This document shows, piece by piece, positions 1 through 64,000 of a stretch of DNA of 64,000 nt. A program made the translations under genes and the position numbers. A model generated the notes under the pieces. It had not been told where the DNA came from. It worked only from the letters and a program-made list of their open reading frames with translations, and did not search any database. Where the stretch lies: positions 62,001 through 126,000 of the forward strand of contig JAFGUB010000037.1 of the NCBI GenBank assembly GCA_016938735.1, written 5' to 3'. Each line of letters begins with the position of its first letter. The stretch's first letter is position 1. Source of the stretch: Campylobacterales bacterium (lineage in GTDB: Bacteria; Campylobacterota; Campylobacteria; Campylobacterales; Sulfurimonadaceae).

Positions 1-84
1 ATTGGCTAAATTGTTTGCCACCACATCAAGCCGGTTAAACTGCGTCACCATACCGCCGGCTGCCGAGTAGTATCCGCTTTGCAT
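1..84 (-). CDS. Flagellar rod/hook family protein, N-terminus only
   Basis: Only the first 28 codons lie in the window; the gene runs off the left edge. The N-terminus reads MQSGYYSAAGGMVTQFNRLD and then VVANNLAN, the signature start of the FlgF/FlgG/FlgE rod-hook family, whose N-terminal helices pack in the axial structure of the flagellum. The start is set by a strong GGAGG six bases upstream of the ATG. The gene diverges from rpoD and has a sigma-54-type promoter 34 bp upstream. FlgF (FlgG2) is the likeliest member, but FlgG cannot be excluded from 28 residues. Confidence 0.85.
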   Translation of the reverse strand, partial: MQSGYYSAAGGMVTQFNRLDVVANNLAN

Positions 85-117
85 ATCACGCCTCCGGATA
101 TTGATTTGGAGTATAAA

Positions 118-134
118 AGCAATTGGTGTTCCAA
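118..134 (-). promoter_or_regulatory. Sigma-54 (RpoN) promoter of the flagellar gene
   Basis: Read on the minus strand the site is TTGGAACACCAATTGCT: GG and GC dinucleotides exactly ten bases apart, close to the TGGCAC-N5-TTGCW consensus. Transcription should start near 107, giving a leader of about 23 bases. Rod and hook genes of Campylobacterota are known RpoN targets, and rpoN itself lies at 60277-61545. Confidence 0.75.
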
Positions 135-197
135 TCCCAAGAAAAGCCTTCCATTGGTTATTTTGGTACACCTAAGCAATATTTTAAAATATTTCGG

Positions 198-203
198 TAT
201 AAT
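198..203 (+). promoter_or_regulatory. -10 box of rpoD
   Basis: TATAAT preceded by AT-rich sequence and without a recognisable -35 box, as usual for the vegetative sigma factor of Campylobacterota. It leaves a leader of roughly 60 bases before the rpoD start. Confidence 0.6.
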
Positions 204-273
204 CCACTTCTTTTAAAATCATAAAAAGCACCTGTTCATCCCATCCCCCTACGAAGCGGAGTACCTCCCCAAT

Positions 274-2151
274 ATGACCTCCAAAGATCTCAACAAGACC
301 CTTGAAAAGCTCTTCAGTGAGCACAAATCGGAAAACTGTCTCACTTATGAGTCGGTCGTCTCCAAATTCGACAAGCAGCCGACACAGACCCAGATCAAAG
401 CCGTGCTCAAGCTCGTGCAAAAGTATGATCGATGCCTCTATACTGCTTCTGAGCACGCGAAACTTCTCAACATTCAAGAAGCCGAAGCTAAACGTGTCGC
501 ACAGCAAAAACTGTTGGATGAAAGCGATGCCGAAGATTTCGATATTTTGCAAAAACACGAACTCATGGAGTGGTCACGCTCAGACTCTCCCGTGCGGATG
601 TATCTTCGCGAAATGGGTCAAATTCCGCTGCTCAGCAAAGAAGAGGAGATTGAGATCTCTAAAAAGATCGAATTAGGCGAAGGCATCATCATCGATGCGA
701 TCTGCTCCGTTCCTTACCTTATCGACTTCATTTTGGACTACAAAGACCCGCTTATCAACCGTGAACGTCGCGTTAAAGAGCTCTTTAAAAGTTTTGAAGA
801 CGAAAAAGACGATGACAGTGAAAGTGATGATGAGAGCGATAACGAGAGCGAGGACGAAAGCGAAGAGGGTGTAGAGAAGGTTCAAAGCGCCAAAGACCGA
901 AAGCGGGTCGATAAGGTAATTGAAAGCTTCAAGGCGCTCGAAAAAGCCAAAAAAGAGTGGCTCAAAGTGACCGAAAAGGCCGATCCCGCCTTTTTTGAGC
1001 AGACGGAGATGACCGAAGAGTCGCTGACCTATTTTATGAACATGACCTTTAAAAAATTGGTACTGCGCGAGAAGCTGCTCGATCTGGGACCAACCTCAAA
1101 ACTCATCAACGAATTGGTGCGTTCGATGGAGACAGCGCTTAAAAGTGATGAAGGTTTCGATAAAGAGCTGCGTCGTCTTGAATACAAACTGCCCCTTTTT
1201 AATGATACCCTGCGCAAAAATCACACAGAGATCATCAAACAGATCACCGATCTGACCAAAGAGCAGATTGCCCTTAAAGTGCCCGAAGCGACGATGGTGA
1301 GTACCTATATGGAGATCAAAAAGCTGATCCAAACCAAAGAGGCATCCAAAAGCAGCTTTAATATGGAACCCGATAAGTTACATGTAATCTTAGAGCAGAT
1401 CAAACGCGGTAAAAGCATCTCCGAAATGGCTAAAACCCGTATGGCTAAATCCAACCTTCGTCTGGTGGTTTCGATTGCCAAGCGCTACACCAACCGCGGT
1501 CTGCCCTTTTTGGATCTGATCCAAGAGGGCAATATCGGCCTGATGAAAGCGGTCGATAAGTTTGAGTACCACAAAGGCTTCAAATTCTCCACCTACGCGA
1601 CGTGGTGGATCCGTCAGGCGATCAGCCGCGCCATCGCGGATCAGGCCAGAACGATCCGTATTCCGATCCATATGATCGAAACCATCAACCGCATCAACAA
1701 GATCATGCGCAAATACCTCCAAGAGCATGGCCGCGAACCTAGTGTGGAGATTATTGCCGAAGAGGTGGGGCTCTCAGCCGAGAAGGTCAAAAACGTGATT
1801 AAAATCACCAAAGAGCCGATCTCGCTTGAAGCACCCATCGGCAATGAAGAGGATGGTCGCTTTGGAGACTTTATTGAGGATAAAACCTCCCTCTCTCCCT
1901 CTGATGCGATTCTTAAAGACGATCTGAAAATCCAAATCGAGCAGGTGCTTGAGCAGCTCAACGAGCGTGAAAAAGCGGTCATCAAGATGCGTTTTGGGAT
2001 TATGGATGATGAGAGTGACCGCACGCTTGAAGAGATCGGAAAAGAGCTCAACGTCACCCGTGAACGGGTACGTCAAATCGAGAGTAGCGCCATCAAAAAG
2101 CTCAAACATCCCAAAGTCGGGCGCAAACTTAAAAACTACATCGAGGAATAA
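274..2151 (+). CDS. rpoD: RNA polymerase primary sigma factor RpoD (sigma-70)
   Basis: Primary sigma factor that directs RNA polymerase to housekeeping promoters. Region 1.2 lies near residues 103-135 ([16 protein letters not shown]). Region 2 is complete, with [16 protein letters not shown] and [17 protein letters not shown] around residues 390-455. Region 4 ends in [20 protein letters not shown], the -35-binding helix-turn-helix. The non-conserved region after 1.2 holds a very acidic stretch at about residues 174-199, almost only D, E and S. The length of 625 aa fits the family. The start has only a distant GCGGAG as ribosome site, so it is less certain than the gene. Codons near 1378 carry a TTACATGTAA palindrome. 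Confidence 0.97.
1378..1387. repeat. TTACATGTAA palindrome, coding copy
   Basis: Exact copy in rpoD, read as KLHVIL. First of the 22 exact copies in the window. Confidence 0.9.
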
Positions 2152-2837
2152 TGACCTTCGAGCAGCAGTGGATTGAGTATGACTACAATCCGTTTATTCT
2201 CTTTAACGCTTCGGCCAAGGTAGTCTCGCTCAATGCCGAAGCGCAATTTTTGCTGGGCAGCGTTGATGCCAAAGCGCTCTATGATCTGGCCATCACCTAC
2301 GCCAGCAACTCCTTTGGCTTTCATACCACCTTTATGGATCTGGAGTACGGACGCTACAAGTTCTTCGGCATCACCGTAGGGTATGAAGATGAGGAGTTTA
2401 TCGGCATCCGGCTCTATCAGATGCCTTCATTTAAATTCTCCAAACCCAAAGAGCACGGCGATAAGATCAACGTCTACACCATCATCGATCTGTGTATCAG
2501 CTCCAACTCCATCGGCAATTCGATAGTCTTTAAAAAGGAGTTCGACCCTACTCTACCCGAAATTCGCCTGCAGGCGGATGCCTTTATCAAGATGATCAAC
2601 AAGATCATCCTCTCTATGCAGGAGAACCGCGAGATCTACTTCAAAATTTATTTTCGCGTAGGTGAACATGTTCGGTTTGAGGGGATTAAATATGCGATCT
2701 TCTCACTCGAAGTGAGCGCCGCCAAGCTCAATCCGCGCTACTCCGGCGAGATTCAGATGCTCGCCGATGAGAACCATCTCTTTATCGAGTTTAAAGAGGA
2801 TCGCGTCACGATCAATATTCCGATTGTGACCGAATAA
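2151..2837 (+). CDS. PAS-like protein coupled to rpoD, function unknown
   Basis: A 228-aa soluble protein whose ATG overlaps the rpoD stop by one base (TAATG), so it is probably translated by coupling. The first ~90 residues look PAS-like, as in sensor kinases (NPFILFNASAKVVSLNAEAQ, then a GxxxY/FFG-rich sheet region). The remainder resembles the histidine-kinase dimer and ATPase fold in outline (MINKIILSMQENREIYFKIY), but no phosphorylatable His and no N, G1 or G2 box is visible. A kinase-derived sensor or scaffold is possible. I do not recognise the family with certainty. Confidence 0.75.
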   Translation: MTFEQQWIEYDYNPFILFNASAKVVSLNAEAQFLLGSVDAKALYDLAITYASNSFGFHTTFMDLEYGRYKFFGITVGYEDEEFIGIRLYQMPSFKFSKPKEHGDKINVYTIIDLCISSNSIGNSIVFKKEFDPTLPEIRLQADAFIKMINKIILSMQENREIYFKIYFRVGEHVRFEGIKYAIFSLEVSAAKLNPRYSGEIQMLADENHLFIEFKEDRVTINIPIVTE

Positions 2838-3318
2838 AGAGCGCTTTACCCAGCAGCAGCGCACTTAAAATACCTACGCCCAAACCAAGCATATAGGGCG
2901 CAAGGGCCAATATCCCGTTGTTGCGAAGGCCTATAAAGCCTACCACCAGCAGTCCGTAAGGTACAAGCCGATAGAGCGATACCAAAGCGGGAGCCCCCGT
3001 TTTGAATCCTGCCACCCTCTGAGCTTTGAGTTTTGCCTTCTCCTCTTTAAGCACCTCTGCAATATCACGCTCTTCATCTGAAGGTTCGTCATAAAGCCCG
3101 TGAGGATCTTCGATCTGATCGATGACGTCACGTGCATCGTGCGCTTCATGCTCTGCCACGCGCTGCGCGACCAGTTTACGGTAGCTGTACATTGATCCTA
3201 GCAAAACCACAAAACTGCTGATCCAACCGATCTGGAAATTGAGATAGACCGAGAGACCTTCCAGCAACAAGAGCAGCATCAACGCCTGAACGATCAGCAC
3301 TCCTTTAACGTGTCGCAT
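2812..3318 (-). CDS. Integral membrane protein of the hemL operon
   Basis: A 168-aa protein with two hydrophobic segments at the N-terminus (VLIVQALMLLLLLEGL and WISSFVVLLGSMY), a charged coiled-coil-like middle rich in E, D and K, and two more hydrophobic segments at the C-terminus. The start chosen (MRHVKG) overlaps the end of the AtpZ-like gene by 14 bp; a longer reading frame would run deep into that gene. Its last 26 bp overlap the convergent gene 2151-2837. A small membrane protein next to hemL is also known in Campylobacter jejuni. Function unknown. Confidence 0.8.
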   Translation of the reverse strand: MRHVKGVLIVQALMLLLLLEGLSVYLNFQIGWISSFVVLLGSMYSYRKLVAQRVAEHEAHDARDVIDQIEDPHGLYDEPSDEERDIAEVLKEEKAKLKAQRVAGFKTGAPALVSLYRLVPYGLLVVGFIGLRNNGILALAPYMLGLGVGILSALLLGKALFIRSQSEY

Positions 3319-3607
3319 CGTCCTCATCTTCATCATCAAGATATTTTTGGTGGTTGTAGCGCGGATCTTTGGCCAGCTTTTCAAACTCTTTGTACTGTTT
3401 GGAGTAGGCTTTGTAGACATTTAAAAAAGCCGCCGCGAGACCGATAAAGACCCCGACCCACAGCAGCCAGCCGATGCCGGTGAGATGGCGCAGCCCCAAT
3501 CCGATCCCCACACCGATCAGTACGGCCACCACCATAGAGATACCTAAAGAGAGGCTCTCCGCTCCTTCGATAATGGGCTTAAGCCTCGGTTTTTGCTCTT
3601 CAGCCAT
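3305..3607 (-). CDS. AtpZ/AtpI-family small membrane protein
   Basis: A 100-aa protein with two transmembrane helices: [17 protein letters not shown], and [20 protein letters not shown] after a short loop. This GxGxGxGL plus GxxxGxxAAFxNVYK layout belongs to the AtpZ/AtpI family, proposed to help F-type ATP synthase assembly or Mg2+ supply; here no atp genes are adjacent. The C-terminus is an acidic tail ending [10 protein letters not shown]. The MAEEQK start overlaps the hemL stop by 8 bp; a start four codons upstream is possible. Confidence 0.8.
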
Positions 3608-4889
3608 GGAGCCGTCCAAAGACGCGTGCGCTGGCTTCGATGGTCGCTTCGATCATCGCATCGGTCGTAGCCGTGGAGATGAAGCCCGTCTCGAACTGCG
3701 AACAGGCGAAATAGAAGCCCTCTTCGAGCATTCCACGGTGAAACGCGGCAAAACGCGCCGTATCGCTGCGCAGGGCGTCGTCAAAATTCATCACCGGTGC
3801 GTCATTGAAGAAGAAGCCGAACATCGATCCGCGTACGTCTACATGTAAGGCGATACCGTTGGCCTCTGCCGCCGTTTTCATCCCCTCAACCAGACGGCGT
3901 GCGCGTGCTTCAAGGGTAGCGAGCACGGGCGCGTGGGCTTTGAGCTTTTTAATCGCCGCCAGACCTGCCGCCATGGCTACGGGATTGCCGCTGAGGGTTC
4001 CGGCTTGATAGACCGGCCCTTCAGGCGAGAGCTGCGCCATGATCTCGCGGCGACCGCCAAAGGCACCCACGGGCATACCGCCGCCGATCACCTTGCCCAA
4101 AGTAATCAGATCAGGTTTGGTGCCGGTGATGCTCTCCGCGCCATACAGTGACGCGCGAAAACCGCTCATCACTTCATCGTAAATCAGCAGCGCTCCGTGT
4201 GCGTCGCAAAGGCTACGCAGTTCCGCCAAAAACTCCTTGGTCGCAGGCACCAGCCCCATATTGCCCGCAATCGGTTCAATGATCACACAAGCAACACCGG
4301 AGCTTTGCTCAAAGCAGCGCTTGACACTTTCGATGTCGTTGTATTTGGCCAACAGGGTGTGTTTGGTAAAGTCGGCAGGTACGCCGGGGGAGCTGGGGTT
4401 GCCGAAGGTAGCCGCGCCCGAACCCGCTTGAACCAGAAGCGCGTCGCTGTGGCCGTGGTAGCACCCCTCGAACTTGATGATGTCGTCACGTCCGGTAAAG
4501 CCGCGCGCCAACCGGATCGCGCTCATCACCGCTTCGGTACCGCTGCTCACAAAGCGCACCTTATCCATCGAATCAAACAGCCCCACGACCTCTTTAGCCA
4601 GCTCTGTCTCAGCCAGTGTGGGCGCACCGAAACTCAGACCGTTTCTGACGGCTTCAATCACCGCCGCTTCGATGCTCTCGTCTCGATGCCCAAATAGCAG
4701 CGGCCCCCAGCTCTGCACATAATCGACGTAGCGGTTACCGTCGATATCGATCAGATAACCGCCCTCCCCTTTGGCGATAAAGAGCGGCGTGCCGCCGACA
4801 CTTTTAAAAGCGCGAACAGGCGAGTTGACGCCGCCGGGAATAAGCTGCTGCGCGGCTTCAAAAGCCGCTTGGGATGCGGTAGTATTCAT
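3600..4889 (-). CDS. hemL: Glutamate-1-semialdehyde 2,1-aminomutase
   Basis: PLP enzyme that converts glutamate-1-semialdehyde to 5-aminolevulinate, the last step of the C5 route to tetrapyrroles. The 429-aa protein begins [20 protein letters not shown] and has the PLP lysine in [19 protein letters not shown], the [15 protein letters not shown] cofactor loop and the aspartate in [15 protein letters not shown] sits seven bases before the ATG; an in-frame start 12 codons upstream would overlap the promoter and is rejected. It heads an operon with two small membrane protein genes and diverges from the TonB-like gene. Confidence 0.96.
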
Positions 4890-4914
4890 GAATCGTTCCT
4901 CAATTTTTGGTGCC

Positions 4915-4952
4915 ATTATAGCCAAAGCACATTAACCCCCTTTGGCTATAAT
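4915..4952. promoter_or_regulatory. Divergent hemL / TonB-like promoter on a perfect inverted repeat
   Basis: ATTATAGCCAAAG (4915-4927) is the exact reverse complement of CTTTGGCTATAAT (4940-4952), with a 12-bp spacer. Each arm contains a TATAAT -10 box pointing outward, one for hemL and one for the gene at 4978, so the -35 areas of the two promoters overlap face to face. Confidence 0.7.
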
Positions 4953-4959
4953 TCCGGCC

Positions 4960-4969
4960 TTACATGTAA
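4960..4969. repeat. TTACATGTAA palindrome, leader copy
   Basis: Exact copy in the leader of the TonB-like gene. Its last bases form the Shine-Dalgarno stretch TAAAGGA before the ATG at 4978. Confidence 0.9.
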
Positions 4970-4977
4970 AGGAACCC

Positions 4978-5808
4978 ATGAGTCGCTCGAGCGCCGCTTT
5001 TTTGATCGCCCTGCTCTTTCATCTACTCTTGCTTGCGCTCTTTTGGATCGCAGTGCAGCAGCTTGCGCTGACGCCAAAATCTCCGCCCAAAGAGCCTCAG
5101 CGGATCAAAGTGTCGCTCAAAGAGCAGCCCAAAGCGGCCAAAGAGTCCTTTGAGCACAAACCCGTAGCCCCCTCGCCCATAGCGCCGCCCCTGCCTAAAG
5201 GCAAGCAGCTCAAAGAGGTTAGCAAAGAGCACTTTGTTGCACCACCTAAAGAGCCCATTCCCACGCAGCCCATTAACCAAGACCAAGAGAGAGCGGAACC
5301 CAAAGCGCCCAAAACGGCACCGCTGCCACCAAAAGAGAAGCAGCTTCCCCTACCCAGCACGCCAAAAAAAGAGCCAAGCCTCTATGATCGCCTCTCAAAG
5401 CCATCCCCAAAAGAACAGGAGCAACCCAAACAAACGGCGCGCGAAAGCCGTATCAGCGGCGACGTGAAGGAGCTTTACGGAGATGAGTTCGGCAAGCTGA
5501 GTGAAGGGGAGCAGAAGTATATTTTAGACAATCAGGAGATCATGCGGCGCATCACTCAAGAGGTGCTCAACCGCGTCGGAAGCGTCAATATCCCCCAAAA
5601 TCTGCGCGTCAACCGACACAACATCGTTGAGTTCTATCTGCATCCTAACGGCGATATCTCTGATCTGAAATTCATAGAACGCAGCGGTTTTTACATTCTT
5701 GATGAGACTACCAAAGAGACTATCGAGTACGCCTACAGCCGCTATCCGCGACCGTCGCAAAAAACACTGATACGGTATCGGGTGGGGTACTATCTGCAGG
5801 GGTACTAG
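4978..5808 (+). CDS. TonB-family energy-transducer-like protein
   Basis: A 276-aa protein with an N-terminal signal anchor (FLIALLFHLLLLALFWIAV), a long periplasmic linker of about 140 residues rich in P, K, E and Q, and a C-terminal globular domain of about 90 residues (VEFYLHPNGDISDLKF, then a YPRPS segment and a tyrosine-rich end). This is the architecture of TonB/TolA-type proteins that carry proton-motive energy across the periplasm. No exbB or exbD is adjacent, so TonB and TolA cannot be separated from context. AAGGA seven bases before the ATG fixes the start; a start 12 codons upstream lacks a ribosome site. Confidence 0.8.
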   Translation: MSRSSAAFLIALLFHLLLLALFWIAVQQLALTPKSPPKEPQRIKVSLKEQPKAAKESFEHKPVAPSPIAPPLPKGKQLKEVSKEHFVAPPKEPIPTQPINQDQERAEPKAPKTAPLPPKEKQLPLPSTPKKEPSLYDRLSKPSPKEQEQPKQTARESRISGDVKELYGDEFGKLSEGEQKYILDNQEIMRRITQEVLNRVGSVNIPQNLRVNRHNIVEFYLHPNGDISDLKFIERSGFYILDETTKETIEYAYSRYPRPSQKTLIRYRVGYYLQGY

Positions 5809-5809
5809 C

Positions 5810-5833
5810 CTTACATGTAAGGCTTACATGTAA
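5810..5833. repeat. Two TTACATGTAA palindromes back to back between convergent genes
   Basis: Exact copies at 5811-5820 and 5824-5833 are separated by three bases and fill the gap between the stop codons of the TonB-like and YebC-like genes. The first is extended to a 14-bp perfect palindrome (CCTTACATGTAAGG). There is no T-tract on either strand, so this is not a canonical terminator. Confidence 0.9.
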
Positions 5834-5836
5834 CGC

Positions 5837-6547
5837 TTATTCGATGTTGGTGAAGACCTGCTGGACGTCGTCGTCTTCTTCGAGTTTGTCGATCAACTTC
5901 TCCACCTCAACCATCTGCTCTTCACTCAGGCTGATGGTGGTGTTGGGGATGCGCTGAAGGGCGGCTTTTTTCACCTCTATGCCCAGCTCCTCACAGCCGC
6001 GCGAAAGGGCGCCGAACTCCGTGTAGTCGCCGTATACGTAGACCGTTCCCTCATTCTCTTCGATGCTCTCAAGACCAAAATCGATGAGGGAGAGCTCCAG
6101 CTCCTCCAGATCCGCTCCTTCAGGCTTATCAAACTCAAAAACCGCTTTACGGGTGAACATAAACTCAAGCGAGCCGTTTTTGAGCAGTTCGCCGCCTGAT
6201 TTACTAAAGTAGCTGCGGACATTCGCAACGGTGCGGGTGCCGTTGTCAGTAGTGGTTTCGACAAAAAAGAGGACGCCAAAAGGACCTTTGCCCTCGTAGT
6301 TCAATTCGGCGATATCGGCAGCATCTTTGCCGCTGGCGCGTTTGATCGCCGCTTCGATGTTGTCTTTGGGCATGTTCTGCGCTTTGGCGGTCATGATGGC
6401 CAGACGCAATTTGGGGTTCATATCGGGATCGGTTCCGCCCTCTTTGGCGGCCATCGTGATGATTTTGCCCAGCTTTGGGAATACTCGAGACATATTCCCC
6501 CAGCGTTTCTCTTTTGCGGCGCGACGATATTCAAACGCTCTTCCCAT
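5837..6547 (-). CDS. YebC/PmpR-family regulator
   Basis: A 236-aa member of the YebC/TACO1 family: [45 protein letters not shown] and [19 protein letters not shown] are the family's hallmark segments, and the acidic C-terminus ends [14 protein letters not shown]. Family members are described as DNA-binding regulators or as translation factors that help ribosomes at polyproline stretches, so the role here is open. AAGGA lies ten bases before the ATG, and a TATAAT box on the same strand overlaps the end of the upstream gene. Confidence 0.93.
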
Positions 6548-6575
6548 GCTTTTACGTCCTTAAAAAATTTGTGAA

Positions 6576-6581
6576 ATTATA
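6576..6581 (-). promoter_or_regulatory. -10 box of the YebC-like gene
   Basis: TATAAT on the minus strand, placed across the stop codon of the upstream gene (6577-7731) and about 30 bases before the YebC ATG. Confidence 0.55.
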
Positions 6582-7731
6582 CCAATTTGGCGTTATGCTC
6601 GCCTAAAATATGCTCGATCTGATCGATGTCGCGTGATGAAAACTTATGCGATTCATCCATCTGTCGATCCATGTGCGCCACTTCGGTGACCGAAATCCCG
6701 AAGGGGTCTTTCTTAATCACCTTGATCTCGCCGCCTTGAAGGTTGACTTTGTCGAGGTTTTTGCGGGTGTGGGCCATGAAGTAGGTGAGCAGCAGCTCGT
6801 TGGTGTGCTCCTTTTCAATCGAGACGATCACCCGCTCGCTGATCGGCCCCTCATAAGCCGGAACCATCCGCTTAAACTCTGCGGCATCCATGTAGCCGAT
6901 GTAGATCTTGGTAAAAAGATCAACATAGCGTGTCACCGTTTTGGAGGTGAGAAAGCCCATGTTGAGCAGCGCTTTACCGGAGCGCAGCTTTTTGAAGATC
7001 CACGCGAGCGTGCCGTAGTAGTTGAAGCTCTCGATCTGCAGCCGCGAAGTGTTGCCGAGCTTATGGTGATCAAAGCGCTCAAAGGGGCGCAAGCGGCTCT
7101 TCTCCACACTTGAGAGATGCTCGAAAATAGGCATCGCGTCATACGGTTTGGTGACCCACACCACGCAGTAATCGGGCAATTGCTTGATCCCCGTCGCGCC
7201 GTCGTTGAGGACGATGAGCGCCTTGATGTCGTGCTTGGGAAAGATGGTCTGCAGCAGTGCGCGCTTTTTGCGCAGACGGCGTTTGAGGTTGGTGACCGAC
7301 TTGACCAGCGTCATTTCGACGAAGTAGATCTCGTTGGTCGTCACGATCAGCGCATCGAACTCGCCGATCTCTTTGGAGCGGTTGCGGTAGACGATCTGGC
7401 CTTTGGCGTTGACCGAGAGGGTGTTGGGCAGAGCGGCGGTGCTCTTTTTGTGCGGCCCTTTGAGGATGAAGACCTCCACGTCGCTGTGTGCGATGGCGTA
7501 GCGCAGGAGCTTTTCGTAAACGTAATTCTCAAACACCTCCCCCTCAAACGAACGGTAGCTGCTGAGAAAATGGGGATCATCAGGGGCAATCCCCTTTTTT
7601 TTGAGCGATAAAAGATGCTTGATATTGTAGTTGTAGTAATAGAGGTTGTCGCTGATGTCGCTGTGGTCGAGATCGCGGATGGAGGGACTGATCTTTAAAA
7701 TAAGCTTGACCTTACATGTAATTGTGCGCAT
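6577..7731 (-). CDS. Unknown protein, possible PD-(D/E)xK-like fold
   Basis: A 384-aa soluble protein that I do not recognise. Residues ~65-180 resemble the PD-(D/E)xK nuclease core in outline: a helix with FENYVYEKLLRY, then GEFDALIVTTNEIYFVEMT, where D and E fall at the metal-binding spacing but the catalytic lysine position is T. The next segment is highly basic (LKRRLRKKRALLQ). An inactive or divergent nuclease-fold protein is possible but unproven. The ribosome site is weak. A TTACATGTAA copy sits at codons 4-7 (ITCKV). Confidence 0.6.
   Translation of the reverse strand: MRTITCKVKLILKISPSIRDLDHSDISDNLYYYNYNIKHLLSLKKKGIAPDDPHFLSSYRSFEGEVFENYVYEKLLRYAIAHSDVEVFILKGPHKKSTAALPNTLSVNAKGQIVYRNRSKEIGEFDALIVTTNEIYFVEMTLVKSVTNLKRRLRKKRALLQTIFPKHDIKALIVLNDGATGIKQLPDYCVVWVTKPYDAMPIFEHLSSVEKSRLRPFERFDHHKLGNTSRLQIESFNYYGTLAWIFKKLRSGKALLNMGFLTSKTVTRYVDLFTKIYIGYMDAAEFKRMVPAYEGPISERVIVSIEKEHTNELLLTYFMAHTRKNLDKVNLQGGEIKVIKKDPFGISVTEVAHMDRQMDESHKFSSRDIDQIEHILGEHNAKLV
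7712..7721. repeat. TTACATGTAA palindrome, start-proximal coding copy
   Basis: Exact copy in codons 4-7 of the gene 6577-7731, read as part of ITCKV. Confidence 0.9.
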
Positions 7732-7774
7732 GGAGTGTAGCGGAAGAATCTTGAAGCGGCGGTAAGTTCCTCAC

Positions 7775-9064
7775 CTACTTCTCTTTTTGGCTTGGACCGT
7801 AGCGAAAATCGCGCTTGGTTAGCTTTTTTTTGGCGGTCGTCTTGGCCGATGAGCGCTTGCCAAAGGCCCCTTTGGTTCTGCCTTTGCTCTCGTCAAACTT
7901 GCTTTTGGCCACCATCTTGGTGTGCACGACCTTGCGCTCATACCCCACAAAAGGCTCTTTGGGAATGCGGCGGCGCATGAGCCGCTCGATGGCCAGCAGC
8001 ATGGCGTCCTCATCCACGCTCACCAGCGAAATCGCCTCGCCTTGCGCACCTGCCCTGCCCGTGCGACCGATGCGGTGGATGTAGTCTTCTGGGCTTTGGG
8101 GCATATCGAAGTTGATCACGCAGGGAAGCTGCTCGATGTCAATGCCCCGCGCCGCGATATCGGTAGCCACCAAAACGCGCACCTTGTTCTCCCGAAACGC
8201 TTCAAGCGCTCTGGCGCGCGCACCGTGCGTCTTTTCGCCGTGGATGACGGCACTGCTTAGGCCGCTTGCTTCAAGTTCCAAAGCGATGGCGTCGGCTTGG
8301 GCACGCGTGGAGGTAAAAACCAGCACCTGTTCAAAATTGCGCGTTCCGATCAGAAAGGGGAGCAGCTCAAGCTTGCGATCGCTGTCAACAAGGTAGGCTT
8401 TTTGATCGATCTGATCGGCCGCACCGCCCACTTCGTCCACATCGATGCGCAGCGGGTTGCGCAGAATCTGCTCACCGAAATGCTTCACCTTGCCGCTGTG
8501 GGTCGCCGAGAAGAGCAAGGTTTGCTGACGCGCCGTCAAAGTATCGACGATGGTTTTGATCTCCTCCAAAAAGCCCATATCAAGCATCGTATCGGCTTCA
8601 TCGAGGACGAGTGTCTGCACGCGGCTGAGCACCAGCGCTTTGAGTTTGAGTAGGTCATTTAGCCGTCCCGTGGTGGCGATGAGCAGTTCACAGCCATCAC
8701 GAAGCATCTGCACCTGCGGATCGATATTGACCCCTCCGTAAACCGCTTCGATACGAAACGGGGTGTCACCGGCAAGTGTACGGGCATGTTCTAAAAGCTG
8801 CCTTGCCAGTTCACGGGTGGGCACCACGATGAGCGCCTTTACATGTAAGAAGAGGCTCTCGTCGCGGTGGCGCAACAAAGAGGAGAGCAGCGGCAGCAAA
8901 AAGGCAGCACTTTTACCCGAACCCGTCTTGGAGGTGGCGAAGATGTCGCGCCCTTTGAGAATCGCGGGGATCACCGCGCGCTGCACTGGGGTAGGTTCTA
9001 CAAAACCGATCGCCTCAAGTGAGCTGAGCAAGTCGGGATGCAAACCCATGGTGTGAAAACTCAT
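7775..9064 (-). CDS. DEAD-box ATP-dependent RNA helicase (RhlE-like)
   Basis: A 429-aa RNA helicase with all core motifs in order: Q motif (FVEPTPVQRAVIP), motif I TSKTGSGKSAAF, Ia PTRELARQ, motif II VLDEADTMLDMGF, motif III SATHSGK, and motif VI HRIGRTGRAG. A basic C-terminal tail of about 50 residues (KGAFGKRSSAKTTAKKK) is typical of RhlE-type helicases and binds RNA. It probably remodels rRNA or mRNA structure. The leader between its -10 box (9095-9100) and its ATG contains a TTACATGTAA copy that merges into the AAAGG ribosome site. Confidence 0.93.
   Translation of the reverse strand: MSFHTMGLHPDLLSSLEAIGFVEPTPVQRAVIPAILKGRDIFATSKTGSGKSAAFLLPLLSSLLRHRDESLFLHVKALIVVPTRELARQLLEHARTLAGDTPFRIEAVYGGVNIDPQVQMLRDGCELLIATTGRLNDLLKLKALVLSRVQTLVLDEADTMLDMGFLEEIKTIVDTLTARQQTLLFSATHSGKVKHFGEQILRNPLRIDVDEVGGAADQIDQKAYLVDSDRKLELLPFLIGTRNFEQVLVFTSTRAQADAIALELEASGLSSAVIHGEKTHGARARALEAFRENKVRVLVATDIAARGIDIEQLPCVINFDMPQSPEDYIHRIGRTGRAGAQGEAISLVSVDEDAMLLAIERLMRRRIPKEPFVGYERKVVHTKMVAKSKFDESKGRTKGAFGKRSSAKTTAKKKLTKRDFRYGPSQKEK
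8839..8848. repeat. TTACATGTAA palindrome, coding copy
   Basis: Exact copy inside the DEAD-box helicase gene, read as FLHVKAL just before the PTREL motif. Confidence 0.9.
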
Positions 9065-9072
9065 AACAACCT

Positions 9073-9082
9073 TTACATGTAA
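9073..9082. repeat. TTACATGTAA palindrome, leader copy
   Basis: Exact copy in the leader of the helicase gene. On the minus strand TTACATGTAAAGG runs into the ribosome site before the ATG at 9064, the same arrangement as at 4960. Confidence 0.9.
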
Positions 9083-9094
9083 TGCTAAAGCGTT

Positions 9095-9100
9095 ATTATA
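9095..9100 (-). promoter_or_regulatory. -10 box of the DEAD-box helicase gene
   Basis: TATAAT on the minus strand 31 bases upstream of the ATG; the expected leader of about 24 bases includes the palindrome at 9073-9082. Confidence 0.55.
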
Positions 9101-9112
9101 GCCAGGGGCGGC

Positions 9113-11050
9113 TTAGGCGTTTTTACGGCTCTCTTGGAGCATCATATCCATCGTTTCAAAGAGAAGGGCGCTTGCTTTCTCCATCGTACCGAAGTGCTCT
9201 ATGACGCTCTCTCCATGCTTGATGATATCCTCGCCGCTGCCGAGCTTCTTGGCTTGGACGAGCGCGATGTTGATATTGGCGTTGCGGTGGACGATCTCAT
9301 GCGGTTCATGCAGCCGTCCAAAGGCACCGGTAGCGCCGAAGCGCTGCTTCCCTTCCCCGCCGAACCACTGCCCCAAACGACACTCAAGCACCGTCTGTTC
9401 ACGCACCGAAACGTCATTTTGCATGACGCAGCTATAGGCGCGAGATTTATACAGAATATGATCAATCTTCGCCAGCACCACAAAGACGCTGTTCTCCATT
9501 CCATACGAGCGTTTGACGATGGCGGAGGCATTGTCGCGCAGTGCGATGAGGGTGCGCTCGAATCCGCCGATGGTCTCTCCGGCTTCATACACCACTGCGT
9601 TCATGGCGGTCGCGCTCTCTTGGATGGTACCCATCTCCTGCTGTAGGGTTTTGATGGAGATGGCGATCTCCTGCGTCGCTTTGTGGGTTCGATCGGCCAG
9701 CTTTCTCACCTCGTCGGCCACCACCGCGAAGCCCCGTCCATGCTCTCCGGCGCGCGCCGCCTCGATCGCGGCGTTGAGCGCGAGCAGATTGGTCTGATCG
9801 GCAATGTCGGTGATCAGGGTGATGATGGAGTTCACCTCGTCCGTTTGGCGCGAGAGATTATCAATCGCCTCGTTGTTGAGCGCCACCTGCTGCGTCAAGC
9901 TCTCTAGGCGGCTGACCACATCGGCAATCTTGTCGCTGCTGCTTTGCGATAGCTCGGAAGCCGAGACGGTCGCAGCGGTGATCTCCTTAAGATCGCTGAT
10001 ATTTTTGAGCAGATCCGATTGAATGACCCCCATCGACTCCATTACGCCGGTATTTAGCGTCGAAAGCTTTGTATTCAGCGCGTCGCGCTGCTTCTTATCC
10101 TCTTGCGCACGCATCTCATCGATACTTGAACCGATGAGTCTGCCCGCCTACACAAAGGCGCCGTGCATCGATTCAATATCCATCGCGTGCGAAAAATCGC
10201 CGCCGGAAGCTTTGGAAATCGAAACATTGATTTCACGAATAAAGTGCTCGATCTGCGCAATAAGCCGTTGCAACGCCCCGCCCATATCGTGCAGAGAGCC
10301 GCTTTTGGGCAGATCGATGCGGGTATCATCAAAAAGACCTTGAGAGACTTCGACCAAAATATCCCGAAAACGCCCGAGGGTAGAGTTGATCGACAAAGAG
10401 ACAGCCAGCGTAAAAAAACCTACAAAAAGTGCACCGAAAATACCAACAATTAGCACAAAAAGCTTGCCCTCATCCAGCGTAGCATCCATCTTTTGCATAG
10501 AGCCTTCCAAATCGCGCTCTTTAAGCGCGATCACTTTGGCAAAGGTATCTCTTGAGGCGTTAGCCAAAGGTGTCAAATCCTGTTTGTAACGCTGATAAAG
10601 ACTACCGCTTGATATCTCATCGGGTTTGGCGTCACGCATCATCGCAAAAGCACTCTCGATGAATCGCCCTGTCTGCACATGGGCCTGCTCCACCAAAGAG
10701 CGCTCTTTGGTATCGGTTGCGGCGGATTCGATCGCCTTAAAGGCGGAAGCAATGGCATCAATGCGCTTTTGGATCTTTTGCAGATCAGGCTCTTTTTGGC
10801 CGCTGAGCATAATATCGCGGGTGGTGCGGGAGATGAAGTTGAGATCCCGCTCAATCTGCAAGGTGAGCAAATAACCTCGATTACTCCCCTCCATAAACTT
10901 GTGATAACGCGTCTCGACACCATCGAACGTCAGAAAAGCATACAGGGTCAAGAGCAGTGCGATGACGATCGCAAGCGCGGAGACGTAGGCAAGACGGTAA
11001 CGAATAGGCACCGTCCGCAGAGCATGTTTGATAGGAGAAAAGAGGAACAT
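9113..11050 (-). pseudogene. Chemoreceptor (MCP) with CZB domain, interrupted by an in-frame TAG
   Basis: Two reading frames in the same phase are separated by one TAG at 10148-10150; ignoring it gives a complete 645-codon chemoreceptor. Order: membrane helix near residues 15-40, a helical periplasmic sensor region, a second membrane helix near residue 205, a HAMP-like linker, the MA signalling domain with the conserved tip ([32 protein letters not shown] region), and a C-terminal CZB zinc-binding domain with its His and Cys ligands visible ([29 protein letters not shown]). The stop falls in the linker (AFV[12 protein letters not shown]). A recent nonsense mutation, a sequencing error or readthrough would all look like this. 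The start at 11050 has AAGGA seven bases upstream. Confidence 0.85.
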
Positions 11051-11081
11051 CACGTTTCCTTGGTATATGACGATAACGGCC

Positions 11082-11087
11082 ATTGTA
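11082..11087 (-). promoter_or_regulatory. Possible -10 box of the chemoreceptor gene
   Basis: TACAAT on the minus strand 32 bases before the ATG at 11050. The rest of the gap to 11227 is AT-rich and should also hold the promoter of the divergent DUF3373 gene, where several TATATT-like boxes compete and I cannot pick one. Confidence 0.4.
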
Positions 11088-11227
11088 TGGCAACTATTTT
11101 TAATTTCTCCATAAGGCCTATATGTAGCAAATCGTAACTGGGATAAAAAAACTATCTTTAAATATGCTAATCTAATATATTATTTATAACTATATAACTA
11201 AAATTATATTTTTCATAAGGAGACTGA

Positions 11228-12625
11228 ATGTTTTTACGATTATCACTGGCGGCGTCGCTGCTGATCACAGGTGCCGCATTGTCGGCTAACGAAGAGTTGC
11301 AAAAGCAGGTGGAAGCACTGAGCAAGCAGGTTCAAAAACTACAAAAAGATCAAAAGAGACTCACGGGATCACTGACTGAAATCAAGACCAAAACAGGCGG
11401 CGACAACATCAAGTGGAGCATCGATTTTCGCGCTGCTTATGAAAACCTTGACTACAAATACAACGACGAGGGCAAAGCGCTCTATGGTCGCGACGGTCGC
11501 AGTGTACCCGCTGTGTTCACCAACCGCATGTGGCTCGGGATGAGTGCGATGCCTTTAGAAAACCTCACCTTCTTTGGAGAGGTTGCGATGTACAAAACGT
11601 GGGGCGGCAATAAAATAGCAGGAACGGAGGAGTTCCAAAACGTCGATTGGCGCGGCGTTTCACGCCCGGATGACGCGGTATTTCGCATCCGCAACGCCAC
11701 TTTTGTCTACACGTTTGCCCAAGAGAGCGCCGTCCCTATGAGCCTTAGCATCGGTCGCCGACCTGCCGCAAACGGCTTTCTAGCCAACCACCGCGAAGAT
11801 GAAAAAGAGCCCGGCTCTCCGCTCGCACACATCACCAACATGGAGGTAGACGGTGCGATGCTCAAATTCGATCTCTCCGGCGTTTTGTGGGACGGCGCCT
11901 ACCTCAAAACGGTCTATGGCCGCGCACACGATCCGGTCAACTACACCTATGGTGCCACCCCCTACATCTACGACACGACGCGTGCCAACAAAGATGACGA
12001 GCCGGTCGATTTTATCGTCTTGCCGATGGCACTGTACTACGACGGTCAGCACAACCTGATGGCGCAGCACTCGATCATCCTCAACTCCAAAGGGACGCAG
12101 ATTGCCAACAAAATCAAAAAAGCGGGCGCCGGCACCACGCAGCTCTCCGCCCTCTCCTATCAGATCGACGGGCTAAGCGAAGAGAACGATTTTCTCGCCG
12201 ATACCACCCTTTTTGCTTCCGTCGCTATGAGCATGACCAGCCCTGATGAGGGTTACACCATGTCAGGCTCTGAAGATGATGAGATGGGCAGCAGCTACTG
12301 GGTCGGCGCCACCTTCCCCGATATGATTTTTGATGGTGGCCGCATCGGGCTTGAGTACAACTACGGCAGCAAATACTGGGCGCCGATGACTTGGGCCGAA
12401 GATACCCTCATCGGCTCCAAAATCGCCACACGCGGCAGCGCTTATGAAGCCTACTGGAACATTCCTGTTGCAGGGCGTAATCTTACAGCGCAGCTACGTT
12501 ACACCTATATCAAGCATGACTACGCAGCCAATACAATCTGCTACTGGGAAAGCCCTGAAAGCGAAACATTCAACGTGCTTGACAGCGCTCAAAACGTTCG
12601 CCTCTCCATTCGCTACCGCTATTAA
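11228..12625 (+). CDS. DUF3373-family outer-membrane protein
   Basis: A 465-aa protein with a Sec signal peptide (FLRLSLAASLLITGAALSA), a short coiled coil (QVEALSKQVQKLQKDQKRL) as in porins that tether to peptidoglycan, and a long beta-strand region rich in alternating aromatic residues that ends LSIRYRY, an aromatic C-terminus as used for beta-barrel insertion. The sequence WSIDFRAAYENLDYKYNDEG and the GRRPAANGFLANHRED segment match the DUF3373 family of Campylobacterota. AAGGAGA before the ATG is strong. It is a single-gene unit followed by a hairpin. The substrate is unknown. Confidence 0.85.
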   Translation: MFLRLSLAASLLITGAALSANEELQKQVEALSKQVQKLQKDQKRLTGSLTEIKTKTGGDNIKWSIDFRAAYENLDYKYNDEGKALYGRDGRSVPAVFTNRMWLGMSAMPLENLTFFGEVAMYKTWGGNKIAGTEEFQNVDWRGVSRPDDAVFRIRNATFVYTFAQESAVPMSLSIGRRPAANGFLANHREDEKEPGSPLAHITNMEVDGAMLKFDLSGVLWDGAYLKTVYGRAHDPVNYTYGATPYIYDTTRANKDDEPVDFIVLPMALYYDGQHNLMAQHSIILNSKGTQIANKIKKAGAGTTQLSALSYQIDGLSEENDFLADTTLFASVAMSMTSPDEGYTMSGSEDDEMGSSYWVGATFPDMIFDGGRIGLEYNYGSKYWAPMTWAEDTLIGSKIATRGSAYEAYWNIPVAGRNLTAQLRYTYIKHDYAANTICYWESPESETFNVLDSAQNVRLSIRYRY

Positions 12626-12632
12626 ACCCTCC

Positions 12633-12657
12633 TCGGCCTTCGGGCCGATCTCTTTAC
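12633..12657 (+). terminator. Hairpin terminator after the DUF3373 gene
   Basis: Stem TCGGCC / GGCCGA with a TTCG tetraloop, followed by TCTCTTT. The short T-run makes it a moderate intrinsic terminator. A TTACATGTAA copy follows directly. Confidence 0.7.
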
Positions 12658-12663
12658 ATGTAA
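12654..12663. repeat. TTACATGTAA palindrome, intergenic copy
   Basis: Exact copy, extended to the 14-bp perfect palindrome CTTTACATGTAAAG, in the gap after the DUF3373 terminator stem and ahead of the CsgG operon promoter. Confidence 0.9.
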
Positions 12664-12676
12664 AGCTTTTTGTCGT

Positions 12677-12682
12677 TAGAAT
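12677..12682 (+). promoter_or_regulatory. -10 box of the CsgG lipoprotein operon
   Basis: TAGAAT 28 bases before the ATG at 12710; a plausible but weak box. Confidence 0.4.
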
Positions 12683-12709
12683 GGCACACTCTCTACTGAA
12701 GGCCTAAAC

Positions 12710-13678
12710 ATGACAGTTTTTCATATGTTTACACCCACACTAAGTTTGTTGCTTATCAGCGGCTGTGCTACGATGTCCAAACAGCAGACCCACGAAATCC
12801 CCCAAGAGAACCAAACCAGCAAGACCATCGCCGCGGCGCAAGCCGCCGCCGACCGACCATCGGGGCTCAAGCGCAAGGTGGCCATCGGTCGCTTTAGCAA
12901 CGAAACCCGCTACGGTCAGAGCTTCTTTGTCGATCAAAACGGCGAGCGCATCGGCAAGCAAGCGATGGACATCCTCTCCGCCAAACTCTTTGAAACCGGA
13001 AAGTTCATTTTGCTCGAGCGCTCCGATCTCGACAAGATTGAAAAAGAGCTCGCGCTCGGCGGTAACAGCGCCATCCGCACCAGCGCCGATTATCTTATTT
13101 TAGGCTCTATCACCGAATTCGGGCGCAAAGAGAACAGCGAAGTAGGACTCTTTAGCCGCGTCAAAAAACAGGAGGTCTCCGCCAAAGTACATATCCGTAT
13201 CGTGGATGTCACCACCGGCGAGATCATCTATTCTGAAGAGGGCAAGGGAAGCGCCTTTAGCGAAGCAGGCACCGTCATGGGCGTCGGTGAAAAGGCAAGC
13301 TACGATGCACAGCTCAACGACAAAGCGATCGATGCCGCCATCAGTGATCTGGCCTCCAACATCATCGAAAATATGCTCGAAAAACCGTGGCGCGGCTACA
13401 TTCTGGGCTTTGAAGAGGGTCAATACATGATCTCCGGTGGCAAAAGCCAGAACATCCGCAGCGGAGCGCTCTTTGAGGTCTTTACCGAAGGCAAGCAGGT
13501 CAAAAACCCCCAAACCAACATGATGATCACCCTTCCGGGCAAAAAAGTCGCTACGCTTGAAGTGGTAGCCACCATCGGCGACACTCCGGCCAACGAAGTC
13601 TCGCTCTGTAGCCTCAAAGAGGGCGTGATTGATAAAAACAGCCTCTCTACCCTCTACATCCAACCCAAAAAGGATTGA
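12710..13678 (+). CDS. CsgG/HfaB-family outer-membrane lipoprotein
   Basis: A 322-aa lipoprotein with lipobox LLISGC near residue 19. The CsgG core follows: KVAIGRFSNETRYG, KQAMDILSAKLFETGKFILLERSDL, ADYLILGSITEFGRK and VDVTTGEIIYSEEGKG. CsgG proteins form outer-membrane pores, for curli export in the founding case. Here the gene heads a four-gene set with DUF4810 and DUF799 lipoproteins, a combination known from many Gram-negatives including Neisseria (GNA1162 locus) whose function is not settled; a surface or peptidoglycan-linked assembly is the usual guess. GAAGG lies before the ATG; an alternative start at MFTPTLS would keep the same lipobox. Confidence 0.9.
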   Translation: MTVFHMFTPTLSLLLISGCATMSKQQTHEIPQENQTSKTIAAAQAAADRPSGLKRKVAIGRFSNETRYGQSFFVDQNGERIGKQAMDILSAKLFETGKFILLERSDLDKIEKELALGGNSAIRTSADYLILGSITEFGRKENSEVGLFSRVKKQEVSAKVHIRIVDVTTGEIIYSEEGKGSAFSEAGTVMGVGEKASYDAQLNDKAIDAAISDLASNIIENMLEKPWRGYILGFEEGQYMISGGKSQNIRSGALFEVFTEGKQVKNPQTNMMITLPGKKVATLEVVATIGDTPANEVSLCSLKEGVIDKNSLSTLYIQPKKD

Positions 13679-13681
13679 TCC

Positions 13682-13975
13682 GTGAATGCCATCATCTCTA
13701 TTTTGACCGCTTTGTTGTTACTCGCCGGCTGCGGCTACAAAGAGGGCGTCGTCTCGGGCGACGCCAAAGCCTACCTCTTTTTTAGCGGCAACGTCAAAGG
13801 TGCCACCGTCGTCGTTGATGACTCCGAGCCTTTTGTCATCGAAGCGGGGCGCGACCACCGCTACCGCGTCAGCACCGGCAAACACCGCGTGAAGGTCATT
13901 CGAGACGGCGTAGTGATCATCGAACGCGAGCTCTATCTGGGCGACGGAATCGCCAAAGAGATCGCTGTTCATTGA
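13682..13975 (+). CDS. Small PEGA-like lipoprotein
   Basis: A 97-aa lipoprotein that starts at GTG with a good AAGGA seven bases upstream. The signal peptide ends in lipobox LLAGC. The remaining ~75 residues are all-beta in character: YLFFSGNVKGATVVVDDSEP, GKHRVKVIRDGVVI, LYLGDG. This matches the PEGA-like pattern of a short beta sandwich. It sits between the CsgG and DUF4810 genes, three bases after the former and overlapping the latter by one base, so it is probably an extra subunit of the same assembly. No family match is certain. Confidence 0.75.
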   Translation: MNAIISILTALLLLAGCGYKEGVVSGDAKAYLFFSGNVKGATVVVDDSEPFVIEAGRDHRYRVSTGKHRVKVIRDGVVIIERELYLGDGIAKEIAVH

Positions 13976-14346
13976 TGCGTAGGCTTCTTGTTTTTTTGCC
14001 TCTTTTGCTGCTGCTCTTTGGCTGCAGTGAAGGCCCCAAACCGCTCTATCACTACGAAGACTACTCGGCGCGCTACTATGATTTCAAAAAAAATCCCTCC
14101 CCGCAAAGTGCGGAGGAGTTGATGAAGACGCTGCAGCGGATCATCGATCGCGCACCGCAAAGCGCCTCTATGCGGGTACCTCCGGGGATTCATGCCCATT
14201 TGGGTTACATGTATCTGCAACAAGGGGCGTTGGCGTCAGCCAAAGCGCAGTTTTTGCAAGAGAAAGCAATCTATCCCGAAGCGACGCAGTTTATGGATCG
14301 TCTGATTGCACAGATCGATGCCAAGGAGTCCCATGAAGCGCACTAG
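13975..14346 (+). CDS. DUF4810 family lipoprotein
   Basis: A 123-aa lipoprotein with lipobox LLLFGC and the DUF4810 signature YHYEDYSARYYDFKKNPS, followed by a TPR-like pair of helices (GIHAHLGYMYLQQGALASAK, then EKAIYPEATQFMDRLI). The ATG at 13975 overlaps the previous stop (TGATG); a TTG one codon upstream is less likely. In other bacteria DUF4810 is the constant middle partner of CsgG and DUF799 lipoproteins, as here. A TTACATGTAT variant lies at 14205 inside YMYL. Confidence 0.88.
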   Translation: MRRLLVFLPLLLLLFGCSEGPKPLYHYEDYSARYYDFKKNPSPQSAEELMKTLQRIIDRAPQSASMRVPPGIHAHLGYMYLQQGALASAKAQFLQEKAIYPEATQFMDRLIAQIDAKESHEAH

Positions 14347-14974
14347 CTTCCTGATCGCATCCGCGCTGCTGCTCTTTGCGGGGTGCGCAAAACCGACACC
14401 GCCCCCCAAGCCGCCGATGCTGGATGAAGCGCCCATGGCCCTGCTGGTACTGCCGCCGATCAATGAAACCACCGACGCCGAAGCCAAGGGGCACTACATG
14501 ACGACCATCGAAACCCCTCTGGGGCTTTATGGATACTACGTCTTTCCCGTAGAACTGGTCGCTGAGGTGATGAAACAAGAGGGGGTCTATGACACCGAAC
14601 TGCTCTACACCCTCGATCCCGCAAAGCTTCAAAAGTACTTCGGTGCTGACGCCGTCATGTACACCCACATTCACGAGTGGGATCTGCATTACGGCGTGAT
14701 CGCGTCAACTATGAGCGTATCCGTTTCGGCAGAGATTCTCTCCACCAAGACCCGTGAGCGGCTATGGAACTACGGCGGCAAAGTCGTCGTCGATCTAACC
14801 GTTGATGGCGGCGACGGTTTCGCGGGATTACTCGCTACGGTCGTTGCCACTGCCATTAACAGTGCGATGGCCGATTACGTCTCTTATGCCCACAAAGCCA
14901 ATGCACGGATGCTGCAAGCCCTTCCTTTTGGCCCCTATCATCCGGTGCATCGACGCAGCGATGCGTTACACTAA
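14333..14974 (+). CDS. DUF799 (GNA1162-family) lipoprotein
   Basis: A 213-aa lipoprotein with lipobox LLFAGC and the DUF799 pattern: MALLVLPPINETTDAEAKGH, YYVFPVELVAEVMKQEGVYD, LQKYFGADAVMYTHIHEWD, and a glycine-rich segment near the C-terminus. The start (MKRTSF) overlaps the DUF4810 gene by 14 bp, so translation is coupled. The fold family is related to TolB-N/CsgG-like periplasmic domains. It closes the four-gene CsgG operon and converges with the LPP20 gene. Confidence 0.88.
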   Translation: MKRTSFLIASALLLFAGCAKPTPPPKPPMLDEAPMALLVLPPINETTDAEAKGHYMTTIETPLGLYGYYVFPVELVAEVMKQEGVYDTELLYTLDPAKLQKYFGADAVMYTHIHEWDLHYGVIASTMSVSVSAEILSTKTRERLWNYGGKVVVDLTVDGGDGFAGLLATVVATAINSAMADYVSYAHKANARMLQALPFGPYHPVHRRSDALH

Positions 14975-14981
14975 TAGCGCT

Positions 14982-15947
14982 CTATTGCCACCCAATAAGG
15001 GTTTCAATCCCCTCTGCTTCGATTTTTTGGCTTAACTTTTGGGCGATTTCTTGCATCGCAGAGCCTTCACTCTGAGCATTTTGCGCGATCAGTGCCACGG
15101 TATTGCTGCGCAGCAGCTTTGCGTCGCTGTCTAAAGTTTGCAGCTCAAGACGCGCCCTCACAATGTAAAAGCCATAGGCTTGCGTACGCTCATAGTCGGC
15201 GTGAAGACGGATGGTATGGCTTGGATGCACGGCTTCTATACGATACCCTTTTTGGCTCAGAGCAGAACGCACCACGCTTGAAAGCGCCGCGTCTTGAGCA
15301 CTCAAGGCAAAAGAGAAATGTTCTTGAAAATGTTCGATCCGTGCACGCATCGCATCATAGCGCTCTTTGTATCGCTGCGCCGAATCGTTTGCTTTAAGCG
15401 TCGAGAGCGCCGTTAGCAGTTCCCCAAACTGCGTCTCAAAATCCGCATGACGCATTTTAAGTGCGATCAGCGCTTCTAGCGTGGGGGTTTGCATCGTCTG
15501 CTCAAGTCCCTCTAGCGCCGCTTCGATCTCTCTCTCAAAACCCGCAACCAGATCCGCACGCCTAGAGCGCAGCAGTACCATCACCGAGCGAAACGAGTGC
15601 TCATAGACCTCGACGACCTCATAATGAGCGATGGTAAGCGCGGCGGCAACGCTTGAGATTTCGGATCGTGTCTCTTTTTGATAATCGCTAACAGTGCCCT
15701 GACGCTCGCTTGAGACACTCTCAAAACGAGAAGCGACACGCACACCCAGCATCGATCGAATCTGACCTAGGGCATCGGCAACCGCAGCCTCTCTGTCGGC
15801 ACCTTCGCCGACCGCATAGAGCGCGCGCACATCCGAAAGAGGCGGTGAGGTGTACCACTGCGGCAGTGCTTTGATCGGGGCTTCGATGCGCTCTTTAGTG
15901 GCGCATCCGCCCAGCAGCAACAGTGTCAGCAGCAACCATTGCGCCAC
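14982..15947 (-). CDS. LPP20-family lipoprotein
   Basis: A 321-aa lipoprotein beginning at GTG (weak ribosome site, coupled to the upstream stop with no gap). Lipobox LLLGGC is followed by the LPP20 signature PQWYTSPPLSDVRALYAVGE, then GADREAAVADALGQIRSMLG, and a helical region (residues ~150-215). The C-terminal ~90 residues form a second alpha/beta unit (RSALSQKGYRIEAVHPSHTI). LPP20-type proteins of Helicobacter and Campylobacter are outer-membrane lipoproteins, some flagellum-associated (FlgP). Its partner is the CsgG-like gene immediately upstream. Confidence 0.85.
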   Translation of the reverse strand: MAQWLLLTLLLLGGCATKERIEAPIKALPQWYTSPPLSDVRALYAVGEGADREAAVADALGQIRSMLGVRVASRFESVSSERQGTVSDYQKETRSEISSVAAALTIAHYEVVEVYEHSFRSVMVLLRSRRADLVAGFEREIEAALEGLEQTMQTPTLEALIALKMRHADFETQFGELLTALSTLKANDSAQRYKERYDAMRARIEHFQEHFSFALSAQDAALSSVVRSALSQKGYRIEAVHPSHTIRLHADYERTQAYGFYIVRARLELQTLDSDAKLLRSNTVALIAQNAQSEGSAMQEIAQKLSQKIEAEGIETLIGWQ

Positions 15948-16943
15948 TTAGCGCTCCATTTGGCTGAGCGTTTTGTGTCGGTTTTCGATTACCCGATCGA
16001 TGCGCAGCACTGCCACGCTAATCTGCTCTATAGGCCTACCGGAAAGACGATCTGCTTGGATGTAGTAGCTTTTGGCCTCATCATACGCCCCTTGCGCCTC
16101 TTTGACTACGCCTAAGTTATAAAAAGCGACGTAGCTGCGGCGCATCGTGCTCTCGATCAGATCGCTTAGCAGCTCCTGTGCCCGATCATAGCGCCCGTGC
16201 TCGATGTAGGCAAGGGCGTCTTGATGCAGTTTTTTTTGCGCACTGCTGTAATCCAAATCGGGCGATTCAAGCAGCTCCACCTCAAAAATGCGGTATGAAG
16301 GGGTGAGTTTAGCGACAAACGTTTGAGCGATCTCCTGCGCAAACTGCTGCGCGGCCATCTCTTTGGAGGGAAGCGCAGCGGATTCATCCATGCATTGACT
16401 CCACTCACCGCTTCGGCTGAGGGTTTCGCCGTAGATGATGTCGCCCTCTCTCACATCCACCATACGGATTTGCGCCGAGAGCGCCGAGACGCGCTTGGTG
16501 CAACGCACCTCGTAGTTGCGCATCTTGTTGCACCCTTTATCGATACATTCGCTGCGTTTTTCATAGTAGGTAGTGTCTTGAAGGCTGGGCCGCGAGAGTG
16601 TACCAGAGATGATCGCCTGCGCACCGATCAGCCGCCCCGCCTCGACCGCCGTGGAAGGATCCATCAAGCCGCTGTGCTGATAGCGCTGCTCTTGCAAGAT
16701 CGTTTCAAGGTCTTTACGCCCCAACACCCTAAAAAAGGGTTCACCCTCCACCTTTTGACGGCTGAGCGCCACCTCGATCTTGCCGCTTAAATCGACGCTG
16801 TCGCTGCCGAAGCGGCTTACCACTACCGTCTTGATCATCGCGGCGCGATCGACGGCTGCGGGTTCAAGCGCACGGATGCTCACCTTCTGCGCACACCCCT
16901 GTAACAGCACAATCGCTATCCAATAGAGCCCTATTCGCCTCAT
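15948..16943 (-). CDS. Second CsgG-like lipoprotein with C-terminal TPR
   Basis: A 331-aa lipoprotein with lipobox VLLQGC, then a CsgG/TolB-N-like core (KTVVVSRFGSDSVDLSGKIE, FFRVLGRKDLETILQEQRYQ, GAQAIISGTLSRPSLQDT, IRMVDVREGDIIYGETLSRS). Three extra cysteines lie in the middle (ECIDKGCNKM, VRCTK). From about residue 240 there are TPR helices (LAYIEHGRYDRAQELLSDLI, FYNLGVVKEAQGAYDEAKSY). It faces the first CsgG operon and is cotranscribed with the LPP20 gene, giving two related envelope modules side by side. Confidence 0.82.
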   Translation of the reverse strand: MRRIGLYWIAIVLLQGCAQKVSIRALEPAAVDRAAMIKTVVVSRFGSDSVDLSGKIEVALSRQKVEGEPFFRVLGRKDLETILQEQRYQHSGLMDPSTAVEAGRLIGAQAIISGTLSRPSLQDTTYYEKRSECIDKGCNKMRNYEVRCTKRVSALSAQIRMVDVREGDIIYGETLSRSGEWSQCMDESAALPSKEMAAQQFAQEIAQTFVAKLTPSYRIFEVELLESPDLDYSSAQKKLHQDALAYIEHGRYDRAQELLSDLIESTMRRSYVAFYNLGVVKEAQGAYDEAKSYYIQADRLSGRPIEQISVAVLRIDRVIENRHKTLSQMER

Positions 16944-17884
16944 CGATTCTCCTTACATGTACGCACCATCGAGAGCGCCCCTTTATAAATCGGCTCATCG
17001 ATAAAGCCGTAACGCTCATCGACAAATCCGCTGACACCCAACGCCGCATGCTGCTCAAACAGTGCGATAATCGATTGGGCACGACGCAGCGCTTCGCTAT
17101 CGCATCCAAAATAGTGATGCACCAAGACCACCTGCGCGGGCGCGATACACCCCTTGGATTCAAAACCCATTGAGCGTTCCAGCTCCAGCCACTGCGCGAA
17201 GAGCGCTTCATTGCGGTACTCTTGAACCACAAAAGAGACCGGCTTCACCCCCATTGCCTTACATGTAAGCAAAAAGTGCGACAGCAGATAGTGCATCGCA
17301 GGATTGTTCGGGGTAATGAGCGACTGCGGCAGATGCAAATCGGCAAAGAGATCGAGTATGCCCAGATACATCACCTCCACCCGCTCATCGATTCTAAGCG
17401 TACTTAGCGCCAGCCACGCCTCTTTGGTCTCAATGGAGAGATGCAGCCCGATGGGCGCCTCCACCAGCTCAAGCGCACGCTGCACATCCTGCACCGAGCG
17501 GACTTTGGGGATGCGGATCGCATCGGGCATGAAGCGGTTAAGGTAGCGTATCTCCGCTTCGCCCCCCTCATCAAGCGCATTGACCCGCACGACGAGTTTT
17601 TGTTTACATGTAGGCAGTTCGCTTAGGACTGCGGCGCAAAGTCGCAGCGCTTTGGGCTTGAGCGCTTCGCTGACTCCGTCTTCGAGGTTGAGCATAATAC
17701 ACTCGGCCTCAAGACGCGGGATTTTGAGCAGATGTTTGATCTGCTGGGGCGAAAGCATCAAAGCAGAGCGAAAGCTGTTGTCCTGATTCAAACTGCGCCG
17801 CGCCCCACTTAAACGCGCATCGGCCTCACTCCAGGCACCCTCATCACAAAGCTGTTCGATCTCAATGATCCGCTCTTCTCTCAT
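16940..17884 (-). CDS. HpcH/HpaI aldolase / CitE-like lyase
   Basis: A 314-aa TIM-barrel protein of the CitE/HpcH family: RSALMLSPQQIKHLLKI, ECIMLNLEDGVSEALKPKAL, LVVRVNALDE, the IETKEAWLAL metal-site glutamate and VEVMYLGILDLFADL. Family members cleave or form C-C bonds in citryl-, malyl- or methylmalyl-CoA-type substrates with Mg2+; this substrate is not evident. The first ~40 residues (ending DNSF) are an unusual extension. The ATG overlaps the cytochrome gene stop (ATGA). Three palindrome copies fall in this gene or its edge (16953 variant, 17259 exact, 17604 variant). Confidence 0.85.
   Translation of the reverse strand: MREERIIEIEQLCDEGAWSEADARLSGARRSLNQDNSFRSALMLSPQQIKHLLKIPRLEAECIMLNLEDGVSEALKPKALRLCAAVLSELPTCKQKLVVRVNALDEGGEAEIRYLNRFMPDAIRIPKVRSVQDVQRALELVEAPIGLHLSIETKEAWLALSTLRIDERVEVMYLGILDLFADLHLPQSLITPNNPAMHYLLSHFLLTCKAMGVKPVSFVVQEYRNEALFAQWLELERSMGFESKGCIAPAQVVLVHHYFGCDSEALRRAQSIIALFEQHAALGVSGFVDERYGFIDEPIYKGALSMVRTCKENR
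17259..17268. repeat. TTACATGTAA palindrome, coding copy
   Basis: Exact copy in the CitE-like gene, read as LLTCKAM. A near-copy at 17604 in the same gene is read as LPTCKQ. Confidence 0.9.
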
Positions 17885-18219
17885 TTTTTGCCTCCTTGAC
17901 GCTGCTGCAGATAGTAATAGAGGGTTCTGATCTCGTTATCGGTGAGAAAGTAGCGCGGCATTCCCCGCTTGCGCTCATTGAGCGCTTTTTGAAAAGAGGC
18001 AAAATCGACATTATTGATCGCAGGAGCCGCAAAGGTTCTCACCTCGTTTTTGTGCTTGTAGCGGGCGATGCTACGTCCTTCGCCTTTTGCTCCATGGCAC
18101 TCGGCGCAACTAATCCCGCGCGGATTGTAGTAGAGCTGTTTGGCGTATTCGTCTTTGGTGATAAAGTCTTCGCTGCCTTGCAGCGCCGCCCACAAACAAA
18201 TGACCCACAACCACCCCAC
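17881..18219 (-). CDS. Small periplasmic c-type cytochrome
   Basis: A 112-aa protein with a short signal peptide (GWLWVICLWAALQG), one haem-binding motif CAECH, and a probable axial methionine in RGMPRYFLTDNEIRTLYYYL, the class I cytochrome c arrangement. The start is GTG with a strong GGGG ribosome site. It would carry electrons in the periplasm; its redox partner is unknown. It forms a two-gene unit with the CitE-like gene, an odd functional pairing. Confidence 0.9.
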   Translation of the reverse strand: MGWLWVICLWAALQGSEDFITKDEYAKQLYYNPRGISCAECHGAKGEGRSIARYKHKNEVRTFAAPAINNVDFASFQKALNERKRGMPRYFLTDNEIRTLYYYLQQRQGGKK

Positions 18220-18257
18220 GACGCCCCTTTTTTGGCTCTCTTTTAACTAAGTGTCGG

Positions 18258-18264
18258 TATCATA
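18258..18264. promoter_or_regulatory. Overlapping -10 boxes of the cytochrome and folD genes
   Basis: TATCATA contains TATCAT on the plus strand, about 30 bases before folD, and TATGAT on the minus strand, about 40 bases before the cytochrome. This is the only promoter-like sequence in the divergent gap. Confidence 0.4.
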
Positions 18265-18290
18265 GCCAAAAAATTATTGTTGGAAAATGA

Positions 18291-19148
18291 ATGCAGATAC
18301 TAGACGGTAAAAGCCTCTCCGCACGGATCGAATCGGAGGTGCCACAGCAAACCAAAGCACTCAAAACCCAAAGCGGTAGGGTTCCGGGTCTGGCGGTCAT
18401 CCTTGTGGGCCACGACCCCGCCAGCGCAGCCTACGTCGGAATGAAAAAAAAGGCGTGTGACCGTGTGGGCTTCTACTCGGTGACCCACGAAATGCCCGAA
18501 GATATCTCCCAAAGCGCCATCGAGAAGACCATCGAGATGATGAACGACAACCCCAACATTGATGGTATCCTCATCCAGCTCCCCCTGCCCAAGCAGATTG
18601 ACACCACTAGGCTGCTCGAACTCGTCGCGCCGCACAAAGACGTAGACGGCTTTCACCCCTACAACGTCGGAAGACTCAGCACCGGACTTGAGGGCTTCGT
18701 CCCCTGCACGCCGCTGGGCGTGATGCGCCTGCTTGAGGCCTACGACATTGATGTCAAAGGCAAAAACTGCTGCGTCGTTGGGGCTTCGAATATCGTCGGC
18801 AAACCGATGGCCGCGCTGCTGCTCAACGCCGGTGCCACGGTAGAGATCTGCCACATCTTCACGGATGATCTGAAAAAGCATACATGTAGTGCCGACATGA
18901 TCTTTGTAGGCACAGGTGTCATCAACCTAATCCGCGACGATATGGTCAAAGAGGGGTGCGTGGTGGTCGATATCGGCATCAACCGTGCCGAAGACGGACG
19001 ACTGGTCGGCGACGTCGATTACCCCGCCGTTAGCCCCAAATGCAGCTACATCACCCCCGTTCCCGGCGGCGTCGGCCCTATGACCATCGCCATGCTACTG
19101 GCCAACACCCTAAAAGCCGCCCAAAATAACGCCAACGAGAGCAAATGA
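18291..19148 (+). CDS. folD: Bifunctional methylene-THF dehydrogenase / cyclohydrolase
   Basis: FolD interconverts 5,10-methylene-, methenyl- and 10-formyl-tetrahydrofolate for purine and fMet-tRNA synthesis. The 285-aa protein shows VGHDPASAAYVGMKKKAC (catalytic Tyr and Lys), DGILIQLPLPKQID, KDVDGFHPYNVGRL, the NADP-binding VVGASNIVGKPMAALLLNAG, and ITPVPGGVGPMTIAMLLANT. It heads the folD-lepB-M50-rpiB-apt-trpB run and overlaps lepB by an ATGA. folD next to the signal peptidase gene is also seen in Campylobacter jejuni. Confidence 0.97.
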   Translation: MQILDGKSLSARIESEVPQQTKALKTQSGRVPGLAVILVGHDPASAAYVGMKKKACDRVGFYSVTHEMPEDISQSAIEKTIEMMNDNPNIDGILIQLPLPKQIDTTRLLELVAPHKDVDGFHPYNVGRLSTGLEGFVPCTPLGVMRLLEAYDIDVKGKNCCVVGASNIVGKPMAALLLNAGATVEICHIFTDDLKKHTCSADMIFVGTGVINLIRDDMVKEGCVVVDIGINRAEDGRLVGDVDYPAVSPKCSYITPVPGGVGPMTIAMLLANTLKAAQNNANESK

Positions 19149-19963
19149 AACAAAAAGCCATCGACTACTCACTCAAGCTCTACCGCTTCTCCAACTCCTG
19201 GACGGGTACGATTATTATCGTGCTCTTTATCATCTTTTTCGTCGCACAAGCGTTTCGCATTCCCAGCGGTTCGATGAAAGATTCGCTGCTGATCGGCGAT
19301 CACCTCTTTGCTAAAAAGTTTGCCTACGGCATCCCCACCCCGCACATTCCTTTTTTGGAGATTCCGCTGATTCCCGGCACCGACGGACACATCCTTGACG
19401 GCGACACCCCCAAACGCGGCGATATCGTCATCTTCCGTTATCCCCAAAACCAGCAGCTTCACTACGTCAAACGCTGCGTGGGCACACCGGGCGATGAGCT
19501 TTTTGTGCTCAACAAAGATCTCTACCTCCACCCCAAAGAGGGCAACGACTATGTCAAAGAGCACTATGAAGGGTTCGAGATCATGGAGTTTGCTAATCGT
19601 CTTTGGATTAAAAATCCGTACATGAAAGCGCATCCCGGGATCCATCACGACGAGAAGATCACCAACAACGGTCACTACCCCGCTCCGCTCTTTAACATGG
19701 CGCCGATTCGCGTTCCCGAAGGGGAGTATTTTATGATGGGCGACAACCGCGACCACTCCAATGACAGCCGTTTTTGGGGTACCGTGCCTTATGGCCTCAT
19801 CGAAGGGACGCCGTGGTTTATCTACTTTAGTATGGATGACAACTGGGAGATCCGTTGGGACCGCATGGGCAAAACCCCTGCCGATTTAGAGCAGCCTAAG
19901 CACCTCGATCTGGCGATAGAAGAGCGGCTCAAACACGACAAAGACGATCATGCCATCTATTGA
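19145..19963 (+). CDS. lepB: Signal peptidase I
   Basis: Inner-membrane serine protease that removes Sec signal peptides. The N-terminal membrane anchor is TIIIVLFIIFFVAQAF; the catalytic Ser lies in FRIPSGSMKDSLLIGD and the catalytic Lys in LHYVKRCVGTPGDEL; the conserved GDNRDHSNDSRFWG box follows. The length of 272 aa is normal. It overlaps folD (ATGA) and the M50 protease (14 bp), so the three are translated together. Confidence 0.96.
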   Translation: MKQKAIDYSLKLYRFSNSWTGTIIIVLFIIFFVAQAFRIPSGSMKDSLLIGDHLFAKKFAYGIPTPHIPFLEIPLIPGTDGHILDGDTPKRGDIVIFRYPQNQQLHYVKRCVGTPGDELFVLNKDLYLHPKEGNDYVKEHYEGFEIMEFANRLWIKNPYMKAHPGIHHDEKITNNGHYPAPLFNMAPIRVPEGEYFMMGDNRDHSNDSRFWGTVPYGLIEGTPWFIYFSMDDNWEIRWDRMGKTPADLEQPKHLDLAIEERLKHDKDDHAIY

Positions 19964-20627
19964 TCCGCTGGAACTCGCCACTTCCATACTGGCGCTGCTG
20001 GTCGCCATCATCGGGCATGAGATCATGCACGGCTGGGTCGCCTACAAATACGGCGATACTACCGCCAAAAACGCCGGACGCCTCACCATCAACCCCATCA
20101 GCCATATCGATCCCGTCGGCTCTCTGTTGGTGCCGGCGCTGATGTATTTCATTCCGATGCTTTTGGGCGCAGGCGGCGGAATGCTCTTTGGCTGGGCCAA
20201 ACCTGTTCCCATCAACACCCGCACCGTCATCGATCGCGGCGGCTACAACGCCGCCATGCAGGTAAGCTTAGCCGGTATCGCCTACAACTTTGTGCTCGCA
20301 GCTTTCGTATCGGTGCTGCTGCTGGGGCTGTCGCAGCCTGCGGAGGGTGATGGTATTGCCTACGCCTTTTTTTATCTGCTGCTGCTGAAATTACTGCTGA
20401 TCAACGTCATCTTGGCGGTCTTCAACCTGCTGCCCATTCCGCAGTTCGACGGTGCGCACTTTTTGATGTTTCTCTCCCTCAAAATGCGCCTCAACGCCGT
20501 CGCCGATTTTTTCTACAAAGCCGAGCCCTACGGAATGGTCATTGTGCTCATCGTACTGCTGACCCCCATCAAAGACTATGTGCTCATCGCACCGATACAG
20601 GCCGTATTACGCCTTTTACTCTCATAA
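19950..20627 (+). CDS. Site-2-protease-type membrane metalloprotease (M50)
   Basis: A 225-aa polytopic membrane protein with the zinc motif HEIMHGW (HExxH) in its first helix and the second ligand region NLLPIPQFDGAHFLMF, plus NPISHIDPVGSLLVPAL, typical of the short FapI/YwhC-like branch of S2P proteases. No PDZ domain is present. Such enzymes cut membrane-embedded substrates; the substrate is unknown. Overlap with lepB suggests a shared role in membrane-protein processing, but that is inference. Confidence 0.9.
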   Translation: MPSIDPLELATSILALLVAIIGHEIMHGWVAYKYGDTTAKNAGRLTINPISHIDPVGSLLVPALMYFIPMLLGAGGGMLFGWAKPVPINTRTVIDRGGYNAAMQVSLAGIAYNFVLAAFVSVLLLGLSQPAEGDGIAYAFFYLLLLKLLLINVILAVFNLLPIPQFDGAHFLMFLSLKMRLNAVADFFYKAEPYGMVIVLIVLLTPIKDYVLIAPIQAVLRLLLS

Positions 20628-20638
20628 CAAGGAAAAAA

Positions 20639-21076
20639 ATGAAATTTTACGTCGCCACCGACCACGCCGGAATTGATCTGAAAAACTTTACATGTAAGCT
20701 GCTTGAGAGCAAAGGACACGAAGTGGTCGATCTGGGACCGTTTGATAAAGAGCGGGTCGATTACCCCGATTTTGCCATCAAAGTGTGCCAAAGCGTGCTT
20801 GCCGAGCCGGGCACGCAAGGGGTGCTGATCTGCGGTTCGGGCATCGGTATGAGCATGGCCGCCAACCGGCACCACGGTATCCGCGCCGCACTTTGCCACG
20901 ACGCCTACACCGCCCAGATGGCGCGGATGCACAACGACGCCAATGTGCTCTGCTTCGGTGAACGTATCGTGGGCCAAGGGGTCGCCGAGTCGATCATTGA
21001 TGCGTGGCTTAGTTCTGGCTTTGAAGGCGGCCGTCATTGCGGACGGGTGGCCAAAATCGAAGCGATCGAAGGCTAA
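20639..21076 (+). CDS. rpiB: Ribose-5-phosphate isomerase B
   Basis: Interconverts ribose-5-phosphate and ribulose-5-phosphate. The 145-aa protein starts MKFYVATDHAGIDLK and contains HEVVDLGPFD, VDYPDFAIKV and the active-site loop CGSGIGMSMAANRHHGIRAA with the catalytic cysteine. AAGGA precedes the ATG. Supplying ribose phosphate fits its place just upstream of apt, which consumes PRPP. A TTACATGTAA copy lies at codons 17-20. Confidence 0.96.
   Translation: MKFYVATDHAGIDLKNFTCKLLESKGHEVVDLGPFDKERVDYPDFAIKVCQSVLAEPGTQGVLICGSGIGMSMAANRHHGIRAALCHDAYTAQMARMHNDANVLCFGERIVGQGVAESIIDAWLSSGFEGGRHCGRVAKIEAIEG
20688..20697. repeat. TTACATGTAA palindrome, coding copy
   Basis: Exact copy near the start of rpiB, read as NFTCKL. 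Confidence 0.9.
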
Positions 21077-21080
21077 AAAG

Positions 21081-21413
21081 ATGTTTTGGGAATGGTCGCT
21101 GCTGACGGTTCTTGCGATCATCGCGATTTTTTTATTCATCAAGATGTTCTATTTCAAATCGATCACGGCCAAAGAGCAGCGCAGCAATGAGATGATGAAG
21201 CTCACCTTGCATGAAGCGGAGATTCTGATCCGCAAGTATCAGGTACAACTGCAGCGTGCGCTGGGCAACGTGGACATTTTGACCGATGAGCTTAACAAAC
21301 AGCGTGAAGAGATCAAGATGCTCAAGCAGCGCAACTCCAAACACCGCATCGAAACCGATCGTTTACAAACCAAAATCAAAGACCTCGAAGCGCGCATCGA
21401 CGCACTTCTTTAA
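21081..21413 (+). CDS. Membrane-anchored coiled-coil protein
   Basis: A 110-aa protein with one N-terminal membrane helix ([20 protein letters not shown]) followed by a continuous heptad-like coiled coil to the end ([20 protein letters not shown]-type repeats; ends [18 protein letters not shown]). It lies between rpiB (4 bp) and apt (13 bp) in the housekeeping run. A longer frame reaching back into rpiB is rejected because it would overlap that gene by 130 bp. Function unknown; the shape is that of DivIC/FtsL-like or scaffold proteins, without further support. Confidence 0.75.
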
Positions 21414-21426
21414 AAAAGGATTTACC

Positions 21427-21975
21427 GTGAATCTAAGTGAACAAGACCGCCATATTATCACCTCTGCCATTCGGGATGTGCCCGATTTTCCCAAGCCGGG
21501 AATTATTTTTAAAGACATCACCACCTTGCTTGGCGATAAAGTTGCCTTCGCTACCTTGATGGACCACCTCGCCCACCGCTACGGCGGCTACGGGCTTGAC
21601 TACGTCGCAGGGATTGACGCGCGCGGCTTTATCTTCGGCGCGGCACTGGCGCAGATGCTGGGGGTGGGTTTTGTGCCCGTACGCAAAAAGGGCAAACTTC
21701 CCTATACGACCGTGAGCGAAAAATACTCGCTCGAGTACGGCTTTGATGAAGTGGAGATCCATATCGACGCCTTTGACGGGACGCCAAACGCCAGAGTGCT
21801 GCTGGTGGATGATCTGATCGCTACGGGCGGCACCGCCTACGCGGCCGCCAATCTGATCCAAAAAAGCGGCGGCCTCTGCGTCGAGGCGTGCTTCGTGCTG
21901 GGGCTTGATTTTCTGGATGGCCAGCGCAAACTGGCCGAGCTGACCAGTGTTTACCGCGTGATAGGAGTGGAGTGA
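21427..21975 (+). CDS. apt: Adenine phosphoribosyltransferase
   Basis: Salvages adenine to AMP with PRPP. The 182-aa protein begins [20 protein letters not shown] at a GTG with an AAGGA 8 bases upstream, then has [30 protein letters not shown], the [12 protein letters not shown] loop and the PRPP motif [17 protein letters not shown]. The stop overlaps the trpB ATG by one base. Confidence 0.96.
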
Positions 21976-23174
21976 TGTACATCCCCAAACCCTCCCGCTT
22001 CGACCCCGACACCAATGGCCATTTTGGCATCTTCGGCGGCCGCTACGTGCCTGAAACCCTAATGCCCGTTTTGCTAGAACTCGATGAAGCCTACAAGCAG
22101 CTGCGTTTTGATGAGCAGTTTTGGGCTGAGGTGGACGGCTACCACCGCGACTACGTCGGCCGCCCCTCCCCGCTCTACTATGCTGCCAACCTCTCAAACG
22201 AGCTTGAAGCCCATATCTACCTCAAGCGTGAAGACCTCAACCACACGGGTGCGCACAAGGTCAACAACGTCATCGCCCAAGGGCTGATGGCCAAACGTCT
22301 GGGCAAAAAAAAGGTGATCGCCGAAACGGGCGCGGGTCAGCACGGTGTGGCCACCGCCACCATTGCGGCGCTCATGGGGCTGGAGTGTGAGATCTTTATG
22401 GGCGCCAAAGATGTCGCGCGCCAAGAGCTCAACGTCTTTCGCATGAAGCTGCTGGGCGCCAAAGTGCACGCCGTAGAAAGTGGCAGCAAAACCCTCAAAG
22501 ACGCCATGAACGACGCCATCCGCCACTGGGTCACCCATGCACGCGACACCTTCTATATCATCGGCACCGTCGCGGGGCCGCACCCCTATCCGCTGATGGT
22601 GCGCGATTTTCAGGCGATCATCGGCTATGAGGCCAGAGCGCAGATTTTGGAGAAAACCGGGCGCTTGCCCGATTATGTGCTGGCATGTATCGGCGGCGGC
22701 AGTAATGCCATCGGCACCTTTCAGCACTTTTTGGAAGATGAGGGCGTTACATGTATCGGCATCGAAGCGGGCGGTTTGGGCGTCGAGACCGACAAACACG
22801 GCGCGTCGCTGCTTAAAGGCTCTCCGGGCGTGCTGCACGGTCAGATGAGCTATCTGCTTCAAAACGATGAGGGGCAGATTCTTGAGGCGCACTCCATATC
22901 GGCGGGGCTGGATTATCCGGGTATCGGACCGGAACACGCCTTTCACAAAGACAACGGAACCGTACGCTACGGCCACATCACCGACGATGAGGCGATGGAG
23001 GCTTTTGTGTGGCTCTCCAGAAGCGAGGGGATCATCCCGGCGTTTGAGACGGCGCACGCGGTGGCGTATCTGAAAAAGCTTGAGGATATCAAGGGCAAAA
23101 CCCTTATCGTCAACCTCTCGGGCCGTGGGGACAAAGATATGATTCAGGCCAAATCGATTTTACATTTTGATTAA
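21975..23174 (+). CDS. trpB: Tryptophan synthase beta chain
   Basis: Condenses indole and serine to tryptophan. The 399-aa protein carries the PLP lysine in [14 protein letters not shown], the ammonium-channel and catalytic region [18 protein letters not shown], the phosphate loop [10 protein letters not shown] and [10 protein letters not shown] at the end. trpA is not adjacent and trpD lies 40 kb away, so the trp genes are dispersed. The ATG at 21975 (TGATG overlap with apt) is preferred over a GTG one codon earlier. A TTACATGTAT variant sits at 22747. Confidence 0.97.
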
Positions 23175-23186
23175 AGAGTAGTGTGT

Positions 23187-24614
23187 ATGAAACTGATTTT
23201 AGAAAACAACGTATTTGCCAATATTCACGCCGATATCGCGGTGCGCATGGTGGATAGCTCCATGCTAGAAGCGCTTGAAGAGCGTGCGCTACTGGAGCGC
23301 TTCGGCTTCAAAGGTAAGAGTGAAGAGAGCTGCTTGCTGCTGGAGCGCGGTCTACTCTTTTGCGGGGTTGAGGATTTTAGCAACGATGCACTGCGTCAAG
23401 CGGCCACTACGGCGATTCGTACGCTATGGAAGTTACAAACCCCGCGCGTCAAATTTGAGGGTTTCGGCCTTGAGCGGATCGCGGCTCTGGTGGAAGGGGT
23501 CGTGCTGGGTGGCTACCGCTTTGAGCGCTACAAAAGCGAGAAGAGCGAATGCGCCATCCGCGAAGTGGTCTTTGCCAGCACCTCGCACGAAGGAGTGCTG
23601 GAGCCTTACGATGCGATGAAGAGCCGCTTTGAAGCAGCCCGCATCGTCGCGGAGGCCACCAACTACACCCGCGATCTGGTCAATGCCACGCCTGAGGAGA
23701 TCTACCCCGAAGCCCTAGCCCAGGCGGCGCGCGACTTAGCCGAGCGCAACGACCTTACATGTACGGTTCTGGATGAAGCCGCACTGGACGCGGAGAAGAT
23801 GATGGCAATGCTCGCCGTAGGGCGCGCGTCGTGCCATCAACCGCGCCTCATCCACCTCGCCTACACCCCGCAAAATCCGACCAAGGTGATCACGCTGGTG
23901 GGCAAGGGGCTCACCTACGACAGCGGCGGTCTAAGCCTCAAACCCGCCGCGAGCATGGTGACGATGAAGATGGACAAGGCCGGAGCCTGCGCGGTGTTGG
24001 GGATTTTAAAAGCGGTGAGCGAGCTCGGTCTACCCATCGAAGTACACGGCTTTATCGGAGTGGCTGAAAATATGGTGGATGCCAACAGCTACAAACCCGA
24101 CGACGTTTTGCGCGCGCGCAGCGGCAAAAGCATCGAGGTGCGCAACACCGACGCCGAGGGGCGCTTGGTGCTGGCCGACGTGCTTGATTATGCCCAAAGT
24201 CAGGTTCAGGCCGATTACCTCTTTGACTACGCCACGCTCACAGGGGCCTGCGTGGTCGCCCTTGGGCCCTACACTTCAGGGGTGATGGGGCACAGCGAGA
24301 GCCTCAAAGCCGCAGCGCTGCAAGCGGCCGATCAAAGCGGCGAACTTGTCGGAGTGCTCCCTTTTAACCGCCATCTTAAAAAGCTGATCAAAAGCGAGAT
24401 CGCCGATGTGTGCAACGTCAGCTCCAAACCCTACGGCGGCGCCATTACGGCGGGACTCTTTCTCGATCACTTTATCCGCGAAGAGATGAAGCAGAAGTGG
24501 CTGCACTTCGACATCGCCGGCCCCGCCTATACCGAGAGCGCGTGGGACTGCAACAGCTACGGCGCTACGGGCGCAGGGGTGCGGCTCACGCTGGCATTGC
24601 TACAACAACTTTAG
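23187..24614 (+). CDS. pepA: Leucyl aminopeptidase (M17)
   Basis: A 475-aa cytosolic dimetal aminopeptidase. The M17 catalytic domain is complete: VGKGLTYDSGGLSLKP, MKMDKAGACAVLG, the NTDAEGRLVLADVLDY signature with the catalytic Arg, and the C-terminal AGPAYTESAWDCNSYGATGA. The N-terminal domain is shorter and more divergent, as usual for Campylobacterota. Start at ATG 23187; two upstream GTG/TGT codons are unlikely. PepA proteins can also bind DNA (XerC/D accessory), which cannot be judged here. Confidence 0.95.
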   Translation: MKLILENNVFANIHADIAVRMVDSSMLEALEERALLERFGFKGKSEESCLLLERGLLFCGVEDFSNDALRQAATTAIRTLWKLQTPRVKFEGFGLERIAALVEGVVLGGYRFERYKSEKSECAIREVVFASTSHEGVLEPYDAMKSRFEAARIVAEATNYTRDLVNATPEEIYPEALAQAARDLAERNDLTCTVLDEAALDAEKMMAMLAVGRASCHQPRLIHLAYTPQNPTKVITLVGKGLTYDSGGLSLKPAASMVTMKMDKAGACAVLGILKAVSELGLPIEVHGFIGVAENMVDANSYKPDDVLRARSGKSIEVRNTDAEGRLVLADVLDYAQSQVQADYLFDYATLTGACVVALGPYTSGVMGHSESLKAAALQAADQSGELVGVLPFNRHLKKLIKSEIADVCNVSSKPYGGAITAGLFLDHFIREEMKQKWLHFDIAGPAYTESAWDCNSYGATGAGVRLTLALLQQL

Positions 24615-24634
24615 CAGACGATTATATGTAAACC

Positions 24635-25618
24635 TCAACGGATCGTTTGAAAAAACGACACACTCTTTTTCTTCGATCCCTGGCTGTCAATGAGTCCAAA
24701 ATACGACTCTGCCTCTTTGAAATATCCTACATGGCCCTTCACGTCATACAGATGAAAGGTGATCAAACCGATCAAATTTGCCTCTTGCTTCATCTGCTGC
24801 ACCAGTCGAGCGTAGCCTTGATACACTTCTGCTTGCAACGCCTCATCGCCATAACTAGAGATGGCCGCATACGCCAAAAAAGTGGGTTTTCGGTAACGTT
24901 GATGTAGATAAGTCGCAAAAGCGAGGGAGCGCTGCGGTGTATGTTTGATGGCGGCGCGGGTGTTGCGCGTCAAAGCACGCATCTCTTGAAATGCGATAAA
25001 GTCGAACGCTTCAACCGCATGCTCAATGCTTCGATGAAAGGCGGTAAAGTTATAGGGATCTTCGCTTTGTTCGTAATGACCGAAATCACCGACGCAAAAG
25101 CCTACTTTTGCCTTCGCGTCTTGACGTATCAGCGAGAGACTTTGCAATAAAAAGTCGTTGAAATAAGGATCGGACTCGACGCCGTTTTGATTAAATTCGG
25201 GATGCAGTATCACGACCTTCTCCCCGTCGATGCGGCGTAGATAAGCCACGAAGCGTTCTAAATAGTGACGATAAGCCAGCGCATCTTCTCGGATACGTTT
25301 TGGTGAGATGGCATCTGCGAAATAATAAACCATAAAAACGGGAAGATAGCCCTTGATGCGCAACTTTTGGTTGATCTCTTCTACCGGATACCACTGCTCT
25401 TGCCAATCAGAGGTAATCCACATCGCTACGGCGTTCACGTTTGGAAGTTCTGCACCCAAAGCATCGCCGATATTGCGTCGTTCACCCTTACATGTAGCAG
25501 GAATGAAGTGGGTGTAGCGCCCTTGAGCGTAGCATAGATCATATCCGCCCACACCTACCACAAAAGGAGACGCTGCCCAAAGTGCTGTACCCAGCAGCGA
25601 CACCGACCAAAACTTCAT
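24635..25618 (-). CDS. Secreted TIM-barrel glycoside-hydrolase-like protein of the exopolysaccharide operon
   Basis: A 327-aa protein with a signal peptide (FWSVSLLGTALWAASP). The fold looks like a GH26/GH-A-type TIM barrel: strands end in FMVYYFADA, VVILHPEFNQNG (a strand-end Glu at the usual acid/base position), KVGFCVGDFGHYEQ, FDFIAFQEM (second candidate Glu) and LIGLITFHLYDVKG. It is the last gene of the operon and overlaps the deacetylase (ATGA). A hydrolase that trims or releases the polymer, as PgaB's C-terminal half or PelA does in their systems, is a sensible inference. The substrate is not shown by the sequence. Confidence 0.65.
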   Translation of the reverse strand: MKFWSVSLLGTALWAASPFVVGVGGYDLCYAQGRYTHFIPATCKGERRNIGDALGAELPNVNAVAMWITSDWQEQWYPVEEINQKLRIKGYLPVFMVYYFADAISPKRIREDALAYRHYLERFVAYLRRIDGEKVVILHPEFNQNGVESDPYFNDFLLQSLSLIRQDAKAKVGFCVGDFGHYEQSEDPYNFTAFHRSIEHAVEAFDFIAFQEMRALTRNTRAAIKHTPQRSLAFATYLHQRYRKPTFLAYAAISSYGDEALQAEVYQGYARLVQQMKQEANLIGLITFHLYDVKGHVGYFKEAESYFGLIDSQGSKKKSVSFFQTIR

Positions 25619-27471
25619 TTTTGGTATTGCGCTACGAGTGTCATTTGGGCATGGGGCGCAAGTATCACCACCATGATGTCCGTATAGCGCTCTTTAAGAT
25701 TGGTAACGTAATGCACCTGTGCCCCCATGATCTCCGAACGAACGTCCAAAATCTCTTTGGCATTAGGCCAATAGAGCCGAAATGTGTAGTTGAATACCCG
25801 CTCGTCGTTAAGATTTTTGATGTAGATGAGATGATTTTTAACGGCTGTTTTTGCCGAAAGCTCGATCTTTTCATTCAACCTCAACCGCTCAACGATTCCA
25901 TCCCCGTTAAGGGGGTGGTATCTTTGATCCGATTTGAGGTACTCCATGTAACGTTTAACGAGCGCTATATTGCCTTCAAGACCCATTAAATGGGTGTGGA
26001 TACCGAAGTTGAAGATACCGTCAAGATCGGTAACGAAGCGGGTTTCACGCCGAAGTGCTTCAAAAATAGCGCTCTCGCTCCACTCCAAACTAACTGTATA
26101 GTGATAATCATCGGTTCCGAGTCGCCCGATTTCAAACAATCCATCTCGTTTTTGCGGATATATCGTGTCGTCAAGCTGTTTGAGCACATAGGTGTACCCT
26201 CCGCTACGCAGCTTGGAATGCATCGCAGCATCGAGCTCCTCTCTAGGCGGACGAAAACCCGTTACGACGGCGCCGCCGCTCATTTGTGTCAGCACCTCTT
26301 TAGACCTAATGATCTCTTGATGCAATCGCTCTTCAGATAGACTCGTCATGGATTGATGGCTGTAACTGTGTGAGCCGATCTCGACCATCGGTTCATTGTT
26401 GGCCCGCTTCATCAACCTCGGATACTTCAGTGCATCGGCTGCAATACAAAAGGCGGTTACAGGAATCTTTTGAGCAGCCGAAAGCGCTATAAATTGCTCA
26501 AGCTGTTCAAATCGGTATTCGGTATCTTGCGAAATCCACACCGCACTGTGTCGGTCAAGGTACGGATAGGCTCGCACGGTAATCTCGTGCGCTCCATAAA
26601 GTAAAACCCCCCGCAACAGCTCTGTAAATATGGGCTCTTGCTCCCCTTTTTCGGTAAAAAGATAGGACGGAAAAGAGACATAAACCCAATTGCCCTGACC
26701 ATAGCTGCCATGCCATCCCGCCCCGGCATGTTCGGGTAGCAGAGTTTTAAGTGGTGATTGATGGGGGGAGTTTAACGCCCAATTGGTCAAAAATAGATCT
26801 GGATGATGCTCTTGTGTATCAAACAAAGGAATGGGATCGTAATGGCTCAACAATGCACGTTTTCCGGGATTCAACTGGGCAGCCAGCGGAGAGAGCAAAC
26901 GGTTGACGATGAACGGCACCTCATCTGACGTGCGCGGCTTGGGCAGGTCTCCGACATAGCGCAATGAGGTCAGCGCCTCAATCGAACCGGCACCTACGTA
27001 CCCCTCATCACTGTTAAAGGCGTAATTGAAGTTAAAAAACATAAAACCGCCATTGCTGATAAACGTATTGATTTGCTCCAAGCTTCGGCGCGACAGATAG
27101 ACTGCGTCAAGCACCAACAGCATCTCATTACGGCCCAGCAGCGGTAGTTCTGACTCCTTGATGAAACGCACGTCGTAGCCCATCTCTTGGATGCGCGCGG
27201 CAATGTTTTGCAGACGCTGTGAGTATGCTTGCGGATCCATCCCATAGTTTCGATACTGCTGCATACTCTCTTCTGAACGCAAAAGCACCACACTGCGCTT
27301 TTCGCTCAACGGCGTCAACGCAAAAGAAGATTGAAAGTTTTGGAAAATTTGAAACACCACCCAACTGCTTCCCAAAAGTAAGATGAAGGTAGTGATCAGC
27401 GCTCCAACGGCGTAGGTGCCGGGAATGCGGCTTCGCTTACTCGAAGAAGAGATAATCTTTTCCGTGCTCAT
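25615..27471 (-). CDS. Membrane-anchored polysaccharide deacetylase (NodB-like domain)
   Basis: A 618-aa protein: membrane anchor near residues 20-42 (VGALITTFILLLGSSWVVF), a periplasmic alpha/beta domain up to ~residue 300 (VVLLRSEE, LLVLDAVYLSR, GGFMFFNFNYAF), then a NodB-type deacetylase domain. Its motifs are a metal-binding Asp in WISQDTEY instead of the usual TFDDG, the histidine pair in GSHSYSHQ, FRPPREEL and FGIHTH. The metal triad Asp-His-His thus looks intact and activity is likely. In PNAG systems deacetylation allows export through the porin. The start MSTEK overlaps the 58-aa gene by 35 bp; a start 27 codons upstream lacks support. Confidence 0.82.
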   Translation of the reverse strand: MSTEKIISSSSKRSRIPGTYAVGALITTFILLLGSSWVVFQIFQNFQSSFALTPLSEKRSVVLLRSEESMQQYRNYGMDPQAYSQRLQNIAARIQEMGYDVRFIKESELPLLGRNEMLLVLDAVYLSRRSLEQINTFISNGGFMFFNFNYAFNSDEGYVGAGSIEALTSLRYVGDLPKPRTSDEVPFIVNRLLSPLAAQLNPGKRALLSHYDPIPLFDTQEHHPDLFLTNWALNSPHQSPLKTLLPEHAGAGWHGSYGQGNWVYVSFPSYLFTEKGEQEPIFTELLRGVLLYGAHEITVRAYPYLDRHSAVWISQDTEYRFEQLEQFIALSAAQKIPVTAFCIAADALKYPRLMKRANNEPMVEIGSHSYSHQSMTSLSEERLHQEIIRSKEVLTQMSGGAVVTGFRPPREELDAAMHSKLRSGGYTYVLKQLDDTIYPQKRDGLFEIGRLGTDDYHYTVSLEWSESAIFEALRRETRFVTDLDGIFNFGIHTHLMGLEGNIALVKRYMEYLKSDQRYHPLNGDGIVERLRLNEKIELSAKTAVKNHLIYIKNLNDERVFNYTFRLYWPNAKEILDVRSEIMGAQVHYVTNLKERYTDIMVVILAPHAQMTLVAQYQK

Positions 27472-27613
27472 GGAGTACATCCTCGTAAGAAATCTGCTTT
27501 TTTTTGCGGTTCTTTTCCCGCGCTTTGTAAAGAAAATAGGCAATAACACCAAACACCAGCGTCATCAGCGAAATCACCAAAATGATCATCGACATAAAAG
27601 CAATAAAATCCAT
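27437..27613 (-). CDS. 58-aa single-span membrane protein between glycosyltransferase and deacetylase
   Basis: A short gene in a third frame: MDFIAFMSMIILVISLMTLV starts the protein, a single membrane helix runs to about residue 29, and a basic patch (KAREKNRKKKQ) and an acidic tail ending DYLFFE follow. The ATG is 12 bp after the glycosyltransferase stop, and the end overlaps the deacetylase start by 35 bp, so it fits the operon exactly. Position and topology suggest an accessory subunit of the synthase, filling the place PgaD has in E. coli, although PgaD is longer and has two helices. This is inference. Confidence 0.7.
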   Translation of the reverse strand: MDFIAFMSMIILVISLMTLVFGVIAYFLYKAREKNRKKKQISYEDVLHEHGKDYLFFE

Positions 27614-27625
27614 TGTTTACCTTTA

Positions 27626-28930
27626 TTAAATTTTTCCCTTGCGATCGAGCTTGCCCCATGTCATATCGAGCTGCAGCCACTCTTCCATAGTTGCGAAGAT
27701 TTTAGAAATATTGATGACCGTAATGAAATAAAGCCGATACAACACGGCATACCAAGCCAGATGCAGAGGTTCACGCGTGATCATCAAACAGTAAAGTGCT
27801 CCGGCGATATCCATCACGGTGTAGAGGATCCACCAATAGAAGATAAAGCTACTCGCTCCAGATTTGACCGCGAGATAGAGAAAAAAGAGATTCCCCCACA
27901 CGTCAAAAAAAGGCCAAAATATCGACTCAAAGAGCATGTACCACAAGACGAAGCTCATAGAGCGGTTCTGGCGCGGTCTCCAGAGGTAACCGCTGTGCTT
28001 GCGTATTGATTGCAAAATGCCTCTCGTCCAGCGATAGCGCTGCTTGATGAGATCAAGCAGCTGCTCAGGCGCTTCAGTGATCGCTAAGGCATCCGGTTCA
28101 AACTCAATCTTGTGCCCTCTCTCGATCAGCTTGAGCGTTAGATCGCAATCTTCGGCAAATGTGTCGCTGTCATACCCTCCCACAGCCATGACGGCCTCTT
28201 TGCGAAAGACCCCGATGGGTCCGGGGACTATGTTGACCAACTTTAAAAAAGCCTGCCCGTTGCGAACCATGTTGAGCCCCTCGATATACTCTAGGGCCTG
28301 TAAACGGGTGAGGGTATTGTCTCGATTACTGACATAGACCGATCCGGCCACGGCGGCGACCTCAGCATCGTCAAAATAGGGAACCATCAACTCGACGGCG
28401 TTGATCGACAACGCAGAGTCTGCGTCCACCACCATGATCAAATCGCCGGTCGCATGTTCCATGCCAAAATTGATCGCCCTTGCCTTACCTCCGTTGGGTT
28501 TACTCAGTACCCGCAACGAGCGTTCGCTCCCTTCAAACTCTAACGACTTCGCCCTTTTATACGTTCGATCTTTAGAGCCGTCGTCAACAACGATGATCTC
28601 AAGATTTCGGTAGCTTTGTCGCATCAATGAGCTCACCGAGGAGACAATGACATTCTCCTCATTAAATGCCGGAACGATAATAGAGACCCTATGTTCAGAG
28701 TGATCGTATAGCCCTCCTTGCTTCGCATCGGAGCTTTTTTGAATGGTTTTAAGCATTGAAAAGAGGATCAAAAAGAGATATCTGGTGATGATAATCAGCG
28801 ACATCACGAAAAGTACGATAACGCCGAATTTGACCAACCATGTATCAAAAATAAGATAGATATCGAGTAGATTGAAAACCGCGTAGATACCCATGACGGC
28901 AAGCAGCAGCATCAAAGGGACAATCCACAC
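27626..28930 (-). CDS. PgaC-like processive glycosyltransferase (GT2)
   Basis: A 434-aa inner-membrane synthase. Two N-terminal membrane helices precede the GT2 domain: VSIIVPAFNEENVI, IIVVDDGSKD, MVVDADSAL (DxD-type metal site), FAEDCDLTLKL (catalytic Asp) and QRYRWTRGI (the Q-x-x-R-W acceptor motif of processive synthases). Several membrane helices close the channel. Length and order match PgaC/IcaA, poly-beta-1,6-N-acetylglucosamine synthases, and not BcsA, which is longer and has a PilZ domain. Start at GTG with GGAG. The polymer could also be a different amino-sugar chain. Confidence 0.88.
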   Translation of the reverse strand: MWIVPLMLLLAVMGIYAVFNLLDIYLIFDTWLVKFGVIVLFVMSLIIITRYLFLILFSMLKTIQKSSDAKQGGLYDHSEHRVSIIVPAFNEENVIVSSVSSLMRQSYRNLEIIVVDDGSKDRTYKRAKSLEFEGSERSLRVLSKPNGGKARAINFGMEHATGDLIMVVDADSALSINAVELMVPYFDDAEVAAVAGSVYVSNRDNTLTRLQALEYIEGLNMVRNGQAFLKLVNIVPGPIGVFRKEAVMAVGGYDSDTFAEDCDLTLKLIERGHKIEFEPDALAITEAPEQLLDLIKQRYRWTRGILQSIRKHSGYLWRPRQNRSMSFVLWYMLFESIFWPFFDVWGNLFFLYLAVKSGASSFIFYWWILYTVMDIAGALYCLMITREPLHLAWYAVLYRLYFITVINISKIFATMEEWLQLDMTWGKLDRKGKI

Positions 28931-28940
28931 GCTTAGCTCC

Positions 28941-31900
28941 TTACCAACGGTACAATAAGTTCAACACACAATCGGTGTAATCATACCCGATGGCACCCAT
29001 ACCGTGTACCTCATCTATCGGCTCGTTACGCACACAACCTGCCTTGAATTTAAAAGGAGCCCCAATAGCCGATTGCAGGTGTAGGCCATAGCGTGCCATC
29101 CACTGCTCGTAACGCATCGATAGGCCAAAGCCCAATGTAGCTGCCAAGGAGAGATCACTACCGAGTCGATAAGCGGGCTTAAAGAGCAAAAAATGCGCAT
29201 CGTCGCCTTTAGGCGTATAGTAGTCGCGACTGCTGCCGCTAAGACGTTCATACCATCCCGAAAACATCACGTCCGTATCGAGGTATCGCCCATGCATCTG
29301 CACGAAACGCCAATCAAACATCACATTAAAAAGATAGTTGTCGTCATTGATGTAGGCCCATTCTAACGCACCCCACAGCGTGCCCGTGCCGATCCAATCG
29401 ATCGTATTGCTCAGACGCAGGGCATATTTTTCGATCCCTTTGTCAAGTGCGGCGAGTGTGTATTTACTCGCATAAAGATTTCGTTGATAGAGCTTGACGT
29501 TGTAGGTATTGCGGATGGGTCCTAAACCGTCTAAAAATCCGTCATAAACGCCGTGATAGCCCACATAAGGGCCATACGCGTTGCGCTCTTGATAGCTATC
29601 AAGTATCAAGCCTCCGCTCCATGAGCCATACTCCAACCCGATATGCCCCATAATGCCTTCAATCCATTCTGTTTGTCCAAAGCGTTTCTTTTGCAGTTTA
29701 AACAGCCCCACACCTACGATCAGCTTGAGCGGATCATACACGTTGACGCGCCCCATCACATCGCCGCTTTGAAACGACAGTGCATCGCTGTCGGCGTAGT
29801 ATTGCGCATTTAAACCTAAATCCACAGGATGCTTAAGGGTATTCGGTTGCACTTGGGCAGTAGTTGGCTGGGAGACTTGAAGCGGCGCGGCATCTTGCAC
29901 GGGGGTGCTCAATGCTTCAAGTTCGTTCGCCCTTCGGGCAATCGGATCTTCGCGGTATAAATTGATCGGCACCTCTTGAGGCGGGACGACCGTTTGGGCC
30001 TCATTTTGCGTGACGCTTATCTGCGTCTTTGCACGACCAAGACGCCTGATCCCCTCTAAAGCCGCGGCAACGATAGGGGTGCGCTTGGCCTCTAGTGCAT
30101 ACCAACTCTCGTGTTCTATCACACACGCTGTCGCGTCACAGACAAGCACAAGTTCTTTAAATCCGCTGTCGGTACGCTGTAATGCACGGTACTCCTGCCA
30201 AAAACGCAGTGTAAAACGATTGAGGCTCAGATCTTGCGAGATGATCCTAGGTGCTACAACGTCCACTTTGATAGAGCGGTTTTGTGCAAATAACTGCTTT
30301 TTTTGCTCGATCCAGGCAGGGGCAGGTTTGAGGTAATGAGACGCATAGTGATCCAAACGACGCGCCTGCCAACTCGCTTTCCACGACTCCAGCAGCCTTA
30401 CATGTAAGGGCCCAAGCGCTAGGGTTTGCTCTTGTTGATACAGCAGCGAAAAGTACAACTTCTCCGCCTCATCGAAGCGGCTTGTTTCAAACAATGTGTG
30501 CGCGTACATCAAGGCCAAATCGCTGTGACGCAGCGCAAATAAGGGGCTATCTTGCGCCTCTTCGCTGTTGATGATCTGCTCAAAGCGAAGCGCAGCTTCC
30601 GTATATTGGGCTGATTGATAGAGATTGTACGCCGCATGGTACGCTAATGAACGGTTTTGGGGTGACGCATCATACAAAGCGGTATAAACCTTTGCTGCCT
30701 TCTCATGAGCGCCGCTTTGTTGAAGCGCGTAGGCATATTTTTGAGCGATGGTATCTGTTGACTGCACCAAGCCTAGGTCGGATTCAAAAAGCGGCACGCT
30801 TTGCGCATAAGCACCTTTTTCATAGAGTGAGAGTGCTTTATGAAGCGCTGAACTGCCTGTTTGAATCGGCTCTTTTGAAGAGGATCGACTGCGGGCCTCT
30901 TGTAAGGCCTGAGCCAGCTCCGTGTCGTTTGGAAACTGCTCTTTGAGTGCTTCAAAGCGGGCGCGGGCGCGATCATAGTCACCACTCCACAGCCACACAT
31001 ACGCACGGGCCCGCTGCACATCGTAATAGAGCTGCGCAAAGGGATCAAGAGACTCGATACGGTCCAAAGCGTCATGCGCTTGTGCAAACGCACCTTGCCA
31101 ACTGTAGAGTCTTCCGAGCTTCAGCCAGGTCTGCGCATCTTTCTCACGTATGCGCTCATAGTGCGTGATCGCTTCAGCACTGTCGGCATTCCAAAAAGCC
31201 AAATCTGCTCTGTAAAGCTCAAGCTCTTGCGAAGTACCGAACCGTTGTTCATGTTTGTTTAAGTACTCTAAAGCGTGTTGATATTGTTTGCGTTGATGGA
31301 GCGCGTCACACAGCGTGCGCAGATGAGCTAAATCGCTTTGCGCCTCATAAGCGGCACGATAGGCTTCAAGCTTTTGTGTGCGTAGTTGCTCTAAACGCGA
31401 CAAAAGCGCTTCTCGTTTGGTTTCCAATCTAGCACTACCCTCATAGGCTTCAAGTAGATGAGCCGCCTCTTCTTCTTTTTGGGCATCCAGATACATCTGC
31501 GCCGCCAAAAGACGGTCTTGTTCGACGCCTTGACGTTCAAAAAGACGCCCATAAGCCTCAGCCGCGCAGAGATAATTCTGCTCTTGTGCGCAAAGCTTGG
31601 CTTCGATAAGATCAAAGCGCTCAGCGCTGCGTTTGCTTTTCAGCCCCTCAAAAAGCATACGAGCTTGGTGTATTTTGCCCTCCTCAAGCATCACCGAAAC
31701 TCCATGCATGCGTATCTCATCGCTTAAGCGCTGCTCATGGGCCAAAAGATAGTTCAGCAATATGTTTCGCTCTTGATGACGCGCTTGAAAGCTCAGCTCT
31801 TGCAGTTTAGCTTCGAAACGATCCACGGGATCAGAGGGGAGCAATCCGAAGGTGTGAAGCATCTGATGCTCTTCTTCATACTTACTTAACCGAAGGCTTA

Positions 31901-32132
31901 GCAGCTTAGCCTCAGAAGCTTCAGGCATAATCTTTTGGGCTTCTTGAAGATAGTGACGGCTTTGATTGAGATCGTCTCTCTCAAGATAATAGCGTCCCAA
32001 AAGCAGCATCGACCGGTAGTCTGTAGGATTAGCCTTAATATTTGCCTCCCACTCAGCCACATCATACTCTATTGCATACACTGCGCCGATGCCGTTCAAA
32101 AGCGATAGAAGCAATAGGGCACTTTTAAGCAT
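28941..32132 (-). CDS. PgaA-like outer-membrane exporter: TPR superhelix plus beta-barrel
   Basis: A 1063-aa protein: signal peptide (LKSALLLLSLLNGIGAVYA), then about 600 residues of TPR-type helical repeats (for example YRSMLLLGRYYLERDDLNQS and LKLGRLYSWQGAFAQAHDAL), a linker, and from about residue 760 a beta-barrel ending DYTDCVLNLLYRW. This is the plan of PgaA and BcsC, which guide a polymer through the periplasm and outer membrane. The start overlaps the receptor gene by 8 bp; a longer frame (25 more codons) reads inside that gene. A TTACATGTAA copy lies at 30398 (PLHVRLL). Confidence 0.82.
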   Translation of the reverse strand: MLKSALLLLSLLNGIGAVYAIEYDVAEWEANIKANPTDYRSMLLLGRYYLERDDLNQSRHYLQEAQKIMPEASEAKLLSLRLSKYEEEHQMLHTFGLLPSDPVDRFEAKLQELSFQARHQERNILLNYLLAHEQRLSDEIRMHGVSVMLEEGKIHQARMLFEGLKSKRSAERFDLIEAKLCAQEQNYLCAAEAYGRLFERQGVEQDRLLAAQMYLDAQKEEEAAHLLEAYEGSARLETKREALLSRLEQLRTQKLEAYRAAYEAQSDLAHLRTLCDALHQRKQYQHALEYLNKHEQRFGTSQELELYRADLAFWNADSAEAITHYERIREKDAQTWLKLGRLYSWQGAFAQAHDALDRIESLDPFAQLYYDVQRARAYVWLWSGDYDRARARFEALKEQFPNDTELAQALQEARSRSSSKEPIQTGSSALHKALSLYEKGAYAQSVPLFESDLGLVQSTDTIAQKYAYALQQSGAHEKAAKVYTALYDASPQNRSLAYHAAYNLYQSAQYTEAALRFEQIINSEEAQDSPLFALRHSDLALMYAHTLFETSRFDEAEKLYFSLLYQQEQTLALGPLHVRLLESWKASWQARRLDHYASHYLKPAPAWIEQKKQLFAQNRSIKVDVVAPRIISQDLSLNRFTLRFWQEYRALQRTDSGFKELVLVCDATACVIEHESWYALEAKRTPIVAAALEGIRRLGRAKTQISVTQNEAQTVVPPQEVPINLYREDPIARRANELEALSTPVQDAAPLQVSQPTTAQVQPNTLKHPVDLGLNAQYYADSDALSFQSGDVMGRVNVYDPLKLIVGVGLFKLQKKRFGQTEWIEGIMGHIGLEYGSWSGGLILDSYQERNAYGPYVGYHGVYDGFLDGLGPIRNTYNVKLYQRNLYASKYTLAALDKGIEKYALRLSNTIDWIGTGTLWGALEWAYINDDNYLFNVMFDWRFVQMHGRYLDTDVMFSGWYERLSGSSRDYYTPKGDDAHFLLFKPAYRLGSDLSLAATLGFGLSMRYEQWMARYGLHLQSAIGAPFKFKAGCVRNEPIDEVHGMGAIGYDYTDCVLNLLYRW
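30398..30407. repeat. TTACATGTAA palindrome, coding copy
   Basis: Exact copy (14-bp CCTTACATGTAAGG) in the PgaA-like gene, read as PLHVRLL. It is the only exact copy inside the exopolysaccharide operon. Confidence 0.9.
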
Positions 32133-33471
32133 CCGGCGCAACAGCTTCCTCCATGCCAAGAAGACTAAGCGAAGAATCAATTTGACGCATATGCTCCACA
32201 ATGACATTGCTATGTGCGACCGTCATGTTCAAAAGCATCAGCGTCAATCGCTCCTCATGTGCTACAAAACAGTATACATCGCCGGGACGCTTGAGAACGG
32301 AAGCCATCCGATCTGCATCAATCGCTGCGGCTTGATAGTTAATGCACACAAAAAAGACACGGGCTTCAAGACACGCTTGTTTGTATTGTGCAAAACGCTC
32401 TTGATCCATCACCGTCACATTCGGCACGATGGCGTCCAGTCGTCGTGAATAGAAAGGATCGCGCAAAAAGCGTTCAACGGAGGTGATCAACGCTTCAAAA
32501 TTGAAATCACGCTCAAACAGATCGTGACAACGGCTGGCATTGGCCAAGCGTCGATCCGAATGTCGAATAAAGGACTTTCCGGTCACATAAATGATCTGTG
32601 TTTTGAACTTTTGCTCTTGAACCGATCGACATAACTCAAAGCGACCGGCATCCAAAGCGCTCTCTTTGGTTGCAAAGACAAGAAGATCAGGATTGCTGAT
32701 CAGACGCGAAAGAATGAGCGAAAGATTGGCTTCGACGCGCTCGACCTTGAATAGTGCCGAATCAAAAAGATAAGCGATGCGGTCTAGGTTTTCAGTATCA
32801 TCTCCGGCCAGCACGACATGCCAAAATTTCGGCTTTTGCGCCTCTTGTGAAGCTTCATCGAGAGGTTCGCATCGGTAGATGCCCTGCGGTAGTAGGGCAA
32901 AGGAAAGGCTCTTGAATCCAAGAGGTTGAATCGAAAAAAGGATGTCAAGCGTTGAAACACCGCTGTTGCTTGTGCGTACATGTAGATCCAAATCGATATG
33001 GTGATGAAAGGCTTTCAAAATACTTTTAGAAAAATTTTGTTCGATATCGATTGTAAACAGAAGCTTTTTTTGAGCGCTTTTGCACAAGCGGATTAAGGTA
33101 TCGATAAAGGCTTCGACCTCATTGCCGTCATGCAGTTCAAAAAAATCTCCAAGACTGTGGATCACGATAATCGGCTCAGATGAAGTGTTGATCATCCGCT
33201 TTAGATCCTCATACATGAACGCATAGCCGTACAAATGTTTTTTCTCTTTCCAATTAGCAGCCAGAGCAAGCAGTTCAACACGTTCATGCAGACGCTCCAT
33301 CTCTTTGGCCGTAATCACCTTTTTAAAATACTCCCTCGAATAGCCGGTTAAAAGCTGTGCACGCATATTTATTGATTCAAGCAGATATTCCACCAGGGCC
33401 AATACAGCACTTTGACGCTCTCCTTGAATGCAGACGCAATCAGCTTGACTGACAGATTGATACAACGGCAA
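32125..33471 (-). CDS. BcsE-like c-di-GMP receptor with degenerate GGDEF domain
   Basis: A 448-aa soluble protein, first gene of the exopolysaccharide operon. The N-terminal ~200 residues look RecA-like without a P-loop (SEPIIVIHSLGDFFELHDGN, KKLLFTIDIEQN). Residues ~214-337 resemble a receiver (FWHVVLAGDD, NPDLLVFATKE, TQIIYVTGKS). The C-terminal domain aligns with a shortened GGDEF domain: RPGD at residues 395-398 stands where the c-di-GMP inhibitory-site RxxD should be, and AHEER (404-408) replaces GGDEF, so it should bind but not make c-di-GMP. This three-part order is that of BcsE, whose GIL domain uses RxGD. Start is TTG with a strong AAGGAG site. Assignment rests on pattern, not on a database match. 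Confidence 0.68.
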   Translation of the reverse strand: MPLYQSVSQADCVCIQGERQSAVLALVEYLLESINMRAQLLTGYSREYFKKVITAKEMERLHERVELLALAANWKEKKHLYGYAFMYEDLKRMINTSSEPIIVIHSLGDFFELHDGNEVEAFIDTLIRLCKSAQKKLLFTIDIEQNFSKSILKAFHHHIDLDLHVRTSNSGVSTLDILFSIQPLGFKSLSFALLPQGIYRCEPLDEASQEAQKPKFWHVVLAGDDTENLDRIAYLFDSALFKVERVEANLSLILSRLISNPDLLVFATKESALDAGRFELCRSVQEQKFKTQIIYVTGKSFIRHSDRRLANASRCHDLFERDFNFEALITSVERFLRDPFYSRRLDAIVPNVTVMDQERFAQYKQACLEARVFFVCINYQAAAIDADRMASVLKRPGDVYCFVAHEERLTLMLLNMTVAHSNVIVEHMRQIDSSLSLLGMEEAVAPDA

Positions 33472-33521
33472 AGGATCTCCTTTATCGATTCAAAACACAA
33501 ATTTGAGTGAACTTGAAAGCT

Positions 33522-33527
33522 ATTTTA
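33522..33527 (-). promoter_or_regulatory. -10 box of the exopolysaccharide operon
   Basis: TAAAAT on the minus strand about 50 bases before the TTG start at 33471, in an AT-rich gap. Expected leader about 44 bases with AAAGGAGATCC at its end. No obvious operator is visible. Confidence 0.45.
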
Positions 33528-33573
33528 TCTGCAAGCAGTTTAAACATATTCACATTTTTAAGCAAAAGCTGCG

Positions 33574-33605
33574 AAAAAGCCTAATACAGCGCTACTTCAA
33601 GCGCT
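33574..33605 (-). terminator. Possible terminator after the NagZ-amidase gene
   Basis: On the minus strand AGCGCT-TGAAGT-AGCGCT forms a six-base stem, with a TTTTT run about 10 bases beyond it. Weak but well placed, 8 bases after the stop codon, and would separate the gene from the exopolysaccharide operon. Confidence 0.4.
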
Positions 33606-33612
33606 TTAAGCC

Positions 33613-35286
33613 TTATCTGTAACGCGATCTAAGCCCTAGATGCGCCGTCTTTGAGCGCAGATCACGCATAAAGGCGTCGCCGGGGTCGCGTTTATGTGTG
33701 ATGTAGGCTTGATCCCTCTCCAGCCACAGCGGGCTGTCGCGCCACTGCTGATACTCGTGATGCCCTATAAGATACTCGATCCCTTCAAAGCGCGATTGGA
33801 GATAGCCAACCAGACGCGCATTGGTCTCAAGCTGGGCGGGGGTGAGATCCTCTTTTTCGTTCCCTTCACCGCCGACGTTTTCGATGCCGATCGCGTGGTA
33901 GTTGAGCCCGATGACATGGCGTGCCATGGTGCGCTCATCCATCAGCCGATAGATCGTGCCGTCTCGATCCACCAGAAAATGGGCCGAAACATTCAGTGCG
34001 CCCGAGGCGGCAATGTCGCCGCGGTCTTTTAAAAGCCGCTCAGGCTTGAGCCGCGCGTACGCCTCTTCAAGGCTCTTGGTGGCCGTCCAGTGGATGACGA
34101 TCATACGCGGTTCAATGCGGGCATCCTCTACATGTAAGCCGTAGTGCGCCTTGATGTAGGCTCTGCTCAGCGCTTCACGCTCCGGCCCGAAATCAATCGG
34201 CAATAAGCGAATGGTGCGATGTACATGTAAGGCTTCGATACGGCGGTTGGCCTCTTCGATCCGTTCGCGCGGCACCTCTTTATCCTCGATCAGCTCCTTG
34301 ATCGTCTCGATGATCAAAGGCAGCGGCGTATACGCCAGTTGATTCCCGAACAGCAGCATGTCCACGCCGGAGTTGATCGCGCGCCTTAGGCTCTCTTTGA
34401 GGCTGTAGTGCGCGCTGATCGCCTTCATCTGCAGATCGTCGCTGATGAGCACCCCTTTAAATCCGAGCTTGTGACGCAGTAGCTGCGTATTGATCTTGTA
34501 CGAGAGGGTTGCGGGAACGTCCGGATCGAGGGTGCGGTTGAAGACGTGCGCACTCATGATCGCCTGCGCTTTGCCGGATTGAATCAGCGCGGCGTAGGGT
34601 TCAAGCTCTTGGGGCGTCCACGTCTGCGTCACATCTACAAACCCTTCGTGCGAATCGCCGCGTGAAGAGCCGTGCCCCGGAAAGTGCTTGAGCACCCCTA
34701 CGACCCCCTTGTCGCTCATGGCGTCAAGCATCGCCGTCGCGTAGCGGCCAACCTTGACAGGGTCACTGCTGTAAGCGCGCTCCAGCTTGGCGATCACGGG
34801 ATTATCGGGGTTGACGGCAAGATCGACAACGGGCGCGGCGTTGAGGGTGATGCCCGCTTCGCGCAGCATCGCGGCCATCACATCGTAGTGCGCACGCGCC
34901 TCTTGAACCGGAAGCGCCGCCATCTGCGCCGCCGAGGGGGTATGCACAAACCCGTCACGCGCTTTGAGCCGCTCGACCCTGCCCCCCTCCTGATCGATCA
35001 TAATGAACATCCGCCCCTTCGAGGCCTCATGCAGTATGCTACAGAGCGCTTGGAGCTGCTGGGGATCGCGGACGTTTTTGGGGCGGGTTCGGTCACGGTA
35101 ATCGCGGTCAAACAAGATCACGCCGCCCAGATCGTAGCGCTTGATCTGCGCTAAAAGCGTCGCATTGCGCTCCAGACTCAGCGCGTCAAAACCGACGATC
35201 ACCATGCGCCCGATCGCGCGTTCCAGCGCAGCGTCGCCCCAAAGCAAGGGATAGCAGGCCACCAAAAGCAGCCATGCTTTGATCAT
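33613..35286 (-). CDS. Periplasmic NagZ (GH3) - peptidoglycan amidase fusion
   Basis: A 557-aa protein with a signal peptide (IKAWLLLVACYPLLWG). Residues ~20-345 are a GH3 beta-N-acetylglucosaminidase of NagZ type: IDQEGGRVERLK, LKHFPGHGSSRGDSHEGF (with the catalytic His loop) and the nucleophile Asp in GVLISDDLQMKA. From ~385 an Amidase_2 domain follows: MIVIHWTATKS, SAHFLVDRDGTIYRLMDE, IGIENVGGEG and YLIGHHEYQQW, the zinc site of N-acetylmuramoyl-L-alanine amidases. The two activities usually reside in separate NagZ and AmpD/AmiD proteins. The ATG overlaps the GGDEF-EAL stop (ATGA). Two palindrome variants lie at 34128 and 34221. Confidence 0.9.
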   Translation of the reverse strand: MIKAWLLLVACYPLLWGDAALERAIGRMVIVGFDALSLERNATLLAQIKRYDLGGVILFDRDYRDRTRPKNVRDPQQLQALCSILHEASKGRMFIMIDQEGGRVERLKARDGFVHTPSAAQMAALPVQEARAHYDVMAAMLREAGITLNAAPVVDLAVNPDNPVIAKLERAYSSDPVKVGRYATAMLDAMSDKGVVGVLKHFPGHGSSRGDSHEGFVDVTQTWTPQELEPYAALIQSGKAQAIMSAHVFNRTLDPDVPATLSYKINTQLLRHKLGFKGVLISDDLQMKAISAHYSLKESLRRAINSGVDMLLFGNQLAYTPLPLIIETIKELIEDKEVPRERIEEANRRIEALHVHRTIRLLPIDFGPEREALSRAYIKAHYGLHVEDARIEPRMIVIHWTATKSLEEAYARLKPERLLKDRGDIAASGALNVSAHFLVDRDGTIYRLMDERTMARHVIGLNYHAIGIENVGGEGNEKEDLTPAQLETNARLVGYLQSRFEGIEYLIGHHEYQQWRDSPLWLERDQAYITHKRDPGDAFMRDLRSKTAHLGLRSRYR

Positions 35287-37574
35287 GAATGCCCTCCGCA
35301 AACGCCTCGATGGTGCGCCATCAGACGCTCGAAATCCTGTACCTCCAGCGGTCTGCTGCAGAGATAGCCCTGATAATATTCGCATGAACGCTGACGCAGA
35401 AAATCGAGCTGATCATGCTGCTCGACCCCCTCAGCAACCACTTCAAGGCCAAAGTTTTCAGCAATGGTAATGATGGTGCTGACCAGTTCGCGGTCATCTT
35501 CGTCGATCACCAGATCCTGCGTGAAGGAGCGGTCGATTTTGAGGGTGCTAAAGGGGAGTTTTTTGAGATAAGAGAGCGAAGAGTAGCCCGTACCGAAGTC
35601 ATCGATGGACAGACCGACACCGTGTTCGCGCAAGGCATGCATTTTGGCGGCCACTTCATCGACATCGCTGATCACCACCGACTCGGTCAGCTCCAGCTCC
35701 AAAGCGCCGCTGGGCATAGCATAGCGTTCCAGCAGCATAAAGACATCGGAGACAAAGTCGGGACTCCCAAACTGCTTGCTGCTCACATTAACCGCGATGC
35801 GTCGAATCGGCGTTTGGCCGCGCCACTGCATAAACTGTCGGATCGCCTCCTCAAGCACCCAACGCCCCAGCTCCACAATCAGACCGCTCTCCTCAGCCAC
35901 GGCGATCATCTCCAAAGGAGCAATAAACCCAAGCTCGCTGTGGTTCCAGCGCAGCAGTGCTTCGGCGGCGACAATCTCACCCGTCGCTATCTCGATGATG
36001 GGCTGATAATAGAGCTGCAAAGCGCCCTGCTTGATGGCCGGACGCAGCGCATTTTCAATGACCATGAGCCTTCGGATGCGGAAATCCATCTGCTCTTGAT
36101 AGAGGCGGCTCATCCCCTTGCCGTCACGTTTGGCCTGATACATCGCCGTGTCGGCATGCTTGAGCAGATCGTCCACCCGCTCTTCGCTCTCATGCATCAA
36201 CACCATGCCGATACTGGTCGAAACGCTCAAAAAGCGGCCGTCGATTTCAACATCTTCGCCAAAGGCGGCGTGAATACTCTGCGCGGCGCGCTCCATCCGC
36301 TCCAGCGCATCGTGGCGGTTTCTGCCCAGATGGGGCAAGACGATCACAAACTCGTCTCCGCCGATGCGTGCGAGCATATCGCGCTCATCCAGGGTGTGCT
36401 TGAGGCGCAAAGCGACTTCGCACAGCAAAGCGTCGCCGACGGTATGGCCCAGCGAGTCGTTGATGGTTTTGAAGTTGTCCAGATCCAAAAAAAGCACCCC
36501 AAAAAGGATGCGCTCTCTAAAGAAGCGCACCATCTCCTGATTGATCCGCTCGATGAGCATGGTGCGGTTGGGGGTGTCGGTGAGGGTATCGTGGCGTGCT
36601 TGATACTCGATTTGACGAATGAATTCAAAGCGCTCCGTCACATCGTTGACGATACCGATGCCTCCAATCACTTGCCGCTCCAGATCGAGCAGCGGAGCGG
36701 TGCGCAGGTGAATAAAAAGCTGTCGGTTAAGATATTGCGTCTGATACTCCCCCTCGTAATTTCCCTCTTCGCCATCGATGGCTTTGATGATGACAGGCAC
36801 AACCCGCTGATCAGATAGCTTCAAGAGCGGCAAACCGATAAGATAGGACTCTGGCGTACCCAAAATAGTACACAACTCCGCATTCACCTCGACAATGCGC
36901 AGCGACGGATCATAAAAGAAAATTCCAACGGGTGCTTGCGACACCATGGTGCTCGAGCGCTCCTGAGAGAGGTGCAGCTCTTTGCGCTCGCGCTCGTAAA
37001 GTCGGCGCGTCTCGGTCAGATCGACATAGGTACGGTAGATGCGTCGGGCCATCACCAAAAGCATCAGGATAAAGAGCGCCACAAAAAAGGAGAGTACCCA
37101 GTAGTACCCCTGAGCCTCCAGCATCAAACGCAGCAGTAGCGGCGTCATCGCCAGCACGATAAAGATACGCACCGCCTTTAGGTGTGCCGCAAGGCTACTG
37201 ATCGAACCTGCGCTCATGCCCGAAAGCACTACGATCAGCACCGCCTGATGCAGCGGATCTTCAGCATCGAAGAGCAAGAACCCCGCACTGCCCCACATTA
37301 AGCCAGAGAGCACCACCCCAACCAGAAAGAGACGCTCCCACATGCGCACACTGCGCCGCTGCGGATCTTTGCGGTACTCCAGATAGAGCCCCAAACGCCA
37401 AAGCGATATCGCAAAAAGCAGGACGATCCAGCCGACCAGAAGAGGACGCTGCGGAATGTCCCACAATAAGACGCCGATAAAAAAACCATTCAGAACAATG
37501 GCCAGCAAAGAGACGTTGAGCTGTTGATATGAGAGCGCAAGCGCCTCTTTGTGGCCATCTTCGGAGAGTTTCAC
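35283..37574 (-). CDS. Membrane-bound GGDEF-EAL c-di-GMP enzyme with PAS domain
   Basis: A 763-aa protein: about five membrane helices up to residue ~180, a PAS domain (MVSQAPVGIFFYDPSLRIVE) near 205-320, a GGDEF domain with intact active site ARIGGDEFVIV and DLDNFKTINDSLGH, and an EAL domain with AAEALLRWNH, FGTGYSSLSYLKKLP and VVAEGVEQ. Both halves keep catalytic residues, so it may make and degrade c-di-GMP. No RxxD is seen five residues before GGDEF (ERDMLARI), so the product feedback site is absent. Start GTG with AGGATT. It is coupled to the NagZ-amidase gene and sits just upstream of the exopolysaccharide operon. Confidence 0.93.
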   Translation of the reverse strand: MKLSEDGHKEALALSYQQLNVSLLAIVLNGFFIGVLLWDIPQRPLLVGWIVLLFAISLWRLGLYLEYRKDPQRRSVRMWERLFLVGVVLSGLMWGSAGFLLFDAEDPLHQAVLIVVLSGMSAGSISSLAAHLKAVRIFIVLAMTPLLLRLMLEAQGYYWVLSFFVALFILMLLVMARRIYRTYVDLTETRRLYERERKELHLSQERSSTMVSQAPVGIFFYDPSLRIVEVNAELCTILGTPESYLIGLPLLKLSDQRVVPVIIKAIDGEEGNYEGEYQTQYLNRQLFIHLRTAPLLDLERQVIGGIGIVNDVTERFEFIRQIEYQARHDTLTDTPNRTMLIERINQEMVRFFRERILFGVLFLDLDNFKTINDSLGHTVGDALLCEVALRLKHTLDERDMLARIGGDEFVIVLPHLGRNRHDALERMERAAQSIHAAFGEDVEIDGRFLSVSTSIGMVLMHESEERVDDLLKHADTAMYQAKRDGKGMSRLYQEQMDFRIRRLMVIENALRPAIKQGALQLYYQPIIEIATGEIVAAEALLRWNHSELGFIAPLEMIAVAEESGLIVELGRWVLEEAIRQFMQWRGQTPIRRIAVNVSSKQFGSPDFVSDVFMLLERYAMPSGALELELTESVVISDVDEVAAKMHALREHGVGLSIDDFGTGYSSLSYLKKLPFSTLKIDRSFTQDLVIDEDDRELVSTIITIAENFGLEVVAEGVEQHDQLDFLRQRSCEYYQGYLCSRPLEVQDFERLMAHHRGVCGGHS

Positions 37575-37602
37575 GGCTTTAATCCTGCTAAAAAGTTCGT
37601 CA

Positions 37603-37608
37603 TTGTAG
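37603..37608 (-). promoter_or_regulatory. -10 box of the GGDEF-EAL gene
   Basis: TACAAT on the minus strand 29 bases before the GTG start at 37574. Confidence 0.45.
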
Positions 37609-37622
37609 CGTAAGCCCTCACG

Positions 37623-38414
37623 TTAGCCCAGCACGGCGCTGAGATAACCGACCACCCTATAGGGATCGTGCGAGGCGTCGGCGCTGGTGCGGTAATCGAT
37701 GATACGGCTGGCATATCCAAGAGCCGATCCGACCTCCAAAAGCGCACCAAGCCCCATGATACCGCACGCCTCACACCCATGATCGAGCAGCTTCGGCTCC
37801 ATCCGCGCAACCGCCTCAAGGCAGAAGTGATCAAGCCTGTTGGCCTCTTGCAAAGTATAAAAATGGCTCAGATCGGTACTGATCACCAGCAGATTTGCGG
37901 GGTCTTGAAGGATCTGCGTCATCAGCACCGCGAGCTGCGCGCGAACCGCCGAACCGTAGACGATCTCCACCGCCTTCACCTGCGGCAGGTAGTGCGCGAT
38001 CAGCGGTATCTGCACCTCGGTGGAGTGCTCATGGTGCGCCTCGGGTGCAAAGCCCAGCCACGCATGGCCCTCCTGCAGCGAGTGTGTATAATCCACATCC
38101 ATCTGCAGATCTCCGCACGGGGTCTCATAAGCGTCAAACAAAGCCGCCGAAGCCCCGCGAAGCGCGACACGGTGGCTCGGCCCGATCACGATGACCCGCT
38201 CTATCTCTGCTTGATGCGCAGCGGTACGGTAGACCATAGCCGCCGTATAACCGCTGTACATGTAACCTGCATGGGGCACCACCACGGCTCGGGGTGCAAA
38301 CGGCAGCTCAGGCGGCGGCGTAGCCTCTGCATCAAACTGCAAGATCCGCGCGCTCAGTGCCGCGCAGCTCTGCGGATAAAAGGTGCCGCGCACGGCGGCT
38401 TCGCGTCTAGTCAT
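37623..38414 (-). CDS. amrB: MEMO-family protein (AmmeMemoRadiSam protein B)
   Basis: A 263-aa MEMO1-like protein: REAAVRGTFYPQSCAALS, VVVPHAGYMYSGYTAAMVY, VIVIGPSHRVAL, HEHSTEVQIPLI and ISTDLSHFYTLQEAN. MEMO proteins share a fold with class III dioxygenases and bind metal through such His and Asp residues. In bacteria and archaea they travel with AMMECR1 and a radical-SAM protein, as here; the joint reaction is not established to my knowledge. The start MTRREA overlaps the radical-SAM stop by 8 bp. Confidence 0.92.
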   Translation of the reverse strand: MTRREAAVRGTFYPQSCAALSARILQFDAEATPPPELPFAPRAVVVPHAGYMYSGYTAAMVYRTAAHQAEIERVIVIGPSHRVALRGASAALFDAYETPCGDLQMDVDYTHSLQEGHAWLGFAPEAHHEHSTEVQIPLIAHYLPQVKAVEIVYGSAVRAQLAVLMTQILQDPANLLVISTDLSHFYTLQEANRLDHFCLEAVARMEPKLLDHGCEACGIMGLGALLEVGSALGYASRIIDYRTSADASHDPYRVVGYLSAVLG

Positions 38415-39399
38415 CAAAAACTCCTTCAAGCGCTTTATGGCAGTGCGGACACCGCCCCTTCTCAAGCGTATTGAGAACGGTACGCATCCCGTGCCTTTCG
38501 ATCAGCAGCGTACCGCACGCGCTGCAGTGCGTCTGCTGCGCCATAGCCGTATTGCCCCCATAGCAGTAGTGCAGTCCCGCAGCTTTGGCGATTGCCTGCG
38601 CACGCTCGATCGTCGCTTGCGGGGTCGCGTGAATGTCCAGAACCTTGTAATCGGGATGAAAGGCGCTGACGTGCCACGGCGTCTGCGCGCCCAGCTCATC
38701 GGCGATAAAGCGGGCGATGGCGCGAAGCTCCTCATCCGAGTCGTTGTGTGAGGGGACGATCAGGGTGGTCACCTCCACCCAAATCCCTGCTTGCTTCATC
38801 GCAATCAGGGTGTGTTTGACGCGCTCAAGATCGCCGCCAAGCTCTTTTTTGTAGTAGCGCGGATTGAAGGATTTAAAGTCTACGTTGGCGGCGTCAAAGA
38901 GGGTGCGCATATCCGCAATCGTCTCATCCGACTCAAAGCCGTTGGTGATCATCAGGTTGCGCAAGCCCTGCGCTTTGGCCAGCTCTGCGATGTCATGCGC
39001 ATAGGGGTAGAAGACGGTCGGTTCGTTGTAGGTGTAGGCGATGCTAGAGCAGCCCCGCTCCAGCGCCATCGAGACAATCTGCTCAGGAGAGAAGAAGCGC
39101 GTCTCATCGATGGTGTGATTTTGCGAAATCTGCCAATTCTGACAAAAAGGGCAGCGAAAATTGCACCCTACCGTACCGAGCGAAAAGCTCTTGCTTCCGG
39201 GCAACACATGATAGAGCGGCTTCTTTTCAATCGGGTCTACATGTAAGGCGAAGGGATGGCCGTAGACGAGGTTTTCGATCCTATCGCCGCTTCGGCGGTT
39301 CACGCCGCACAGGCCGCTTTGACCCTCTTTAAGGCTGCAGTAGTGGGCGCAAAGCTGACAGACCAGCCGATCGCCTTTGGGGATGTAATATTCCATCAT
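38407..39399 (-). CDS. amrS: Radical SAM enzyme of the AmmeMemoRadiSam system
   Basis: A 330-aa radical-SAM protein. An N-terminal CQLCAHYCSLKEGQSGLCG cluster precedes the SAM iron-sulfur motif VGCNFRCPFCQNW (CxxxCxxC). ITNGFESDETI, IWVEVTTLIVPSHND and DYKVLDIHATPQATI continue the family pattern. The C-terminus has two CxxC pairs (HCSACG, RCPHCHKAL), a zinc-ribbon-like end. It overlaps its two partners by ATGA upstream and 8 bp downstream. A CTACATGTAA variant sits at 39237. Confidence 0.93.
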   Translation of the reverse strand: MMEYYIPKGDRLVCQLCAHYCSLKEGQSGLCGVNRRSGDRIENLVYGHPFALHVDPIEKKPLYHVLPGSKSFSLGTVGCNFRCPFCQNWQISQNHTIDETRFFSPEQIVSMALERGCSSIAYTYNEPTVFYPYAHDIAELAKAQGLRNLMITNGFESDETIADMRTLFDAANVDFKSFNPRYYKKELGGDLERVKHTLIAMKQAGIWVEVTTLIVPSHNDSDEELRAIARFIADELGAQTPWHVSAFHPDYKVLDIHATPQATIERAQAIAKAAGLHYCYGGNTAMAQQTHCSACGTLLIERHGMRTVLNTLEKGRCPHCHKALEGVFDD

Positions 39400-39935
39400 A
39401 TAATCTTTTGCGACTGATAGAGGCTAATCTGCGGATGCCGCACCAAACACCCCTGCTCCAGCCCCGCTTTGGCGCAGAGATGCGCAAAAAAGAGTTCAAA
39501 GGTCTCAAGCTCCTCCCACACCGAGGGCAAAAAGGTCGCCCGACGACCGCCAAGCTCCAAAATCACGCCATCCACCCTAGGACGCACCTTGGTGCGCAGA
39601 TCGGCTTCATCACGGTACTCAATCGCATAGGGCAGACTCAAAAGTGAGAGCTCAATCTGCGTCTGCGGCCACTCATCGGCCTCCAGCGGCCTAAAACGCG
39701 GATCGCTAAAGGCCGCCGCGCGGGCATTGGCGATGACGTCCTCAAGCAGTGAGCGATGCGGCGTCAAAGAGCCGATACAGCCGCGCAAGCGCCCTGCTTG
39801 CTTCAGCGTCACAAACACCGCGCGCCGCTCACGCAGCCGCGCATCGCCGCGGTAATAGGCCTCTTTATCGATCGGCGCACCGCCGAAACGCTCCGCTATC
39901 GCCGCTTTGGCAAGCGCTAAAAGTAACTGCTCCAT
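39396..39935 (-). CDS. amrA: AMMECR1-domain protein (AmmeMemoRadiSam protein A)
   Basis: A 179-aa AMMECR1 protein: AVFVTLKQAGRLRGCIGSLT is the family's conserved LRGCIG signature, followed by VIANARAAAFSDPRFRPLEA, EIELSLLSLP-like text and GVILELGGRRATFLPSVWEE. The function is unknown even for the human homologue. It is the first gene of the amrA-amrS-amrB operon, with AAGGAG before the ATG and a TAAAAT box at 39964-39969. Confidence 0.93.
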   Translation of the reverse strand: MEQLLLALAKAAIAERFGGAPIDKEAYYRGDARLRERRAVFVTLKQAGRLRGCIGSLTPHRSLLEDVIANARAAAFSDPRFRPLEADEWPQTQIELSLLSLPYAIEYRDEADLRTKVRPRVDGVILELGGRRATFLPSVWEELETFELFFAHLCAKAGLEQGCLVRHPQISLYQSQKII

Positions 39936-39963
39936 TGCTGCGCTCCTTTTGAACCTTACCCTT

Positions 39964-39969
39964 ATTTTA
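39964..39969 (-). promoter_or_regulatory. -10 box of the amrA-amrS-amrB operon
   Basis: TAAAAT on the minus strand 29 bases before the amrA ATG. Confidence 0.4.
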
Positions 39970-40014
39970 ACACAGGCGTAGTACCATCACATCACATCAT
40001 TTCAAAGGTGAACC

Positions 40015-41256
40015 ATGACCAATCTGCATCAGCTCATCTATGCCCTTAGCGATGCGCTCGATCTTGTCGGCGTAGACGATGTCAATCACGGCAAAAGGGT
40101 TGCTTACATGGCCTTGGAGTGTGCCCGCGTCTTGCAGCTAAGGCACGCGGATGAAGAGAAACTTTTTCACGCTGCCTTACTGCACGACTGCGGCGTCTCT
40201 TCGTCGCGCATTCACGACAAGCTGGTCTATACGCTCGACTGGGAAGGGGCCGAAGATCACTGTATCAGAGGCTATCAACTCCTCTCCATCTCACCCGTTT
40301 TGCGCCATCTTAATACGCTTGTGCTCTACCATCACACCCACTACGACACCCTCCTTTCTTTAGGCATCCATGCAGAAATTGCTATGCTCTCCAACCTTAT
40401 CTTCATGGTGGATCGCGTCGATGCGCTTTGCGCTCAAAAAAGGCTCGAGCATCCTAAACTATCGATCTTAACCCTCTCTCATGAGATACGTCACGAAGTC
40501 GCATCGCTTGGTGGAACCTTCTTCAATCCAAAACTCGTTGAAGCATTTTTAACCTGCTCCACGCGTGAAGCCTTTTGGTTCAATCTCGCACCCGATGAAC
40601 TGCACCGCTCTTTGCATCACTACATGCATTCGCTAGAGCATCAAAGCGTCGATTTGGTTGAGCTGCGCCAAATTGCCGAAATTTTTGCTCTTTTTGTTGA
40701 TGCCAAAAGCCCCTACACCGCCGATCACTCGCTTGACGTCGCCGCACTTTCGCGCTTTATCGCGCAAAAGATGGACCTTCCGCCGGATGTTTGCAGTAAA
40801 ATCGAAATCGCCGGTCTTTTGCACGATCTAGGCAAGCTCCGCATACCCGATGAACTGCTAAACAAAGCCGAGCCCCTCAACGACGAAGAGTTTGACACCA
40901 TCAAAATACACGCCTTTGAAACCGGGCAAATCCTCTCGCAGATTCAGGGACTCGAAGAGATTGCCCAGTGGGCGGCGCAGCACCACGAAAAACTCAACGG
41001 TACCGGCTACCCCTCAAAAAATGGTGCCAAAGAGCTCTCTTTGCCTGCGCGCATCATCGCTGTGGCCGATATTTTTCAGGCTCTGGCCCAAAAGCGCCCT
41101 TACCGAAAAAACCTCAGTCCGCTGAAGATTATGGAGCTGCTCAAAGAGTATCAAAAGAGCGGCGGTATCGATGCAAACGTACTGGAAACGGTCGAAACCC
41201 ATCTTCAGGCTTGCTGGGAGATATCCATACGCCACTCCTCGAAACTCGGGGCATAG
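40015..41256 (+). CDS. HD-GYP c-di-GMP phosphodiesterase with tandem HD domains
   Basis: A 413-aa soluble protein. The N-terminal half carries a first HD domain (FHAALLHDCGVSSSRIHDKL, VLYHHTHYD) that lacks the GYP motif. The C-terminal half is a full HD-GYP domain: IAGLLHDLGKLRIPDELLNK, FDTIKIHAFETGQILSQI, QHHEKLNGTGYPSKNGAKEL and FQALAQKRPYRKNLSPLKIM. HD-GYP enzymes hydrolyse c-di-GMP, and no receiver or sensor domain is fused. AAAGGTG precedes the ATG. It lies two bases upstream of flgA, linking it to the flagellar block. Confidence 0.93.
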   Translation: MTNLHQLIYALSDALDLVGVDDVNHGKRVAYMALECARVLQLRHADEEKLFHAALLHDCGVSSSRIHDKLVYTLDWEGAEDHCIRGYQLLSISPVLRHLNTLVLYHHTHYDTLLSLGIHAEIAMLSNLIFMVDRVDALCAQKRLEHPKLSILTLSHEIRHEVASLGGTFFNPKLVEAFLTCSTREAFWFNLAPDELHRSLHHYMHSLEHQSVDLVELRQIAEIFALFVDAKSPYTADHSLDVAALSRFIAQKMDLPPDVCSKIEIAGLLHDLGKLRIPDELLNKAEPLNDEEFDTIKIHAFETGQILSQIQGLEEIAQWAAQHHEKLNGTGYPSKNGAKELSLPARIIAVADIFQALAQKRPYRKNLSPLKIMELLKEYQKSGGIDANVLETVETHLQACWEISIRHSSKLGA

Positions 41257-41258
41257 CC

Positions 41259-42125
41259 GTGCGCCTGTGGCTGCTGCTTTGGCTTACATCTACGCTGCTT
41301 TTTGGGGAGTGGGTCTTGAAGCCAAACTACACCTTTAGCGACGAAACAATCCACAGCCAAGACCTTATTGCCGCCTTTCCCGAAGCGTTTGTTGTACTCA
41401 CCATTCCCAACGAGCGCCTTAGCCACCGCGTCAAAGCAGAGGAGCTGATCGCGCTGTTTAAAGCGCGTGGCTACGAGGTACGCGCCACGCATCCCCTCAT
41501 CACCTTCGAGCGTCACTTTGGTTTTGACATAACGCCCATCACCCAAAAGTTGCGCGCTTACTACCTTACCCACTACCCTTCGCTTCAGATCGACGCCTTA
41601 CATGTAAGGCCCAGAAGTTACATGGCCGCCCTGCCGCAGGAGTACACCATCGAAATACCCCTAAAAAGCTACCGTCAGGAGAAGGGAACGCTCTATCTTC
41701 AAACGCCGGACAAAAAGCGCTATTTTTTCAACTTTGAGCTGAACGCTTCTCTTAAGCTTCTGGCTTCCTCGCAGCTCATTAAGCGTCACGAGAAGCTGAC
41801 GCCGTTTAACACCCACAGTATCACGAAACGTTTCGAGGGATTTATCGCCCCGCCGCTGCAGGCGCTGCCGCAGGATCGGCATCTGCGCGCCAAGATCCGC
41901 CTCATCGAAGGACGCATCATCACCGAGCGTGACGTCGAACCGATGCCGCTGGTGCTGCGCGGCATGAGCGTGAATGTGCGCATCCGCTCTGCGGGGATGA
42001 GCCTGGAGCTTCGGGCGAGTGCGGAGGATGAAGGGGGCTTGTATGATATGATTACGGTCAAAAAAAGCGACGGAGAGACGCTGCGCGCGCGCGTGGTCGG
42101 CCCCGCAAGCGTGGAGATCGAGTGA
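41259..42125 (+). CDS. flgA: Flagellar P-ring assembly chaperone FlgA
   Basis: A 288-aa periplasmic protein with signal peptide (RLWLLLWLTSTLLFG) and a C-terminal SAF-type domain (LRAKIRLIEGRIITERDVEP, MPLVLRGMSVNVRIRSAGMS, then GETLRARVVGPASVEIE), the FlgA pattern; it assists FlgI ring assembly. The N-terminal ~130 residues are the longer, divergent epsilonproteobacterial extension. Start is GTG, three bases after the HD-GYP stop; a longer frame reading back into that gene is rejected. A TTACATGTAA copy lies at 41598 (ALHVRP). Confidence 0.88.
   Translation: MRLWLLLWLTSTLLFGEWVLKPNYTFSDETIHSQDLIAAFPEAFVVLTIPNERLSHRVKAEELIALFKARGYEVRATHPLITFERHFGFDITPITQKLRAYYLTHYPSLQIDALHVRPRSYMAALPQEYTIEIPLKSYRQEKGTLYLQTPDKKRYFFNFELNASLKLLASSQLIKRHEKLTPFNTHSITKRFEGFIAPPLQALPQDRHLRAKIRLIEGRIITERDVEPMPLVLRGMSVNVRIRSAGMSLELRASAEDEGGLYDMITVKKSDGETLRARVVGPASVEIE
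41598..41607. repeat. TTACATGTAA palindrome, coding copy
   Basis: Exact copy (14-bp CCTTACATGTAAGG) in flgA, read as ALHVRP. Confidence 0.9.
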
Positions 42126-42652
42126 AAATAGTCGTAGCCATCAGCGGCTCTAGCGGTGCGTCGCTGGGCCTGAAACTTCTGGATCTTCTGCCCGGCGAAC
42201 ACGAAAAGCATCTTATTATTTCCGAACATGCCCAAATCGTACTGGATAAAGAGCCCCAAGCGATCATTCATCAAAACCGCGAAATCTGGGCCGGCGTCGC
42301 CTCAGGCTCCTTTGGTGCCGATGCCATGCTCATCACCCCTTGTAGCATGAACACCCTCGCAAAAATCGCCTGCGGCATCGCCGACAACCTCATCACCCGC
42401 GCCGCAAGCGTGATGATCAAGGAGCGGCGCACCCTGCTGATCGCACCGCGCGAAATGCCCTTTTCGCCAATTGCACTGGAAAACATGCTCAAACTCTCCC
42501 GTCTTGGCGTCATCATCGCGCCGCCGGTGCTGGCCTACTACTCCAAACAACAAAACCTAGAGGAGATGGAGCGCTTTATGATCGGAAAATGGTTCGATCT
42601 CGTGGGCATCGACAATCAACTCTATCAGCGCTGGAGCGACCATGAATCATAA
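42122..42652 (+). CDS. ubiX: Flavin prenyltransferase UbiX
   Basis: Makes prenylated FMN, the cofactor of UbiD-type decarboxylases. The 176-aa protein starts KIVVAISGSSGASLGLKLLD and has SFGADAMLITPCSMNTLAKI, GIADNLITRAASVMIKERR, LLIAPREMPFSPIALENMLK and PPVLAYYSKQQNLEEM, all UbiX hallmarks. GTG start overlaps the flgA stop (GTGA). flgA-ubiX-coaD-tmk is the order of Campylobacter jejuni. Confidence 0.95.
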   Translation: MKIVVAISGSSGASLGLKLLDLLPGEHEKHLIISEHAQIVLDKEPQAIIHQNREIWAGVASGSFGADAMLITPCSMNTLAKIACGIADNLITRAASVMIKERRTLLIAPREMPFSPIALENMLKLSRLGVIIAPPVLAYYSKQQNLEEMERFMIGKWFDLVGIDNQLYQRWSDHES

Positions 42653-43136
42653 AATCGCCCTCTATCCGGGCACCTTCGATCCCATCACCAACGGCCACTT
42701 TGACATCGTCAAGCGGGCCTTGGGACTCTTTGATGAAGTGGTGATCGCCGTCGCCGACAACCGCGACAAAAAACCGCTCTACACCCTGGAGCAGCGGGTG
42801 CAGATGAGCACGCTCGCCACGCAGGAGCTGGAGCGGGTGCGGGTAGTCGGCTTTGACAACCTCACCGTCGATCTGGCCAAAAGCATCGGTGCGGACATCA
42901 TCATTCGCGGCCTTCGCGCGGTGAGCGACTTTGAGTACGAACTGCAACTGGGCTATCTCAACAACTCGCTCGATCCGCACATTGAGACCGTCTATCTGAT
43001 GCCCTCACTCAAGCACGCCTTCATCAGCTCTTCGATCGTGCGCAACCTGATCCGCTACAACGGAAAAACCGACCATCTGCTGCCACCGCAGGTTGAATCC
43101 ATGATTCGGGGACTCTCTACATGTACCTTGCCGTAG
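42642..43136 (+). CDS. coaD: Phosphopantetheine adenylyltransferase
   Basis: Fourth step of coenzyme A synthesis (phosphopantetheine plus ATP to dephospho-CoA). The 164-aa protein contains ALYPGTFDPITNGHFDIVKR (nucleotidyltransferase TxGH motif as TNGH), RGLRAVSDFEYELQLGYLNN and the FISSSIVRNLI (ISSS) motif. It overlaps ubiX by 11 bp and tmk by 16 bp. Confidence 0.96.
   Translation: MNHKIALYPGTFDPITNGHFDIVKRALGLFDEVVIAVADNRDKKPLYTLEQRVQMSTLATQELERVRVVGFDNLTVDLAKSIGADIIIRGLRAVSDFEYELQLGYLNNSLDPHIETVYLMPSLKHAFISSSIVRNLIRYNGKTDHLLPPQVESMIRGLSTCTLP
43118..43127. repeat. CTACATGTAC variant whose ATG is the tmk start codon
   Basis: Core TACATGTA at 43118-43125 lies at the end of coaD, and its central ATG (43121) initiates thymidylate kinase. 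Confidence 0.85.
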
Positions 43137-43702
43137 AAGGGATCGACACCGCCGGAAAAAGCACGCAGATTGCCCTGCTGCGTGACTCTTTTCCCGATGC
43201 GCTCATCACCAAAGAGCCCGGCGCTACCCCCATCGGCACAGCCATTCGGGAGCTGGTGCTCAAAGGTGAAGCCCATGATCCCAAAAGCGAATTCTTCCTC
43301 TTTCTCGCCGACCGCGCCGAACACGCCTCGCAGGTGCTCGCCCCCAACCGGGACCGCCTGATCATCTCTGACCGCTCTTTGGTCTCGGGGATCGCTTATG
43401 CGCTGACCAAAGGGGGCATCGCACTGGAGACGCTGGTGGCGTACAACCGCTTCGCCACAAACGGCTTGCTGCCCGATACGGTCTATCTGCTGCAACTCAC
43501 CCCGCAAGAGCTGCATCATCGTCTGTGCCAAAAAAAGTTAGACGGGATCGAAGCGCGCGGCGAAGCGTACCTGATGCAGATCCAAGCCAACATGATCACG
43601 GCGGCGCAGGCACTGGGATGCAACCTTGTGCTCATTGACGCCACCAAGCCGCCGGAGGCGGTGTTTGCGCAGATTCGCGCGGATCTCAACAGCCGCTTAT
43701 AA
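43121..43702 (+). CDS. tmk: Thymidylate kinase
   Basis: Phosphorylates dTMP to dTDP. The 193-aa protein starts MYLAVEGIDTAGKSTQIALL; the P-loop reads EGIDTAGKST with T where most homologues have G. The DR-motif is DRSLVSGIAYALTKG, and the TKEPGATPIGTAIRELVL segment matches the family. The start codon lies inside a TACATGTA core and inside the coaD gene. Confidence 0.95.
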   Translation: MYLAVEGIDTAGKSTQIALLRDSFPDALITKEPGATPIGTAIRELVLKGEAHDPKSEFFLFLADRAEHASQVLAPNRDRLIISDRSLVSGIAYALTKGGIALETLVAYNRFATNGLLPDTVYLLQLTPQELHHRLCQKKLDGIEARGEAYLMQIQANMITAAQALGCNLVLIDATKPPEAVFAQIRADLNSRL

Positions 43703-43714
43703 GCCCCTCTGGTT

Positions 43715-43720
43715 TAAAAT
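43715..43720 (+). promoter_or_regulatory. -10 box of the DUF342 gene
   Basis: TAAAAT 30 bases before the TTG start at 43750. Confidence 0.45.
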
Positions 43721-43749
43721 GGCCCGAAAATAGCCCCAAGGGTTCACCG

Positions 43750-45549
43750 TTGTCCCGATTTACACCCGTACACAAACGCGCCACGCAGATCAACAAAACG
43801 ATTGCGGAGTTTGCGGCCCACCATCAGATCAAACCCGAACTGATCGACTTTGACCTGCTCTCGTATCAAACCTTTTATCAGACGCCCAAACAGAGCGAAT
43901 GGACCTTGCTTAATGAGCCGCTGGAGTCGCTGTTTGAAGAGAAGATGATCCGCTCCGAGCTACTGCGGCTGCATCAGGAGTACGAGATTCGCCTGCGCCC
44001 GCTGCACGAGAGTCCCGCCCCCATCAGCCTCAGCGCCAACAAAACTAAAAGCAAGATCATGGCCCTCATCAAAGCCGGTAGCACCCTTGTATGCGAAGGC
44101 GATAGCGAGCGGTGGCTCAAAGAGCAGATTTACAAACGTAAACTGCGCGCCGGACTCATGATCGGCCTTTTTGAACCCAACCTTGACGCACAGCTTACCG
44201 TACTCGGCGCAAAGCTACCATGTAACGCTCCGCTAGAATCCGACGTGCGGCTCATCGTGGGCGAATCGCCCGGAGCAGTCGAGCCGATCCATGAAGCGGT
44301 TCTGTTGCATTACGACAAAAAAGCCAAAAGCGACAACCAACTGCTCCAAGGGGTCGATGAGGGCGAGCTGGTCGCCGAATATATCAAACCCAAGCGCGGG
44401 CGCAACGGCAGAGGGTGCGACGGCGTTTTTGTCGAAGTGGCCGAGCCCAAAAGCAAGTACGCCTCCTACTTGCAGTGCGACTCGACGCTGCTGCGGCGTG
44501 AAAGCGACGACAACATCGCCTTTTTTGCCAAAATTTCGGGTTACGTCAAGAACGAACGCGGACTGCTCAGTATCTCCAAAGAGCTCTCCATCAAAGCCGC
44601 CTCCTTTCGCAAAACCGGCTCCATCGATCCGGGGCTGGAGCGCGAAATCGTCGTCAACATCGCCCACAAAGAGAGCAGCGAAGACGCCATCGGCAGCGGC
44701 GTGAGCATCAACGTCAAAGAGCTCAACGTCAAAGGCACCGTCGGGGCCAGCGCATCGGTGCGCGCCGAAGCGATCAACGTCGGGGAGCAGACCCACAAAA
44801 AGGCGCAACTCGAAGCGTTGGAGCACGCCAATATCAAGCTGCACCGAGGCCGCCTCAAGGCCAAAACCGCCAAAATCGAAATTTTAGAGACCGGCAGCGT
44901 GGTCGCCGATGAGGTACATGTACGCAAAATGCTCGGCGGAGAGATCATCGCCGAGCGTGTCATCATCGACGAGCTGATCTCCAACGCCACCGTCACCGCG
45001 CTCGAATCCATCGAAATCGGCGCCATCTTCGGCGGCAACAACCAACTGATCATTGACGCCAGAGCCATCGAATCCTACGCCGCGCAGCTTGACGCGCTCC
45101 AAGGCGAGATCAAAGGGCTTGGCAGCGAACTGGATGCGCGCAAAATGGCCTACACCAACCGCCACAGCGCCCACATCGCCCTTGCGCCGCGTATCAAAAC
45201 CTTTCAAAAAAAGCTTCTCGCCGCGCAGCAAAGCGGCCAAGCCCCGCTCAAAGCCGATATCATCCGCATCAAACAGTACAAACAAGCCCAGGAGGAGCTT
45301 GGCGCTGAAGCCGAAGCGCTGACGCAGATGCAGTGCCGACTCGATGAGACCATTATGCGTCTTAGACGGCTTGAGGAGGCCGATCTGCACGCGCGCATCC
45401 GCCACAAAAACAGCTATGACGGCCAAAGCAAGGTGATCTTTATCGAGACCCGAAACGGTCGCCGCCACAGCTTTGTTCCCGAGGGGAGAATGGGAACAAT
45501 CTTCCTGAGAAAAGAGGGAGACGAAACCAAAATCGCATGGGAAAACTGA
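43750..45549 (+). CDS. DUF342/FapA-family protein
   Basis: A 599-aa protein of the DUF342 (FapA) family. The central region reads VYEGDSERWLKEQIYKRKL-like, VDEGELVAEYIKPKRGRNGRGCDG, then repeated beta-helix-like units (ISGYVKNERGLLSISKELSI, KELNVKGTVGASASVRAEAI, LKAKTAKIEILETGSVVADE) and a coiled coil (LDALQGEIKGLGSELDARKM). FapA-type proteins form polymer-like beta-helices with a polar or flagellar role in some bacteria; the role here is unknown. TTG start with AAGGG. It is inserted between tmk and hisS, which are adjacent in Campylobacter jejuni. A GTACATGTAC variant lies at 44914. Confidence 0.85.
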   Translation: MSRFTPVHKRATQINKTIAEFAAHHQIKPELIDFDLLSYQTFYQTPKQSEWTLLNEPLESLFEEKMIRSELLRLHQEYEIRLRPLHESPAPISLSANKTKSKIMALIKAGSTLVCEGDSERWLKEQIYKRKLRAGLMIGLFEPNLDAQLTVLGAKLPCNAPLESDVRLIVGESPGAVEPIHEAVLLHYDKKAKSDNQLLQGVDEGELVAEYIKPKRGRNGRGCDGVFVEVAEPKSKYASYLQCDSTLLRRESDDNIAFFAKISGYVKNERGLLSISKELSIKAASFRKTGSIDPGLEREIVVNIAHKESSEDAIGSGVSINVKELNVKGTVGASASVRAEAINVGEQTHKKAQLEALEHANIKLHRGRLKAKTAKIEILETGSVVADEVHVRKMLGGEIIAERVIIDELISNATVTALESIEIGAIFGGNNQLIIDARAIESYAAQLDALQGEIKGLGSELDARKMAYTNRHSAHIALAPRIKTFQKKLLAAQQSGQAPLKADIIRIKQYKQAQEELGAEAEALTQMQCRLDETIMRLRRLEEADLHARIRHKNSYDGQSKVIFIETRNGRRHSFVPEGRMGTIFLRKEGDETKIAWEN

Positions 45550-45561
45550 GCCGCGCACTGC

Positions 45562-45567
45562 TATAAT
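45562..45567 (+). promoter_or_regulatory. -10 box of hisS
   Basis: TATAAT 33 bases before the hisS ATG, with AAGGAGAG as ribosome site. Confidence 0.6.
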
Positions 45568-45599
45568 TGCCCCTTTCAAAAAGCCTTACAAGGAGAGTC

Positions 45600-46805
45600 A
45601 TGATCCGCTCGCTTCGGGGTATGAACGATATCCTCTCAGACGCACGCTTTGAGTATTTTATCGCTACCGCCACCGCCGTCGCCCGCCGCTACGGCTTTGA
45701 ATACATCGAAACGCCGCTGCTAGAAGAGACTGCCCTGTTTAAGCGCTCGGTCGGCGAAAGCAGCGACATCGTCGGCAAAGAGATGTACCAGTTCATCGAC
45801 AAGGGCGAAAACGACGTCTGTCTGCGCCCTGAAGGTACGGCTGGCGTGGTACGCGCCTTTGTGCAGAACAAACTCGACCGCAAAGGCGGCATCCACCGCT
45901 TCTACTACCACGGTCCGATGTTTCGCTATGAGCGCCCCCAAAAAGGGCGGCTGCGCGAATTTCATCAGTTTGGCGTAGAGAGCTTCGGCGTCGCGTCGGT
46001 GCTTGAAGATGCGAGCTTGATTTTGATGGTTGCCGACATCTTCAAGGCGCTGGGGATCGGCTACACGCTCAAACTCAACTCCCTTGGCGACAGTGCCTGT
46101 ATGCCGCAGTACCGTGAGCGGTTGGTGAATTTTCTGGAGTTACATGTAAGCGAAATCTGCGAGGATTGCCAGCGCCGCAAAGCCACCAACCCCATTCGTG
46201 TGCTGGACTGCAAAAACGAAAGCTGTCAAGCCATTTACAAAGAGGCTCCAAAGCTTTTTGATCATCTCTGCAATGAGTGCCAAAGCGACTTTGATCGCCT
46301 GCGCGTACTGCTTGACGCGCACGGCGTGGCTTATGAGATCGACACCCATCTGGTGCGCGGGCTGGATTACTACTCCAAAACCGCCTTCGAGTTTGTGAGC
46401 AACGAGATCGGTGCGCAAAGCGCCATCGCCGGCGGCGGGCGGTATGACCGATTGGTAGAGTTTTTGGAGGGCAAAGCGACCCCTGCAGTGGGTTTTGCCA
46501 TCGGCGTTGAGCGGCTGCTTGATCTGATCAAGATGCCTGAACCGACGCGCCAAGGCTACTATTTCGGCGCACTCGATGAGGCGGCGCTTGAGAGCGTTCT
46601 GCGCCTTGGGCAGATGAAACGCGCTTGTGATTTGTGTGTGATAGAGTACGAGCCCAAAAGTCTCAAAGCCCACCTCAAAGGGGCCGACCGCATCCATGCA
46701 CGCTACTGCGCGGTGATCGGCGAAGAGGAGCTTGCGGCGGGGTGCGTCTGGGTCAAAGATCTGCAAGAGGGCGGTGAATCACGCATTGCCTTTGATGCGT
46801 TTTAG
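45600..46805 (+). CDS. hisS: Histidyl-tRNA synthetase
   Basis: Class II synthetase that charges tRNA-His. The 401-aa protein has motif 1 (RRYGFEYIETPLLEETALF), motif 2 (FRYERPQKGRLREFHQFGVE), the histidine-A motif RGLDYYSKTAFEFV, motif 3 (ATPAVGFAIGVERLLDL) and the C-terminal anticodon domain. Two CxxC pairs in the insertion (SEICEDCQRRK, LDCKNESCQAI, HLCNECQSD) suggest a zinc site. The MIRSLRGMNDIL start has a strong ribosome site; an earlier start is rejected. A TTACATGTAA copy lies at 46140 (ELHVSE). Confidence 0.97.
   Translation: MIRSLRGMNDILSDARFEYFIATATAVARRYGFEYIETPLLEETALFKRSVGESSDIVGKEMYQFIDKGENDVCLRPEGTAGVVRAFVQNKLDRKGGIHRFYYHGPMFRYERPQKGRLREFHQFGVESFGVASVLEDASLILMVADIFKALGIGYTLKLNSLGDSACMPQYRERLVNFLELHVSEICEDCQRRKATNPIRVLDCKNESCQAIYKEAPKLFDHLCNECQSDFDRLRVLLDAHGVAYEIDTHLVRGLDYYSKTAFEFVSNEIGAQSAIAGGGRYDRLVEFLEGKATPAVGFAIGVERLLDLIKMPEPTRQGYYFGALDEAALESVLRLGQMKRACDLCVIEYEPKSLKAHLKGADRIHARYCAVIGEEELAAGCVWVKDLQEGGESRIAFDAF
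46140..46149. repeat. TTACATGTAA palindrome, coding copy
   Basis: Exact copy in hisS, read as ELHVSE. Confidence 0.9.
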
Positions 46806-46830
46806 TGAGATACTACTTAATATGAGGGAT

Positions 46831-46840
46831 TTACATGTAC
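46831..46840. repeat. TTACATGTAC variant whose ATG is the speA start codon
   Basis: The ATG inside the palindrome core (46835) initiates arginine decarboxylase; a second case like tmk. Confidence 0.85.
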
Positions 46841-48661
46841 GGAATTGAAATCTGGAGCGACGACAACTTCGTCATCGAAAACGGTCTGGTCAAGGTCAAC
46901 CACCTCTCACGCCCCTCACTGCTGGAGATCACCCGCGAAGCGCGTAAATCAGGGGTGAGCGGCCCGCTGATCCTGCGTTTTCCGCATCTGATCCACAAGC
47001 AGATCGACAAGCTTTACGCCAACTTCAACCGCGCCATCGAAGAGAACCGCTATAAAGGTCATTTTAGCGCCGTTTTCCCGCTCAAAGTCAACCAATACGC
47101 CAACGTCATCAACGCCATGGTGGCCCACGGCGACCGTTACGGCTACGGCCTTGAGGCGGGCTCCAAAGCGGAGCTGATTCTGGCCATGTCGCACACCACC
47201 ATCGGCGCCCCCATCACCGTCAACGGCTTTAAAGACAAGGAGATGATCACCTTGGGCTTTATGGCCGCGCAGATGGGGCACAACATCACCATCACCATCG
47301 AAGGGCTAGGCGAGCTGGAGTGGATCGTAGAGGTGAGCAAAGAGTGCAACCTCAAACTACCCAACATCGGCCTTCGTCTGCGTCTGCACAGTACAGGCGG
47401 GGGCACTTGGGCCAAAAGCGGAGGGATGGATGCCAAATTCGGCCTCACCGCCACGGAGATTCTCGAAGCGGTCGAGCTGCTCGAAGAGAACAACCTGCTG
47501 GGCCAGCTCAAGATGATCCACTTTCATATCGGTTCGCAGATGGAGGAGATCTCCCCGCTCAAAAAGGCGCTGCGCGAAGCGGGCAACCTCTATGCGGAGC
47601 TCAAAAAATTCGGCGCGGATGCGCTCAGCGCCATCAACATCGGCGGCGGTCTGGCCATCGAGTACGCCCAGCACCCCGCGCAGCGTATCTGCAACTACTC
47701 GCTCTCGGAGTTCACCAACGACGTCGTCTTTCTCATCGGCGACATCATGGATGCCAAAAAGGTCGATCACCCCGACATCTACACCGAGTCGGGCCGCTTT
47801 GTGGTAGCGCAGCACGCCGTGCTCATCACCCCCGTTTTGGAGCTCTTCTCACACGACTATCAAGAGCAGCATCTGCGCCTCAAAGAGGTCAATCCGCCGC
47901 TGGTGGAGGAGCTGATCGAGCTTTACGGTAACATCAGCGAAAAGAACTTTATCGAGTACATGCACGATGCTCTGGATCACCTCGAATCGCTCTTTACCCT
48001 CTTTGATCTGGGTTATGTCGATCTGGAAGACCGCTCCAACGCGGAGATCCTCACCCACCTGATCATCAAAAAATCTTTGCAGTTTTCGATGATCGCCCCC
48101 ACGCCGGAGCTGCGCAAACTCCAGCAACGCCATCAAGAGCGCTACCTTGTCAACAGCTCCTTTTTCCAAAGCATCCCCGACTACTGGGGACTCAAGCAAA
48201 AATTCCCTGTCATGCCCCTGCACTATCTCGGCTCCAATAAACCCGTACGCGCCGCAAGTCTGTGGGACATTACCTGCGACAGCGACGGCGAGATCGGCTT
48301 CAACCCCGAAGCGCCGCTCTTTTTGCACGACGTGGATCTCGACACCGAAGAGTACTACCTCGCCTTTTTCAACGTCGGTGCCTACCAAGAGACGCTGGGG
48401 ATGCAGCACAACCTCTTTAGCCGCCCCAACGCCGCTACGGTGCTGATCCGCGAAGACGGCTACGCGCTCACCCAGATGGAGGAGTCGGCCAACCTCAAGC
48501 GCGTCATTGAATCGGTCGGTTACGACGGGGACTCTATATTAAACGAACTTGAGAGCAAACTTGAAGAGAGTAGCTTCAGTAGCCAACAAGAAAAAAGCGA
48601 TACACTACGCCAGCTTAAGCTCTTCATGGAGCAAAATAGCTATCTGCGAACCACCAATTAA
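46835..48661 (+). CDS. speA: Biosynthetic arginine decarboxylase
   Basis: PLP enzyme (fold type III) that makes agmatine, the first step of the agmatine route to putrescine and spermidine. The 608-aa protein has the PLP lysine in FSAVFPLKVNQYANVI, GYGLEAGSKAELILA, GLRLRLHSTGGGTWAKSGG, FHIGSQMEEI and the AINIGGGLAIEYA phosphate loop; ESGRFVVAQHAVLIT follows. The GAGGG upstream is the ribosome site. It follows hisS and precedes cysE as in Campylobacter jejuni. Confidence 0.96.
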   Translation: MYGIEIWSDDNFVIENGLVKVNHLSRPSLLEITREARKSGVSGPLILRFPHLIHKQIDKLYANFNRAIEENRYKGHFSAVFPLKVNQYANVINAMVAHGDRYGYGLEAGSKAELILAMSHTTIGAPITVNGFKDKEMITLGFMAAQMGHNITITIEGLGELEWIVEVSKECNLKLPNIGLRLRLHSTGGGTWAKSGGMDAKFGLTATEILEAVELLEENNLLGQLKMIHFHIGSQMEEISPLKKALREAGNLYAELKKFGADALSAINIGGGLAIEYAQHPAQRICNYSLSEFTNDVVFLIGDIMDAKKVDHPDIYTESGRFVVAQHAVLITPVLELFSHDYQEQHLRLKEVNPPLVEELIELYGNISEKNFIEYMHDALDHLESLFTLFDLGYVDLEDRSNAEILTHLIIKKSLQFSMIAPTPELRKLQQRHQERYLVNSSFFQSIPDYWGLKQKFPVMPLHYLGSNKPVRAASLWDITCDSDGEIGFNPEAPLFLHDVDLDTEEYYLAFFNVGAYQETLGMQHNLFSRPNAATVLIREDGYALTQMEESANLKRVIESVGYDGDSILNELESKLEESSFSSQQEKSDTLRQLKLFMEQNSYLRTTN

Positions 48662-48674
48662 CGAAGGTTGCCAC

Positions 48675-49379
48675 TTGGGACTATTTTCTGAGATAAAAGA
48701 AGATTTCGAAAACGTCTACCGAAATGATCCCGCTATTCAATCGCGCTTTGAATTTATCTTCAACTACCCGGGTGTCTGGGCGGTTGCGTGGTACCGCGTC
48801 TCTCACCGTCTCTACCGCAACGGTTGGCGTCGGCTGGCGCGGATGATCATGGGCTTCAACCAGATGTTCACCGCCATCGACATCCATCCGGGTGCACGCA
48901 TCGGGCGGCGTGTTTTCATCGACCACGGCATCGGCGTGGTGATCGGGGAGACCTGCATCATTGAAGATGACGTGCTGATCTATCAAGGCGTCACGCTTGG
49001 TGGCGTCAGCCTCGATCGCGGCGTCAAACGCCACCCCACCGTGCGCCGCGGCGCCGTCATCGGCGGCGGAGCCAAGGTGCTGGGCAACATCACTATCGGT
49101 GAGGAAGCAAAAGTGGGGGCCAACTCCGTCGTGGTACGCGACGTACCCGATCACTCCACCGCTGTCGGCATCCCCGCCCACGTGATTCAAAAAGGGCGCG
49201 ACAAAGACCCCCACAGCCACAACAAGCTCCCCGACATCAACAAAGAGCTCTTCGAGTATATGATGAAGCGTGTCGCGGTACTGGAGCACATCATCCGCCA
49301 GGACAACAAAGAGGTGCTTGAGCGCGATTTGGAGCTGGAAAACATCTACGAATCTTTCATCAAGGCGATGAAAAATTAA
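48675..49379 (+). CDS. cysE: Serine O-acetyltransferase
   Basis: Acetylates serine for cysteine synthesis. The 234-aa protein begins LGLFSEIKEDFENVYRNDPA at a TTG with GAAGG nine bases upstream; upstream in-frame codons lie in the speA end and are rejected. The left-handed beta-helix of hexapeptide repeats runs from DIHPGARIGRRVFIDHGIGV to VGANSVVVRDVPDHSTAVGI, with the catalytic His in FIDHG. A C-terminal helical extension of ~45 residues is longer than in E. coli. Confidence 0.94.
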   Translation: MGLFSEIKEDFENVYRNDPAIQSRFEFIFNYPGVWAVAWYRVSHRLYRNGWRRLARMIMGFNQMFTAIDIHPGARIGRRVFIDHGIGVVIGETCIIEDDVLIYQGVTLGGVSLDRGVKRHPTVRRGAVIGGGAKVLGNITIGEEAKVGANSVVVRDVPDHSTAVGIPAHVIQKGRDKDPHSHNKLPDINKELFEYMMKRVAVLEHIIRQDNKEVLERDLELENIYESFIKAMKN

Positions 49380-49707
49380 CGCGCTCTCTCGCCTCGCTTT
49401 TTACGCGGCGCTCATTGTCATTGCCGTTTTGGCTTTTTTACCGAACTACTCCGGCCTCCCAGACGCCGTTTCACTCAGCGACACCCTCAACCACTTCGCC
49501 GCTTTTGTGACGCTTTATCTGCTCTTTGAACGTGCCCATCATGAGCTTACATGTAAGCTTAGGGCCGCATTGCTGGCCCTCTACGCGGTACTCATCGAGA
49601 TCGTGCAACACTTCTTGCCCACCCGCAGTGCGGAGCTTGCCGACGTTGCGGTGGATCTATCGGCGATTGCCTTGAGCTATCTTGCACTTCGATTGATCCG
49701 CTCCTAA
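49375..49707 (+). CDS. VanZ-like small membrane protein, apparent ATT start
   Basis: A ~110-aa protein of VanZ-like plan: TM1 (RLAFYAALIVIAVLAFLP), the VanZ motif SLSDTLNHFAAFVTLYLLFE, TM helices ALLALYAVLIEIVQHF and DLSAIALSYLALRLI. The complete first helix is only obtained if translation begins at ATT 49375, ten bases after an AAGG and overlapping the cysE stop; no ATG, GTG or TTG exists upstream in frame after the TGA at 49369. The first TTG (49429) would cut off most of TM1. A TTACATGTAA copy lies at 49547 (ELTCKL). Function unknown. Confidence 0.72.
   Translation: MNALSRLAFYAALIVIAVLAFLPNYSGLPDAVSLSDTLNHFAAFVTLYLLFERAHHELTCKLRAALLALYAVLIEIVQHFLPTRSAELADVAVDLSAIALSYLALRLIRS
49547..49556. 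repeat. TTACATGTAA palindrome, coding copy
   Basis: Exact copy within a 16-bp perfect palindrome (AGCTTACATGTAAGCT) in the VanZ-like gene. Confidence 0.9.
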
Positions 49708-49744
49708 CGCCCATTCGCTCGTACAGGTACGCCCGCAAAATGCG

Positions 49745-49754
49745 TTACATGTAA
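49745..49754. repeat. TTACATGTAA palindrome, intergenic copy
   Basis: Exact copy in the gap between the VanZ-like gene and aspB, 43 bases upstream of the aspB -10 box. Confidence 0.9.
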
Positions 49755-49796
49755 GCATAAACACCCACGCGCCTATCGACCCCATACCTTTTTCGT

Positions 49797-49802
49797 TATA
49801 AT
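49797..49802 (+). promoter_or_regulatory. -10 box of aspB
   Basis: TATAAT 32 bases before the TTG start at 49834. The rest of the 126-bp gap holds a palindrome copy and nothing else I can identify. Confidence 0.6.
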
Positions 49803-49833
49803 TCCGTCACCATTTTTTCTCAAGGAATTGCTC

Positions 49834-51009
49834 TTGAACATTGAACTAACCAAGCGCGTCAATACGCTGACGGAGTCCATCACCTTTGCCATCACCACTT
49901 TAGCCCAAGAGCTCAAAGCTCAAGGCAAGGATGTGCTTAGTTTCTCAGCCGGAGAGCCTGATTTCCCCACCCCAACAATCATCAAAGATGCCGCCAAAGC
50001 GGCGCTGGATGAGAACTTCACCCGCTACACCGCCGTCGATGGCATCGTCGAGCTGCGCAAGGCGATTGCGCAAAAGCTCAAGCGCGACAACGGCCTTAGC
50101 TATGCCCCCAACCAAATCATCACCAACAACGGTGCCAAACATTCACTCTACAACCTCTTTGCCTGCACCATCGAAGAGGGTGATGAAGTGATCATCCCCG
50201 CGCCCTATTGGGTCACCTACCCTGAGCTGGTCAAATACTGCGGCGGCACGCCGATCGAGATCATGACGGACGATGCGAGCGGCTTCAAGATCACGCCGGA
50301 GCAGCTGCGCGCCGCCATCACGCCCAAAACCAAAATGCTCATTCTCACCTCTCCTTCTAATCCCACAGGTTCGGTCTACAGCCGCAGCGAGCTTGAGGCA
50401 CTGGGCAAGGTGCTAGAGGGTACCCGGGTCTTCGTCGCCAGTGATGAGATGTATGAAAAGCTCCTCTATGACGGAGAGTTCACCGCCGCCGCCGCCGTAA
50501 GCGAAGATATGTACCGCCGCACCATCACCATCAACGGCCTCTCCAAATCGGTCGCCATGACGGGTTGGCGTTTTGGCTATATGGCAAGCGCCGATACCGA
50601 ACTGATCGCGGCGACCAAAAAGCTCCAAAGCCAAAGCACCTCCAACATCAACACCATCACCCAAAAAGCGGCCATCGCGGGACTCAACGGCAGCGCAGAC
50701 GCCGAAATCGAGATGATGCGCCAAGCCTTCAAAGCCAGACGCGACGAAGCGGCACGGCTTTTTAACGCCATCGACGGCCTTAGCGTGCGCGTGCCCGAGG
50801 GTGCCTTTTATCTTTTTGTGAACATCAAAGCGATTACGATGGATTCGATGAAGTTTTGTAAAGAGCTGCTGGAGCAGCAAGGGGTAGCGGTGGTACCGGG
50901 GCTAGGTTTTGGCGCGGATGGCTATTTTCGCTTCAGCTTTGCTACCGATATCGAAACGATTCGCGAGGGAATCAAACGCATCGAAGCCTACGTGGCTTCC
51001 AAGCGCTAA
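49834..51009 (+). CDS. aspB: Class I aspartate-type aminotransferase
   Basis: PLP transaminase of the I-gamma aspartate branch. The 391-aa protein has FSAGEPDFPTPTIIKDAAK, LTSPSNPTGSVYSRSELEAL, VASDEMYEKLLYDGEF, the PLP lysine in INGLSKSVAMTGWRFGYMAS and the FRFSFATDIETI substrate arginine. A TTG six bases upstream is too close to the AAGGA ribosome site, so TTG 49834 is chosen. It follows cysE as in Campylobacter jejuni. Substrate range (aspartate, prephenate) cannot be fixed by eye. Confidence 0.92.
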   Translation: MNIELTKRVNTLTESITFAITTLAQELKAQGKDVLSFSAGEPDFPTPTIIKDAAKAALDENFTRYTAVDGIVELRKAIAQKLKRDNGLSYAPNQIITNNGAKHSLYNLFACTIEEGDEVIIPAPYWVTYPELVKYCGGTPIEIMTDDASGFKITPEQLRAAITPKTKMLILTSPSNPTGSVYSRSELEALGKVLEGTRVFVASDEMYEKLLYDGEFTAAAAVSEDMYRRTITINGLSKSVAMTGWRFGYMASADTELIAATKKLQSQSTSNINTITQKAAIAGLNGSADAEIEMMRQAFKARRDEAARLFNAIDGLSVRVPEGAFYLFVNIKAITMDSMKFCKELLEQQGVAVVPGLGFGADGYFRFSFATDIETIREGIKRIEAYVASKR

Positions 51010-51011
51010 GC

Positions 51012-51236
51012 CTACTTCAGCATCGACTGAAGCGCGGAGACGACGGCGGGAAGGTTTTTCATCGGAATATGCACCTTCCACTCAGGATTCTCCGCATCAC
51101 CTGAGAGCGAGATGCCGATGCTGGCAACGGTAGCACTATTGGGACCGTAGGGCTCTTCGATCTGCGCAATCGAGATGATGCCGTTTTTACTTCCTTCCAG
51201 CGTAAGTGTAGACTGATTTTTCAAGATGCCTGACAT
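51012..51236 (-). CDS. Small conserved-looking protein, unknown
   Basis: A 74-aa soluble protein (MSGILKNQSTLTLEGSKNGI at its start) with a beta-rich N-terminal half and a C-terminal helix (NLPAVVSALQSML). I do not recognise a family. It has its own TATAAT box and an AAAGGA ribosome site, which supports a real gene. It converges with aspB with two bases between the stop codons; the inverted repeat CTTCAG-CATCGA-CTGAAG (51015-51032) at its end could act as a transcription stop but has no T-run. Confidence 0.75.
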   Translation of the reverse strand: MSGILKNQSTLTLEGSKNGIISIAQIEEPYGPNSATVASIGISLSGDAENPEWKVHIPMKNLPAVVSALQSMLK

Positions 51237-51265
51237 TACAAATCCTTTTTTTTGATAATGGCGCC

Positions 51266-51271
51266 ATTATA
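51266..51271 (-). promoter_or_regulatory. -10 box of the gene 51012-51236
   Basis: TATAAT on the minus strand 30 bases before the ATG. Confidence 0.55.
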
Positions 51272-51349
51272 ACCAATACCTATAAGTGAATACTTAAACC
51301 GCGCGACTCTTCCCAAATATACCTAATCGAGGTTTCAATAAAGCAAAGG

Positions 51350-51355
51350 TACAAT
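51350..51355 (+). promoter_or_regulatory. -10 box of the gene 51382-51615
   Basis: TACAAT 27 bases before the inferred ATC start; it fixes the transcript start near 51362. Confidence 0.45.
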
Positions 51356-51381
51356 CCGCCATTCACAAAAAAGGATCTCCC

Positions 51382-51615
51382 ATCAAAAAAGAGCTTCTGA
51401 TTTATTTGGGTATTTTCATCATACTTTCGCTCCTGATGCACCAAGCTGCATGGTTCGATGCACCGCTTGAGCACCTCTCCAACGTCCACAACAGTACGCT
51501 TGGAGTCTACCATCCGCTTTATCTGTCACTTTTTGCCTATTTGATTGTTTGGGTGATCCGAAAGCTGTGGAGCCTGATCGCAAAGCGGATCAAGCCCAAA
51601 AACTCAGGAGAGTAG
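51382..51615 (+). CDS. Small two-helix membrane protein, apparent ATC start
   Basis: A ~77-aa protein with two membrane helices (LLIYLGIFIILSLLMH and YLSLFAYLIVWVIRKLW) and a basic tail. An AAGGATCTCCC ribosome site is placed perfectly for codon ATC 51382, after which IKKELLIYLGIFIIL reads exactly like an N-terminus beginning MKKELL. No ATG, GTG or TTG is in frame between the promoter and TTG 51406, which would remove eight residues. Either ATC is used, or an ATG was lost by mutation or sequencing error. The end overlaps lpxD by 12 bp, tail to tail. Function unknown. Confidence 0.65.
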   Translation: MKKELLIYLGIFIILSLLMHQAAWFDAPLEHLSNVHNSTLGVYHPLYLSLFAYLIVWVIRKLWSLIAKRIKPKNSGE

Positions 51616-52554
51616 TTTGGCGATCTTGCCTTGGAGTTTGAGCCATTGACGCTGCTCCATCAGCGGAAATCCGCCAAAAGTTTTGCCACTCTCTTTGACA
51701 TCTTTGGTCACGCCTGAACGTGCGGCAAAGGTCGTAAACGCAGCGATCGTGAGATGCCCCGCCGTCGCACTTTGCCCTCCCATCACAACATTACGCCCCA
51801 AAGTCGTCGAACCCGCAATGCCAGACTGTGAGACGATGATGGAATGCTCCCCGATCACACAGTTGTGCGCGATCTGCACGAGGTTGTCGATTTTGGTGCC
51901 GCGTTTGATCACGGTAGAACCAAAGACGGCACGGTCGATACAGCAGTTAGCGCCGATCTCCACCTCCTCTTCGAGTACCGCGTTGCCGTTTTGATAGATC
52001 TTGACATGCTCACCCGTCTTGGTATGCGCATAACCAAACCCATCTGATCCGATCACCGTTCCGGAGTGTACGATGCAACCATTGCCGATCACACAGTAGG
52101 GATAAACCGATACGTTGGGATAGAGGGTGACATTATCGCCGATGCGTACATGTAAGCCGACGTAAGCTCCGGCCATAATGGTGCAATTTTTACCGATGAC
52201 CGCGCCGTTTTCGACTGCGGCGGCAGGGGATACGAATGAACCCTCACCGATCACGGGCGCAGGTGCACTCTTATCAAGCAGCGGAAGCGCAAAGGCTTTG
52301 GAGATGATTGCCATCTTCAGGTAGACCTCTTCGCTGACAAGCGCGATACACCCTTGCGGCACCTGCGACGCAAGTGCCGAGGGCACAATGACCGCAGCCG
52401 CCTTGGTGCTTGCAAGATCACGCACATAAGCTGCGTCCACCACAAATGAGAGCTGCGTTTCATTGGCTTCTTTAAGGGTATGGAGTCCGATAATTTCTAC
52501 AGAGTCACCCTCATAAACCACCCCAATCAAACGGGCTATATCATGCAACTGCAC
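51604..52554 (-). CDS. lpxD: UDP-3-O-acylglucosamine N-acyltransferase
   Basis: Third step of lipid A synthesis: N-acylation of UDP-3-O-acyl-glucosamine. The 316-aa protein has the LpxD N-terminal uridine-binding domain (LSFVVDAAYVRDLASTKAAA) and a left-handed beta-helix from VENGAVIGKNCTIMAGAYVG to VVMGGQSATAGHLTIAAFTT with the catalytic His in LVQIAHNCVIGEHS. It follows ilvH, an order known in Campylobacter jejuni. A GTACATGTAA variant lies at 52146. Confidence 0.95.
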   Translation of the reverse strand: MQLHDIARLIGVVYEGDSVEIIGLHTLKEANETQLSFVVDAAYVRDLASTKAAAVIVPSALASQVPQGCIALVSEEVYLKMAIISKAFALPLLDKSAPAPVIGEGSFVSPAAAVENGAVIGKNCTIMAGAYVGLHVRIGDNVTLYPNVSVYPYCVIGNGCIVHSGTVIGSDGFGYAHTKTGEHVKIYQNGNAVLEEEVEIGANCCIDRAVFGSTVIKRGTKIDNLVQIAHNCVIGEHSIIVSQSGIAGSTTLGRNVVMGGQSATAGHLTIAAFTTFAARSGVTKDVKESGKTFGGFPLMEQRQWLKLQGKIAKLLS

Positions 52555-52557
52555 GGC

Positions 52558-53028
52558 TCAGCGCTCCAGTGCTACGGTACCGCCGCGCACGATCTCTTTG
52601 GGATGAAAACGCTTGATCGCCTTGAGAAATTGATCGACCCGTTTAGGCTCATCCACGACCATAGCGATTAAAACGTCATCACCCAGATTGACGATTTTGC
52701 CGTTGTAGGCGCGGCACAGCGTGTCGATATCGTTGATCGGTTCGCTGATGGGGAATTTGACCATCGCCATCTCTTTTTCGACAAAATCGACGTGGTCATA
52801 GACTTTGAGTACCGGAATCAGCTTGTGTAGCTGCTTTACGATCTGCTCGATGACGCGCACCGAACCTGAAGTGACGATGGTCAGGCGCGAATATTTACTA
52901 TCGGGAATCGGCGCAACGGTCAAAGATTCGATATTGTAGCCGCGCGCAGAAAAGAGGTCGGTAATGCGCGAGAGTACGCTCGCTTCATTGACGACGATGA
53001 CCGAAACGACCCGTCTTTCGTTTTCCAT
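52558..53028 (-). CDS. ilvH: Acetolactate synthase small (regulatory) subunit
   Basis: The 156-aa regulatory subunit. The first ACT domain reads RRVVSVIVVNEASVLSRITD then LFSARGYNIESLTVAPIPD, the valine-binding site, and the second domain ends the protein (LDTLCRAYNGKIVNLGDDVL-like). Its ATG overlaps the ilvI stop by one base, so the two subunits are made together. Confidence 0.96.
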   Translation of the reverse strand: MENERRVVSVIVVNEASVLSRITDLFSARGYNIESLTVAPIPDSKYSRLTIVTSGSVRVIEQIVKQLHKLIPVLKVYDHVDFVEKEMAMVKFPISEPINDIDTLCRAYNGKIVNLGDDVLIAMVVDEPKRVDQFLKAIKRFHPKEIVRGGTVALER

Positions 53029-54728
53029 TACTTCTTCTCCTTCTTCTCAAGTAGCATCATATTAAAGAGCGATCCGCCCGCAGGCACCATTGGCAGAACG
53101 TTTTCAAGGCGGTTGACCACGACATCGATAATGGCGACGACGTTCTTTTCAACCGCATCTTTGAGCGCGGCGTCAAAAGCCTCTTTGGTCTCCACGCGAT
53201 ACCCTACCCCCCCAAAGGCCTCAACCAGTTTGACAAAATCCGGCTGAACCGAAAGGTCCGTTTCGGAGTGACGCTTGTCGTAAAATAGGGTCTGCCACTG
53301 ACGCACCATCCCCAGATAGTTATTGTTGAGGATGACGTTGATGACCGGCAGTTTGTACTCCACCGCCGTCATCAACTCTTGGATGTTCATCAAAATCGAA
53401 CCGTCGCCGGTGACATTGATGCTGATACGCTCAGGATCGGCGCGCTTGACCCCCATCGCGGCGGGAAAGCCAAAGCCCATGGTCCCAAGGCCACCCGAAC
53501 TGACCCATTGGCGCGGCCTTGTAAAGGGGTAGAACTGCGCACTCCACATCTGATGCTGACCGACATCAGTAGAAATATTGGCGCGATCCCCCAAAAGCTG
53601 CCCCAGACGCTCAATGACCCACTGAGGCTTGATGCGGTCTCCTTCTTCATTGTAAGAGAGCGGATGCAACCGATCAAAGTTGGCAATAGTCTCACGCCAT
53701 GAGGCGTAACGCTCAGGCTTAACGCTCTCTTTGGCCAACGGCACCATCTCTTCAAGGACGTTTTTGACGTCGCCGACGATGGGATAGTGGGCATTGACCA
53801 GCTTAGAGATGCTCGCGGGGTCGATATCGACGTGGATCACCTGCGCATTTTTGGCAAATTCGCTCAGCTTGCCCGTAACACGGTCGTCAAAACGCGCGCC
53901 CAGACCGATAATGAGGTCCGTTTCGCTCATCGCCATATTGGCCGCGTACGAGCCGTGCATCCCCAGCATGGAGATGAGCAGCGGATCGTCAAAGCGCAAT
54001 GTGCCGCGCGCCATAAAGGTCTCGACCGCAGGGATCTGCGTCGCATGGACGAATTCGCGCACCAGCTCTGCGGCATTGGCATTGATGATTCCACCGCCGA
54101 GGTAAAAGAGCGGGCGCTTGGCCGCCGCAATCGCTTCAACCGCTTTTTTGATCTGGCGAAGGTTGCCTTTGGTGGTCGGCTTGTAGGTCTCCAGCTCGAC
54201 GGGTTTGGTATAGTCAAACTCCGCAAGCTGCGCTGTGACATCCTTCGGAATGTCTACATGTACGGGTCCAGGACGGCCTGAAGCGGCGATATAAAAGGCC
54301 TCTTTAAGCACGCGCCCCAGATCGGATGCATCGGTGACCAGATAGTTGTGTTTCGTACAACTTCGGCTGATCCCCACCGCGTCGATCTCCTGAAACGCGT
54401 CGGTACCAATCAGCGACATCGGCACCTGACCGCTGATGACCACCAGTGGAATGGAGTCCATATAGGCATCGGCCAGACCCGTCACGGCGTTGGTAAACCC
54501 CGGGCCCGATGTGATCATCGCCACCCCGACCTTGCCGCTCGCTTTGGCATAGCCCTCTGCGGCATGTACCGCTGCTTGTTCGTGACGCGTCAAAATATGT
54601 TTGAAACTATTTTGCTTGTAGATCTCGTCATACACGTTCATGATCGCACCGCCCGGATAACCGAATACGGTATCGACATTTTCGGCAATCAATGCTTCGA
54701 TAACCATCTGCGCACCGCTGATTCGCAT
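53028..54728 (-). CDS. ilvI: Acetolactate synthase large (catalytic) subunit
   Basis: ThDP- and FAD-dependent enzyme that starts valine, leucine and isoleucine synthesis. The 566-aa protein shows the activating glutamate in LTRHEQAAVHAAEGYAKASG, VAMITSGPGFTNAVTG, the PVHVDIPKDVT stretch, and the ThDP motif GDGSILMNIQELMTAVEYKL followed by INVILNNNYLGMVRQWQ. AGAGGAG precedes the ATG. First gene of ilvI-ilvH-lpxD. A CTACATGTAC variant lies at 54254. Confidence 0.97.
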   Translation of the reverse strand: MRISGAQMVIEALIAENVDTVFGYPGGAIMNVYDEIYKQNSFKHILTRHEQAAVHAAEGYAKASGKVGVAMITSGPGFTNAVTGLADAYMDSIPLVVISGQVPMSLIGTDAFQEIDAVGISRSCTKHNYLVTDASDLGRVLKEAFYIAASGRPGPVHVDIPKDVTAQLAEFDYTKPVELETYKPTTKGNLRQIKKAVEAIAAAKRPLFYLGGGIINANAAELVREFVHATQIPAVETFMARGTLRFDDPLLISMLGMHGSYAANMAMSETDLIIGLGARFDDRVTGKLSEFAKNAQVIHVDIDPASISKLVNAHYPIVGDVKNVLEEMVPLAKESVKPERYASWRETIANFDRLHPLSYNEEGDRIKPQWVIERLGQLLGDRANISTDVGQHQMWSAQFYPFTRPRQWVSSGGLGTMGFGFPAAMGVKRADPERISINVTGDGSILMNIQELMTAVEYKLPVINVILNNNYLGMVRQWQTLFYDKRHSETDLSVQPDFVKLVEAFGGVGYRVETKEAFDAALKDAVEKNVVAIIDVVVNRLENVLPMVPAGGSLFNMMLLEKKEKK

Positions 54729-54758
54729 GATTGACTCCTCTGAAAAAAAAATGGCTGT

Positions 54759-54764
54759 ATTATA
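54759..54764 (-). promoter_or_regulatory. -10 box of ilvI-ilvH-lpxD
   Basis: TATAAT on the minus strand 31 bases before the ilvI ATG; it overlaps the edge of the inverted repeat at 54761-54780. Confidence 0.6.
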
Positions 54765-54780
54765 GTCATTTGCGACTATA
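54761..54780. repeat. Inverted repeat at the ilvI promoter
   Basis: TATAGTC (54761-54767) and GACTATA (54774-54780) flank a six-base spacer. It covers the -10 box of ilvI and lies between the ppx stop and the ilvI start, so it could be an operator or a weak hairpin after ppx. No T-run follows on the minus strand that would mark a terminator. Confidence 0.5.
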
Positions 54781-54787
54781 AACTTTG

Positions 54788-55708
54788 TTAATTGGTTAAA
54801 GCTTTAAGCAGGTTTTTACCGTAGCAAAGCGCAACCCCTTCGCGCAGCCCGTCATCAACCACCAAGGCTTGCGAAAATCCGAGTGTTCGGTAGAGTGCGG
54901 AGATGATACCAATCCCCGTGATAATCAGCTCTTCGCGGCCCACACCCACATAGCGGGTGCGTTCGCACTCAGGCAATGCCAAAAGTGCTTCGAGCGCCTC
55001 TGCAATACCCTTACATGTAAGCACATATCCGTTGACGCGCGCGGCGTCATAGGTAGCATACTCCATTCCCAAAAGATAGGCTGCCACCGTCGTAGGCGTG
55101 CCTGCCGTGGCGATCAACATCTCCGGGGTACCGATGCGTTCATAGCACGAGGCGGCATACGCCGCTACAGGAACGACCGCTTCAGCAATCAAAGCTTGCA
55201 GTGTTTCGGGCGAATCGCTGCGCTGTGAAAGGGTGACGATACCAATAGGAAAGCTGCGGCTCAAGGTGGTGTCGCCAGAGCGAACAATCACCTCGGTCGA
55301 TCCGCCGCCGATGTCGATCAGCGCGTAGCGGCGGGATGCAATGCCCATGACACCCAAGCGGTACTCCACCCCCGCAAGGGTGTAAGCGGCCTCCTCTTCG
55401 GCGCCAATGATGCGAAAACGGATGCCGCTTCGCCGTTCAAGTGTCTCGATCACTGCGGGCGCGTTGCGCGCCTGACGCATCGCTTCGGTGGTCACCGCAT
55501 CGACTGCGTGCCCCTCAAACGCAAAGGAACCCTTGGCCTCATTGATGGCCGCAACGATCCGCTCTACCGCCGCATCGCTGATCATGCCGCTTATATGTAA
55601 GCCATCCGCCGTCTTGACGGCACGTTCAAACGTCCAGATCACCTGTTGCGTCACTTCGTCAAAGGCCAAAAAACGGCAGGTATTGGAGCCCAGATCGATA
55701 CTGATCAT
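54788..55708 (-). CDS. Ppx/GppA-family phosphatase
   Basis: A 306-aa member of the exopolyphosphatase / pppGpp phosphatase family, with the actin-like phosphate loops SIDLGSNTCRFLAFD and RYALIDIGGGSTEVIV and the ATAGTPTTVAAYLLGM segment. It lacks the long C-terminal HD-like domain of E. coli Ppx, as usual in Campylobacterota. The MISIDLG start overlaps the WD40 gene stop (ATGA) with GGAG upstream. Polyphosphate and (p)ppGpp are both possible substrates. A TTACATGTAA copy lies at 55011 (VLTCKG) and a TTATATGTAA variant at 55591. Confidence 0.92.
   Translation of the reverse strand: MISIDLGSNTCRFLAFDEVTQQVIWTFERAVKTADGLHISGMISDAAVERIVAAINEAKGSFAFEGHAVDAVTTEAMRQARNAPAVIETLERRSGIRFRIIGAEEEAAYTLAGVEYRLGVMGIASRRYALIDIGGGSTEVIVRSGDTTLSRSFPIGIVTLSQRSDSPETLQALIAEAVVPVAAYAASCYERIGTPEMLIATAGTPTTVAAYLLGMEYATYDAARVNGYVLTCKGIAEALEALLALPECERTRYVGVGREELIITGIGIISALYRTLGFSQALVVDDGLREGVALCYGKNLLKALTN
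55011..55020. repeat. TTACATGTAA palindrome, coding copy
   Basis: Exact copy in the Ppx/GppA gene, read as VLTCKG. Confidence 0.9.
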
Positions 55709-57837
55709 ACCCGCGACTCCATTATGCTCGCAAGAATCATCTTGGGCGTCCATGCCGACAGATCCCCGAGCAACACCCCTTCGATAGAGAAGCTTTGGCC
55801 AAACTCCATGTTGTAGCGCTCTACATAGTAACGAATCGAATCATCCTCGCCAAAGAGGGCAAGATAGTTGCGCATACCCGTCTCGATGGTGATGATCGGT
55901 AAGCGCTGCAAAAGTGCCTGTTCTAGTTGCGTTAATGCGGCCTGTGCAAACAGGTGCGCCATCACTTCATATTTGACATCGACCTCTTGATAAGCTTCAA
56001 TGACCCCTAAGAGCGCGCGTGTATCCCCTTTGGCGGCATGTCGCATCGCCGTATCCACGGCGTCGTTCCAGCCCCGCTCCAGCTCCATCCCCTCTTTGGT
56101 CTCGTACAGTAGCGGATAGGAGGAGAGATAGGAAAAGGCATTTTTGATATTACCGGCACTGATCGCATCATAAAAGAGCCGTTTCGCCTTCATAGTGTCA
56201 CGCATTTGCTGCACTTCTGCGGCAAAATCGGGAAACGAATCGAGCATTGCGATCACCTTTTGGGCCGTGACGTAGTCCTCTTCGAGGTAGGCCTGCTGCG
56301 CCTTGATAAAGAGCTTGTCGGCATAAGCGTTAACGGCGTGGTACTCCTCGAACTCCTTCAAAAACGGATGGTTCTTGACCAGCTCGAATAGCTTGACAAA
56401 CTCTTTTTGGGCGATGATTTTTTTAAAATAGAGATAGAGTTTGCGCTCGGAGAAGAGCTGCTGAATCAGCACCGCTTTTTCCGAAATGCCCCGAAACGGA
56501 GCGAGCAGCGTCTTGGCCTCCTCCTCTCCGTTTTTGGTGAGAATCAGCTCTTGGGCTTTCATAAAAAGTACCCTCCAGCGCTTCTCCATCTTTTTGTACA
56601 GATCGGACTCTTCAAAGCTTTTAAACTGCTTTGCCATCGAATAGGCGAGCGGATAACGCCCCTCCACAACATACTTTTGAAAAGTGGCATACTGCTCGAA
56701 ATCCCGCAGCAGCTGATTGATAAAAAGCCCTTTTTTGGGAACGGAGCGAAAAGGCTCCAGCAGGGCGACGGCTGCGTTTTTCTCCGAAGCGCCCAAAAGC
56801 TTCTTGGCTTTGGCGATCGTCGCCTCCCACAAACGCTCCGCAGACTTGTAGAGTTCCGAATACATCAGCACAGGATTACGCTCGATCACCTCATAAAAAA
56901 GTTTATACTCACGCTGGCGCAGCATCGCCTCAAGATGTGCCTGATCGCCAAAGAGCGGATAGATGCCGACGTTGCCCTCGATGGTGCCCACCGCCAACCG
57001 AAACCCCTCTTCGATAAAGCCCAAAGCACTCACCGTTTCACTCACCTTAAGATACTTTTGGCTGAGCAGCTCATAACTCTCCAGATCGTACAAAGCGATA
57101 TAGCCCAACTTGGTACCAACGAATAAAAAGCGGTAATCATGGCTGACGGTCATCGCCGTAACATCGTCATTAACCTTGGTCATGCGTTTGAGGTTTTTGC
57201 CCTGATTAATATCCCAAACGATCATGCTGCCCTCTTTATCAAGCGAAAGCAGTCGTAAGGAGGGTAAAAAGACCATCTTGTAGATTGCCGCGCTGTGGCC
57301 GCGCAGTTTATGCGGCTTTTTCATCGTGGCCAGATTGAGCAGGGTGATGCTCTTGTCGTAGCTGCCTGTTGCCAGCCACTGCCCGTTTTCACTAAAGGTG
57401 ACCGCCGTAACGTAGTCTGAGTGGGGAGGAAGATTGAAAGCCAATTTGCCTGTCTTGAGCGACCAAGCAAAGGTTTTGCCGTCTTGCCCCGCCGTGACGA
57501 CGTAGCGTCCGGCAGGGTCGATGGCAACACTCTCGACCTCTCCTTGATGACGTCCGGCTTTGAAGAGCAGCCCTTTTTTCGCCACGGAGAATATCGCCGC
57601 TTTGTTACTTTTTGGAATCACAGAGACGCACAAACCCCCGCCCGGGGCGATATCGACGTGGTTGCCGTAGAAGCGCTCATGTACGATGTTGGTTTTGAAG
57701 CCACCGACCACTTTGTAGCTTTTAACGTCGATGAGCCGCAGCGCGTTGTGTGCATCAATCACCGCCAGTGCTCCGCCGTTTAGCATCTTTAACAGCAGTA
57801 CGCTCTCTTTGATGTTAAACGACTTTTCGGCGGTCAT
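55705..57837 (-). CDS. WD40-repeat protein with helical C-terminal half
   Basis: A 710-aa protein without signal peptide. The first ~310 residues form a WD40-type propeller: GEVESVAIDPAGRYVVTAGQ, YVTAVTFSENGQWLATGSYD, AAIYKMVFLPSLRLLSLDKE and VTAMTVSHDYRFLFVGTKLG are successive blades. The rest is a long alpha-helical array (RLWEATIAKAKKLLGASEKN, LLAPFRGISEKAVLIQQLFS repeats). It is translationally coupled to ilvA (TAATG) and ppx (ATGA). WD40 platforms of this type bind proteins; the partner is unknown. Confidence 0.85.
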   Translation of the reverse strand: MTAEKSFNIKESVLLLKMLNGGALAVIDAHNALRLIDVKSYKVVGGFKTNIVHERFYGNHVDIAPGGGLCVSVIPKSNKAAIFSVAKKGLLFKAGRHQGEVESVAIDPAGRYVVTAGQDGKTFAWSLKTGKLAFNLPPHSDYVTAVTFSENGQWLATGSYDKSITLLNLATMKKPHKLRGHSAAIYKMVFLPSLRLLSLDKEGSMIVWDINQGKNLKRMTKVNDDVTAMTVSHDYRFLFVGTKLGYIALYDLESYELLSQKYLKVSETVSALGFIEEGFRLAVGTIEGNVGIYPLFGDQAHLEAMLRQREYKLFYEVIERNPVLMYSELYKSAERLWEATIAKAKKLLGASEKNAAVALLEPFRSVPKKGLFINQLLRDFEQYATFQKYVVEGRYPLAYSMAKQFKSFEESDLYKKMEKRWRVLFMKAQELILTKNGEEEAKTLLAPFRGISEKAVLIQQLFSERKLYLYFKKIIAQKEFVKLFELVKNHPFLKEFEEYHAVNAYADKLFIKAQQAYLEEDYVTAQKVIAMLDSFPDFAAEVQQMRDTMKAKRLFYDAISAGNIKNAFSYLSSYPLLYETKEGMELERGWNDAVDTAMRHAAKGDTRALLGVIEAYQEVDVKYEVMAHLFAQAALTQLEQALLQRLPIITIETGMRNYLALFGEDDSIRYYVERYNMEFGQSFSIEGVLLGDLSAWTPKMILASIMESRV

Positions 57838-59048
57838 TATCGATACTCGCTACTAAGATAGCCGTGCTCAAGCAACAAAGCGCGGATCTGCGCTTGATGC
57901 TCTTTGCCTTTGGTCTCGAGATGGATCGTGACGTTGGCGTCGCCGTAGTCCAGATCGGTCGAGGTACGGTCGTAGGCAATGTGCACGATATTGGCGTGCA
58001 GCTCTTTGAGCAGTACCGTGAGCTGCATCAGTGAGCCCGGTTTGTCCACCAGCGTCACCACCAGTTTCATTTTACGGTGCGATTTGATAAGCCCTTTTTC
58101 AATAATCACCGAAAGCAGGGTCACATCCACGTTGCCGCCGCTGAGTACCGTGGCTACTTTTTTGCCCTCAAGATGGGGCAGTTTGTGGTGCATCAGTGCC
58201 GCCACGCCCACGGCGCCCGCCCCTTCGACCACCAGCTTCTGGCGCTCCAGCAAAAAGAGCATGGCGCTGGCGATCTCCTCATCATCCACCGCAATAAAGC
58301 GGTCCACATAGCGGCGCAGCAGCGCTAAGGTTTTGGGCGACGTGTCGCGCACAGCAATCCCGTCGGCGATGGTGCGCACGCCCGTTGAATCGACGGCACG
58401 CCCCAATTCGAAGGAGTTTTTCAGAGCCGGAGCACCCGCCGCACCTACCCCAATCACCTCGATGTGCGGGGCAAGCTCTTTGATCGCCAGAGCGATTCCT
58501 GAAATGAGTCCGCCGCCGCCCACCGGTACCAGCACTGCGTCAAGGTCCTTCATCGCTTCAATCATCTCCAGCGCGATGGTTCCCTGCCCCGCAATCACCG
58601 CGTCATCTTCAAAAGGGTGCACGAAGACGCGCCCGTGCTCGCGTTCAAAGCGTTTGGCATGGGCAAAGGCGTCGTCGTAGTTACTGCCGTGCAAGATCAC
58701 TTCCGCGCCGTAGTGGCGCACGCCGTTGACCTTGGTGAGCGGTGTGGATTCGGGCATGACGATGGTCGCTTGAATTCCAAAGCGCGCCGCCGCGTAGGCC
58801 ACCCCCTGTGCATGGTTGCCCGCACTGGCCGCCACGACCCCTTTGGAGCGCTCCTCTTCGCTGAGCAAGGCGATACGGTTGTAAGCACCGCGCAGTTTAA
58901 AAGCACCCGTGGATTGCAGGTTCTCTTTTTTAAGATACACCTCGCAGCCGCTGAGTTCACTCAAAAAGGGGGCATAAGCAAAAGGAGTCGCGACAGCAAC
59001 CCCTTCAAGACGCTTTCTCGCCTCTAAAATAGCGTTACATGTAAGCAT
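57837..59048 (-). CDS. ilvA: Threonine ammonia-lyase
   Basis: PLP enzyme that deaminates threonine to 2-oxobutanoate, the first isoleucine step. The 403-aa protein has the PLP lysine in LQSTGAFKLRGAYNRIALL, SAGNHAQGVAYAAARFG, the VPVGGGGLISGIALAI phosphate loop, and a single C-terminal ACT-type domain (KMKLVVTLVDKPGSLMQLTV). This short form resembles the catabolic/TdcB-ACT type. Start ATG 59048 overlaps the CoA-binding gene stop (TGATG). The palindrome at 59035 covers codons 2-5 (LTCN). Confidence 0.95.
   Translation of the reverse strand: MLTCNAILEARKRLEGVAVATPFAYAPFLSELSGCEVYLKKENLQSTGAFKLRGAYNRIALLSEEERSKGVVAASAGNHAQGVAYAAARFGIQATIVMPESTPLTKVNGVRHYGAEVILHGSNYDDAFAHAKRFEREHGRVFVHPFEDDAVIAGQGTIALEMIEAMKDLDAVLVPVGGGGLISGIALAIKELAPHIEVIGVGAAGAPALKNSFELGRAVDSTGVRTIADGIAVRDTSPKTLALLRRYVDRFIAVDDEEIASAMLFLLERQKLVVEGAGAVGVAALMHHKLPHLEGKKVATVLSGGNVDVTLLSVIIEKGLIKSHRKMKLVVTLVDKPGSLMQLTVLLKELHANIVHIAYDRTSTDLDYGDANVTIHLETKGKEHQAQIRALLLEHGYLSSEYR
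59035..59044. repeat. TTACATGTAA palindrome, start-proximal coding copy
   Basis: Exact copy at codons 2-5 of ilvA, read as MLTCNA. Confidence 0.9.
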
Positions 59049-59482
59049 CAAAAGTGGCTACGGTGCTCAACCATGCTGCAGTGGTTCTGCACGACTTGCA
59101 TTCCCGCCTCTTTGGCTTTTTGCGCCGCCGCGTTGTTGACGATCCCTTTTTGTGCCCAAAAGACCTTCACGTCGCCGCGTTTGATGCACGCATCGGCGAT
59201 GGCGTCCAGAGCGTCGGGTTTGCGAAAAATATTGACCATGTCCACGTCAAAGGGAATCTCGGCAAGCGAACGGTAGACCTTTTCGCCTAGAATCTGCTCC
59301 TCTTTGGGATAGACCGGAATGATCTTGAAACCGTGCTCCTGCAAGTAGGCGGCAACCATATGGCTGTCTTTGTCAGGATCAGGAGAAAGGCCCAAAACCG
59401 CGATGGTTTTAACGTTTTGGAAAATGGCTTTGATCTCTTGGGGGTTGGCATTAACTGAGGGAAATTCACATTCGTGGGACAT
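59048..59482 (-). CDS. CoA-binding (YccU-like) Rossmann-fold protein
   Basis: A 144-aa protein of the CoA_binding_2 family: KTIAVLGLSPDPDKDSHMVA (nucleotide-binding loop), FKIIPVYPKEEQILGEKVYR, SLAEIPFDVDMVNIFRKPD and VKVFWAQKGIVNNAA with the final QNHCSMVEH. Such proteins bind CoA in vitro but their role is unknown. Start MSHECE is chosen by AAGGTGC upstream and the -10 box at 59513-59518; a longer frame crosses that promoter. It is followed by ilvA. Confidence 0.9.
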   Translation of the reverse strand: MSHECEFPSVNANPQEIKAIFQNVKTIAVLGLSPDPDKDSHMVAAYLQEHGFKIIPVYPKEEQILGEKVYRSLAEIPFDVDMVNIFRKPDALDAIADACIKRGDVKVFWAQKGIVNNAAAQKAKEAGMQVVQNHCSMVEHRSHF

Positions 59483-59512
59483 TGGAAGCACCTTATAAAT
59501 TTTAAAATCTAC

Positions 59513-59518
59513 ATTATA
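59513..59518 (-). promoter_or_regulatory. -10 box of the CoA-binding protein gene
   Basis: TATAAT on the minus strand lying across the stop codon of the TIGR02757 gene, 31 bases before the ATG. Confidence 0.5.
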
Positions 59519-60314
59519 GCATGGCCATTCCCATACCCTCCTGACCGATGCGGTAGAGGGCAAAATCATAGCGCAGCGGATCGTCGGGATCGAAGGTTTG
59601 AAGCTTACATGTAAGCTCGATGGCGGCTTGCAGATCGTAGCGTTGGCGCTCGAGCAGCCCCAAAGCGCGCGAGACCTTGAAGGTGTGCGTATCGAGCGGC
59701 ATGATCAGATCACGACGCGCGATACCCTCCCATCGCCCCAGATCAAGCGCGTCAGAGCGCACCATCCAGCGCAGAAACATCATCCACCGCTTCATCGGCG
59801 CATGACCGACCGCGCGCTCAATCCGCGCTCCGAAGAGAAAATCGTAGCCTCTGGAACGATAAGGGTTACATGTAAGGATTACATCCAGCAGCGCGTTGAT
59901 CCCATCTATGATCGAACCCTCCTTGCGATACCCTTGCATAAAAGCCTCATAAAGGCTTACATGTAAACCCAAACGCCGCAAAGTGATCAAACTCTGCACC
60001 ACGTCCTCACCGTTTTGAAAACGGTAGTAGTGCCGCTCTAGCGTCTGGCGGATCGCTGCCTCATCGCATCCGAGCAGCGAAAAATCGAACGAGCGCAAAA
60101 AGCGCACGATCAGCCGCGCATTGCCGTAGCTATAGAGCGCACAGAGCAAAATGGCCGCGTCGCTGCTTTGTTCGCGCGCGATCAGCAGCGGATCGGGCCG
60201 CGCGTCGCACAGCTCAAGCGGATCGTTGCGTTTGGCTGCTTCGGCGTCGAGGCGAGCTTTGAGGCTATCAAAAGAACTATTGGCGCTCAAGCTTATAGTT
60301 CTTCTTACGTTCAC
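59514..60314 (-). CDS. TIGR02757 (DUF2400) family protein
   Basis: A 266-aa protein of the TIGR02757 family: SDAAILLCALYSYGNARLIV near the N-terminus, YRFQNGEDVVQSLITLRRL, MKRWMMFLRWMVRSDALDLG and LIMPLDTHTFKVSRALGLLE, the most conserved stretch. The all-helical fold resembles HhH DNA-glycosylase-like proteins in layout, but no activity is known to me. The GTG start overlaps the end of rpoN by 38 bp; a TTG at 60290 is an alternative. It contains three exact palindrome copies, the densest cluster in the window. Confidence 0.82.
   Translation of the reverse strand: MNVRRTISLSANSSFDSLKARLDAEAAKRNDPLELCDARPDPLLIAREQSSDAAILLCALYSYGNARLIVRFLRSFDFSLLGCDEAAIRQTLERHYYRFQNGEDVVQSLITLRRLGLHVSLYEAFMQGYRKEGSIIDGINALLDVILTCNPYRSRGYDFLFGARIERAVGHAPMKRWMMFLRWMVRSDALDLGRWEGIARRDLIMPLDTHTFKVSRALGLLERQRYDLQAAIELTCKLQTFDPDDPLRYDFALYRIGQEGMGMAML
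59605..59614. repeat. TTACATGTAA palindrome, coding copy
   Basis: Exact copy within a 16-bp perfect palindrome (AGCTTACATGTAAGCT) in the TIGR02757 gene, read as ELTCKL. Confidence 0.9.
59866..59875. repeat. TTACATGTAA palindrome, coding copy
   Basis: Exact copy in the TIGR02757 gene, read as ILTCNP. Confidence 0.9.
59957..59966. repeat. TTACATGTAA palindrome, coding copy
   Basis: Exact copy in the TIGR02757 gene, read as GLHVSL, 81 bases from the previous copy. Confidence 0.9.
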
Positions 60315-61545
60315 TTGACCCCTCTATGCCGAGCTGCATCCGGTATTTGGCAATGGTGCGGCGCACCATCGTGACGCCGAATTTCTGCTGTACGAGTTCG
60401 AGCAGTTTCATATCGCTGAGCGGTTTGTGGCGTGGCTCTTTTTTGACCAGTTCGCTCACATACTCTTTGATGGCGGCGTTGGAGACCTCTTCGTCGATGG
60501 CCGCAACGAAAAACTCCTTCATCGGGATCATTCCCCGATCACAGGCGATGTATTTGTTGGCGATGGCGCGGGAGATGGTGGAGGGGTTGTGGCCAAACTC
60601 GTCGGCAAGGGTTTTAAGTGTGAGCGGCATGATGGCGCCGCCTTGAAAAAAGTCATACTGATACTCGATGATCATCAGCCCTACTTTGTAGATCGTACCG
60701 CGGCGCATCTCCAGCGCATCGACGAGTCCTTTGGCCTCTTTGAGCTTGTCGCGCACGTAGTCGTGGTCGATGCCATAGTCGTGGTTGATCTCGACGGCGG
60801 AGTAGTAAGCATCGTTGAGGCGGATCTCGATTCCTCCATCGTCGTTGCGGTAGACAATCAGATCAGGAATCACTTCGGGAGAAGCTTCGAGAAAATCGAT
60901 GTTGGGCGGGTTTTTAAACCGCCCGATCACCCGCATCGCCTCGCCAAAGCGGCTCTGGCTGGCGTAGGTGTGGATCGCTTCAAGATTTACGATCATCACC
61001 CGCGCCAGTGCGTAGGCTTCGGGGTCGATGTCGCTGGCATCAAGCTGAAACAAAAAAGACTCTTTGAGGTTGCGCGCGCCGATACCCACGGGCTCGACGT
61101 GGGCAAAACGCGCATGCACCTTCCAAAACTGCGCTTCATCGATCCCTTCGCGCGCGCAAAATGCCGCATAGTCCCCTTCAAAATAGCCGTTTTCGTCCAG
61201 ATTGGCGGCCACAAAGGCGGCAATCCGCGCCGAGAGCGGTGTGGGAAAGAGCGGCGCTTCGAGCTGTTCATCCAGTACGTCATAGAGCGAACGCTGCTGA
61301 ATACTCAGCGCCTCGATCGCTTCGGTACGGGAATTGGCTACCGAAGAGGTGAAGATCTTTTTGGGCAGGTGCTTTTCAAAATCCTCTTCAAAGCCGCTTT
61401 TCACCTCGATCAGGGGGTTGGACTCCACAAACGGAGCCATTGCTTCACCCAGATCGCCCAGCGGCGCGTGTAAAATGGGCAGCCAGTTGCGTAGCGTTCC
61501 CGAAAGCTTGTTTTTGACCTCGGTCTGCTGCGATTGACGTAACAT
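60277..61545 (-). CDS. rpoN: RNA polymerase sigma-54 factor RpoN
   Basis: Alternative sigma factor for -24/-12 promoters that need an enhancer-binding activator; in Campylobacterota it drives rod, hook and other flagellar genes. The 422-aa protein has the AID region I (LPILHAPLGDLGEAMAPFVE), the core-binding domain, a helix-turn-helix (LADEFGHNPSTISRAIAN) and the RpoN box VRRTIAKYR near the C-terminus. It starts one base after lptB and overlaps the next gene by 38 bp. A probable target is the promoter at 118-134. Confidence 0.96.
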   Translation of the reverse strand: MLRQSQQTEVKNKLSGTLRNWLPILHAPLGDLGEAMAPFVESNPLIEVKSGFEEDFEKHLPKKIFTSSVANSRTEAIEALSIQQRSLYDVLDEQLEAPLFPTPLSARIAAFVAANLDENGYFEGDYAAFCAREGIDEAQFWKVHARFAHVEPVGIGARNLKESFLFQLDASDIDPEAYALARVMIVNLEAIHTYASQSRFGEAMRVIGRFKNPPNIDFLEASPEVIPDLIVYRNDDGGIEIRLNDAYYSAVEINHDYGIDHDYVRDKLKEAKGLVDALEMRRGTIYKVGLMIIEYQYDFFQGGAIMPLTLKTLADEFGHNPSTISRAIANKYIACDRGMIPMKEFFVAAIDEEVSNAAIKEYVSELVKKEPRHKPLSDMKLLELVQQKFGVTMVRRTIAKYRMQLGIEGSSERKKNYKLERQ

Positions 61546-61546
61546 A

Positions 61547-62269
61547 CTACAGTTTGAAGCTCTCGCCTAAGTAGTGCTTGCGCACGTCGGCGTTGCGGCC
61601 GATCTCCTCACTGCTGCCGCTGGCGAGCAGTTCACCCGATTTGATGACATAGGCGCGGTCGCAGACGGCGAGCGTTTCGCGGACGTTGTGGTCGGTAATC
61701 AGCACGCCGATGCCGTACGCCACAAGCTGAGCGATCACCTTTTGGATGTCCAAAACGGCCAGTGGATCGACCCCCGCAAAGGGCTCATCGAGCAGCAGGA
61801 ACTTAGGGGCGTTCACCAGCGCTCTGGCAATCTCTGCGCGTCGGCGCTCGCCGCCGCTGAGGCTGATGCCTTTGCGGTTGCGGATGGGTTCGATGTTGAA
61901 CATCTCCAGCAGGTTTTCGATCCGCTGCTCGCGCTCTTTGGGGCGCATACTGCCTGCTTGCGCGGCGATCATCAAATTCTCTTCAACGCTCAGGTCTTTA
62001 AAAATCGACGCCTCTTGGGGCAGATAGCCGATTCCCTTTTGCGCCCGGCGGTGCAGCGGCAGCTTCGAGATATTTTCGTCGTCAAAAAAGACCTCACCGC
62101 CGCTGGCCTCCACCAGCCCGCAGATCATATAAAACGTGGTCGTTTTGCCCGCACCGTTGGGGCCAAGCAGTCCTACCACCTCGCCGCTTTGAATCTCCAA
62201 CGAAACGCCGCGCACGATACGCAGCTCTTTAATCGATTTTTGCAAATTTCGGGCTTCTAGTTTATGCAT
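61547..62269 (-). CDS. lptB: LPS transport ATPase LptB
   Basis: ABC ATPase that powers LPS extraction with LptFG. The 240-aa protein has Walker [16 protein letters not shown], the Q-loop, signature [17 protein letters not shown], Walker [21 protein letters not shown] and the switch His in [11 protein letters not shown], all close to LptB. ATG 62269 follows GAGGTG; a GTG one codon upstream is possible. tsaE-lptB-rpoN is the order in Campylobacter jejuni. Confidence 0.95.
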
Positions 62270-62669
62270 CACTCACCTCGTAGCAGCGCGCGTCGCTGGC
62301 ACACTTCTCAATCCGCACGCGCAGATGCGCCAGACCCGCCTGATCCAAAATCCCCAGCAGCGCCTCATCGCCCCACTCGACAAGATGATATCCGGGTTTC
62401 TCCAGCTCCTCCAGCATCCCCAGTGAGAGAAAGTGCCCCAAGCCATGATTGTAGAGGTCGTAGTGGTAGAGTCCTTCGCCGTAGCACTGCTGCAGCGAAA
62501 AGGTGGGCGAAGTGACGGTATCCTTTACATGTAAGCCCCGCGCAAAGGCTTTCACGAGCGTCGTTTTGCCGCTGGCCAGATCGCCTTGAAGCACGATGAC
62601 GCCCCCTTTGCCCAGCCGTGCGCGCAGATCGGCGCAAAAGCCTTCCAGCTCCTCTTCGCGCAGGCGCAT
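62262..62669 (-). CDS. tsaE: tRNA t6A synthesis ATPase TsaE
   Basis: The 135-aa ATPase that works with TsaB and TsaD to put threonylcarbamoyl on A37 of tRNA. P-loop [40 protein letters not shown] and LVEWGDEAL match TsaE. The ATG overlaps the trpD stop (TGATG) and the end overlaps lptB by 8 bp. A TTACATGTAA copy lies at 62525 (GLHVKD). Confidence 0.93.
62525..62534. repeat. TTACATGTAA palindrome, coding copy
   Basis: Exact copy in tsaE, read as GLHVKD. Confidence 0.9.
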
Positions 62670-63655
62670 CACAGCTTCGTGCTCACATCGATAATCTGGG
62701 CGAGTTTGCGCCGCGCCGCGCCGCTTGCAATGACGTCGCGGGCGATTTCCAGCCCCTCTTGCACATCGCGCGCCATCCCTTCGACCTTGAGCGCATGGGC
62801 GGCGTTAATGAGCACCACGTCGCGCTGGGCGTCGGTGGCACACCCTTCGAGCACGGCGTGGATGATCTGCGCATTCTCCTGCGCGTCACCGCCTTTGATC
62901 GCCTCAAACGGGGCCCGGCGGATGCCGTAAAGCGCGGGATCGATCTCGAACTCCCTGATCCCCTCCGCGCTCAGCTCTGCGGCAAAGGTAGTGTCGCTGA
63001 TGCTGATCTCATCAAGTCGGTCGCGCGCACTCACCACCATCGCGGAGGTCGCACCGTTGATGCGCAGAGCCTCGGCAAGCTGACGCACCAGAGCCGGCTC
63101 AAAGACCCCCAGCAAAATTTTGCGTACGCCTGCGGGGTTGGTGAGCGGTCCTAAGACGTTGAAGATCGTCTTGTCGGGGATGCTTTTGCGCACGGGCATA
63201 ATGAACTTCATCGCCGGATGGTGATTCTGGGCGAACATAAAGCAAAACCCCGTCTCCTCCAGCATCCGCGAAGTCGCATCGAGAGAGAGATCAAGCCGGA
63301 TGCCCAGTGCTTCAAGCGCGTCGGCGCTGCCCGATTTGGAGGTGACGGAACGGCTGCCGTGCTTGGCCACAAAAGCGCCGCAGGCACTGAGCAAAATCGC
63401 CACGGTCGAGGAGATATTGAAGCTTCCACTCTTGTCTCCGCCCGTGCCGACCACGTCGATCAGGCGCGGCTGCAGATCGGCGCTTACATGTAAGCGGATC
63501 GCATGGGCGCGCATCACGCTTGCCGCCGCCGCGATAAACTCGGTCGAAGTGTGTGCGTCTGGGCGGTTGGCAATGAGGAAATCACGCATCTGCGCCTCAT
63601 CCATCCGATGTGCAAACAGCTCCTCAAACTGCGCTTTGGCCTCTTCAAAGGTCAT
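62669..63655 (-). CDS. trpD: Anthranilate phosphoribosyltransferase
   Basis: Second step of tryptophan synthesis. The 328-aa protein has the PRPP/Mg2+ motif DVVGTGGDKSGSFNISST, FVAKHGSRSVTSKSGSADAL, RTIFNVLGPLTNPAG-like text (KTIFNVLGPLTNPAGVRKIL) and a C-terminal segment DISDTTFAAEL-like in position. It overlaps S4 gene (ATGA) and tsaE (1 bp). It is not with trpB, which lies at 22 kb. A TTACATGTAA copy lies at 63484 (RLHVSA). Confidence 0.95.
   Translation of the reverse strand: MTFEEAKAQFEELFAHRMDEAQMRDFLIANRPDAHTSTEFIAAAASVMRAHAIRLHVSADLQPRLIDVVGTGGDKSGSFNISSTVAILLSACGAFVAKHGSRSVTSKSGSADALEALGIRLDLSLDATSRMLEETGFCFMFAQNHHPAMKFIMPVRKSIPDKTIFNVLGPLTNPAGVRKILLGVFEPALVRQLAEALRINGATSAMVVSARDRLDEISISDTTFAAELSAEGIREFEIDPALYGIRRAPFEAIKGGDAQENAQIIHAVLEGCATDAQRDVVLINAAHALKVEGMARDVQEGLEIARDVIASGAARRKLAQIIDVSTKL
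63484..63493. repeat. TTACATGTAA palindrome, coding copy
   Basis: Exact copy in trpD, read as RLHVSA. Confidence 0.9.
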
Positions 63656-63915
63656 GCTATCTCCTCTACGTACAGATTCTGAAGGGTTTTGGGGGTCGAT
63701 TTGGTCTGTGGAATCGCAAGCACGCGGTAACGCTTGGAGTGTTCAAGAAATACGAGGGTAATGATATCGCCGACGGCGACGTTTTTACTGGGTTTGACCA
63801 CGACGCCGTTGAGCATCACGACGCCGTTTTGTAACATATCCAGAGCGATGGAGCGTCGTTTGGTCAGATTCACGACGCTGATAAACTTGTCGATGCGCAC
63901 TTTGGCTTCCTGCAT
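63652..63915 (-). CDS. S4-domain RNA-binding protein
   Basis: An 87-aa protein that is little more than an S4 RNA-binding domain: RIDKFISVVNLTKRRSIALD, MLQNGVVMLNGVVVKPSKNV and VGDIITLVFLEHSKRYRVL, as in Hsp15/RlbA-type proteins that bind rRNA or ribosomes. The reading frame stays open upstream to the window edge, so the start at 63915 is provisional. An S4 gene near tsaE-lptB-rpoN is also found in Campylobacter jejuni. Confidence 0.88.
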   Translation of the reverse strand: MQEAKVRIDKFISVVNLTKRRSIALDMLQNGVVMLNGVVVKPSKNVAVGDIITLVFLEHSKRYRVLAIPQTKSTPKTLQNLYVEEIA

Positions 63916-64000
63916 GAAAAAATCACGCTTATTGTAGGCAAAGCGAGCTTTAAACTTGGCAACGCAATCGCCGTTCCACTTTACATGTAGGGCTACATGT
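63916..64000 (-). other. Window edge: open frame upstream of the S4 gene, two palindrome variants
   Basis: The S4 frame continues without stop to the edge, while another minus-strand frame ends at a TAA at 63950-63952 and could be the tail of an upstream gene. I cannot decide between them. TTACATGTAG (63981-63990) and a cut copy at 63993-64000 lie three bases apart, resembling the pair at 5810-5833. Confidence 0.4.

Follow-up and report, generated by a model that had tools for sequence, protein, structure and literature searches.

A BcsE-type receptor as putative c-di-GMP input of a synthase-dependent exopolysaccharide operon in Campylobacterota

Analysing a 64,000-nucleotide stretch of a Campylobacterales genome (contig JAFGUB010000037.1, positions 62,001 to 126,000, hereafter the window), we characterised a six-gene operon that we read, with a probability of about two in three, as a synthase-dependent exopolysaccharide secretion system with a BcsE-type receptor as its c-di-GMP input. 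Its gene accompanies that of a membrane GT2 synthase having no PilZ domain, and the predicted assignment of a BcsE-type sensor to a non-cellulose synthase is well supported by homology and gene context. The receptor is probably the c-di-GMP switch of the operon.

Organisation of the operon and its neighbourhood

The operon comprises the following features, given in order of transcription with the evidence in brackets.

32125..33471, minus strand: putative BcsE-like c-di-GMP receptor, 448 aa (model, PDB fold search, BcsE profile match)
Within the receptor: degenerate NTPase domain at residues ~1-205, REC* at ~214-337 (also found by profile) and GGDEF* at ~340-443
32554..32565, minus strand: first RxxD motif, R303HSD306, in REC* (alignment of 24 homologues)
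32278..32289, minus strand: second RxxD motif (I-site), R395PGD398, in GGDEF* (alignment of 24 homologues)
33477..33482, minus strand: AAGGAG, resembling a ribosome-binding site, before the TTG start of the receptor (sequence)
28941..32132, minus strand: TPR/beta-barrel exporter (TPR families in Pfam, conserved family)
27626..28930, minus strand: membrane GT2 synthase without PilZ (Pfam, NCBIfam, alignments, tree)
27437..27613, minus strand: 58-aa single-pass membrane protein with a conserved aromatic C-terminal tail (kept in all loci)
25615..27471, minus strand: membrane-anchored CE4 polysaccharide deacetylase (Pfam Polysacc_deac_1, alignment)
24635..25618, minus strand: secreted TIM-barrel protein, glycoside-hydrolase-like (model with pLDDT 91, PDB fold search)

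An earlier note on this DNA had described six tightly spaced genes in this order, and their reading frames, strand and coordinates were all confirmed: adjacent and co-oriented, the genes overlap or lie at most ~12 bases from their neighbours. The receptor starts with a TTG codon, and a start correction was needed for the exporter and the deacetylase only. The exporter frame opens at 32207, with a likelier start at M26 (32132), a residue invariant in relatives, while that of the deacetylase opens at 27552, with a likelier start at 27471. No riboswitch was detected by Rfam at or near the operon, and scans of the operon for promoters and terminators gave results no better than shuffles. Its G+C content (48.5%, versus 53.7% for the whole window and 55-59% for the tested neighbouring genes) hints at a horizontal acquisition.

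The components that the earlier note had proposed around the synthase were recovered with their expected characteristics. The exporter matched TPR families and belongs to a conserved family; its repeats resemble those of BcsC, a resemblance of little weight given how similar TPR repeats are to one another. The 58-aa membrane protein is conserved and single-pass; judged by eye, it consists of a single hydrophobic segment followed by a basic linker and a conserved aromatic tail, of which a YxFFE-like form is kept in nearly all loci. The deacetylase is a membrane-anchored CE4 enzyme (Polysacc_deac_1, E=2.3e-18) in which the motif residues H395, H399, R434 and H521 are invariant. The secreted hydrolase-like protein, which falls in no Pfam family, yielded a confident TIM-barrel model close in the PDB fold search to clan-A glycoside hydrolases (GH53, GH26, PslG), in which E141, following strand 4, and the Q211-E212 pair of strand 6 are invariant.

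Downstream, the operon is followed by a convergent leucyl-aminopeptidase-like gene. Upstream lies a gene (33613-35385) encoding a GH3 (NagZ-like) domain fused to an N-acetylmuramoyl-L-alanine amidase, with a similar protein in L066 only among the fetched loci, and a PAS-GGDEF-EAL gene (35283-37574). GGDEF-EAL genes also occur near several related operons (L033 2731-4836, L034 14719-16794, L036 2719-4827 and L042 3756-5813), possibly as a local c-di-GMP supply, or possibly by chance as such genes are common. The genome of the window (2.85 Mb) contains 82 GGDEF-domain matches, revealing an unusually large c-di-GMP network.

A distant BcsE homologue at the head of the operon

The window receptor had no match in Pfam and no meaningful match in NCBIfam or in a single-sequence search of the PDB (phmmer), and a single-protein scan of genome contigs returned none either; its relationship to BcsE is visible by family alignments and structure only. 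The AlphaFold2 model (mean pLDDT 86.8, pTM 0.59) contains the GGDEF-like domain anticipated earlier, and its five best PDB matches were E. coli BcsE chains (9fp0, 9fnn, 9fo7, 9fp2), followed by KaiC. Full-chain TM-scores to BcsE were ~0.3, the match being one of domains in order and not of one rigid superposition; these low scores and the pTM reflect a domain placement that differs or is uncertain. The alignment of 24 family members matched response-regulator receivers by profile at ~217-337, and one member matched KaiC. Using hhalign, the family aligned weakly with E. coli BcsE alone (E=0.013), collinearly over 388 columns with a profile of nine BcsE sequences (E=3.7e-5), and over 401 columns at 90% probability (E=1.4e-6) once a Burkholderiaceae BcsE was included, while a control comparison using the deacetylase profile gave E=0.76.

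Model, fold search and profiles thus agree on the NTPase*-REC*-GGDEF* domain order of BcsE, and the receptor carries both BcsE RxxD motifs, the I-site in GGDEF* and a second one in REC*. R303HSD306 aligns with R306ATD of E. coli BcsE and R395PGD398 with R415TGD. In E. coli BcsE, the two RxxD motifs together bind dimeric c-di-GMP as one composite site (PMC11470070), a single I-site being described in PMC7439463. The GGDEF signature has been lost (AHEER in the window protein), which fits a receptor rather than an enzyme. Neither the window receptor nor its Campylobacterota relatives reached the cut-off of PF10995 (BcsE), and the bcs cellulose genes are not encoded alongside the receptor in the operon loci surveyed; we therefore class it as a BcsE homologue and not as BcsE proper. 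That it is a distant homologue of BcsE is highly probable, in line with the earlier proposal of a BcsE-like receptor heading the operon, and judging from its motifs it is likely to bind c-di-GMP.

A receptor reduced to a degenerate scaffold that does not bind c-di-GMP, or one that senses another ligand such as a nucleotide in its N-terminal domain, is improbable. This domain does resemble KaiC, and a P-loop-like motif is kept in some relatives and lost in the window protein. However, the four residues that align with the c-di-GMP-binding residues of BcsE (R303, D306, R395 and D398) are invariant in 24 of 24 homologues, some of them with only 14% identity to the window protein, despite the loss of the GGDEF signature.

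Recurrence of the gene set and identity of the synthase

The neighbourhood survey that had been proposed as a check (200 genomes of the order searched, 20 neighbourhoods retrieved) revealed a conserved gene order: divergent Campylobacterales share the succession of receptor, TPR barrel, GT2 synthase, small membrane protein and deacetylase, often followed by the hydrolase. The synthase is the most conserved protein of the operon (55-62% identity), and the receptor, encoded by the first gene, is poorly conserved (~21-28% identity in the 200-genome search). A scan across genomes, with the deacetylase as seed, produced 35 loci, in most of which the gene set recurs, extending it to many Campylobacterota and several Gammaproteobacteria; all six genes are present in a Methylococcales MAG, Marinobacterium jannaschii and Pontibacterium sinense. 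Owing to this recurrence in divergent Campylobacterales and in most loci of the genome-wide scan, the association of the six genes is far above chance. A second architecture places the TPR barrel before the receptor, GT2 synthase, small protein and deacetylase, and the hydrolase is absent from it. A distant version of the operon (L084 4540-10138) encodes the TPR barrel, synthase, small membrane protein and deacetylase on a contig with no detectable receptor and with a Ser/Thr-kinase-like gene upstream of the operon.

Among 397 Campylobacterota genomes, those with a full-length receptor (profile match with E below 1e-90) and those with the deacetylase are exactly the same 11, a co-occurrence with a hypergeometric chance of ~1e-21, not corrected for kinship. 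Short matches to the receptor profile in many genomes were not counted as receptors, as they cover positions ~200-360, the receiver domain only. This perfect co-occurrence, together with the absence of BcsB from 13 of the 16 receptor-carrying genomes, makes it highly implausible that the receptor mainly serves a separate cellulose synthase and that its position in the operon is incidental, even though a separate contig of the window's genome carries a cellulose operon and this genome contains no second full-length receptor. Cross-talk with this cellulose operon is possible. The latter (contig 43, L124 1656-11944) encodes a BcsA above the CelA cut-off, BcsB, BcsZ and a BcsC-like protein, and no PilZ domain was found in its BcsA by Pfam at E<=0.001. 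In one Campylobacterales family, orphan BcsE-like receptors (L047 18250-19515, L048 12665-13972, L049 5175-6491 and L050 12603-13403, the last missing the N-terminal domain) keep the tandem RxxD motifs; they lie in a conserved neighbourhood of housekeeping genes that includes none for exopolysaccharides.

A Burkholderiaceae MAG links this gene set to BcsE as recognised by Pfam. One of its contigs encodes in a row a deacetylase, a BcsE (199.5 bits in Pfam versus a cut-off of 25) and a TPR protein before the contig ends, and a second contig, overlapping the first by 127 exact bases, encodes a synthase, a small membrane protein and another deacetylase. This synthase is 47% identical to that of the window and belongs to the same family. 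The overlap would thus place a Pfam-recognised BcsE in an equivalent position, next to a synthase of this family; the genome being a MAG, we infer from sequence the joining of the two contigs into one operon. This BcsE is the sole PF10995 match of the genome, the BcsB and PilZ genes of which lie on another contig. The deacetylase of this operon had no match among plasmids.

As the earlier note had stated for the synthase, Pfam detected no PilZ domain, either there or in any other protein of the operon. The description of the synthase as PgaC-like stands in that PgaC/IcaA (PgaC_IcaA) is the best named family, and falls short in that the synthase scores less than half the cut-off (193.9 versus 422.3 bits), outside the PgaC/IcaA equivalog, and that the operon synthases form one separate clade (99/99) when placed in a tree alongside PgaC and BcsA of E. 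coli, both of which are long branches. The synthase is the only Pga-like protein of the operon, none of whose products specifically matched PgaA, PgaB or PgaD. The earlier designation as a PNAG-type operon is consequently not established. The presence of a deacetylase suggests a polymer of N-acetylated sugars, probably an N-acetylated amino sugar (N-acetylhexosamine).

PgaC and PgaD bind c-di-GMP directly. A divergent pga operon, in which the synthase and the 58-aa protein would bind c-di-GMP themselves to produce PNAG, with the BcsE-like protein as a mere enhancer, would agree with the strong alignment of PgaC (31% identity), with PgaC/IcaA as the named family that the synthase matches best and with the presence of both a deacetylase and a hydrolase, as in PgaB. 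The low family score, the separate clade and the missing matches to PgaA, PgaB and PgaD argue against it, and we hold it to be rather unlikely, if the most credible of the alternatives weighed here. The deacetylase and hydrolase were also considered as a split PgaB, and this was rejected as they are separate proteins with no specific PgaB match.

Proposed mechanism and known systems

Returning to the BcsE-type receptor as c-di-GMP input, we consider it likely that the receptor controls the synthase of its operon. Dimeric c-di-GMP would be clamped between REC* and GGDEF*, and the cytosolic tail of the 58-aa protein would anchor the receptor at the membrane, like BcsF with BcsE. The closed receptor would then switch on or stabilise the synthase, an activation by proxy of an enzyme without direct c-di-GMP site, and the polymer would be trimmed by the membrane-anchored deacetylase, exit via the TPR barrel and be cleaved or set free by the secreted hydrolase. 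In E. coli, the cytosolic tail of the single-pass peptide BcsF recruits BcsE by beta-sheet complementation with its N-terminal domain (PMC11470070). The 58-aa protein shares the BcsF-type anatomy, being short, single-pass, with a cytosolic tail and encoded with the receptor, and showed no sequence similarity to BcsF (hhalign E=0.37) or to PgaD; by analogy, the odds that it recruits the receptor may be put as even. BcsR and BcsQ are the route by which BcsE acts on BcsA. As neither partner was found in the operon, the receptor must contact its synthase differently from BcsE.

The operon thus combines traits of several systems. It shares with the E. coli BcsE-BcsF pair (type II Bcs) a sensor that has the NTPase*-REC*-GGDEF* order and tandem RxxD motifs and is separate from the synthase, and a short single-pass membrane partner in the same operon, but differs by its PgaC-like synthase without PilZ, by the absence of BcsR, BcsQ, BcsB and BcsG from the operon, by a receptor below the PF10995 threshold and by a small protein without sequence similarity to BcsF. 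With the Pga/PNAG systems (pgaABCD, hmsHFRS) it has in common the TPR-barrel exporter, GT2 synthase, small membrane protein and CE4 deacetylase, whereas PgaD is missing, deacetylase and hydrolase are separate, the synthase is only 31% identical and a separate receptor is the putative c-di-GMP input. In the Listeria Pss system (PssA-E), a PgaC/IcaA-like synthase (~30% identity to IcaA and HmsR) is likewise accompanied by an I-site receptor encoded apart from it, PssE, without which no polymer is made (PMC4125290); Pss, however, has a BcsB orthologue, of which none was found beside the synthase in the window operon, and its GGDEF-domain receptor has another architecture. Pel resembles the operon in having no PilZ and a degenerate GGDEF protein with an RxxD motif, PelD, as c-di-GMP input, although PelD, which contains a GAF domain, is a membrane protein and works with the GT4 enzyme PelF (PMC8461298). 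Given the precedents of Listeria PssE and Pseudomonas PelD, the hybrid control logic that the earlier note had regarded as undescribed is not new in principle, and is new in its parts.

In the full-text literature searched, which covered published open-access papers, we found no BcsE outside a cellulose (Bcs) context and no paper combining Campylobacterota, exopolysaccharide and c-di-GMP. This recurrent operon of the Campylobacterota is apparently undescribed. In cellulose systems, BcsE acts as a secondary sensor next to a synthase that itself senses c-di-GMP with its PilZ domain, making the contribution of BcsE hard to isolate; a BcsE-type sensor beside a PilZ-less synthase makes the activation by proxy that has been proposed for BcsE testable by itself. 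There is an even chance, in our estimate, that Campylobacterota and some Gammaproteobacteria possess an undescribed amino-sugar exopolysaccharide system for which a BcsE/BcsF-like module with tandem I-sites provides the only c-di-GMP switch. If so, the BcsE sensor would be a portable control module and not a cellulose accessory.
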